Positions 1 through 30,940 of a stretch of DNA of 30,940 bases are shown here, in pieces. The DNA is from a virus, in IMG/VR virus record IMGVR_UViG_3300027668_000060, positions 1 through 30,940 of that record; one strand, written 5' to 3'. The position numbers and the translations under genes were made by a program. The notes below the pieces were generated by a model. That model made no database searches and was not told the origin of the DNA. It was given only the letters and a program-made list of their open reading frames with translations. The stretch's first letter is position 1; every line of letters begins with the position of its first letter.

Positions 1-395
1 AACTAAAACTTAAAGTAGATGCAGACGGTAACAAAACATCACAAGTATGGGGTATCCGTGCTGCGTGTAAGGTAATGAAAACACGTTACTCGAAACCGTT
101 TGAAAGCGTACAAGTTGAAATTCCATATGAAACTGGGATGAGTCCATTTAGTGGCTTAACTGATTTCTTTGAAGCCAAAGGCATACTAAAGAAAAGTGGT
201 AACAGTTTAGAATACATTAGTCCTACAACGGGCGAAATAATTAAAATGTTCCGCAAGCCATGGAATGCAAATAAAGATGGTGCATTAGAAACTGTTATGC
301 GAGAGTATGATGACGATGTCGCAGATGCAATTGAAGAAGATTTAATCGACGATGCAGTTAACGAACAAATGGAGTCTAATAATGAATCTGAGTGA
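1..395 (+). CDS. uvsX: UvsX RecA-like recombinase, C-terminal part (5' end outside window)
   Basis: The reading frame is open from position 3 and ends at TGA 393-395; about 130 C-terminal residues are visible. The stretch KTRYSKPFES...IPYETGMSPFSGLTDFFEAKG, followed by TGEIIKMFRKPW and a very acidic tail, matches the C-terminal part of T4 UvsX, where a GGIDPYSGLLD segment and a TGEMIREEKSW segment occur in the same order before an acidic tail. UvsX forms filaments on ssDNA and drives strand exchange in recombination-dependent replication and repair. The Walker motifs lie upstream and cannot be checked. uvsY follows after one small gene, which supports the call. The internal ATG at 75 is not a start. 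Confidence 0.82.
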   Translation, partial: LKLKVDADGNKTSQVWGIRAACKVMKTRYSKPFESVQVEIPYETGMSPFSGLTDFFEAKGILKKSGNSLEYISPTTGEIIKMFRKPWNANKDGALETVMREYDDDVADAIEEDLIDDAVNEQMESNNESE

Positions 396-648
396 TAACG
401 ATTTAGAGTTATTTTTACAGATATACGATAAGGCAATTAAATATATTCCTTCTAAAGTAAAAGAAGATTTTGCACAAGATTTTATCTTTGTGTTAGGAGA
501 TTATGGAATTGACCTTAAACGTAATGCTACAGAAATAGGCGAACATGAAGAACACCTTGACAAAGCAATTGAACATCACTTTAGTGATAATGATGAGTTT
601 GATTCCGATGATGAGTATGCAGAAGAATATTGGGAAGATGAAGACTGA
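382..648 (+). CDS. Small acidic hypothetical protein between uvsX and uvsY
   Basis: This 88-residue protein is not recognised. I chose ATG 382 over the upstream in-frame ATG 352 because GGAG at 371-374 sits 7 nt before 382. The gene overlaps the last 14 nt of uvsX and its stop overlaps the next ATG (TGATGG around 645-650), so it is probably translationally coupled within uvsX-uvsY. The N-terminal half looks helical (LELFLQIYDKAIKYIPSKVKEDFAQDF); the last about 25 residues are almost all Asp, Glu and Ser. The position between two recombination genes suggests a replication or recombination accessory role, but there is no direct evidence. A DNA-mimic or partner-docking tail is only a guess. Confidence 0.75.
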   Translation: MNLSDNDLELFLQIYDKAIKYIPSKVKEDFAQDFIFVLGDYGIDLKRNATEIGEHEEHLDKAIEHHFSDNDEFDSDDEYAEEYWEDED

Positions 649-1106
649 TGGCTAACTGGTATCGTAAAGTTTCACAAAACATGGGAGAGATAGTTGCGGC
701 TATCTCTTACTATGAACGTGAAATTGATGCTGCAAAGTTTGAATGTGGCATGAAAGGTGTTCTCGAAAAACACAGTAGAGAAATGCCGGGTATAGTTGAA
801 CATAGGTTTAATCAGCTACAAGAAGTAGAAGCAATATTGGAACATCTAAATACAGAAATGCGTAAACTACGTAGTCAAACATTTCGTAAGTTTTTAGAAA
901 ATTACAATAAAGCACTAAGTTCACGTGATGCTGAAAAGTATGTAGATGGTGAACAAAACGTAGTTGACTTACAATATTTAATTAATGATTTTAGTCTAAT
1001 ACGAAACAAATATATTGGTATAATCAAGGCACTCGAAGCTAAAGGGTTTCAAATTAATAATGTAGTTAAGCTACGTGCTGCAGGATTAGAAGATATTTCA
1101 TTGTAG
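648..1106 (+). CDS. uvsY: UvsY-like recombination mediator
   Basis: A helical, charged 152-residue protein (T4 UvsY is 137). The C-terminal segment IIKALEAKGFQINNVVKLRAAG resembles the UvsY C-terminus (AIKSRGFAIKHIQDMRAF), and the middle helix with a YNKALSSRDAEKY stretch sits where UvsY has its conserved Tyr/Asp/Arg region. UvsY loads UvsX on ssDNA covered by gp32. The position directly downstream of uvsX and the small acidic gene, with a 1-nt overlap, fits a recombination operon. A rho-independent terminator follows. The identification rests on remembered family sequence and context, so it is good but not certain. Confidence 0.7.
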   Translation: MANWYRKVSQNMGEIVAAISYYEREIDAAKFECGMKGVLEKHSREMPGIVEHRFNQLQEVEAILEHLNTEMRKLRSQTFRKFLENYNKALSSRDAEKYVDGEQNVVDLQYLINDFSLIRNKYIGIIKALEAKGFQINNVVKLRAAGLEDISL

Positions 1107-1125
1107 TATAAAAACTTAAAATAAT

Positions 1126-1154
1126 AAAGGCTTGCTTTATGCGAGCCTTTTTTT
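1126..1154 (+). terminator. Rho-independent terminator after uvsY
   Basis: The stem AAAGGCTTGC / GCGAGCCTTT (one T-G wobble) closes a 5-nt TTTAT loop and runs into seven T residues at 1148-1154. It lies 20 nt after the uvsY stop and immediately before the next promoter, so it ends the uvsX-uvsY transcript. Confidence 0.85.
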
Positions 1155-1176
1155 ATGGTTAAATGCAAATAAAAGG

Positions 1177-1205
1177 TTGACAAGTAAGACTTCTTACTCT
1201 ATACT
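1177..1205 (+). promoter_or_regulatory. Sigma70 promoter with palindromic spacer (P1)
   Basis: TTGACA at 1177-1182, exactly 17 bp, then TATACT at 1200-1205. The spacer begins with AGTAAGACTTCTTACT (1183-1198), an inverted repeat with 7-bp arms and a 2-bp centre. The predicted start site is near 1212, giving a leader of about 27 nt before ATG 1239, with AAGGAG at 1227-1232 as Shine-Dalgarno. The same arrangement occurs at 2035 and 2457 and, less perfectly, at 28201. Confidence 0.85.
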
Positions 1206-1238
1206 GTAAGTAAGAGTTAGGCAATTAAGGAGTCCGTT

Positions 1239-1979
1239 ATGACAAAAGCACAACATAAGTGGTTAACACAATATACGCCACCAGAAGTACTAGCAATATC
1301 ATTTGAAGTTTTTGCCGAGCAAGGTTTTATAAAAAGCGGACACGGATATAGCCAACCAACTGGTGAGTTTGACAGTGAAGACAATCAAGTGTATACGCAA
1401 ATAAGTGATAACAAAACTTGTATTCTTAGAAAAATGCAAGCATTTAAATCTCCTGCTGAAAAGTACCAGGTTGCACAAAAACACATTGATTCTGCAACTA
1501 AAGAGATTGAACGCATTAATGGTAAATTGTTAATGAAAAAACTTGGTGGTAATTTATCAAACTTTGAAGATGGACTTATTAAAGCAATCGAAGGCGAAGT
1601 AAGTAATTTCCATGTAAGTATCATTGCAAGCATTCCCAACTCTATTCTCATTGATGCTAAACGTCAAGCACTTGGTGACCGTATGTCCACACTAAAGCAT
1701 ACCAGTCAATATGTAGGTAAAAAAGGCCTAAGACTAGATATTAATGTAGATGTGCTAGATGTTAAGTTTATACAATCAAGTGATGTGTACATGATTACAG
1801 CCGTATCTGATAAAAGAGATATTGTAAAGTTTTGGTGGAGAGAACAGCCAGATTTAACTGATATTATTGAGGGTAAAACAATATCCATACGTGGCACAGT
1901 AAATAAGCAGGAAATTAGCAAATACAGTGACGCTAGAGAGACTCTTTTTAACAGAGTTAAGATATCTTTAATAAATTAA
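1239..1979 (+). CDS. Hypothetical protein with C-terminal OB-like domain
   Basis: A 246-residue protein with no firm family. The N-terminal about 75 residues are mixed; residues about 76-115 contain a charged helix (KYQVAQKHIDSATKEIERIN). Residues about 165-246 form an alternating beta-like pattern ending with GKTISIRGTVNKQE...ARETLFNRVKI. That ending resembles the small OB-type domain common in phage proteins that closes with G-x-V-K-x-H...T-x-L-x-R-V. A nucleic-acid or protein-binding role is possible but not shown. It is transcribed alone between two hairpins from palindrome promoter P1, and start ATG 1239 has a strong AAGGAG. Confidence 0.7.
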   Translation: MTKAQHKWLTQYTPPEVLAISFEVFAEQGFIKSGHGYSQPTGEFDSEDNQVYTQISDNKTCILRKMQAFKSPAEKYQVAQKHIDSATKEIERINGKLLMKKLGGNLSNFEDGLIKAIEGEVSNFHVSIIASIPNSILIDAKRQALGDRMSTLKHTSQYVGKKGLRLDINVDVLDVKFIQSSDVYMITAVSDKRDIVKFWWREQPDLTDIIEGKTISIRGTVNKQEISKYSDARETLFNRVKISLIN

Positions 1980-1994
1980 TTCAAAAAAAGTTTT

Positions 1995-2017
1995 AAACCC
2001 TTGTGTTATAAGGGTTT
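1995..2017 (+). terminator. Probable terminator hairpin after the 1239 gene
   Basis: A perfect 8-bp stem AAACCCTT / AAGGGTTT with a 7-nt loop GTGTTAT lies 15 nt after the stop codon. The downstream tract (ATTTCTT) is only partly T-rich, so termination may be incomplete. The position between a gene end and a new promoter supports the call. Confidence 0.6.
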
Positions 2018-2034
2018 ATTTCTTGCTGAACAGG

Positions 2035-2063
2035 TTGACAACCAAGACATCTTGCTGTATAAT
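2035..2063 (+). promoter_or_regulatory. Consensus sigma70 promoter with palindromic spacer (P2)
   Basis: TTGACA 2035-2040, 17-bp spacer, TATAAT 2058-2063: both hexamers are exact consensus. The spacer starts with ACCAAGACATCTTGCT (2041-2056), an inverted repeat with 6 of 7 arm positions paired and the same CA centre as P3. The leader to ATG 2098 is about 28 nt with AAGGAG at 2083-2088. Confidence 0.88.
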
Positions 2064-2097
2064 ATACTTATATTAAACAATAAAGGAGCGGTACAAA

Positions 2098-2448
2098 ATG
2101 TCAAAATTTAAACTTTATCAAATCCACTTTACAGACGCAGAAGTAGACAAAATTAATGCAGACGGACATGATAGTGTTCACAAGCAATCTTTAAAACTAG
2201 ATATGAGCCTTAGAAAAAATGACACAGGTGCAATTGCTAAAGAAGCATTTGATCTGGGCTATTATACTCATGTTAGTAATATTGTTGCAGAAGGACTTGA
2301 AGGTGTATTCCGTGTAGGAAACATGGGCCCGGAAGAACAAATCGAGAGATTGTCTAGAATGAGTTCTGTAAGCGTTAGTGATATTGTTGTTGATGAAACA
2401 GGTAAGAAATCAGTTGTTGCAGGCTTTGGGTTTGAGGCAGTAGCTTAA
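2098..2448 (+). CDS. Small conserved-type protein with YodL-like pattern
   Basis: A 116-residue protein. The order of motifs (LYQIHFTDAEVDKIN, LGYYTHVSNIVAEGLEGVFRVGN, GPEEQIERLSRMSSVSVSDIVVD, VVAGFGFEAV) follows a pattern I know from hypothetical proteins of marine phages and some plasmids. It recalls YodL-like domains, whose cores have an LE-x-I/V-F stretch followed by HSLSVSDVV and a final GF. The function is unknown. It has its own strong promoter P2 and is followed at once by promoter P3, so it is probably abundantly and separately expressed. The family name is a weak inference. Confidence 0.72.
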   Translation: MSKFKLYQIHFTDAEVDKINADGHDSVHKQSLKLDMSLRKNDTGAIAKEAFDLGYYTHVSNIVAEGLEGVFRVGNMGPEEQIERLSRMSSVSVSDIVVDETGKKSVVAGFGFEAVA

Positions 2449-2456
2449 AATAAAGG

Positions 2457-2485
2457 TTGACAAGTAAGACATCTTACTGTATTAT
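2457..2485 (+). promoter_or_regulatory. Sigma70 promoter with perfect palindromic spacer (P3)
   Basis: TTGACA 2457-2462, 17-bp spacer, TATTAT 2480-2485. The spacer holds AGTAAGACATCTTACT (2463-2478), two perfect 7-bp arms around CA. It begins 8 nt after the 2098 gene stop. The leader to ATG 2520 is about 28 nt, with AGGAG at 2506-2510. Confidence 0.85.
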
Positions 2486-2519
2486 TAATATATAAACTAG
2501 AAAACAGGAGTTTTTAAAT

Positions 2520-3380
2520 ATGCAAAATTTAGTAGCTAAGAAACGTGGAAAGACATCTAAGGCAACAAAGATAATTGAGATTATCGACGATGCAGTAGAC
2601 AATCCAAATGAGTCCGATGCAGAAATTATCGAACGCATGCGTGAACGTTTTAGTATTCTAGATGATATGACACAAGCGTCAATTGACGGTGTTGTACGTG
2701 GAATGGTTGTTACAGGACCTCCAGGTGTTGGTAAAAGTTTTGGTGTAGAAGCCGTGTTGGAAAAGAACAGTTTGTTTGATAAACTTGCTGGTAATAGAAT
2801 GCGTTTTGAAGTTATCAAAGGTGCCAGTAGTGCAATTGGTTTGTATAAGGTACTTTATAATAATGCAGATCGTAACAGCGTTCTTGTGTTAGATGATTGT
2901 GATACAGTATTGTATGATGAGACAAGTCTTAACTTGCTTAAAGCAGCATTAGACTCAAGTAAAAAACGTACTTTAAATTGGAATACAGATAGTGCATTGT
3001 TACGCCGAGAAGGTATTCCAGATGCATTTGAATTTAAAGGTAGTGTTATCTTTATTACTAACCTTAAATTTGATAAGGTACGTGGTAAGATTAAAGATCA
3101 CTTAGAGGCTATTATGTCACGTTGTCACTATTTAGATCTTACAATGGATACTACACGTGAAAAGGTATTGCGTTGCAGACAGATTGTTGCAGATGGTATG
3201 CTTGAAGAATATAACTTCACTACAGAAGAAACCAGTCAGCTAATGGAATTTATGGTTGATAATAAAGAAAAGATGCGTGAAATTAGTTTGCGTATGGTAA
3301 CTAAACTTGCAGACCTTAAGAGGTCAATGGGTGCAAAGTGGATGCGTACTGCAGAAGTTACATGTATGCGTCGACGTTAA
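2520..3380 (+). CDS. AAA+ family ATPase
   Basis: A 286-residue single-domain ATPase. Walker A GPPGVGKS is at residues 66-73, Walker B VLVLDD at 121-126, and a sensor-1-type FITN at 178-181. Arg201 in MSRCHYLDL is a candidate arginine finger, and a helical C-terminal lid follows. The N-terminus (to about 50) is basic then acidic and lacks a recognisable accessory domain. It could be a replication, recombination or partner-remodelling ATPase; the clamp-loader genes 44/62 are a different family and not meant here. It is expressed alone from P3 and closed by a strong terminator. The AAA+ assignment is firm; the role is unknown. Confidence 0.85.
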   Translation: MQNLVAKKRGKTSKATKIIEIIDDAVDNPNESDAEIIERMRERFSILDDMTQASIDGVVRGMVVTGPPGVGKSFGVEAVLEKNSLFDKLAGNRMRFEVIKGASSAIGLYKVLYNNADRNSVLVLDDCDTVLYDETSLNLLKAALDSSKKRTLNWNTDSALLRREGIPDAFEFKGSVIFITNLKFDKVRGKIKDHLEAIMSRCHYLDLTMDTTREKVLRCRQIVADGMLEEYNFTTEETSQLMEFMVDNKEKMREISLRMVTKLADLKRSMGAKWMRTAEVTCMRRR

Positions 3381-3401
3381 TAACTTTAGCATAAGGTAAC
3401 A

Positions 3402-3426
3402 AAAGGTCCTTAACGGGCCTTTTTTT
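3402..3426 (+). terminator. Rho-independent terminator after the AAA+ gene
   Basis: Stem AAAGGTCC (3402-3409), loop TTAAC, and GGGCCTTT (3415-3422, one T-G pair), continuing into a run of T to 3426. It lies 21 nt after the stop codon. Confidence 0.85.
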
Positions 3427-3431
3427 AATGA

Positions 3432-3438
3432 ATAAATA
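3432..3438 (+). promoter_or_regulatory. Possible late-type promoter ATAAATA
   Basis: ATAAATA ends 6 nt before the A of ATG 3444, which is the distance at which T4 late transcripts start, and the gene has no Shine-Dalgarno. The base after the motif is A rather than the C seen at the other copies in this window, so the call is weak. Confidence 0.35.
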
Positions 3439-3443
3439 ATACT

Positions 3444-3779
3444 ATGGAATTTATACTCAAAGCAGTTATAGGCGGTATCGTTATCGCTGGTGTCGTTACT
3501 GCGGCACAACGTGGCAACCCAACACTAGGCGCTCTAATACTTGGCATACCGTTAGGTAGTGTTGTTAGTCTTATCTTTATGTATTATGCAGGAGTGGATC
3601 TTAAAGTATTCCAACAACTAGCACAAGAAACAATTTACTTTGTTTTAGTTAGTTTGGTTTTCTTTCCACTATTTGTCATTACATTAAATCATTGGAACTT
3701 TTGGTTATCATTACTGAGTTCTATCTCAGTTACAATGATTGCATTATTATTTCTAAAACATTTCCTAGAAAGCAATTGA
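3444..3779 (+). CDS. Small integral membrane protein (DUF3147-like)
   Basis: A 111-residue, very hydrophobic protein with four likely membrane helices at about 3-22, 28-49, 62-83 and 87-107. The pattern NPTLGALILGIPLGS...YFVLVSLVFFPLF resembles small bacterial inner-membrane proteins of the DUF3147 type. It is not an obvious holin, since holins rarely have four evenly spaced helices. There is no Shine-Dalgarno before ATG 3444. The last codons overlap the -35 box of the uvsW promoter (3776-3781). It stands alone between a terminator and a new promoter, which suggests a gene acquired as a unit. Confidence 0.72.
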   Translation: MEFILKAVIGGIVIAGVVTAAQRGNPTLGALILGIPLGSVVSLIFMYYAGVDLKVFQQLAQETIYFVLVSLVFFPLFVITLNHWNFWLSLLSSISVTMIALLFLKHFLESN

Positions 3780-3804
3780 CAAACACCCTGAAATGTAGTA
3801 TAGT
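3776..3804 (+). promoter_or_regulatory. Sigma70 promoter abutting uvsW, predicting a leaderless mRNA
   Basis: TTGACA 3776-3781, 17-bp spacer, TATAGT 3799-3804. The -10 box ends 6 nt before ATG 3811, so the expected +1 is the A of the start codon. No Shine-Dalgarno precedes the ATG. The -35 box overlaps the stop region of the membrane-protein gene. Confidence 0.8.
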
Positions 3805-3810
3805 AGTACT

Positions 3811-5265
3811 ATGAACTGTACAATAGTAATTAAAGACGAAGTAAACTGTAAAATCGAAGGTCTCGATTTAAACACCCGCAAAAAATGTGAAAAGGAATTA
3901 AAGTTCTTTATGCCTTACGCATTTCATGTACCAGCATACAAGTTAGGTAGATGGGATGGATGTGTAAGCTTCTTTAGCGTTGGTGGAGTAACATATGTTA
4001 ATCTACTTGATAGGTTGTTGCCTATTATTATGGATAACGGTTATTCTATTGCAGTAGACGATAAACGTGAATCAACTGAATCATATGAATTTAGTGCAGT
4101 AGATGAATCTACGTTTGCACATAAAGTTTGGCCAGAAAAGCATCAGATGGTCGGTGAGCCAGTTGTACTCAGAGATTATCAAATTACTATTGTTAATAAA
4201 TTTTTAACTACACCACAATGCTTACAAGAAATTGCAACAGGTGCAGGTAAAACATTAATCACAGCAGCACTATCTGAGCGTGTAGAGCAATATGGAAGAT
4301 CAATTGTAATTGTACCTAATAAAGACTTGGTACGACAAACATATGATGATTACCTCAACTTAGGACTAGACGTTGGAGTTTACTTTGGCGATAAAAAACA
4401 ATTAGGAAAAACCCATACAATTTGCACTTGGCAAAGTTTAAACAGTATTAAGAAACGATTCAGAGATGGCGTTGACGATATGAGTTTACGAGAGTTCTCA
4501 GATGGTGTTGTTTGTGTTATTGTTGACGAGGTTCACCAAGCAAAAGCAGATGTGTTAAAAGACATGCTCACTAAGGAATTCGCACATATTCCATTACGTT
4601 GGGGATTAACAGGAACTATACCAAAAGAAGAACATGCTAAAACAAGTTTACAAGCATGTCTTGGTGAAGTTACAAACAAACTAAGTGCAAGTGAATTACA
4701 AGACATGGGCGTATTAAGTAACTGTCATGTTAACGTAGTTCAATTAAAAGAAACAGCAATATACAATGATTACCAAAGTGAATTAAAATATTTAACAACA
4801 GACAAAGCACGTATGAAGTATCTAAGTAAGTTTATTCAAACAGTTGCTGAATCGGGTAATACACTTGTATTAGTTGACAGGATTGCAAGTGGTGAGATTA
4901 TTGCTGAAAATATACCTGGTGTTACTTTTGTGAAAGGTGCTATGAAAGTCACTGACAGAAAAGAAGCGTATGATGAAATTAATGAAGCAACTAATAGTAT
5001 TACTGTCGCAACCTATGGCGTAGCAGCAGTTGGTATTAATATTCCACGTATCTTTAACATGATACTTCTTGAACCTGGGAAGTCGTTTGTTAGAGTTATC
5101 CAGTCAATTGGGCGTGGAGTAAGAAAGGCGGAAGACAAGGACTTTGTTCAGATTTGGGATGTAACTAGTACAGCTAAGTTTAGCAAAAAGCATCTTACTG
5201 AACGTAAGAAATTTTATAAAGAAGCGAATTATCCTTTCACAATTGAAAAGACGGATTGGCGTTAA
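3811..5265 (+). CDS. uvsW: UvsW-type SF2 DNA helicase
   Basis: A 484-residue superfamily-2 helicase (T4 UvsW is 502). The N-terminal about 115 residues form the UvsW-type accessory domain (KFFMPYAFHVPAYKLGRWDG). Motif I ATGAGKT is at 142-148, motif II DEVH at 239-242, motif III TGT at 267-269 and motif VI QSIGRGVRK at 431-439. UvsW unwinds D-loops and R-loops, promotes branch migration, and helps shift T4 from origin- to recombination-dependent replication. The promoter places +1 on the ATG, so the mRNA is probably leaderless. The start is supported by the N-terminal domain beginning at once. Confidence 0.93.
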   Translation: MNCTIVIKDEVNCKIEGLDLNTRKKCEKELKFFMPYAFHVPAYKLGRWDGCVSFFSVGGVTYVNLLDRLLPIIMDNGYSIAVDDKRESTESYEFSAVDESTFAHKVWPEKHQMVGEPVVLRDYQITIVNKFLTTPQCLQEIATGAGKTLITAALSERVEQYGRSIVIVPNKDLVRQTYDDYLNLGLDVGVYFGDKKQLGKTHTICTWQSLNSIKKRFRDGVDDMSLREFSDGVVCVIVDEVHQAKADVLKDMLTKEFAHIPLRWGLTGTIPKEEHAKTSLQACLGEVTNKLSASELQDMGVLSNCHVNVVQLKETAIYNDYQSELKYLTTDKARMKYLSKFIQTVAESGNTLVLVDRIASGEIIAENIPGVTFVKGAMKVTDRKEAYDEINEATNSITVATYGVAAVGINIPRIFNMILLEPGKSFVRVIQSIGRGVRKAEDKDFVQIWDVTSTAKFSKKHLTERKKFYKEANYPFTIEKTDWR

Positions 5266-5276
5266 GAGAGAAAACA

Positions 5277-5777
5277 ATGAAAATATTAACTGTAGAAAAC
5301 GAAACATATGATCTGGATGATATACCTGAAACAATTGATGACTTAAGATATGGTATTCTTGATTACACAAATCCAGCTCACATAGACTATTACTTTATCC
5401 CACTTGTGTTCCTAGAAAGTTTTTATGCACCAGCTGCTATATTACAACTTGGACAAGTAACTATTAGCATGCCACTTGATTGGCACATTGTTATATGTGA
5501 TGCAGAAGTAGGCGACCCAGAAATTATGAGTTTAATGAGTCTAAACGATAGAGGCTTTACTGCATTTGCGTTTAATCCAATTACAGGATTTAAGCCAGAG
5601 TATGTAGATATATCAATTGTTAACATCTATAGTGATGTAAAATGGTATGCACCTAAGTTAAAGTATGGACACTTACTATGTGTTCCACTATCAGACAAAC
5701 CAAATTCACCATGTGTGTTGTTTGTTAAAGATGCAAATAAATTGCCCGAGGTACTTGACATTGGCGAACTTTGGTAG
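5277..5777 (+). CDS. Hypothetical protein downstream of uvsW
   Basis: A 166-residue, mostly beta-rich protein. The start is ATG 5277, with AAGAGAG about 6 nt upstream; the in-frame TTG at 5256 would lie inside uvsW and is rejected. Distinctive stretches are PLDWHIVICDAEVGDPEIM, LNDRGFTAFAFNP and DVKWYAPKLKYGHLLCVPL. I associate this pattern with an unnamed protein of marine T4-like phages found near uvsW. No catalytic motif is visible. It is probably read through from uvsW (11-nt gap), and its final codons contain the promoter of the next gene. Confidence 0.75.
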   Translation: MKILTVENETYDLDDIPETIDDLRYGILDYTNPAHIDYYFIPLVFLESFYAPAAILQLGQVTISMPLDWHIVICDAEVGDPEIMSLMSLNDRGFTAFAFNPITGFKPEYVDISIVNIYSDVKWYAPKLKYGHLLCVPLSDKPNSPCVLFVKDANKLPEVLDIGELW

Positions 5778-5783
5778 TATAGT
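5755..5783 (+). promoter_or_regulatory. Sigma70 promoter abutting the 5790 gene, predicting a leaderless mRNA
   Basis: TTGACA 5755-5760, 17-bp spacer, TATAGT 5778-5783, then exactly 6 nt to ATG 5790. The -35 box and spacer lie inside the end of the preceding gene, whose TAG is 5775-5777. No Shine-Dalgarno is present. The geometry is identical to the uvsW promoter. Confidence 0.82.
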
Positions 5784-5789
5784 AAGAAC

Positions 5790-6248
5790 ATGAGCAAGTT
5801 AAACATTAAAGAAGAAATGAGATCAATCGATCAAAAAGATCGAGGATGGTACGATAGTCTCACTGAAGAAGAAAAGAAGAAACTTGGTCTATGGTTGCTT
5901 ATGCGTTATACAAGTAATGCACAACATTCTTACGCTGAACATTACTTAGAATGGACTAACGAAGCAGTTAACGTGCATTTTAATGCAATTAGAAAGCACC
6001 CACAGTTACAGTATCAGTTGTTACAATTAGTTGGAGTAGGTACTACAGTATTCCATGGATGGATTGCACCTGGTAAAGCACAAAAGAAAAACAAATTACA
6101 AAGCTGGCTAACTGAACACTACTCACATTTAAATGATGACGAAATAGACATTATGTTAAGCAGTAGCAAAGATGAAATTAAAGCACTATTACACGAATAC
6201 GGATTAAAAGATAAAGAAATAAAAGATCTAATTGGTAAACTTAAATGA
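5790..6248 (+). CDS. Hypothetical protein, replication region
   Basis: A 152-residue protein beginning LNIKEEMRSIDQKDRGWYDSLTEEEKKKLGLWLLMRYTS, with a conserved-looking HPQLQYQLLQLVGVG...FHGWIAP core and a helical, charged tail ending DLIGKLK. The style is that of an unnamed protein common in marine T4-like phages. No enzyme motif is visible. Its stop overlaps the next ATG (ATGA at 6245-6248), and the chain of overlaps continues to 7497, so three genes form one translationally coupled unit from the promoter at 5755. Confidence 0.75.
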   Translation: MSKLNIKEEMRSIDQKDRGWYDSLTEEEKKKLGLWLLMRYTSNAQHSYAEHYLEWTNEAVNVHFNAIRKHPQLQYQLLQLVGVGTTVFHGWIAPGKAQKKNKLQSWLTEHYSHLNDDEIDIMLSSSKDEIKALLHEYGLKDKEIKDLIGKLK

Positions 6249-6925
6249 CAGTAGGCTTTAAATGCGAATATTGTAACAACACATTTAAACGTGAAAGCAC
6301 TATGGCAGTTCATATGTGTGAACGCAAGCGCAGATACATGAGTAAAGATGACAAAGAAGTGCAACTAGCATATAGGTCATATCAACTGTTTTATAGAATA
6401 GGAACAAACGCTAAAAGTGAAAAAAGTTTTGATGATTTTGCATCAAGTCAATATTATACAGCATTTGTAAAGTATGCAAAATACTGTATTGACTTACGGG
6501 TAGATGATGTTCCTGAATACACACGTTGGTTACTAAAGAATCAAGTAAGAATAGATAGATGGACAAGCGATAGAAACTTTGCGGCTTGGATTAAGACTAG
6601 ACTAAAAACAGAAAGTGCAGATAGAGCAATAGAAAGAACTATATTGTTTATGCGAGAATGGGGCAACGAAACTAACAATGATTGGAACGAATACTTCCGT
6701 CTAGTAGCGCCAAATCTTGCTGTATTTCACATATGTAGTGGTAGGATTAGCCCATGGATAATATACGCAAGTTCGCAAGCACAAGGGCTATTAGAGAAGC
6801 TCACAAGCGAACAAATACAGATGGTTACAGATTATATAGATCCTTATTATTGGCAAAGAGTTACACAAACACATGCTGAAGATTTTAAGTGGGTTGAAGG
6901 AATAATGGAAGAGGCACATTTATGA
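6245..6925 (+). CDS. C2H2-type zinc-finger protein, replication region
   Basis: A 226-residue protein. Residues 7-26 read CEYCNNTFKRESTMAVHMC: the spacing C-x2-C-x12-H-x-C is a C2H2/C2HC zinc finger rather like eukaryotic-style fingers. The remaining about 190 residues are helical and Trp/Tyr-rich (YTRWLLKNQVRIDRW, FMREWGNETNNDWNEYF, YIDPYYWQRV) with no enzyme motif. The start ATG overlaps the previous stop, and its own stop overlaps the following ATG. A nucleic-acid-binding or protein-bridging replication role is inferred from the finger and from lying between UvsW and the primase/helicase. Confidence 0.78.
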   Translation: MTVGFKCEYCNNTFKRESTMAVHMCERKRRYMSKDDKEVQLAYRSYQLFYRIGTNAKSEKSFDDFASSQYYTAFVKYAKYCIDLRVDDVPEYTRWLLKNQVRIDRWTSDRNFAAWIKTRLKTESADRAIERTILFMREWGNETNNDWNEYFRLVAPNLAVFHICSGRISPWIIYASSQAQGLLEKLTSEQIQMVTDYIDPYYWQRVTQTHAEDFKWVEGIMEEAHL

Positions 6926-7497
6926 TAGCAAATACAGATATTGACATTGACGTTGCAGATAGAACTAAGTTGTTAAACTTAATTAAACATACTCCTGCAA
7001 TGATTAACGATAATGGCAGACGCAAGAAACACAACACTGGTGTATACTTCCATGAAATGCCAAGTGATCCATTTACAGGGTTAAGCACAATAGATCACAA
7101 AGAAGCAGAGTCTAAAGGTTACTTTAAACTAGATGTACTTAACGTAAGTCTTTACAAGGATGTTGAAAGTTATGAGCAATTGGATGAATTGCTTGAAATG
7201 GAACCTATGTGGGATTTATTGGAGCATGCAGAAATAGTAGAAAAATTATTTCACATACATGCACATTATAATATTGTATCTAAGATGAAGCCTACTACGA
7301 TAGAACAGCTTGCAGCAGTATTGGCAATTATTAGACCAGCTAAACGTAGTCTGTTAGGTAAAGACTGGAATACAGTATTCTCAACAGTTTGGGAAAAGCC
7401 CACAGATGGTACATATTACTTTAAAAAAGCACACGCAATAAGTTATGCAATGGCTATTGTATTACAGCTTAATATGTTAGTTAAAGGTTCTTCTTAA
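6922..7497 (+). CDS. Miniature DNA polymerase III alpha (DnaE/PolC)-like protein
   Basis: A 191-residue protein carrying a compressed series of C-family polymerase motifs. N-terminal TDIDIDVADR (residues 5-14) resembles the PDFDVDF motif that bears two catalytic Asp in DnaE. YFKLDVLNVSLYKDV (67-81, Asp71) resembles KFDFLGLRTL, which bears the third. KPTTIEQLAAVLAIIRPAK (123-141) resembles the P-x4-DL-x-A-x2-AL-x-RPG helix. YFKKAHAISYAM (166-177) resembles FNKSHAxAYA. DnaE is over 1000 residues, so exonuclease, most of the fingers and the clamp-binding parts are absent. Activity is doubtful; a regulatory or partner role is possible. The 3' end overlaps the convergent - strand gene. Confidence 0.72.
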   Translation: MIANTDIDIDVADRTKLLNLIKHTPAMINDNGRRKKHNTGVYFHEMPSDPFTGLSTIDHKEAESKGYFKLDVLNVSLYKDVESYEQLDELLEMEPMWDLLEHAEIVEKLFHIHAHYNIVSKMKPTTIEQLAAVLAIIRPAKRSLLGKDWNTVFSTVWEKPTDGTYYFKKAHAISYAMAIVLQLNMLVKGSS

Positions 7498-7852
7498 TAA
7501 GACTAATATTACGGCGTTTAATACGTTTAGTAATACTATCACTTAATCTCACCTCAGGTCCAGCAATAACTTCCATTTGTTTTATATTAAAACTTTGACT
7601 AGTCTTGCTAAACGGCCATCTATTTAGTAGTGCGATATTAATAGGTAATTTTCTATTTGTCTCCCACCACCATTCGTCACCTAATCTTAAAAAAGACTGA
7701 CGCTCTTCATTTGTTCCAATTCTATCGTAGACATACATAGTAGCTATGTGGTTGTCTATGTTCTGCATTATTCCCAGATATTCATTACCAGCATATTCAA
7801 TGACAGTAAGGAAAGGAAATTCTTTTAACAGTGTTTTATATTTTTCAATCAT
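7481..7852 (-). CDS. Convergent hypothetical protein (only clear minus-strand gene)
   Basis: A 123-residue protein if started at ATG 7852; an in-frame ATG at 7909 would add 19 low-quality residues (KPPGKKLINICT) and overlaps the opposite promoter. The core EYAGNEYLGIMQN...YVYDRIGTNEERQSFLRLGDEWWWETNRKLPIN and the basic end ITKRIKRRNISLIKK have a conserved look that I associate with marine T4-like phages, so it is real rather than an antisense shadow. There is no Shine-Dalgarno before 7852. Its stop overlaps the end of the mini-DnaE gene by 17 nt, tail to tail. Function unknown. Confidence 0.75.
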   Translation of the reverse strand: MIEKYKTLLKEFPFLTVIEYAGNEYLGIMQNIDNHIATMYVYDRIGTNEERQSFLRLGDEWWWETNRKLPINIALLNRWPFSKTSQSFNIKQMEVIAGPEVRLSDSITKRIKRRNISLIKKNL

Positions 7853-7860
7853 TGTACATA

Positions 7861-7867
7861 TATTTAT
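7861..7867 (-). promoter_or_regulatory. Possible late-type promoter for the minus-strand gene
   Basis: On the - strand ATAAATA reads from 7867 to 7861, nine bases before ATG 7852. This would give a leader of only a few nucleotides, in keeping with the missing Shine-Dalgarno. A single AT-rich 7-mer is weak evidence in this genome. Confidence 0.3.
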
Positions 7868-7899
7868 TAATTTTTTTCCCGGTGGTTTTTGTGATTTGC

Positions 7900-7907
7900 A
7901 TAAATAC
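7900..7907 (+). promoter_or_regulatory. T4-type late promoter ATAAATAC
   Basis: ATAAATAC at 7900-7907, 19 nt before ATG 7926, with AGGAG (7914-7918) in the short leader. T4 late promoters use TATAAATA at -10 and no -35, read by gp55 with gp33 and the sliding clamp. The same octamer occurs at 11170, 16967 and 21295, always upstream of a structural-type gene. Confidence 0.75.
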
Positions 7908-7925
7908 ATACACAGGAGAACATGA

Positions 7926-8747
7926 ATGTCAAATTACGCAACCACTTACAATATTAATCAAACAGGCGACTTATACGCTATAGATGCCTCATCTGCTAAA
8001 ACAGGCTTAGGAAGTTATGCTTCCTCAGCGGGCACTACAATAAACTCTCCTGTTAACTATAGGTTCCTAAAGCTATTTACCGGTTTAGATAATGAGTTTA
8101 TTTTTTACATAAAAAACATAGATCGTAAACCAATACAGCTACATGGGCAAACTATTATGGCTAATTTAACCAATAGAGAAACCCAAGCAAAAATAGTATC
8201 AAAGAAATGTCAAATAGTAGACTTCGACGAAGGCAAAGTTAAGTTTGTTGTGACTTCTGGCGAAATATCTGCAATACAAAACGGTTTCCTTGACCTAGTA
8301 TTTACCTATGTAAATTCTCAAGGTTTAAATCTTCCATTATTTGTAGATCAAAATCTTAGACCAAACTATACAGTTGAAGTAAGCGATCAAACTGCAAACA
8401 TTCCGCTCACTACATCAACTGCTACATCCTTTACACTATCTAGTGGATTCTACTACAGTAGTAACTTACCTGGACCAGGTGCATACAACAAAGTTAATGG
8501 TATGATTACATTAGCAGTATACGCAACCAACTACACAGGTAATTTTTACATACAAGGTGCATTAGAAGAGAACCCAACAGAAAATGATTGGTTCAATATT
8601 ATCTTGGGTACATATACAGATGAACATTACCCATATATCAGCTACACGGGCATCGATCCGTGGACATTCCGCACAAATATTAAATATCTTAGAACTAAAT
8701 TCACACAAACGCAAGGAACACTTGACAAAGTCATAATTAGAGTGTAG
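7926..8747 (+). CDS. Probable virion structural protein (baseplate/fibre type)
   Basis: A 273-residue, beta-rich, Ser/Thr/Asn-rich protein with no enzyme motif. Residues about 55-130 (FIFYIKNIDRKPIQLHGQTIMANLTNRETQAKIVSKKC...DEGKVKFVVTSGEI) follow the pattern of BppU-like upper-baseplate N-terminal domains, in which a ligand-like strand pair is followed by a G-x-V-x-F-x-L-T strand. The late promoter at 7900 and the good Shine-Dalgarno fit a virion part. It is isolated between replication genes, as structural genes sometimes are in marine T4-like phages. ATG 7922 is out of frame and soon stops. Confidence 0.7.
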   Translation: MSNYATTYNINQTGDLYAIDASSAKTGLGSYASSAGTTINSPVNYRFLKLFTGLDNEFIFYIKNIDRKPIQLHGQTIMANLTNRETQAKIVSKKCQIVDFDEGKVKFVVTSGEISAIQNGFLDLVFTYVNSQGLNLPLFVDQNLRPNYTVEVSDQTANIPLTTSTATSFTLSSGFYYSSNLPGPGAYNKVNGMITLAVYATNYTGNFYIQGALEENPTENDWFNIILGTYTDEHYPYISYTGIDPWTFRTNIKYLRTKFTQTQGTLDKVIIRV

Positions 8748-8750
8748 TAT
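8722..8750 (+). promoter_or_regulatory. Sigma70 promoter abutting the primase gene
   Basis: TTGACA 8722-8727, 17-bp spacer, TAGTAT 8745-8750, then 6 nt to ATG 8757. An overlapping alternative -10 is TATATA three bases downstream. The primase ATG has no Shine-Dalgarno, so the mRNA is predicted to be leaderless, as for uvsW. The -35 lies in the end of the structural gene. Confidence 0.7.
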
Positions 8751-8756
8751 ATACAC

Positions 8757-9764
8757 ATGAGCTTAATGATTGACTATGTTAGAAATCTGATTCCGATGAA
8801 CTGGAAACCTAGCCCTAGCGGCTGGACCTCTGGTAATTGTCCTATGTGTATAACTAATGGACAAGCCCGCCCAGACACACGTGGACGAGGTGGATTCCAC
8901 TTCGATGAGGATAAGTTTCAATATCATTGTTTTAACTGTCATTACAAAACAGGATGGAGCCCAGGCAATAAAGTTAATAATAGGCTAAAGGACTTGTTAC
9001 TAAAATTTGGTGCAGATGAAGCATCAGTTCAGCGTATGCAATTAGAGCTTATGCGTGAACTTGATATTACACATACATTGTTAGTACAAGAACGTAGAAA
9101 AAAGCTAGTAATTGATTGGGCAGAAACAGCATTGCCAGAAGGCACACTGCCTTTTATGGAACATACTCCAGATACTAATTGGACAGAAGCAGTAAAATAC
9201 TTAACTGAACGAGGATTTGATATAACAGATCCTAGACTAATGTATAGTCCTTCTAAAATACCAGCTAGAATGTCAAAGCGTTTTGTAATACCATTTCAAT
9301 ATAAAGGCAAAGTGGTTGGATACACAGGACGTTGGATTGGCACCCCACCAGACGGTATGCCTAAGTATTATAATCAACAGCCTTCTAAAAACTTTGTTTA
9401 TGGGTTAGATAGACAACACGCAGATAAAGAAATTGTTATATTGACAGAAGGCCCATTAGATGCTATAATAACAGATGGAATCAGTGCTGGAACAAACACA
9501 ATTAGTGATGAACAAGCAGACGTTATTTTAAGTTTAAATAAACAAATTATTGTATTACCAGATGCAGACGAAGCAGGAATGAAGATGGTAGATGCAGCAG
9601 TTAAACACGGGTGGAGTGTTGCATTTCCTGAATGGGATGATTGTAACGATGCAGGTGATGCATTAATGAAATACGGCAGATTATTTACAGTACGTAGTAT
9701 ACTAGACAGTGCTATAAGTAATCCTACTAAGATACAAGTTATTGGAAGGAAATATTGCAGATGA
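8757..9764 (+). CDS. 61: DNA primase, T4 gp61 type
   Basis: A 335-residue primase (T4 gp61 is 342). The N-terminal zinc ribbon uses Cys28, Cys31, Cys58 and Cys61 (CPMC...CFNC). A TOPRIM-type catalytic core follows, with Glu231 in LTEGPLDAI and the DxD pair in LPDADEAGMK (Asp269, Asp271). Gp61 makes RNA primers for the lagging strand and works as part of the primosome with gp41. The gene overlaps the next start by ATGA (9761-9764), so primase and helicase are translationally coupled. The promoter at 8722 places +1 at or next to its ATG. A second perfect promoter lies inside it at 9441. Confidence 0.93.
   Translation: MSLMIDYVRNLIPMNWKPSPSGWTSGNCPMCITNGQARPDTRGRGGFHFDEDKFQYHCFNCHYKTGWSPGNKVNNRLKDLLLKFGADEASVQRMQLELMRELDITHTLLVQERRKKLVIDWAETALPEGTLPFMEHTPDTNWTEAVKYLTERGFDITDPRLMYSPSKIPARMSKRFVIPFQYKGKVVGYTGRWIGTPPDGMPKYYNQQPSKNFVYGLDRQHADKEIVILTEGPLDAIITDGISAGTNTISDEQADVILSLNKQIIVLPDADEAGMKMVDAAVKHGWSVAFPEWDDCNDAGDALMKYGRLFTVRSILDSAISNPTKIQVIGRKYCR
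9441..9469 (+). promoter_or_regulatory. Exact-consensus sigma70 promoter inside the primase gene
   Basis: TTGACA 9441-9446, exactly 17 bp, TATAAT 9464-9469, lying over the codons of the primase TOPRIM motif. It would start transcription near 9476, about 285 nt before the helicase ATG, and could give extra gp41 mRNA. It is constrained by coding, so chance cannot be excluded, but both boxes and the spacing are perfect. Confidence 0.5.
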
Positions 9765-11158
9765 GTGAACAAAAAGAATATACATACGAACTACAGAAAT
9801 TATTTGTAGAGTTTTTAGCACATGATCAGGATTTGTTTGTTCGTGTAAATGGTATATGTGATCCAGAGTTCTTTACAAGAGAACTACGTAAGACAGTAGA
9901 GTTTATTCAAGCACATGCAAACGATTATGGTGCATTACCTACAAGTGAACAAATTGTAGCAACAACAGGTATGGAGCTACAAAATTTAACTGATGTAGAT
10001 GCAAGACACGATGATTGGTTCATTGACGAGTTCGAAACATTCTGTAAACACAAAGCATTAGAAAAAGCAATTTTAAGTTCGACAGATTTACTTGAGCAAG
10101 GTGAATTTGGTGCAGTAGAGTTAATGATTAAAGAAGCAGTAGGTATTGGGCTTGCTAAACACCTAGGAATAGACTATTGGGCAAACCCATTAGAACGTAT
10201 TGAAAAAGTACGCAACACAAGAGGCGGAACAAGTACAGGTTGGACTGAAATAGATAAAAAACTTTATGGCGGATTTAACAGAGGTGAATTAAACATATTT
10301 GCTGCACCGTCAGGTGGTGGTAAGAGTTTGTTCTTGCAAAACTTAGCATTAAACTGGGCATTAGATGGAAAGAATGTATTGTATATTAGTTTGGAACTTA
10401 GTGAAGAACTATGTAGTATGCGACTTGATAGTATGTTAACAGGCTATAACACAAAAGAAGTATTTAAAAACGCAGAAGATGTTGGATTAAAAGTAGGAGC
10501 AATTAGTAAAAAAGCGGGTAACCTACAAATTGTGCAAATGCCAAATGGCATAACAATTAATGACGTAAATAGTTTTATGAAAGAGTATGAAGTAAAACAT
10601 AATATTAAATTAGATGCAGTATTACTTGATTATTTAGATTTAATGATGCCAGCACAACGTAAAGTTCCACCAAGTGACTTGTTTATTAAAGATAAATTTG
10701 TATCAGAAGAATTGCGTAACTTTGCAGTAGAAAAAGATTTATTGTTTGCAACAGCATCTCAGTTAAACAGGGCAGCAGTTGAAGAAGTAGAGTTTGACCA
10801 CTCGCACATTGCAGGTGGTATTAGTAAGATTCAAACAGCAGATAACGTAATTGGTATCTTTACAAGTACAGCAATGCGAGAACGTGGACGTTATCAAATA
10901 CAATTTATGAAAACACGTAGTAGTGCTGGCGTTGGACAAAAAGTAGACTTAGCATTTGATATTGCAGGACTACGTATAACAGACTTGCCGGAAGACGAGC
11001 AGGGTTCAACTACATTTCAACCTAGTGCAATGCTAGATAAGATTAAAAGAAACACAAATGTAACACACCAAGAAAAAACAATAGCAGAAGAAAGTATAAT
11101 TGAAGACACGGCTGCCACGGATAGACTGCGTAGTATGTTGAAAAAAGTCAACAAATAA
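9761..11158 (+). CDS. 41: Replicative DNA helicase, T4 gp41 (DnaB) type
   Basis: A 465-residue RecA-fold hexameric helicase (T4 gp41 is 475). I chose ATG 9761, with GGAAGGA at 9744-9750, over the in-frame TTG 9755. The N-terminal helical domain (1-150) is followed by RGGTSTGWTEIDKKLYGGFNRGELNIF, Walker A APSGGGKS at 182-189, LYISLELSEE, and Walker B-type LDAVLLDYLDLM. The SQLNR...HIAGGISKIQTADNVIGIF region and MKTRSSAGVG complete the DnaB-family motif set. It unwinds the lagging-strand template 5' to 3' at the fork and binds gp61. It is coupled to primase by an ATGA overlap and followed by a late promoter. Confidence 0.94.
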   Translation: MSEQKEYTYELQKLFVEFLAHDQDLFVRVNGICDPEFFTRELRKTVEFIQAHANDYGALPTSEQIVATTGMELQNLTDVDARHDDWFIDEFETFCKHKALEKAILSSTDLLEQGEFGAVELMIKEAVGIGLAKHLGIDYWANPLERIEKVRNTRGGTSTGWTEIDKKLYGGFNRGELNIFAAPSGGGKSLFLQNLALNWALDGKNVLYISLELSEELCSMRLDSMLTGYNTKEVFKNAEDVGLKVGAISKKAGNLQIVQMPNGITINDVNSFMKEYEVKHNIKLDAVLLDYLDLMMPAQRKVPPSDLFIKDKFVSEELRNFAVEKDLLFATASQLNRAAVEEVEFDHSHIAGGISKIQTADNVIGIFTSTAMRERGRYQIQFMKTRSSAGVGQKVDLAFDIAGLRITDLPEDEQGSTTFQPSAMLDKIKRNTNVTHQEKTIAEESIIEDTAATDRLRSMLKKVNK

Positions 11159-11169
11159 CTTTTAATTAG

Positions 11170-11177
11170 ATAAATAC
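11170..11177 (+). promoter_or_regulatory. T4-type late promoter ATAAATAC
   Basis: ATAAATAC, 12 nt after the helicase stop and 30 nt before ATG 11208. A Shine-Dalgarno AGGAG (11194-11198) lies in the leader. It would head the 11208-14750 operon. Confidence 0.75.
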
Positions 11178-11207
11178 AAGTAATATCCAGTTTAGGAGTT
11201 TGGGCTG

Positions 11208-11456
11208 ATGAAAAAGAGAACACGTAGTTTATTAGAAGAGATTAATAGTTTAGCACCTTCTAAGGACAGAATTAATATATTAGAGTCCAGAGGCACAAAT
11301 GCCATTAGCGCAATTATGAACGTACTAGAGATGGTGGATGCAAACTATAGTGACGAAGATGCCCAAGATATACAAAAAAGAATAATGCTTAGTATTAAAA
11401 ATAGAGATCCTGAACGTTTTAATAGAGGTATTAAGAATCTAAGGAATAAAAGATGA
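11208..11456 (+). CDS. Small basic helical hypothetical protein, first gene of a late operon
   Basis: An 82-residue charged helical protein (TRSLLEEINSLAPSKDRINILESRGTNAISAI...DPERFNRGIKNLRNKR). It has AGGAG 9 nt before the start and overlaps the following ATG (ATGA at 11453-11456). I associate this pattern, N-terminal TRSLLEEI and C-terminal FxRGIxxL, with an unnamed protein of T4-like cyanophages, but cannot name a function. Its coupling to the nucleotidyltransferase gene hints at a shared task. Confidence 0.75.
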   Translation: MKKRTRSLLEEINSLAPSKDRINILESRGTNAISAIMNVLEMVDANYSDEDAQDIQKRIMLSIKNRDPERFNRGIKNLRNKR

Positions 11457-12388
11457 ATATCAAAGATATTGTAGGTACAGTTAAACGGAAAGCACGTGAT
11501 AGTAGAAAACATCGCAAGATCCAGCCTGATAACTTATATAAAGTAAACACTAAAAAGTTGTCAGAAGGCGGAGCAATGCCAGGTGTTGGATCAATTCACC
11601 ATACTGAGATTGATGCTACAATAGATGCATTAGAAAAGTCATTGGGTATTCCACTTAAAAATAACGTATTAGGATCAGTAGGCAAAAAAGAATTTAGTGG
11701 CGACATAGACATTGCAGTTGATATTCCAAAAGAAGAATTGCCTGCATTTGCAGAGAAACTAGAAAAGTCACCACTGGTACAAGAAATAAAAAAGTCTAGT
11801 GTGTTTATGACAGTAATTGATATTGTTGGTTATAATGCAGAAAATACTAAAGACGGATTAAAGCGTACAGGTAAAGTACAAATTGACTTTATGCCAGGTG
11901 AAACAGAATGGATGAAAACTTATTACCATTCTCCACACGAAAAAAGCATGAGTCCAGATGGTCGTTCTAGCAATTACAAAGGAACGTTTCGTAATATCTA
12001 CTTAGCAACAATAGCAGGTGTTTACCAATCAACTAGATCCGAAGAAGAGAACGAACATGGACGACCATTACAACAAATGCGTTGGATATGGAGCCCAGCA
12101 GATGGACAGTGGTGGATTAAACGTGAACCTAAGCCTAAGGCAAACGGAGAAGGTTATACAAAAGCAAACCTTGATACACGTATTAAAGGACCATTTACAG
12201 ACCCAACTCAAATTGCAAAGAATTTTGGACTAGATAGCGCAGACGATTTATACAGCTTTGAAACATTACTAGCAGCAACAAAGAAAAACTATTCAGCAGA
12301 AGATTTTGCTAAAATAATTGAACTATTTAAAAACAACCATCAAATCCAGTCAATGGGTGTACCTACAGAATTAGAAGGTGATGCATAA
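11453..12388 (+). CDS. Pol-beta-fold nucleotidyltransferase
   Basis: A 311-residue protein. LGSVGKKEFSGDIDIAVD (73-90) is the G-S...D-x-D signature of Pol-beta nucleotidyltransferases (Asp84, Asp86), and VQIDFM (Asp145) supplies the third metal ligand; Gly74-Ser75 is the nucleotide-binding turn. The N-terminus is strongly basic (VKRKARDSRKHRK), suiting nucleic-acid binding. The part after about 160 is unusual and Trp/Lys-rich (MRWIWSPADGQWWIKREPKPK), ending with a helical domain. The family includes CCA-adding enzymes, poly(A) polymerases and MNT toxins/antitoxins; the substrate here is unknown. It lies in a coupled run with a KxDG ligase-like gene directly downstream (1-nt overlap), suggesting RNA end repair. 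Confidence 0.8.
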   Translation: MNIKDIVGTVKRKARDSRKHRKIQPDNLYKVNTKKLSEGGAMPGVGSIHHTEIDATIDALEKSLGIPLKNNVLGSVGKKEFSGDIDIAVDIPKEELPAFAEKLEKSPLVQEIKKSSVFMTVIDIVGYNAENTKDGLKRTGKVQIDFMPGETEWMKTYYHSPHEKSMSPDGRSSNYKGTFRNIYLATIAGVYQSTRSEEENEHGRPLQQMRWIWSPADGQWWIKREPKPKANGEGYTKANLDTRIKGPFTDPTQIAKNFGLDSADDLYSFETLLAATKKNYSAEDFAKIIELFKNNHQIQSMGVPTELEGDA

Positions 12389-13503
12389 TGTTTATTAAAG
12401 ATATATTAATGGAAAAAGCCGGTAGTGCTAGAATTCAGCACTTAGAAGATTTAATTCTTTGGAACGGTAAAGCAGGTGCTCAAAAAGCAATATCATCATT
12501 ACACAGTTTAGAAAGCAACCCAGGCGATACTACTATTAAATGGGATGGCTCACCAGCTGTTATCTTTGGTCGTAATGAAAACGGTGAATTTATACTTACA
12601 GATAAAAGTGGATTTGGTGCTAAAGGATATGATGGTAAAGCAACATCAGCAGATAACTTAGAGAACATGTTAAAGAATCGTCCTGGTTACGAAAAGAACC
12701 CACAAGAATATGGCGGCTTTATTAACCAAATGAAAGCAGCATGGCCTGCATTTGAACAAGCAACACCAAGCGACTTTAGAGGTTATGTACATGGTGATTT
12801 ACTTTGGTTTACAACACCACAAGCAAGTGATGGTAAATTAGTATTCACTCCAAACACAACACAGTATTCAGTTAATCCTGCAAGCGATATTGGTAAGAAA
12901 ATTGCCAGTAGTACAGTAGGTGTTGTGCTACACGCACATATGGACTTAGAAGGTAATAAGAGTAAAGTAGATGCAACTAGATTCCAAGCAGGTCCATTGC
13001 TAGCAATGCCACCACAAACTGTAACTGAAGTTCCAGACATTGAAAGTGCTAAATTAAAAGAACTTGAAAACTTTGTTAACGCAGCAGGAAGTGATATTGA
13101 TGCAGTATTAGCACCGCCTGCAGAACTTAAAATGAAGAACTTTCCAGATATTTTATATATGTATATGAACCATACAGCAAAAACAAGAACATCAAATAAA
13201 ATTGGTAGTAAGAACTTTGTACAATGGTTAACAGCAGATGGTTCTAAAGTTAGTAGTGCTAAACAAGGCAGACTTGTAGAATACTTAAAGCAACACCAAA
13301 AAGGATTAGATGCTATATTTGCATTTATGCGTAGCATTGGGCCAATCAAAGATAATATTATAGCACAACTTGATGCAAACCCAGCTGACATTGAAGCAAG
13401 CACAGGCGGGCAAAAAGGTGGCGAAGGATATGTAATAGGAAAAGATGTTAAGTTAGTAAATCGTCAAGGGTTTACAGCTTCAAACATGGAAAAAAATAAT
13501 TAA
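12388..13503 (+). CDS. Ligase-like covalent nucleotidyltransferase (KxDG; DUF6267-like)
   Basis: A 371-residue protein with the motif order of ATP-dependent ligases. Motif I is KWDGSPAV (51-58, candidate nucleophile Lys51) preceded by TT. A motif III-like GYVHGDLLWF (132-141) has Asp137 where ligases usually have Glu. EGYVIG and KDVKLVNR near the C-terminus look like motifs IV and V. The layout resembles the DUF6267 proteins of large T4-like vibriophages. It probably binds ATP covalently and joins or caps nucleic-acid ends; an RNA ligase is most likely given the neighbouring Pol-beta nucleotidyltransferase. Motif spacing (nearly 300 residues from I to IV) is wide, and ligase activity is unproven. 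Start ATG overlaps the previous TAA. Confidence 0.75.
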   Translation: MFIKDILMEKAGSARIQHLEDLILWNGKAGAQKAISSLHSLESNPGDTTIKWDGSPAVIFGRNENGEFILTDKSGFGAKGYDGKATSADNLENMLKNRPGYEKNPQEYGGFINQMKAAWPAFEQATPSDFRGYVHGDLLWFTTPQASDGKLVFTPNTTQYSVNPASDIGKKIASSTVGVVLHAHMDLEGNKSKVDATRFQAGPLLAMPPQTVTEVPDIESAKLKELENFVNAAGSDIDAVLAPPAELKMKNFPDILYMYMNHTAKTRTSNKIGSKNFVQWLTADGSKVSSAKQGRLVEYLKQHQKGLDAIFAFMRSIGPIKDNIIAQLDANPADIEASTGGQKGGEGYVIGKDVKLVNRQGFTASNMEKNN

Positions 13504-13516
13504 AAGAGAGTAAACA

Positions 13517-14281
13517 ATGAGTGATATAAAAAAACAATACACAGCAACGCAATGGGCAGAGATAGAAGGCGGTCATACAATGAGCGAAGAGTCTACTGGA
13601 TTACCGTTTATGCAGTCGCTAGGTGAAGCTCGTATGTTTAAATCAAAAGCACAGATTAAACAAGAAGGTATCCGTAGTGTTGCTGATCATGTGTTTGTTA
13701 GCATGTTAAGTTTATATGCAATAAGCCAAGATTATAATTCAGCCCCAATGGCAAAAAACTATGCAAAAGCAACAATTGCTAGAGGTAGTTTCTCAGCAGC
13801 CAGCCCAGGCGGAACAGATTTATACCAAACAATGTTTGTATTAAATAAACCAGCTGGAATAGTAGATAGTGCAAAAGACACGTTACTGTTAAAGAAAATA
13901 ACAGTTGACAATACAAAAATAAAAGGATTTCTAAGAAAAATACAAAATGGTTCAATGTCGCATGGTGAAGCACAGTCATTTTTCTATAGATTAGAAAGCC
14001 AATTAAATATACAAGATCCTAAATTAAGAGCAGCTAGACGTTTAACACAAAACTGGAGTAAACTAACTACAGGACAACGTACACTAGTTGCAACACAACT
14101 TGATAGATATTATAAAACAGCAGCTTATAGAAGCGATATGAGACCTATTTTTATGAAGTTTGCTAAGAATAATGGACTTATTGTTGGAGCATCTAAAGCA
14201 GGAAAAATTGCTAAACGAATTGCAAGAGGAGCCGCAGCATTTACAGCAGGTTACGTAGCTGGTAAAATGACAGAGCTATAA
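13517..14281 (+). CDS. Hypothetical protein with basic, Gly/Ala-rich C-terminus
   Basis: A 254-residue protein, start ATG 13517 with AAGAGAG upstream. The body is helical (QEGIRSVADHVFVSMLSLYAISQD, AKNYAKATIARGSF), with a basic central part (LRAARRLTQNWSKL) and a C-terminal KAGKIAKRIARGAAAFTAGYVAGKMTEL that could be an amphipathic or membrane-touching helix. No enzyme motif is visible. It is the fourth gene of the late operon headed at 11170. The basic character and late expression fit a head-internal or DNA-associated protein. Membership in the nucleotidyltransferase/ligase module is an alternative. Confidence 0.7.
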   Translation: MSDIKKQYTATQWAEIEGGHTMSEESTGLPFMQSLGEARMFKSKAQIKQEGIRSVADHVFVSMLSLYAISQDYNSAPMAKNYAKATIARGSFSAASPGGTDLYQTMFVLNKPAGIVDSAKDTLLLKKITVDNTKIKGFLRKIQNGSMSHGEAQSFFYRLESQLNIQDPKLRAARRLTQNWSKLTTGQRTLVATQLDRYYKTAAYRSDMRPIFMKFAKNNGLIVGASKAGKIAKRIARGAAAFTAGYVAGKMTEL

Positions 14282-14282
14282 A

Positions 14283-14750
14283 ATGCATCCATCAGGAACG
14301 CAACGACCGTCTGAAGTAATAGGTGGAAACACATCTTTTTATACAATATACACGCTAATAGACATTACTGATTCAAACGTATCTAGCCCAAAAATAAATG
14401 AGAAAAAGTTTTATCAAAGTCAGAACTTAAATACATTTATGCAAGTTATAGGATTGAGAACACAACCTATAATAAGTAGTATAATAAAGCTAGAAACACA
14501 GGATACAGCAACCTATAACTTTGGTACAGGGTTTACTAGTAATCAAACTGTATGGGTATTAAAATTTGTTTCTGATACTGATCGTGCATGGTACAATAAT
14601 GGAAGTTTTACAGCATTATTGCTACAAGATTTTAATCTTATACCAATACATGACCAATTAGATGAAACAGCAACAATAGATGGCGACATTATAAATACTA
14701 ATAGTGAAGAGAAGACCAATACTTACTTCAGTTTTAGTGAAAACATATAA
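14283..14750 (+). CDS. Hypothetical, probable virion-associated protein
   Basis: A 155-residue beta-rich protein that starts 2 nt after the previous stop, without a clear Shine-Dalgarno, so it probably depends on coupling. Segments such as GGNTSFYTIYTLIDITDSNV, NTFMQVIGLRTQPII and NQTVWVLKFVSDTDRAWYNNG look like a conserved phage structural-type protein; TIYTLIDITDSNV is a pattern I know from marine T4-like phages. No function is assignable. The gene ends 3 nt after the start of a late promoter. Confidence 0.68.
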   Translation: MHPSGTQRPSEVIGGNTSFYTIYTLIDITDSNVSSPKINEKKFYQSQNLNTFMQVIGLRTQPIISSIIKLETQDTATYNFGTGFTSNQTVWVLKFVSDTDRAWYNNGSFTALLLQDFNLIPIHDQLDETATIDGDIINTNSEEKTNTYFSFSENI

Positions 14751-14753
14751 ATA
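14746..14753 (+). promoter_or_regulatory. T4-type late promoter, exact TATAAATA
   Basis: TATAAATA is an exact match to the T4 late consensus and overlaps the stop of the preceding gene (TAA 14748-14750). The expected start is near 14759, exactly where a perfect stem-loop begins. It would serve the holin-like gene and those beyond. Confidence 0.75.
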
Positions 14754-14757
14754 GTAC

Positions 14758-14778
14758 TATATGCTACGAAGGCATATA
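14758..14778 (+). other. Stem-loop at the expected 5' end of a late transcript
   Basis: TATATGC (14758-14764), loop TACGAAG, GCATATA (14772-14778): a perfect 7-bp stem with a 7-nt loop. It begins five bases after TATAAATA, at the predicted +1. 5'-terminal hairpins protect mRNAs from RNase E; a regulatory role is inferred. Confidence 0.45.
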
Positions 14779-14808
14779 ATTAGAAATCAGCTCTTTAAGA
14801 GATTGTAA
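14761..14808 (+). CDS. Possible 15-codon leader peptide
   Basis: ATG 14761 opens a 15-residue frame reading MLRRHIIRNQLFKRL, then TAA 14806-14808. The ATG lies 8 nt after TATAAATA, so it would sit almost at the 5' end of the late mRNA with no Shine-Dalgarno. It is very basic. It may be chance; it overlaps the 14758 stem-loop. Confidence 0.2.
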   Translation: MLRRHIIRNQLFKRL

Positions 14809-14829
14809 TTAATAAAAGTGGATCGGATT

Positions 14830-15111
14830 ATGCCAATGCAACAATCAAGACTAGAGCGTGAAAACCTAGAAGCACATGTAGACTTATGTGCAGAGAGGTA
14901 TCGCGTGTTAGAAGAAAAATTTACAAGACTAGAAAATAAAGTAGATGACGTCGGTGATCAGATTAAAGCACTTTCAGACAAGAATACAGCAGATAAGGTA
15001 TCTGGTAACAAATTAGTAATAGGCGCTGCTGCAACAGTTATTGCAGGGTTGCTAAGTACTATTGTATTGTTACTACTTAATTTGCAAGGTATGCAGGCTC
15101 TGGTACTATAA
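14830..15111 (+). CDS. Coiled-coil protein with one C-terminal membrane helix (XhlA/holin-like)
   Basis: A 93-residue protein. I chose ATG 14830, with GGATCGG just upstream, over GTG 14818. Residues about 3-58 form a charged coiled coil (LERENLEAHVDLCAERYRVLEEKFTRLENKVDDVGDQI) and residues about 62-86 form one strongly hydrophobic helix. That is the architecture of XhlA-type haemolysin/holin accessory proteins and of some phage lysis proteins. The late promoter at 14746 suits a lysis or virion role. A membrane-anchored structural role is the alternative; no endolysin is visible nearby. Confidence 0.72.
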   Translation: MPMQQSRLERENLEAHVDLCAERYRVLEEKFTRLENKVDDVGDQIKALSDKNTADKVSGNKLVIGAAATVIAGLLSTIVLLLLNLQGMQALVL

Positions 15112-15398
15112 TGCTATTAAATGAATCATACAGTAACGTTGTTACAGAAGCTAAAGTAGTTTATGCTCGGAGAGGCAAGAGTATTACTACTAAGTTTAGA
15201 TGTACAGTAGGACCTAGAAAAGGCCGTGTTGTTGCATCTCCGGCGCAATGCAGTAAACCTATAGATTTAAAGAAGAGATTTGTTTTAAGAAAAACACGAG
15301 CAGCTAAAGGCTCGCGAATGATGAAAAAAGCACAACGAACAAAGCGAGTAAATCCGCAAAGTAAGATTATTCGACAATTAAACAAGGCGAGAAAATAA
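15111..15398 (+). CDS. Very basic small protein, candidate nucleic-acid binder
   Basis: A 95-residue protein with about 30 Lys/Arg and few acidic residues. AKVVYARRGKSITTKFRCTVGPRKGRVVASPAQC (14-47) has a beta pattern, and PIDLKKRFVLRKTRAAKGSRMMKKAQRTKRVNP resembles ribosomal or histone-like tails. Cys32 and Cys47 are spaced too widely for a simple zinc finger. The start ATG overlaps the previous stop by one base and the next ATG overlaps its stop. A late-expressed basic protein may be packaged with DNA or help condense it; this is an inference from composition. Confidence 0.72.
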   Translation: MLLNESYSNVVTEAKVVYARRGKSITTKFRCTVGPRKGRVVASPAQCSKPIDLKKRFVLRKTRAAKGSRMMKKAQRTKRVNPQSKIIRQLNKARK

Positions 15399-16120
15399 TG
15401 GAACATGGAAGCATAATAGATACACTAGTTGATTTTTTACAAAATCAAAGCATTAAAGCTGATCCAGAACTATTGTCAGCCTCTTTAAGAGAATTAAACT
15501 TTACACAAACACTTAGCTTAATTGATAAGCTAAAAGTTATGGATGTACACGGCGTAACAGAATTATTAAATATAGACTACGATGCACCAGTAGCAAACGA
15601 AGAACAAATTAATGAAATAGATCCTAGCAGATCACCATGGACACAAAATGGTAAACATCCAGGAGCAATGGATGCAGATGAATTAAGAACTGAACTTGCA
15701 GTATTTGACGAACTAAGAGATAGAGGTGATCATTTGTCACCAAGAGAACTAGCTCAAGAAGATTCATTATGGAATTACTTAGAGCAAATTGATGGACCAC
15801 AGGTAGAAGAAGCATACGGAGCAGCAGGAACACAATTACCTTCCGCTGCATCTATTAAAGCACAAACAACAAACGACAAAAATAATCAACGTGATTTCAA
15901 CAACAATCAACTAATTGCTAGCCGCAAATCCACCAACAGTGAAAAGAAACCAGTTCCAGGCAACCGGAATCCACAAGCAACTGGACAGGGCGCATCAAGA
16001 ATGACTGGAGCAAATCCAGATGATGTACAACGTGGACAAAATGCACAACAGAATGTCCAATCGAACCAAAATGCAGCTGAAATTGAAAGATTAAAGCAAC
16101 TTGCATTTGGGAGACGTTAA
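15398..16120 (+). CDS. Hypothetical late protein with disordered Asn/Gln-rich C-terminus
   Basis: A 240-residue protein. Residues 1-65 are helical (IIDTLVDFLQNQSIKADPELLSASLRELNFTQTLSLIDKLKVM). Residues about 75-145 are acidic with an ADELRTELAVFDELRDRGD helix. From about 150 the chain is low-complexity, Asn/Gln/Ser-rich and probably disordered, ending in a short basic helix ERLKQLAFGRR. This layout is typical of prohead-core or assembly proteins that are shed or cleaved. AAGGCGAG precedes the start. It sits in the coupled 14830-16964 run. Confidence 0.68.
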   Translation: MEHGSIIDTLVDFLQNQSIKADPELLSASLRELNFTQTLSLIDKLKVMDVHGVTELLNIDYDAPVANEEQINEIDPSRSPWTQNGKHPGAMDADELRTELAVFDELRDRGDHLSPRELAQEDSLWNYLEQIDGPQVEEAYGAAGTQLPSAASIKAQTTNDKNNQRDFNNNQLIASRKSTNSEKKPVPGNRNPQATGQGASRMTGANPDDVQRGQNAQQNVQSNQNAAEIERLKQLAFGRR

Positions 16121-16326
16121 TGCGATCAGTATTAGCTCCAGGTGGCATCCCGACATTTGTAAACAAATTAGAACATAAGGTATATGAGTCTTGCAATGAA
16201 ACAGTATATAAAGTAGACCTTTCAGAACGAGATGCATATATTATGCAGAGCCTAGTAAACAAGAACTTAGTTAAAAAAGTTGTTGAAGGCAAAAAAGTTT
16301 ATTACACAAAAACAAGGAGTATGTAA
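16120..16326 (+). CDS. Small winged-helix-like protein
   Basis: A 68-residue protein beginning MRSVLAPGGIPTFVNKLEHKVYESC. Its second half, LSERDAYIMQSLVNKNLVKKVVEGKKVYYTKT, has the helix-helix-wing look of a small winged helix (LVNKNLVKKV then a strand pair). I recall similar 60-70 residue proteins in T4-like cyanophages next to prohead genes. It could be a structural-assembly or DNA-binding protein; not resolvable here. GGGAG lies about 7 nt before the start, and both ends overlap the neighbouring genes. Confidence 0.7.
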   Translation: MRSVLAPGGIPTFVNKLEHKVYESCNETVYKVDLSERDAYIMQSLVNKNLVKKVVEGKKVYYTKTRSM

Positions 16327-16964
16327 TGTCGTCGCCAGAAGTACGTGGAATGCAAGATATTTTGGACAAGCTGAATGCAGCTGCCGAAACACATCATAAT
16401 AACACACAAGTCAATGAATCAACAGAAGCTACAACACCTATAGTACATACTGCAAATGTTTCTAAAAATGCAAAAGGTATGTACGATATTCTAGCTAAAC
16501 TAGAAGCCGCTACAAAAACAGCAGCATCTGAAGTAGCCATGGAAGCAGAATATGACACTTCTTTAATAACAGCAGGCGCAATTAGAAATCGTGTTGCTGA
16601 TTCAATTGAAATAGACGGAAATTATAAAATCCAGCTAGTAGAAAGAAAAGTAATTGATGGAGTAAACAAAAAGTTTTATAACATCGAAGATTCAACTGGT
16701 ACAATACTACATAAAGAATTAGCACTTTTTGAAAGTGCAATGGGTATTGTAAAGAACTTAATGTTTGCAAAAGGTGATACAAAAATTGAAAAGATTGTTC
16801 AACTTGATGACCGTTATGCGGCTTACTTAACAGAAGCAGCTATGTACAAACACAAGTCAATGACATTAACTGAAAGTTTTCGGACTGATGTATATGTTGC
16901 AAAGCAAGGAAATGCAATACATAAGTTACAAACTATCAAAAAACAGATCAAATCACTGCTCTAA
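16326..16964 (+). CDS. Probable head-assembly protein with a duplicated short motif
   Basis: A 212-residue protein with AAGGAG before ATG 16326, which overlaps the previous TAA by one base. The motif GM(Q/Y)DIL(D/A)KL(N/E)AA appears twice, at residues 8-20 and 51-63, separated by a Thr/Asn-rich linker. The C-terminal 130 residues are a mixed domain (NYKIQLVERKVIDGVNKKFYNIED, IVQLDDRYAAYLTEAAMYKHKSM). Two copies of a short helix on a flexible N-terminus suggest a docking peptide, for example to a scaffold or capsid partner. It ends 3 nt before the late promoter of the next prohead-like gene. Confidence 0.7.
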   Translation: MSSPEVRGMQDILDKLNAAAETHHNNTQVNESTEATTPIVHTANVSKNAKGMYDILAKLEAATKTAASEVAMEAEYDTSLITAGAIRNRVADSIEIDGNYKIQLVERKVIDGVNKKFYNIEDSTGTILHKELALFESAMGIVKNLMFAKGDTKIEKIVQLDDRYAAYLTEAAMYKHKSMTLTESFRTDVYVAKQGNAIHKLQTIKKQIKSLL

Positions 16965-16966
16965 GC

Positions 16967-16974
16967 ATAAATAC
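16967..16974 (+). promoter_or_regulatory. T4-type late promoter ATAAATAC
   Basis: ATAAATAC lies 3 nt after the preceding stop and 27 nt before ATG 17002. It drives the prohead-core-like gene. Context and sequence match the other four late boxes. Confidence 0.75.
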
Positions 16975-17001
16975 AATATAACAGAAAAATGGGGTTTCAA
17001 A

Positions 17002-17769
17002 ATGGAATTACAACAATTGAAAGAAAACAAACTATCAACTCTCAAGCGAGTGCTTGATGACGTGTTTAGTCTAAAGTTAGACTTTAATGCACCTAGTACA
17101 AAACTAGAAAAAATTAAAGAATCTACACAGAAAAAAATTACAAGTTTAAGAGAAAACGGTCAAGACGTTAGTAACAAAGACTTTCAAAAGCTACTATTAA
17201 TTGCGGAAGGAATGGACATGGCAATAGAGAAAAAGAAGCTAGAAGAATCAGCTGATTTAGATCAAGCTGAAGTACTACTAGCCGCTAAACAAATGGCAGA
17301 TGATTTACAAAAAATGGCTGAAAACTTAGCAAGTATGCAAGTTGAAGACTTAATGAGTATTCATAATGCAATGAAAGAACAAGTAGGTACAGCAGAAGCA
17401 GACGCATTTAATTCAAGTGCAGAATCAGCAATTGGCGCGGCGTTAGATGCAGTTAAATCTGCAAACGAGCAAGTTGGAAATGCAGTACTAACAGCACAAG
17501 GAATGGCACCTGAGCAAACAGACATGGATATGGCTGTTGAACCAGAAGGCGATTTTGGCATGGGAGTTGACGCTCCAATGGACGAGCCAGCAATGGACGA
17601 TGATTTTGGCGGAGCTGATGCAGCAGACGTTGATTCAGACATTGACGGACGTGAGATGAAAGAAGATGCTTACTTATCAGCAGTGCGTACTATTAAAGAA
17701 GCACAAGCAGAAGGCAAAGTTTCTCCAGCTATTCTCAAGCAAGCATTTGCACAGTTAAAGAAGAAGTAA
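17002..17769 (+). CDS. Prohead core/scaffold-like protein
   Basis: A 255-residue protein starting at ATG 17002 after the late promoter; the open frame extends upstream to 16888 but the earlier codons overlap the previous gene and the promoter. The first 200 residues are almost all helical and charged (KENKLSTLKRVLDDVFSLKLDF, KQMADDLQKMAENLASMQVEDL). Next comes an acidic Met/Asp/Gly-rich linker at about 175-220 (MAVEPEGDFGMG, DEPAMDDDFGG) and a short C-terminal helix ending AILKQAFAQLKKK. This architecture and its late expression resemble scaffold/core proteins of T4-like marine phages. A gp22 assignment is possible but not certain. Confidence 0.72.
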   Translation: MELQQLKENKLSTLKRVLDDVFSLKLDFNAPSTKLEKIKESTQKKITSLRENGQDVSNKDFQKLLLIAEGMDMAIEKKKLEESADLDQAEVLLAAKQMADDLQKMAENLASMQVEDLMSIHNAMKEQVGTAEADAFNSSAESAIGAALDAVKSANEQVGNAVLTAQGMAPEQTDMDMAVEPEGDFGMGVDAPMDEPAMDDDFGGADAADVDSDIDGREMKEDAYLSAVRTIKEAQAEGKVSPAILKQAFAQLKKK

Positions 17770-17771
17770 GA

Positions 17772-18068
17772 ATGAGATACAACGATTTAATAAAGCATAC
17801 TCTGATAGATTTATTGTCAGTAATGACTGCAGAAGGAGCGACTTCGTTATCGTTGGAAACATTAGAAAAAACGTTAGATGCACAAAACATGCATGTTGAT
17901 GGACAGGAACTTAAACAACTACTTGACAGTATCCCCATTGTAAATACTGTTAAGGATGATGTAGTGTTTTTCAACAAAGATAGTGTTGACGCACCTGATA
18001 AGAAAACACAGGATAATACAGTTTCCAAACTGGCTAAGAAAAAAGTAGATAAAGAGATGAGCAAATGA
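17772..18068 (+). CDS. Small hypothetical protein
   Basis: A 98-residue protein. The first 60 residues (LIKHTLIDLLSVMTAEGATSLSLETLEKTLDAQNM) look like a compact helical fold, followed by VKDDVVFFNKDSVD and a basic tail KLAKKKVDKEMSK. It begins 2 nt after the previous stop with AAGAAG just upstream, and its stop overlaps ATG 18065 (ATGA). It is probably part of the same late morphogenesis transcript; no function is recognised. Confidence 0.7.
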   Translation: MRYNDLIKHTLIDLLSVMTAEGATSLSLETLEKTLDAQNMHVDGQELKQLLDSIPIVNTVKDDVVFFNKDSVDAPDKKTQDNTVSKLAKKKVDKEMSK

Positions 18069-18682
18069 ATATAGGATTAAACGCAGCACAAGCTAGAGCC
18101 AAAAGTTCGCAAGACATGGTTGTTTTCAACGAATGTACTGCGATTATGAAAGCTATTATAACTACAAGTGCAACAGGCGTTTATGAAACATATGTTGCAG
18201 ATGCTACTACAATGACTGAGTGTACACCTAGTACAACAAAAATTGGTACTGTAAATGCACCAACAGTTACAGTAGGGCAGACGTTAATTATTAATTCAAC
18301 TACAATTACACTAGGAACGTCAGGTACGAACTTAAATGCTATTGTTGCGGATATTAATGATGCAGCAGTAACAGGTGTTACTGCAACTAAAGATGCTGGA
18401 TACCTAGTGTTAACCATTGTTCTTAGCGCATCAACAACTTGGTCGTATGAAATTGGTACAGGAACAGCAAATACAGGGTTAGGGTTTACAGATGGTATAT
18501 ATGTACCACCTACACCTACTAGCACAACGTATTTCAGTTCATGGCAAGGAGCTCTAACAGACAGAGCGTTAGACAATCAAATGAACACAGTAATTAAATA
18601 TTTTGGTAACCTAGGTTACAAACTAAACAGACTAACAAATTCTGCTACTGGAAAGACTTTCAGATGGCACGTATATTGGTAA
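18065..18682 (+). CDS. Virion protein with a flagellin-hook (IN)-like segment
   Basis: A 205-residue, Thr-rich, beta-rich protein. Residues about 90-145 (LNAIVADINDAAVTGVTATKDAGYLVLTI...GTGTANTGLGFTDGIYV) follow the flagellin/FliD hook-motif pattern, in which an INxA helix is followed by GVTA, a strand, and a final LGF-x-D/G. The C-terminus (RALDNQMNTVIKYFGNLGYKLNRL...FRWHVYW) looks conserved in marine T4-like phages. A surface-exposed fibre or baseplate part is likely. The start overlaps the preceding stop by ATGA. Confidence 0.7.
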   Translation: MNIGLNAAQARAKSSQDMVVFNECTAIMKAIITTSATGVYETYVADATTMTECTPSTTKIGTVNAPTVTVGQTLIINSTTITLGTSGTNLNAIVADINDAAVTGVTATKDAGYLVLTIVLSASTTWSYEIGTGTANTGLGFTDGIYVPPTPTSTTYFSSWQGALTDRALDNQMNTVIKYFGNLGYKLNRLTNSATGKTFRWHVYW

Positions 18683-18701
18683 CATAACAGGAGAATACCA
18701 C

Positions 18702-19013
18702 ATGGCACACACGTTAACACATAAAGTATCAACAGAACTAGTAGACAGAACATCAGGTAAAATTGGTGATGACAGTATAATAAGCGCCGAAGCTATGGCA
18801 ATACATCAGGCATATGTTGCCGATGACAGAATTACAGGTGTTCAAGTACTAGACCTTGTCAATGCAGAAGATGGCGAACCAGACACATTTACTCAAGTAA
18901 TTATGTTTTCTGATTCAGCAACATGCGATGCATACTTAGCAGAAATGGCAGCGATTGACGAAGTTGAAACAAGTGGTGCGTCACGCTCGGAGCAAGTAAG
19001 AGCAGACGTATAA
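18702..19013 (+). CDS. Small hypothetical protein
   Basis: A 103-residue acidic protein with a good AGGAG before ATG 18702. It has a strand-rich core (GVQVLDLVNAEDGEPDTFTQVIMFSDSATCDAYLAEMAAI) and a Ser/Arg-rich tail. No recognised domain. It sits between a virion protein and the nitroreductase-like gene, 3 nt before the latter, so it may be structural or the first gene of the cargo block. Confidence 0.65.
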   Translation: MAHTLTHKVSTELVDRTSGKIGDDSIISAEAMAIHQAYVADDRITGVQVLDLVNAEDGEPDTFTQVIMFSDSATCDAYLAEMAAIDEVETSGASRSEQVRADV

Positions 19014-19016
19014 TCA

Positions 19017-19727
19017 ATGAAAGATTTACAAGCATCAATTGATGCTGCGAACCGTTCTAAAATATGCGCTCGTAACTATAGCGACAAACCAGTACCAGAT
19101 GAATTAATAGATCACCTATTAAAAATTACATGTGGCGGACCATATAAACAAGGCCGCCGCTACTTTGATGTGTATGCTATTACAGATCCAGCCAAGTGTA
19201 AAGAAATTTGGAATCCCCACACTGCAAGACCAGACGAACAAGCAAGATTAGACTCAACAGCAAGAAAAAACAAAGATGGAACACCAACTACTTTTATTGG
19301 TAATGCACAAGTATTAGCACCAGTTTTATTTGTATTCATGCGATGCGAACCAACTCCAGAGTATCCAAAAGAAGAAATGTGGAATCCAACTGACAATGAC
19401 AAGGCTGCCGAAAGTAGACAAAACGGTCATTTTGCCGTTGGAACTGCTATGGGTATGTTAGTATTTGAAGCAAATAGACAAGGGTTGCATACAGGTAATT
19501 GTTTATGCTTTGAAAACGAACCAGTTACAGAACTAATGCAGAAATGGACCGGACGTACAGTTAATCTTGGAACAGCAAACCTAATAGTTGGCGCCGGGTA
19601 TCCACAAGAAAAATGGGGAGACACAGACACCGAAACACAAATGCGCGAACACCCCATTGTAGTAGATCATTCCTATCACACTGAGACAATTTTGCGAGAC
19701 GACCCAAAGTATTATAGGATCACATAA
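19017..19727 (+). CDS. Nitroreductase-family flavoprotein
   Basis: A 236-residue protein with the nitroreductase layout. NRSKICARNYSDKPVPDELIDHLL (12-35) matches the R-R-S-x-R-x-F/Y...kpVpxexI FMN-binding start. HFAVGTAMGMLVFEANRQGLHTGNC matches the central helix, where most members have A-x-A-x-x-N-xxLAA. VNLGTANLIVGAGYPQEK matches the late V-x-G-Y-P turn. Members reduce quinones, nitro compounds or flavins with NAD(P)H and FMN, usually as dimers in the cytosol. This would be an auxiliary metabolic gene. It has no close Shine-Dalgarno, so translation likely depends on the upstream gene. It is one base before the SGNH-like gene. Confidence 0.82.
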   Translation: MKDLQASIDAANRSKICARNYSDKPVPDELIDHLLKITCGGPYKQGRRYFDVYAITDPAKCKEIWNPHTARPDEQARLDSTARKNKDGTPTTFIGNAQVLAPVLFVFMRCEPTPEYPKEEMWNPTDNDKAAESRQNGHFAVGTAMGMLVFEANRQGLHTGNCLCFENEPVTELMQKWTGRTVNLGTANLIVGAGYPQEKWGDTDTETQMREHPIVVDHSYHTETILRDDPKYYRIT

Positions 19728-20558
19728 ATGTCAACTTCATCTTTAAAGATAGCCTTTATAGGGTGTAGTCATTTTTCTGCACATAATGTTCCTGGTCAAG
19801 AGAAAAATAACTGGACATATCAATTTTACAAAAAATACCCACAACACCAATACAGAAACTATTCTAGAGGCGGACAAGGAATAGACCATTACCAATGGCA
19901 CTTACTTGATGCTAAAATATGGGGTGCTGATATTGTGTTCGTAAATAGAACATACATGGGAAGATATGCCTTACAATTTGAAGCCAACGAATCAGGAATG
20001 CATGGTTACCAAGTAATTTATTCAGACGATAATTGGGAAGAAGTAGCGCCAATGTGGGATGTAGTATGGGGCAGTGTAAACAGTGGTCCATTTTTTTGTT
20101 GGGGTCCAGCAACAATACAAAACACATGTGAGACTGTAGATATAGAAAAGTACTTTAACAGCAACATTAATTTTTGGAAAGTTCAGCACACTAACCATGC
20201 AACACGACTTGATTATGAACTAAAGTGGTATGGTAATATAGATAAGTTATATAACTTTGACCATTTATTTTTAATGGATTGGAACTCTTACACACATGCA
20301 TCACCCGACATGGGCCCGGACGCAGCCCGACAATTCCCAACTAGTTCTACTACGTGGGACATGCCAGTAGAAAACTTCTTTTTAAAAAGACACAATGATC
20401 AGCAGCACCAAGATGTTCTTCCACTTGACAATTGTGAAAAAATACCTCGTTGGTGCGTAAGTAAATATGACACTCATTTTGGCCCAGATGCTAATTTATT
20501 GTTACTTAATGAGTATGTCCTCGCAAATCCTAAAGTAAAAAAAGCTCTAAATATCTAG
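19728..20558 (+). CDS. SGNH/GDSL-hydrolase-like protein
   Basis: A 276-residue protein. KIAFIGCSHFSAHN (7-20) stands where SGNH hydrolases have the GDS block I (G-C-S-H, Ser retained). RNYSRGGQGIDH has a block II-like Gly. CVSKYDTHFGPDANLLLLNEYVL near the C-terminus resembles block V D-x-x-H (Asp and His present). Phage relatives of this type are often annotated as hypothetical or as carbohydrate esterases. It directly follows the nitroreductase, inside a late region, with its own neighbour on a separate promoter. The catalytic Asp/His spacing fits, but the block III Asn is not identified, so activity is uncertain. Confidence 0.68.
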   Translation: MSTSSLKIAFIGCSHFSAHNVPGQEKNNWTYQFYKKYPQHQYRNYSRGGQGIDHYQWHLLDAKIWGADIVFVNRTYMGRYALQFEANESGMHGYQVIYSDDNWEEVAPMWDVVWGSVNSGPFFCWGPATIQNTCETVDIEKYFNSNINFWKVQHTNHATRLDYELKWYGNIDKLYNFDHLFLMDWNSYTHASPDMGPDAARQFPTSSTTWDMPVENFFLKRHNDQQHQDVLPLDNCEKIPRWCVSKYDTHFGPDANLLLLNEYVLANPKVKKALNI

Positions 20559-20567
20559 TTAAATCAC

Positions 20568-20596
20568 TTGACTTTATAAGTAATTAGTAGTATACT
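20568..20596 (+). promoter_or_regulatory. Sigma70 promoter abutting the nuclease gene, predicting a leaderless mRNA
   Basis: TTGACT 20568-20573, 17-bp spacer, TATACT 20591-20596, then 6 nt (TATACT again) to ATG 20603. No Shine-Dalgarno is present. The geometry equals that of the uvsW and 5790 promoters. Confidence 0.78.
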
Positions 20597-20602
20597 TATA
20601 CT

Positions 20603-21298
20603 ATGATAAACATTACTAAAAAGTACGATTACAAAGAACTTAACCGACAGACACAAGCTGACGGCAAACGCATGTATGAGAATCCATATGGCGATCCAGT
20701 TCCAAGTGTAACAACAATCCTAGGTGCAACACAACCAGCAGAAAAGCGTCAAGCGTTAGCAAATTGGCGTAAACGTGTTGGTAAAGATGAAGCACAACGT
20801 ATTACAACAACCGCGGCAAATCGTGGAACAGTTATGCACAATATATTAGAACATTGGGCATTAGGTGAATACGAAACATACAATCCAGGAAATAATATAA
20901 TACATAGACAAGCCAAAGCAATGGCACAAGTTGTTGTAGATAATATTGAGAATGATATTGATGAAATTTGGGGTACAGAAGTTATGTTATGTGCAGCAAA
21001 TCTATATGCAGGCACAACAGACTTAGTTGGCATGTATAAAGGTAAGCAAACTATCATGGACTTTAAACAAACTAATAAACCAAAGAAGCGTGAATGGATT
21101 GACGATTACTTCTTACAAGGCGCTGCTTACGCTCTAGCACATAATGAGATGTATGAAACAAAAATTGAGAACATTGCTATCTTTATGTGCAGTGGAGATT
21201 GCGAATGGCAACTGTTTGAATCAGCTGCTGAAGAATTTCCGTATTGGGCTACACAGTGGGCCAAGCGTTTAGAGAAGTTTTATGGCATGTCTTCATAA
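20603..21298 (+). CDS. PD-(D/E)XK exonuclease-like protein (RecB/Cas4-type fold)
   Basis: A 231-residue nuclease. The sequence opens with VPSVTTILGAT (about 35-45), typical of this phage subfamily. Catalytic motifs are Glu in EIWGTEVML, Asp in TTDLVG, and the D-x-K pair in IMDFKQTNKPK, followed by DYFLQGAAYALAHNE (the Q/Y motif of RecB-type nucleases). It probably trims or degrades DNA ends in recombination or host DNA breakdown. Its own sigma70 promoter rather than a late one suggests early or middle expression inside a late region. The 3' end overlaps the next late promoter. Confidence 0.85.
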   Translation: MINITKKYDYKELNRQTQADGKRMYENPYGDPVPSVTTILGATQPAEKRQALANWRKRVGKDEAQRITTTAANRGTVMHNILEHWALGEYETYNPGNNIIHRQAKAMAQVVVDNIENDIDEIWGTEVMLCAANLYAGTTDLVGMYKGKQTIMDFKQTNKPKKREWIDDYFLQGAAYALAHNEMYETKIENIAIFMCSGDCEWQLFESAAEEFPYWATQWAKRLEKFYGMSS

Positions 21299-21302
21299 AT
21301 AC
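21295..21302 (+). promoter_or_regulatory. T4-type late promoter ATAAATAC
   Basis: ATAAATAC overlaps the nuclease stop codon and lies 27 nt before ATG 21330, with GAGG in the leader at 21317-21320. It heads the structural pair 21330-22538. Confidence 0.75.
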
Positions 21303-21329
21303 AGTATATAGAAAACGAGGAATTATCAG

Positions 21330-22094
21330 ATGGCAACAACTAAAGTATCACAGATTATAATTAAAAAAGACATATTGTCAAATTTGCCGGTATTAGCTGC
21401 GGGCGAATTTATGCTTGCAAAAGATGAACAACGACTTTTCCTAGGACAAGAACCAATTATTGTAGCTGGAGATCAAGTTGGTACAAGTACTACTACAGCA
21501 ACAGTAAAATTTAGTGTTAAAGAAGTTGGTGTTGTCAAAGAACTAGATCTAGATGCTATAAGTGAATTTTCTATTGTTGTATACGATAGTGTAGCTGATA
21601 CTACAGCCGCAGCTATTCCAGCATCAAGCGTTACAATAAATGATTCAGTACTTGTTTTCAATCATGGACTCAGCAGAGCATCAGTAGCGGCTGACACATA
21701 CACATTACAATACAATAAAGAAATAATGTCTTACGCTGGTGAATCAGCGGGCAGCAACAAATTATATTCTACTGCATTTACCAACAGTGGCGGTGCAGTT
21801 GAAACAACAGGTATAGACTTTGAAAGTACTGTTAAGAATTCAATAACTATAGACTACACACTATTTAAATTGGTGTCTAGCGTATTGGATAAAGTACGTA
21901 AAGGTACATTAAATATACTTATTATGGGTAGCACAGTTAGTCACATTGAAGATAGTTATATTGGCGACAGTGAATTAGATGATGTTGAATTTTCAATATC
22001 AAACAGCGGCACTACATTTACGTTAAACTTTAAGACAGCTACCACAACACAATTAAATTTCGATTACACACAAATCTCTACTCAAAATTCGTAA
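21330..22094 (+). CDS. Virion structural protein, fibre/receptor-binding type
   Basis: A 254-residue, Ser/Thr-rich beta protein. The N-terminus IIIKKDILSNLPVLAAGEFMLAKDEQRLFLG (8-38) is the short module found at the start of many tail fibres and tropism proteins, in which a P-x-L-x-x-GE...D-x-x-x-L-F/Y-x-G segment attaches the fibre. The rest alternates strands (SIVVYDSV, SVTINDSVLVFNHGL, FSISNSGTTFTLNFKT). It has a late promoter and a good leader. It is likely a tail or head fibre component; which one cannot be told. Confidence 0.75.
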   Translation: MATTKVSQIIIKKDILSNLPVLAAGEFMLAKDEQRLFLGQEPIIVAGDQVGTSTTTATVKFSVKEVGVVKELDLDAISEFSIVVYDSVADTTAAAIPASSVTINDSVLVFNHGLSRASVAADTYTLQYNKEIMSYAGESAGSNKLYSTAFTNSGGAVETTGIDFESTVKNSITIDYTLFKLVSSVLDKVRKGTLNILIMGSTVSHIEDSYIGDSELDDVEFSISNSGTTFTLNFKTATTTQLNFDYTQISTQNS

Positions 22095-22103
22095 GGTAAT
22101 ATA

Positions 22104-22538
22104 ATGAATGAATTTTGGCAGAGTTCGCCTAAACAACGGCTGAGTGTGTGGAGACAGTTTCGTAAAAGTTTAGCTGATATGGAATATATAGAAAGACTAC
22201 AAGCAATTGTAGACTTTTGGAAGATGGCACCAATCTCTAGTATGCACACAGATATATATGATGCTAGTACATGGCCCGCTCCTTGGGAATTTGTTTGGGA
22301 GGGACGTTATGATGAGAATAACATAGCTTTAGGAATGGCGTATACATTACACCTAGAAGGCTATGCAGAATGTGAAATTTTACTAGTACAAAACTCAAAA
22401 AAAAGTTACATTTCTTTAATAGTTTTGGTAGACAAATTACATATTCTAAACTATAATTATGGTATAGTAAATAGCGTAGACGACATCGATGTCAATACAA
22501 GAATAGTAGAAAAAACCAAAGTTAGTGAGTTAACTTGA
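22104..22538 (+). CDS. Hypothetical protein of marine T4-like type
   Basis: A 144-residue protein, 9 nt after the fibre gene. Residues 15-75 (VWRQFRKSLADMEYIERLQAIVDFWKMAPI...DASTWPAPWEFVWEG) and IALGMAYTLHLEGY form a pattern I recall from unnamed proteins in T4-like cyanophages. It could be an assembly chaperone or small structural protein by location. No catalytic motif. AAGG lies before ATG 22104. Confidence 0.7.
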   Translation: MNEFWQSSPKQRLSVWRQFRKSLADMEYIERLQAIVDFWKMAPISSMHTDIYDASTWPAPWEFVWEGRYDENNIALGMAYTLHLEGYAECEILLVQNSKKSYISLIVLVDKLHILNYNYGIVNSVDDIDVNTRIVEKTKVSELT

Positions 22539-22599
22539 TACTTTATGCCTCAAGTGTTGTTGTAAATAACTTAACAACTAACTAAAGAATGGATGGGAA

Positions 22600-24906
22600 A
22601 TGACAAATAATATTACGGTTATTAAGAGAGATCAAACTAAAGAGGTACTTGATCTAGAAAAAATGCACAAGGTAGTTTTTTATGCTTGTGAAGGAATTAC
22701 AGGCGTTAGTCCAAGTGAAGTAGAGATTAGAAGTCATATCTCCTTTTATGAAGGAATTGAAACAGCAAAAGTTCAAGAAACATTAATCAAAGCAGCGGCA
22801 GATCTTATTAGTGAAGAAACGCCAAACTACCAATGGGTAGCAGGACGATTAATTAACTATCACTTGCGTAAAGAAGTATATGGCAAATTTGAACCATGTA
22901 GTCTTAATGAAATTGCAAAACGTAATGTAGAATTAGGTTATTACGATAAGAATTTTTTTGCCGTTTATAGCCCAGAAGAAGTATTCCAACTTGACAGTTA
23001 TATTAAACATGAACGTGATGAACACATTGCATTTGCAGGAATGGAACAGTTCCGAGGCAAGTATCTAGTACAGAATCGTGTTACAGGTGCAATATACGAA
23101 ACACCGCAAATTGCATACATGATGATATCTGCAACATTATTTTCTAAATATCCACAAAAAACAAGACTAAAATATGTAAAGGATTTTTATGACGCTATTA
23201 GTAATTTTGATATTAGTTTACCTACTCCTATCATGGCCGGGCTCCGTACACCACAACGTCAATTCAGTAGTTGCGTACTTATTGAGACCGATGACAGTCT
23301 TGATAGTATTAATGCTACTTCTAGTGCTATTGTAAAGTACGTAAGTCAAAAAGCAGGCATTGGTATTGGCGCAGGTAGTATTCGTGCTATTAATTCACCT
23401 ATTCGCAATGGCGATGCATCACATACTGGTGTTATTCCATTTTATAAAATGTTTCAAAGTGCAGTTAAGTCTTGTAGTCAAGGCGGAGTGCGTGGCGGAG
23501 CAGCAACATTACATTATCCAATTTGGCATTTAGAAGTAGAAGATTTACTTGTGCTAAAAAACAACAAAGGCACAGAAGACAACCGTGTACGTCACTTAGA
23601 TTATAGTGTACAATTTAACAAACTAATGTACGAGCGTTTGCTTTCAGGAGGAAATATTACATTATTCTCACCTGCTGATGTTCCTGGGTTGTATGACGCA
23701 TTTTTTAATAACCAAGAAGAATTTAAACGTTTGTACGAAATAGCAGAACGTAATACACGCATACGTAAAAAGACAGTTTCAGCAATTGAGCTTATTAGTA
23801 GCTTTATGGAAGAACGTAAAAACACAGGTCGTGTTTATCTACAAAACGTAGACCATGCAAATACACATAGTAGCTTTAAAGAAGATACATCACCAATTAA
23901 AATGAGTAACTTGTGTCAAGAAATTACATTACCTACTAAACCACTTACTGAGTTTAATGACCCAGATGGAGAGATTTCATTATGTACATTAGCTGCAATT
24001 AATTGGGGCAATATTAAATCACCAAAAGACTTTGAACGTGTAGGCAGACTGGCAGTACGTGCATTAGATGAATTACTAGATTACCAGAACTATCCAGTTG
24101 TAGCCGCAGAGCGTTCAACAATGAAACGCCGTCCATTAGGTGTTGGTATTATTAACTTTGCATATTGGTTAGCTAAAAACGACCTAAACTATCAAGATAT
24201 TAATAAAGAAGGACTTACACTGGTTGACGAATGGGCAGAAGCATGGAGTTATTACCTTATTAAAGCAAGTGCAGATCTTGCAATAGAAAAAGGCACTATT
24301 AGCGGTAACGACGAAACAAAGTATGGCCAAGGTATTACACCTAACCAAACATATAAGAAAGAAGTAGACGAGCTTGTTAAACATAAAGAACGTCAGGATT
24401 GGAAAGGTTTGCGTAAGCAACTTAAAGAAACTGGTATACGTAACAGTACGTTAATGGCACTTATGCCAGCAGAAACATCAGCACAGATTAGTAATAGTAC
24501 AAATGGTATTGAACCACCACGTAGCCTTGTTAGTGTTAAACAATCAAAGCACGGTGTACTAAAGCAAGTGGTTCCTGAGTTTAGACGTTTGCAAAATAAA
24601 TATGATTTACTATGGGACCAAAAGTCTCCAGAGGGATATCTAAAAATTGTAGCAATATTACAAAAGTATGTCGATCAAGGCATTAGTGTTAATACAAGTT
24701 ACAATCCACAGTTTTTTGAAGACGAGAAGATACCAATGTCGGTAATGATTCAACACTTGTTGATGTTTTACAAATATGGCGGTAAACAATTGTATTACTT
24801 TAATACATTTGACGGACAAGGCGAACTAGATATTAACAAATTAAACGAAGAACAACTTGCACCCGGAGACCTCGATGATGAGGACTGCGATAGCTGCACA
24901 ATATAA
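22600..24906 (+). CDS. nrdA: Ribonucleotide reductase class Ia, large subunit NrdA
   Basis: A 768-residue protein (T4 NrdA is 754). An ATP-cone fills about residues 4-94. The catalytic residues fall at the E. coli R1 numbers: Cys225 (RQFSSCVLIET), Asn437-Cys439-Glu441 (MSNLCQEI) and Cys462 (SLCTL). The C-terminus carries the redox-shuttle pair Cys763/Cys766 (DCDSC). It reduces NDPs to dNDPs with NrdB and is recharged by the glutaredoxin three genes on. GGATGG precedes ATG 22600. The cluster nrdA-nrdB-grx supplies dNTPs for phage replication. Confidence 0.97.
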   Translation: MTNNITVIKRDQTKEVLDLEKMHKVVFYACEGITGVSPSEVEIRSHISFYEGIETAKVQETLIKAAADLISEETPNYQWVAGRLINYHLRKEVYGKFEPCSLNEIAKRNVELGYYDKNFFAVYSPEEVFQLDSYIKHERDEHIAFAGMEQFRGKYLVQNRVTGAIYETPQIAYMMISATLFSKYPQKTRLKYVKDFYDAISNFDISLPTPIMAGLRTPQRQFSSCVLIETDDSLDSINATSSAIVKYVSQKAGIGIGAGSIRAINSPIRNGDASHTGVIPFYKMFQSAVKSCSQGGVRGGAATLHYPIWHLEVEDLLVLKNNKGTEDNRVRHLDYSVQFNKLMYERLLSGGNITLFSPADVPGLYDAFFNNQEEFKRLYEIAERNTRIRKKTVSAIELISSFMEERKNTGRVYLQNVDHANTHSSFKEDTSPIKMSNLCQEITLPTKPLTEFNDPDGEISLCTLAAINWGNIKSPKDFERVGRLAVRALDELLDYQNYPVVAAERSTMKRRPLGVGIINFAYWLAKNDLNYQDINKEGLTLVDEWAEAWSYYLIKASADLAIEKGTISGNDETKYGQGITPNQTYKKEVDELVKHKERQDWKGLRKQLKETGIRNSTLMALMPAETSAQISNSTNGIEPPRSLVSVKQSKHGVLKQVVPEFRRLQNKYDLLWDQKSPEGYLKIVAILQKYVDQGISVNTSYNPQFFEDEKIPMSVMIQHLLMFYKYGGKQLYYFNTFDGQGELDINKLNEEQLAPGDLDDEDCDSCTI

Positions 24907-24920
24907 AAGGTAGTAAGAAA

Positions 24921-26054
24921 ATGAGCTCAGTATTCAATTCGAGTAACACAACAGATCACACCAAAGCATTGGCATTTTTAGATCCTGCTGGCGGTGTCGC
25001 TATTCAGCGGTATGATATGTTGAAGTATAAACAATTTGATAAACTAACTGACAAGCAGTTAGGATTCTTTTGGCGCCCAGAGGAAGTAGATGTCACCAAA
25101 GATAGTAACGACTTTAAAAAACTAACAGACCACGAACAACATATCTTTACAAGTAATCTTAAAAGACAGATCCTGTTAGATAGTGTACAAGGTAGAGCAC
25201 CAGCAGAAGCATTTGGTCCATTGGTATGTCTTCCAGAAATAGAAGCATGGATTCAAACTTGGACATTTAGTGAAACAATTCACTCACGTAGTTACACACA
25301 TATTATTCGTAACATTTATGCAGACCCAAGTAAAGTGTTTGATGGAATGTTAGATATCAAAGAGATTTCAGAATGTGCTGGAGACATTTCAGAATGTTAT
25401 GATCAACTAATTGATATTGCATCATACTACAATCTATTAGGTGTAGGCAAACATACAGTAAACGGCAAGAAAGTTATTGTTGATTTGTATGAGATTAAGA
25501 AGCTATTGTACAAAACACTAATGAGTGTTAACATCTTAGAAGGTGTGCGTTTTTACGTATCCTTTGCATGTAGTTGGGCATTTGCTGAACTTAAGAAGAT
25601 GGAAGGCAATGCAAAAATTATTAAACTAATTGCACGTGATGAAAACTTGCACTTAGCATTTACGCAATCATTACTAAAGATCCTTCCTAAAGATGATCCT
25701 GATTATATTAAGATTGCAAAAGAAACAGAAGCTGATTGTATTCAGATGTTTGTTGATGCAGTTGACCAAGAAAAAAACTGGGCAGAATATTTGTTTAAAG
25801 ATGGTTCTATGATTGGATTGAACACTCAGCTACTAAGTGATTATATTGAATGGATCGCGTCAAAGCGTATGACAGCGGTAGGACTAAAGTCACCATACAG
25901 TGTATCACAAGCAAACCCACTACCATGGACACAGAAATGGATCTCAGGTGCAGAAGTACAAGTAGCACCACAAGAAACAGAGATTAGTTCTTACATCATT
26001 GGCGGTGTTAAACAAGACGTGTCGGAAGACTCATTTAAAGGATTTAGTTTATGA
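24921..26054 (+). CDS. nrdB: Ribonucleotide reductase class Ia, small subunit NrdB
   Basis: A 377-residue R2 protein (T4 NrdB is 388). All diiron ligands are visible at a constant +3 offset from E. coli: Asp87 (LLDS), Glu118 and His121 (SETIHSRSY), Glu207 (NILEGVRF), and Glu241 and His244 (RDENLH). The radical tyrosine is Tyr125. The C-terminus ends with the acidic SEDSFKGFSL tail that docks to NrdA. It generates the tyrosyl radical and passes it to the NrdA active site. It is 14 nt after nrdA and overlaps the glutaredoxin start (TTATGA at 26049-26054). Confidence 0.97.
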   Translation: MSSVFNSSNTTDHTKALAFLDPAGGVAIQRYDMLKYKQFDKLTDKQLGFFWRPEEVDVTKDSNDFKKLTDHEQHIFTSNLKRQILLDSVQGRAPAEAFGPLVCLPEIEAWIQTWTFSETIHSRSYTHIIRNIYADPSKVFDGMLDIKEISECAGDISECYDQLIDIASYYNLLGVGKHTVNGKKVIVDLYEIKKLLYKTLMSVNILEGVRFYVSFACSWAFAELKKMEGNAKIIKLIARDENLHLAFTQSLLKILPKDDPDYIKIAKETEADCIQMFVDAVDQEKNWAEYLFKDGSMIGLNTQLLSDYIEWIASKRMTAVGLKSPYSVSQANPLPWTQKWISGAEVQVAPQETEISSYIIGGVKQDVSEDSFKGFSL

Positions 26055-26302
26055 TTGAAATTTATGGAAAGCCACAATGTCCATTTTGTGATAGTGCAAA
26101 AGCATTGTGTGAATCGAGAAATTTAGAGTATACATACAAGCAACTTGGTGTAGACTTTGACCGTGAGGAAGTTCTAGAATTGTTCCCCGGAGCAAGAACA
26201 TTCCCACAAATAAAAGTATGGGGCACTAGCATAGGCGGATACGACAAACTAGGCACATACTTAGAAGAAACTAACTATAACGGAACAGGACATACATTAT
26301 GA
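26051..26302 (+). CDS. Glutaredoxin
   Basis: An 83-residue thioredoxin-fold protein. The active site CPFC is at 10-13, the cis-proline is in RTFPQIKV, and GGYDKL provides the glutathione-binding GG-D. It reduces the NrdA C-terminal cysteines; T4 has the functional counterpart NrdC. The start overlaps the nrdB stop (ATGA, 26051-26054) and its stop overlaps the next start, so it is translated as part of the nrd operon. Confidence 0.95.
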   Translation: MIEIYGKPQCPFCDSAKALCESRNLEYTYKQLGVDFDREEVLELFPGARTFPQIKVWGTSIGGYDKLGTYLEETNYNGTGHTL

Positions 26303-26595
26303 TAATTCAAACACCATACAAAGTAGGTGACATAGTAAGCATTAAACTTAACAGCGGCGAAGAAATGATTGCTCGCTTAGATGAAGAAACAGCAGATCAC
26401 TTAGTTTTAAATAAGCCACTTATTTTAGTAGCGGCAGAAACAGGTGTTGGCCTTGCGCCATTCATGTTTACAATTGGACCAGATGCAAAGGTGCGTTTGA
26501 GGCTAAATAGTATTATATGTGTAGTTAAGTCAGCGAATGACGCTGGTGACACGTATATTACACAAACAACAGGGTTAAAACTAGCAAAAGCATAA
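26299..26595 (+). CDS. Sm-like small beta protein
   Basis: A 98-residue protein. VGDIVSIKLNSGEEMIARLDEETADHLVLNKPLILV (9-44) reads like the Sm1 half of an Sm/LSm fold, where a xVxIxLxxGEExxGRLxEE pattern is followed by hydrophobic strands; VRLRLNSIICVVKSAND may be the second part. Similar unnamed proteins occur beside nrd or baseplate genes in marine T4-like phages. RNA binding is not shown; the fold could equally be an SH3-like structural part. It overlaps both neighbours by a few bases (coupled). Confidence 0.7.
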   Translation: MIIQTPYKVGDIVSIKLNSGEEMIARLDEETADHLVLNKPLILVAAETGVGLAPFMFTIGPDAKVRLRLNSIICVVKSANDAGDTYITQTTGLKLAKA

Positions 26596-26882
26596 TGAGT
26601 GGAGTTCATCGAAATCTTGATAGTCGAGCGTGTGGGGCAACCACAGGCGTAACTGGGCAATCTACTGTATACGTAAACGATAAAAAAGTTAGCGTAGATG
26701 GAGATCCCAACAGTCACGGTGGCGGCTCACTTAATGCATCATGTAACAAAGTTTTTGCAGAAAACATAGAAGTTGTTGTACAAGGAAACGGCGCTAGTCC
26801 AGATGATAAATGCCCAATTCCAGGCGGATCACATTGTAGTCCATCTGCAACTGGTGCAAGCACTGATACAGGTATAGGTTGA
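26595..26882 (+). CDS. PAAR-domain baseplate spike-tip protein
   Basis: A 95-residue PAAR protein. The VHRNLDSRACGATTGVTGQSTVYVNDKKVSVDGDPNSHGGGSL stretch and VFAENIEVVVQGNGASPDDKC have the order V/I-x-R-x-D...V-x-V-N-G/D-K-x-V...GD-x-x-H...V-F-x-x-x of PAAR repeats, with His and Cys residues available for metal. It caps the tail spike (gp5-type) and pierces the outer membrane on injection. Start ATG 26595 overlaps the previous TAA. The Sm-like gene and the baseplate gene on either side are in the same operon. Confidence 0.87.
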   Translation: MSGVHRNLDSRACGATTGVTGQSTVYVNDKKVSVDGDPNSHGGGSLNASCNKVFAENIEVVVQGNGASPDDKCPIPGGSHCSPSATGASTDTGIG

Positions 26883-26886
26883 TAAC

Positions 26887-28173
26887 ATGGCTGATTTTGC
26901 AACAGCATCTAATTACTTAAAAAATACTAATGTTGATTTAATCACAAGTACTACAGTTGATGTAGGTACAGGTGAAGTAAACCATACATCAACTAGTTTT
27001 AGTTTAAGAGAAATTATTTGTAGTTTGCTTGGCGGCAACGGAATTAAACTTCCTAACCTACAGTTGTGTTTAAAAATCAACATTGGTAGATTACTTGGTA
27101 TTTCAGGTATCCCATCAGAGTTATATAAAGCGTTACAGGATGCAGAAGAAGCACTTGATGAATTTATTGCACATACAAACATTGATAACGTATTAGCCAG
27201 GCTTAATGCCGCTATTGCAGAGTTTGCTGCAATTGCTAATATGATTAACTTTTGTGGAACTCCTATTAATCCTAAGCCTATTCCAAATGTACTTAAAGAT
27301 ATGTTTGGATCATATTTAGGCTCAGGTAAAGATTTACTTGATAAATTAGGTACTATGCTAGACAGCGACATTGGTGGTTGTTCATCAGGGTCTGGTGTTA
27401 ATTTAGGCATTTTCCAAGGTGGGATACTTAGTGACTTAGATGATATAATTACTCAATTTGGAAGTATTGCAAATGCACCAGCCAACACACTTGCTTCTTT
27501 AACCAACGAACTAAACGCATTTTCACAAGATATGAAAAACTTAGTTAAGTTTGAGAATAACTTTAGTGGAACAAATTCAAATGGTGGAAGTCAGTTTGAA
27601 ACTGGTACAGCTAGTACACATACTGGCGTAGGAGTTGCAATAGATACGAGTACACTTACATTAGCACACGCACAACAAATTGCAAATGGGTTAAAATCTG
27701 CACATAGTAGTTTAAGTGCATATGAAGTAGATGCCGATGGAAATAACCTCTTTCACTATCTACTAGAACCAAAAATGTTAGGGCAAATTTCACAAACAGA
27801 CTTGCCAATAGACGCAACAACAGACAGAACTGCTAATTATGACTATTGTGGAGTTATTAAGAGTTATACTGCTTCACCAACTAATACAGTAGCAAAGAGT
27901 CAAGGATCACCAACACAGGTATCTACACAACCAGGTATTACTGGTTTAGCTGAATCAGGCACAGTAAGTAACAATCCACCAACTACAACAACAAATTTAA
28001 CTAATCCTAACCCAATGGTAAGGAAAACAGTTCCTAGCACGACTATAGGCAAACCGGGCGATAAAAAAGGCGATATTGCATCAGATGCAACATATATATA
28101 CATTGCCAACGCAGATTATGACGGATCTACCGCAATTTGGGTAAGATCAGCAGTCGATCAAAGCTGGGTATAA
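26887..28173 (+). CDS. Large baseplate/tail-type structural protein
   Basis: A 428-residue protein 4 nt after the PAAR gene. Residues 1-215 alternate helices and turns (SFSLREIICSLLGGNG, LYKALQDAEEALDEFIAHTNIDN, VLKDMFGSYLGSGKDLLDKLGTMLD). Residues about 225-390 are Thr/Ser/Asn-rich, including a PPTTTTNLTNPNP linker. The last about 40 residues (IGKPGDKKGDIASDATYIYIANADYDGSTAIWVR) form a small recurring module seen at the ends of phage structural proteins, where GDxxGDxAxDxxYIYxxxxxYDG is diagnostic. The context with PAAR argues for the central baseplate. Confidence 0.78.
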   Translation: MADFATASNYLKNTNVDLITSTTVDVGTGEVNHTSTSFSLREIICSLLGGNGIKLPNLQLCLKINIGRLLGISGIPSELYKALQDAEEALDEFIAHTNIDNVLARLNAAIAEFAAIANMINFCGTPINPKPIPNVLKDMFGSYLGSGKDLLDKLGTMLDSDIGGCSSGSGVNLGIFQGGILSDLDDIITQFGSIANAPANTLASLTNELNAFSQDMKNLVKFENNFSGTNSNGGSQFETGTASTHTGVGVAIDTSTLTLAHAQQIANGLKSAHSSLSAYEVDADGNNLFHYLLEPKMLGQISQTDLPIDATTDRTANYDYCGVIKSYTASPTNTVAKSQGSPTQVSTQPGITGLAESGTVSNNPPTTTTNLTNPNPMVRKTVPSTTIGKPGDKKGDIASDATYIYIANADYDGSTAIWVRSAVDQSWV

Positions 28174-28200
28174 AAAAACCAAAAAAACAAGACATTTCGG

Positions 28201-28229
28201 TTGACAAAAGACTATCTTACTGTTATATT
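28201..28229 (+). promoter_or_regulatory. Sigma70 promoter with partial palindromic spacer (P4)
   Basis: TTGACA 28201-28206, 17-bp spacer, TATATT 28224-28229. The spacer carries AAGACTATCTTACT, sharing the TCTTACT half-site of P1-P3 with a 3-bp instead of 2-bp centre and a degenerate left arm. The leader to ATG 28268 is about 32 nt. Confidence 0.78.
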
Positions 28230-28267
28230 ATATATAATTGGATTAAAAAGGTATTACCGGTATTAAT

Positions 28268-28555
28268 ATGAGAGCAACAATATATCAAGACGGAGTTAAG
28301 CGAATCAATGCAAAAATTGAAGTTCCGCTTAGTGACGAAGACGTAGGAGATTATATTCTTAGCGCCCTAATTGGTGAATCTATAGATTTAAAGCGACTAC
28401 AAACAATGAACAAGCGCCAACTGTTACATCTTGCAAAAGAAGAGATTAAAACGTTTGGTACTGAAAATCCGCGAATAAGGGTTAACGATATTGACAATGA
28501 CACACAAGTTATTGTTAAAAACTATGTGAAACAAATGTTTCCAGAATTACAATAA
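28268..28555 (+). CDS. Small hypothetical protein with its own strong promoter
   Basis: A 95-residue protein of balanced charge (YQDGVKRINAKIEVPLSDEDVGDYILSALIGESIDLKRL...EEIKTFGTENPRIRV). No family recognised. It has no strong Shine-Dalgarno; two copies of GGTATTA (28250-28256, 28259-28265) with an 8-bp palindrome TACCGGTA between them cover the place where one would be, which could be an operator or translational control. Promoter P4 links it to the 1239-2520 set. It is 13 nt before the glycine-zipper gene, so the two are probably co-transcribed. Confidence 0.7.
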   Translation: MRATIYQDGVKRINAKIEVPLSDEDVGDYILSALIGESIDLKRLQTMNKRQLLHLAKEEIKTFGTENPRIRVNDIDNDTQVIVKNYVKQMFPELQ

Positions 28556-28568
28556 ACAGGAGATTATT

Positions 28569-29120
28569 ATGAACAAGATTAAATATTTTATTATAACAGC
28601 AGCAATACTTTTAGCCAATTCAGCAATCGCTGGACAAGTTGAAGTTGATGGAGTGGTAATTAAAGTTGTACCACAGTATTCAGAAGTGCAAGTGAATACG
28701 CCTATTAGAACATGTAATATTGTAGAAGTTCCCATCTATGGTAATAATGGTAAAGCACAAACAGGAGAAGTATTAGGCGGCGCAATTATTGGCGGCATCC
28801 TAGGTAATCAAGTAGGTGGTGGCAAAGGTAAAGACGCTGCAACTATACTAGGTGCAATTTTAGGGGCAGACTTTGCCAATAAAAAAGGTGGACAACAAAC
28901 TATCGTTGGATACAAACAAGTAGAACAATGTGAAATTAGAAACAACATAACTACAGAAGCAGGTCCTACAACATACAAGGTAACAGTTAAAATACCAGGT
29001 ATGTCAAGTAGACAAAACGAAAGAAGCGCACTGCATACTTTTATAACTGATAGAAAATACATGCGTGGCGAAGATGTGTTTGTAACTGTTAATTACACAG
29101 TCACAAATATATATAGATAA
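28569..29120 (+). CDS. Exported glycine-zipper (2TM-type) protein
   Basis: A 183-residue protein with a clear signal peptide: basic MNKIK, hydrophobic FIITAAILLAN, cleavage after AIA at about 21. There is no lipobox cysteine. After a beta segment, residues 66-108 hold the repeat GEVLGGAIIGGILGNQVGGGKGKDAATILGAILGADF, a glycine zipper like that of Rickettsia 17-kDa surface antigens and related outer-membrane proteins. The C-terminus is beta-rich. It probably ends up in the periplasm or outer membrane and may affect lysis or superinfection; this is inferred. AGGAG precedes ATG 28569. Confidence 0.82.
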   Translation: MNKIKYFIITAAILLANSAIAGQVEVDGVVIKVVPQYSEVQVNTPIRTCNIVEVPIYGNNGKAQTGEVLGGAIIGGILGNQVGGGKGKDAATILGAILGADFANKKGGQQTIVGYKQVEQCEIRNNITTEAGPTTYKVTVKIPGMSSRQNERSALHTFITDRKYMRGEDVFVTVNYTVTNIYR

Positions 29121-29138
29121 ATAAAAGTAGAAGAAGAA

Positions 29139-29214
29139 GCCGGTATAGCTCAGTTGGTAGAGCAATTGATTTGTAATCAATAGGTCACGTGTTCGAATCA
29201 TGTTACCGGCACCA
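29139..29214 (+). tRNA. tRNA-Thr (TGT)
   Basis: 76 bases including encoded CCA (29212-29214). Acceptor GCCGGTA/TACCGGC, D arm GCTC..GAGC, anticodon stem ATTGA/TCAAT around loop TTTGTAA (anticodon TGT), T arm ACGTG-TTCGAAT-CATGT with one G-T pair. The body resembles alphaproteobacterial tRNA-Thr. It decodes ACA, a codon favoured in AT-rich phage genes. Confidence 0.95.
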
Positions 29215-29243
29215 TTAACAACGTAGAATAATAAAAAACATAG

Positions 29244-29279
29244 ATAAGGCAACAGGACTGCCGGGCTTAAATGCCTTAT
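29244..29279 (+). other. Long-range hairpin between the two tRNAs
   Basis: ATAAGGCA (29244-29251) and TGCCTTAT (29272-29279) form a perfect 8-bp stem around a GC-rich 20-nt loop, far richer in G+C than its surroundings. It lies in the 115-nt spacer between tRNA-Thr and tRNA-Ala and is not followed by a T run. It may be a small RNA or processing signal; function unknown. Confidence 0.4.
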
Positions 29280-29329
29280 TAGGAAATACAAAGAAAATAC
29301 AATTTACCAGTACCCATTAAAACAGTCAT

Positions 29330-29405
29330 GGGGCCTTAGCTCAGCTGGGAGAGCGCCTGGTTTGCATCCAGGAGGTCAGCAGTTCGATCCTGCTAGGCTC
29401 CACCA
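29330..29405 (+). tRNA. tRNA-Ala (TGC)
   Basis: 76 bases including encoded CCA (29403-29405). Acceptor GGGGCCT/AGGCTCC with one G-T pair, D arm GCTC..GAGC, anticodon stem CCTGG/CCAGG around TTTGCAT (anticodon TGC), T arm GCAGT-TCGATCC region with canonical TTCGA. Its GC-rich sequence contrasts with the phage background and resembles alphaproteobacterial tRNA-Ala. It decodes GCA, a common codon here. Confidence 0.95.
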
Positions 29406-29414
29406 TTAAAACTG

Positions 29415-29449
29415 AGCCCTCATCTTACACGGTGGGGGCTTTTTATTTT
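29415..29449 (+). terminator. Rho-independent terminator after the tRNAs
   Basis: AGCCCTCAT (29415-29423) pairs with GTGGGGGCT (29432-29440, including G-T pairs) around an 8-nt loop, then TTTTTATTTT-type tract 29440-29449. It ends the tRNA transcript just before the 29460 gene. Confidence 0.85.
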
Positions 29450-29459
29450 AAGGAATAAT

Positions 29460-30377
29460 ATGATATCAATTTACCAAACAGTTAATGCACATGCACCAGC
29501 AATACACTGGTGGCTAGCAACTGATCCACGATTTGGTCCTCAGTTATATCAAGGGTATGATCCTAAACCTAATACTGCATCTAATCGTATTGTAGAAGAA
29601 ATGCGGTTTAATAAACACTTTCAACCAGATAATTTAGATGAAGCAGTATATAATGTACATCAAGAATCATTGCGACAACTGGAAAACGGTTCTACTAATG
29701 ATATGAATCAAGTTGATTGTACATCTGATTACTTTGAATATACTAAAGATTTATGTGAGTATCCTGTGTGGAGTAATTATTTTGGTTGCACTCAAAATGG
29801 ACTTGGCATACCAAAGAGTGATAAACTTATAATAGCAAAGTCTACTGTTGAAGAAAGTGCAATGTTCTATATAACACAATATGCATTTAATAAACTTGAT
29901 CTAGATGACATAGAAGATCACAGTGAAGTATGGTGGAAAGATCATATGTTATTAGATGGAAATGATATTGGTAAATGGAAAGAAATATGGTATAGAGATT
30001 ACCAAGATCAATGCATACAAGATTTTAAAGACGGTAAGTTACAATACATGTGGCAATTAAATTTTGCACATTGGGATTTAGACAAAGCATTAAGAGTACA
30101 CAACCGTGAAAGTTTTGAACTAGATTATTCGTGGAACAGACTAGTCAAAGAAAAACACGATGCTGAAGAAATTATTACACAAAATTATTGTATTCAAAAT
30201 TTAAAAGTTGATCACTTAGTAGTTGATATAAATTGGTTTGAAAACACTGATGTTATACTTGATTATATTGGTGTAAGCAACAGCGATATATTAATTAAAT
30301 CAGCTGCAATGTATAAGCAGAGATTAACTAAAGTTATGCAATCATACAAAGATTTAATATTGACATCACCTAATTAA
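29460..30377 (+). CDS. Hypothetical protein, aromatic-rich
   Basis: A 305-residue acidic protein, with AAGGAA before ATG 29460. It is rich in Trp, Tyr and Asp (HAPAIHWWLATDPRFG, EVWWKDHMLLDGNDIGKWKEIWYRDYQDQ, FAHWDLDKALRVHNRESFELDYSWNRL). No enzyme signature is visible; the end (VKEKHDAEEIITQN...DYIGVSNSD...KQRLTKVMQSY) vaguely recalls the C-terminus of sulfotransferase-like proteins, which I do not treat as an assignment. It follows the tRNA terminator and has no visible promoter of its own. The next promoter lies over its last codons. Confidence 0.72.
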   Translation: MISIYQTVNAHAPAIHWWLATDPRFGPQLYQGYDPKPNTASNRIVEEMRFNKHFQPDNLDEAVYNVHQESLRQLENGSTNDMNQVDCTSDYFEYTKDLCEYPVWSNYFGCTQNGLGIPKSDKLIIAKSTVEESAMFYITQYAFNKLDLDDIEDHSEVWWKDHMLLDGNDIGKWKEIWYRDYQDQCIQDFKDGKLQYMWQLNFAHWDLDKALRVHNRESFELDYSWNRLVKEKHDAEEIITQNYCIQNLKVDHLVVDINWFENTDVILDYIGVSNSDILIKSAAMYKQRLTKVMQSYKDLILTSPN

Positions 30378-30388
30378 TATGTTATTAT
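30360..30388 (+). promoter_or_regulatory. Sigma70 promoter of the methyltransferase gene
   Basis: TTGACA 30360-30365, 17-bp spacer, TATTAT 30383-30388, overlapping the end of the preceding gene. No palindrome in the spacer. The leader of about 29 nt carries AAAAGGA (30408-30413) before ATG 30424, so this is a conventional leader. Confidence 0.78.
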
Positions 30389-30423
30389 AATAGTAACTAT
30401 AAACAAGAAAAGGAACACTATAA

Positions 30424-30940
30424 ATGTCAGAACTAATGAGTAAAAAGCTCAAAGACAGCTATGAGAATGGATTTGATAATACACCAGGCTCAAAAGAGAT
30501 CTTTGGAACATGGGATACATATGAGGAAGATATTAATGCAGGACAATGGTTAGCACCTGTTAAGGTAGCAGCATACGTTATGCATAACTTCAATCCTGAT
30601 GTTAGCATCGGCGATGTTGCATGCGGAACTGGACTAGTTGCAAAACTATTAAAACCAGCATTCTATACAAACATTGATGGATACGACATTACAGTAAAAT
30701 TCTTAGAGAAAGCAAAAGAACATTATAATAATACAGTATACAATGATATTTGTGAAGAAGCATTACCTAAACAATATGATGTAGTTACTGCAAGTGGAGT
30801 ATTTGCTCCAGGGCATCTAAGTGCAATGCCGAGTAAGAACATTGCAGATAGCTTGCTACCGGGTGGAACATTTGTTATGAGTAATCCTAGCAACGCACAT
30901 GGACACGCATTAATCCCATCGGACTATTCATATATGGAAA
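30424..30940 (+). CDS. Class I SAM-dependent methyltransferase, 5' part (runs off window)
   Basis: The first 172 residues are visible and open to the window end. VSIGDVACGTGLVAKLLKP (81-99) is SAM-binding motif I (D/G-x-G-x-G variant DVACGTG). YTNIDGYDITVKFLEKAKEH is the motif II strand with Asp at the SAM ribose, and YDVVTASGVFAPGHLS and LLPGGTFVMSN are motifs IV/V. The GHL...LLPGG...NP layout resembles Williams-Beuren-type small-molecule or protein methyltransferases rather than DNA methylases; no DPPY motif is present. Substrate unknown. It has its own promoter and a strong AAAAGGA. Confidence 0.88.
   Translation, partial: MSELMSKKLKDSYENGFDNTPGSKEIFGTWDTYEEDINAGQWLAPVKVAAYVMHNFNPDVSIGDVACGTGLVAKLLKPAFYTNIDGYDITVKFLEKAKEHYNNTVYNDICEEALPKQYDVVTASGVFAPGHLSAMPSKNIADSLLPGGTFVMSNPSNAHGHALIPSDYSYME

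What the first reader, a model, noticed from the sequence alone, without database searches (positions are those of the whole stretch)
6922..7497. A 191-residue miniature of a DnaE/PolC polymerase in a T4-like phage
Seen: TDIDIDVADR, FKLDVLNVSLYKD, KPTTIEQLAAVLAIIRPAK and YFKKAHAISYAM occur in the same order as the PDFDVDF, KFDFLG, P-x4-DL-x-A...RPG and FNKSHAxAY motifs of bacterial Pol III alpha, but spread over about 175 residues rather than several hundred. Known: the three catalytic Asp of C-family polymerases lie in the first two motifs, and all have candidates here (Asp8, Asp10, Asp71). T4-like phages replicate with a B-family polymerase, gp43. Inference: this may be a condensed palm-domain relic, acting as a decoy or partner of host Pol III, or an unusual nucleotidyltransferase.
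Basis: partly seen in the sequence, partly recalled or inferred. Interest (0 to 1): 0.78.

Follow-up and report, generated by a model that had tools for sequence, protein, structure and literature searches.

The report
Half of a split phage DNA polymerase
The 191-residue gene is the back half of a stripped-down bacterial-type DNA polymerase that large T4-like phages carry in two separate genes; the catalytic residues are kept, but a 2021 survey already described the split enzyme, so this is a new member of a known and still untested family.

Summary
The ORF at 6922-7497 has a C-family (DnaE-type) polymerase palm plus a trimmed fingers segment: colinear profile matches to DnaE, a confident AlphaFold model whose 14 best PDB matches are all C-family polymerases, and invariance in 98 homologues. 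It is not a self-contained miniature. It begins within a few residues of the PDFDVDF motif and lacks the upstream GRGS nucleotide-binding region. In isolate relatives a second gene, 15-224 kb away, supplies that region and stops at the matching point (E. coli residue 393). Of 60 listed isolate records with the C half, 59 also have the N half; no fused ORF was found. All five relatives checked keep an intact gp43-type replicase, so the pair is probably an accessory two-chain nucleotidyltransferase or polymerase for repair or recombination-dependent replication. That function is inferred. The decoy/relic idea fits poorly with dN/dS of 0.05-0.09 and the invariant active site. Iyer et al. 2021 (PMC7824862) already reported this split minimal Pol III alpha. 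The window adds a metagenomic member; the added details are breakpoint, conservation counts and fold evidence.

The parts
6922..7497 (+). C-terminal half of a split minimal DnaE-type (C-family) DNA polymerase, 191 aa (PHROG_11778)
6937..6951 (+). DIDID = PDFDVDF motif; Asp6 = E. coli D401, Asp8 = D403, Asp10 = D405
   Evidence: alignment; invariant in 98 of 98 homologues
7030..7041 (+). H37-N-T-G40, matches the DnaE 'HAGG' stretch near E. coli H511
   Evidence: H37 and G40 invariant
7126..7134 (+). K69-L-D71 = E. coli K553-F-D555, third catalytic aspartate
   Evidence: K69 and D71 invariant
7333..7338 (+). R138-P139 of the KP...LA..LA.IRP fingers motif (E. coli R639-P640)
7420..7434 (+). F167-K-K-A-H171 = DnaE FNKSH; H171 matches the E. 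coli steric-gate residue H760
   Evidence: H171 98 of 98
6245..6925 (+). Upstream C2H2 zinc-finger protein (PHROG_11058); its stop overlaps the start of the polymerase gene (ATGA), suggesting translational coupling
   Evidence: a C2H2 protein in the same place in PAC2 and G038
7481..7909 (-). Convergent gene of unknown function (PHROG_11637) overlapping the polymerase gene's end by about 17 bases
   Evidence: same arrangement in PAC2, PBECO4 and Phosso and G038
3811..5265 (+). UvsW-type helicase, part of the conserved replication/recombination neighbourhood
8757..9764 (+). DNA primase (gp61-like)
9755..11158 (+). DnaB-like replicative helicase (gp41-like)

Best explanation
The gene encodes the C-terminal subunit of a two-chain, minimal DnaE-type (C-family) nucleotidyltransferase. 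An alpha-helical N-terminal subunit of about 170-190 aa, encoded elsewhere in these phages' genomes, brings the GRGS motif that holds the incoming triphosphate. The window protein brings the palm beta-sheet with the two-metal aspartates (Asp6, Asp8, Asp71) and a fingers helix with the steric-gate histidine (His171). The two chains meet at a natural break between E. coli residues about 393 and 396, so together they would rebuild one active site. PHP, thumb, central fingers (YQEQ, RRAMGKK), HhH and beta-clamp regions are missing and gp43-type PolB is present, so it is more likely a distributive accessory enzyme for repair or recombination-dependent replication than the replicase. Shown: homology, fold, invariant residues, breakpoint, co-occurrence. 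Inferred: physical assembly, catalysis, role. Confidence: about 0.95 that it is half of a split DnaE, about 0.75 that the halves assemble into an active enzyme, about 0.5 for the repair/recombination role.
For: Colinear profile matches to DnaE, controls negative. AlphaFold pLDDT 93.0 for this half and 90.1 for a partner; the top 14 and top 12 PDB matches are all C-family polymerases. Partner gene found with PF07733 in five large genomes and above the Pfam cut-off in all five proteins. Of 143 distinct N-half ORFs, 128 stop exactly after EFL[KR] and 13 more within 6 residues; C-half ORFs mostly start 1-7 residues before DxDxD; none is fused. 59 of 60 listed isolate records with the C half also have the N half; in IMG/VR contigs of 228 kb or more, 10 of 11 with N have C and 4 of 4 with C have N. 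D6, D8, D71, H171 invariant in 98 C halves and G146-S150 in 72 N halves. dN/dS 0.05-0.09. gp43 motifs A, B and C intact in five relatives. Same proposal in Iyer et al. 2021.
Against: The N half of the window's own phage was not found; the record is a 30.9-kb fragment. No complex could be modelled and no biochemistry exists. Foldseek E-values are modest (1.8e-3 and 5.6e-3) because only part of a large protein is matched. One 288-kb contig has an N half without a detected C half. Missing thumb and central fingers could mean no templated polymerisation.
Confidence: 0.7

Rival explanations
1. The two halves assemble, but into a template-independent or RNA-directed nucleotidyltransferase (end-filling, tailing or nucleotide signalling) rather than a DNA polymerase.
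For: The catalytic core is that of the Pol beta-like nucleotidyltransferase superfamily (PMC7824862) and is kept, while thumb and central fingers that grip primer-template and dNTP are absent from the alignment.
Against: His171, matching the DnaE steric gate H760 that contacts the deoxyribose, is invariant. The gene sits between uvsW and primase-helicase in distant relatives, which suggests DNA replication or recombination.
Confidence: 0.17
2. A catalytically dead relic or a decoy/adaptor that binds the host Pol III holoenzyme (tau, beta clamp, epsilon) through DnaE-like surfaces.
For: Resembles part of host DnaE; gp43-type PolB is present, so a second polymerase is not obviously needed.
Against: Strong purifying selection and invariance at metal-binding, GRGS and steric-gate positions, which a decoy would not need. 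The tau-, beta- and PHP-containing regions of DnaE are absent: no PHP and no HHH_6 match in ten genomes.
Confidence: 0.08
3. The two halves are parts of a larger multi-chain enzyme, with further DnaE pieces (central fingers or exonuclease) supplied by other phage genes or by gp43 itself.
For: A DnaQ-type exonuclease occurs in some relatives (PMC5259590). PolB is itself split in MIJ3, a relative of PA5oct.
Against: RNase_T exonuclease found in only 2 of 6 genomes. A separate fingers piece was not found: PF17657 hits are the C half itself, except in one contig with an unrelated full single-chain DnaE. Not exhaustive.
Confidence: 0.12

Closest known systems
Split minimal DNA polymerase III alpha of 'group 2.2' jumbo phages (Iyer et al. 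2021, PMC7824862)
   Same: Same two proteins: an N-terminal NTP-binding and a C-terminal metal/template-binding part, encoded by distant genes, alongside a family B polymerase. The isolates found here (Atu_ph07 and others) belong to that group.
   Different: Nothing essential. The window is a metagenomic member about 52% identical to the isolates in this half. Added here: exact breakpoint, counts, invariance, folds, selection.
Bacterial DNA polymerase III alpha (DnaE)
   Same: Palm aspartates D401, D403, D555, the DnaE-specific D405, and steric-gate H760 all have invariant counterparts.
   Different: Split in two; no PHP, thumb, central fingers, (HhH)2, OB or C-terminal domain.
Cyanobacterial split DnaE joined by a split intein
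   Same: DnaE encoded as two genes (split by an intein: PMC3919608).
   Different: From established knowledge that split lies at the FNKSH motif and is healed by protein splicing. Here the break is just before PDFDVDF, and the N-half ORFs stop at that point without intein sequence.
Single-chain PHP-less phage DnaE (e.g. 582-aa ORF in L375)
   Same: Compact C-family core without PHP.
   Different: One chain; retains a RRAFAKK fingers motif.

Membership tests
Split minimal Pol III alpha of jumbo phages (Iyer et al. 2021) | Separate C-terminal protein beginning at the metal-binding motif | tested here: met
   149 distinct C-half ORFs, most starting 1-7 residues before DxDxD
Split minimal Pol III alpha of jumbo phages (Iyer et al. 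2021) | Separate, distantly encoded N-terminal NTP-binding protein in the same genome | tested here: inconclusive
   Met in relatives; absent from the window itself, which is a 30.9-kb fragment
Split minimal Pol III alpha of jumbo phages (Iyer et al. 2021) | Accompanied by a family B DNA polymerase | tested here: inconclusive
   Met in five relatives with intact motifs A, B and C; no gp43 inside the window fragment
C-family (Pol III alpha) polymerases | Three catalytic Asp (E. coli D401, D403, D555), absolutely conserved in the family (PMC3919608) | tested here: met
   Asp6, Asp8, Asp71 invariant in 98 sequences
C-family (Pol III alpha) polymerases | C-family palm fold | tested here: met
   14 best PDB matches are C-family polymerases, probability 1.00 for the first eight
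C-family (Pol III alpha) polymerases | PHP, Pol3 and (HhH)2 core on one chain | tested here: not met
   No PHP or HHH_6 match in ten relatives' genomes; pol core split in two
DnaE rather than PolC | Asp at the position of E. coli D405 (Asn in PolC) | tested here: met
   Asp10 in 98 of 98; an ancestral Asp would look the same
DNA polymerase activity | Templated dNTP incorporation | not testable with these tools
   No biochemistry available

The most novel reading that the evidence does not exclude
A C-family active site assembled from two freely encoded subunits works as a template-dependent second polymerase with only about 360 residues, without thumb or central fingers. It would be the smallest known C-family polymerase, and possibly a survivor of the module from which bacterial Pol III was built (the ancestral reading is that of Iyer et al. 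2021).
Probability: 0.2. Interest if true: 0.8.

Novelty: new member of a known kind. Interest (0 to 1): 0.45.

Why it matters
Jumbo T4-like phages of enterobacteria, Pseudomonas, rhizobia, xanthomonads and many uncultured hosts all keep this pair next to a working PolB, under strong selection, yet nobody has assayed it as far as the searched papers show. If the halves assemble into an enzyme, they define a minimal C-family polymerase, give a natural split site for engineering and structure work, and let the proposal of an ancient minimal Pol III be tested.

Tried and rejected
Single-chain miniature: rejected, because the GRGS half is always a separate gene and no ORF matched both profiles. 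Split intein or trans-splicing: not supported, because the N-half ORFs stop at the boundary with 0-6 extra residues. DnaQ as a constant partner: rejected as a rule, found in 2 of 6 genomes. Third and fourth DnaE pieces: PHP and HHH_6 absent, PF17657 only in the C half itself or in a separate single-chain DnaE. Cellular homologues: 11 hits in GTDB, all in MAG contigs, so probably phage sequence binned with bacteria. Finding the N half of the window's own phage: two further alignment scans gave no contig from the same samples as its near-identical contigs. Raw HMM search of PDB sequences was too weak for this half (E 0.27 or worse for Pol III). Early paper searches missed the 2021 survey; it surfaced and was read. 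Tree-based dating of the split was not tried: no PolC set was at hand and about 220 alignable columns at about 20% identity would mislead.

Full report
What is in the window. The ORF at 6922-7497 (+) encodes 191 aa with all four motif stretches in the order stated. The contig is a 30.9-kb virus record with T4-type genes: UvsY, UvsW, primase, DnaB-like helicase and, read from the sequence, ribonucleotide reductase subunits.

Is it a Pol III alpha relative? Yes. The protein belongs to PHROG_11778 'DNA polymerase'. There are 63 isolate records with a relative and more than 460 stretches in IMG/VR. A profile of 98 homologues aligns to a DnaE family in three colinear pieces. Residues 5-21 match E. 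coli about 400-418, residues 35-140 match about 509-641, and residues 150-179 match about 738-768 (P 9e-4, 6e-7, 4e-5). Reversed DnaE and gp43 give nothing comparable. AlphaFold gives pLDDT 93.0 and the 14 best PDB matches are all C-family polymerases; a viral structure library gives the same family.

Which residues? Asp6, Asp8 and Asp71 align with E. coli D401, D403 and D555, which a survey of bacterial C-family polymerases found absolutely conserved (PMC3919608). Asp10 aligns with D405, an Asp in all DnaE groups but Asn in PolC. His171 aligns with H760, the proposed steric gate (PMC8485763). All are invariant in 98 sequences. dN/dS against close relatives is 0.05-0.09.

It is half of an enzyme. 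Searching five large relatives for PF07733 gave a second small gene in each. These proteins, about 170-184 aa, end in WGVGRGSSVASYVLFLIG..........EFLK, equal to DnaE up to N393, just before PDFDVDF. Profile comparison gives P 6.6e-9; its model (pLDDT 90.1) matches C-family polymerases in its 12 best hits. Among 143 distinct N-half ORFs, 128 stop exactly after EFL[KR] and 13 more within 6 residues; one of the remaining two is cut by a contig end and the other ends in DYLK. Most of 149 distinct C-half ORFs start 1-7 residues before DxDxD, and no ORF matches both profiles. C-half ORFs are 182-212 aa apart from a few cut by contig ends.

Do the halves travel together? Of the 60 listed isolate records with the C half, 59 also have the N half; the exception is a 109-kb partial record. 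In IMG/VR contigs of at least 228 kb, 10 of 11 with an N half have a C half and 4 of 4 with a C half have an N half. Where both positions were compared they are on the same strand, 15-224 kb apart in isolates. Shorter contigs usually carry one half, as expected from the distance.

Neighbourhood. In PAC2, PBECO4 and Phosso the C half lies between a UvsW-type helicase and primase-helicase, with a convergent gene overlapping its end, as in the window. A C2H2 zinc-finger gene precedes it in the window, PAC2 and G038. The N half lies two genes upstream of a GroES-like gene.

What it probably does. All five checked relatives have gp43-type PolB with motifs A, B and C present, so the pair is unlikely to be the replicase. 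The alignment leaves no room for thumb or central fingers, and PHP and HHH_6 are absent from ten genomes. The conserved metal and nucleotide sites argue for catalysis. The best reading is a two-chain accessory nucleotidyltransferase or polymerase in repair or recombination-dependent replication. Assembly, activity and role are inferences.

What was known. The N half was noted as a truncated Pol III alpha in CBB (PMC5259590) and as an alpha subunit in Atu_ph07 (PMC6102473). Iyer et al. 2021 (PMC7824862) described the split minimal Pol III alpha of group 2.2 jumbo phages, its distant genes, the accompanying PolB, a possible role in strand synthesis or repair, and a pre-LUCA origin. The finding is therefore a new member of a known kind.

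Limits. The N half and gp43 of the window's own phage lie outside the fragment. No complex could be modelled here. Co-occurrence in metagenomes rests on contigs of unknown completeness.

Noticed in passing
window 7481-7909 (-): Convergent gene (PHROG_11637, no known function, no Pfam match) whose end overlaps the polymerase gene's end by about 17 bases; the same convergent arrangement recurs in distant relatives.
   Followed up: partly
L375:721-2469 (contig G038, 338 kb): A 582-aa single-chain PHP-less DnaE (RGSAGSS, PDIDID, RRAFAKK, CRAHA) a few kb from the split C half in a phage that also has the N half; closest isolate-collection match is a 484-kb uncultured phage, LR756508.
   Followed up: partly
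window 11453-12388 and 12388-13503: Adjacent genes: the first reads like a Pol-beta-fold nucleotidyltransferase (LGSVGKKEFSGDIDIAVDI) with no Pfam or PHROG match; the second is DUF6267 with a KWDGSP stretch like ligase-type nucleotidyltransferases.
   Followed up: no
window 6245-6925: C2H2 zinc-finger protein (PHROG_11058) overlapping the start of the polymerase gene by ATGA, a possible translationally coupled partner.
   Followed up: partly
L091-L095: The N-half gene lies two genes upstream of a small GroES-like protein (Cpn10 E 0.0011 in L094, below cut-off) in relatives.
   Followed up: partly
window 2520-3380: AAA+ ATPase of PHROG_1250 with a weak match to DnaC-like helicase loaders.
   Followed up: no
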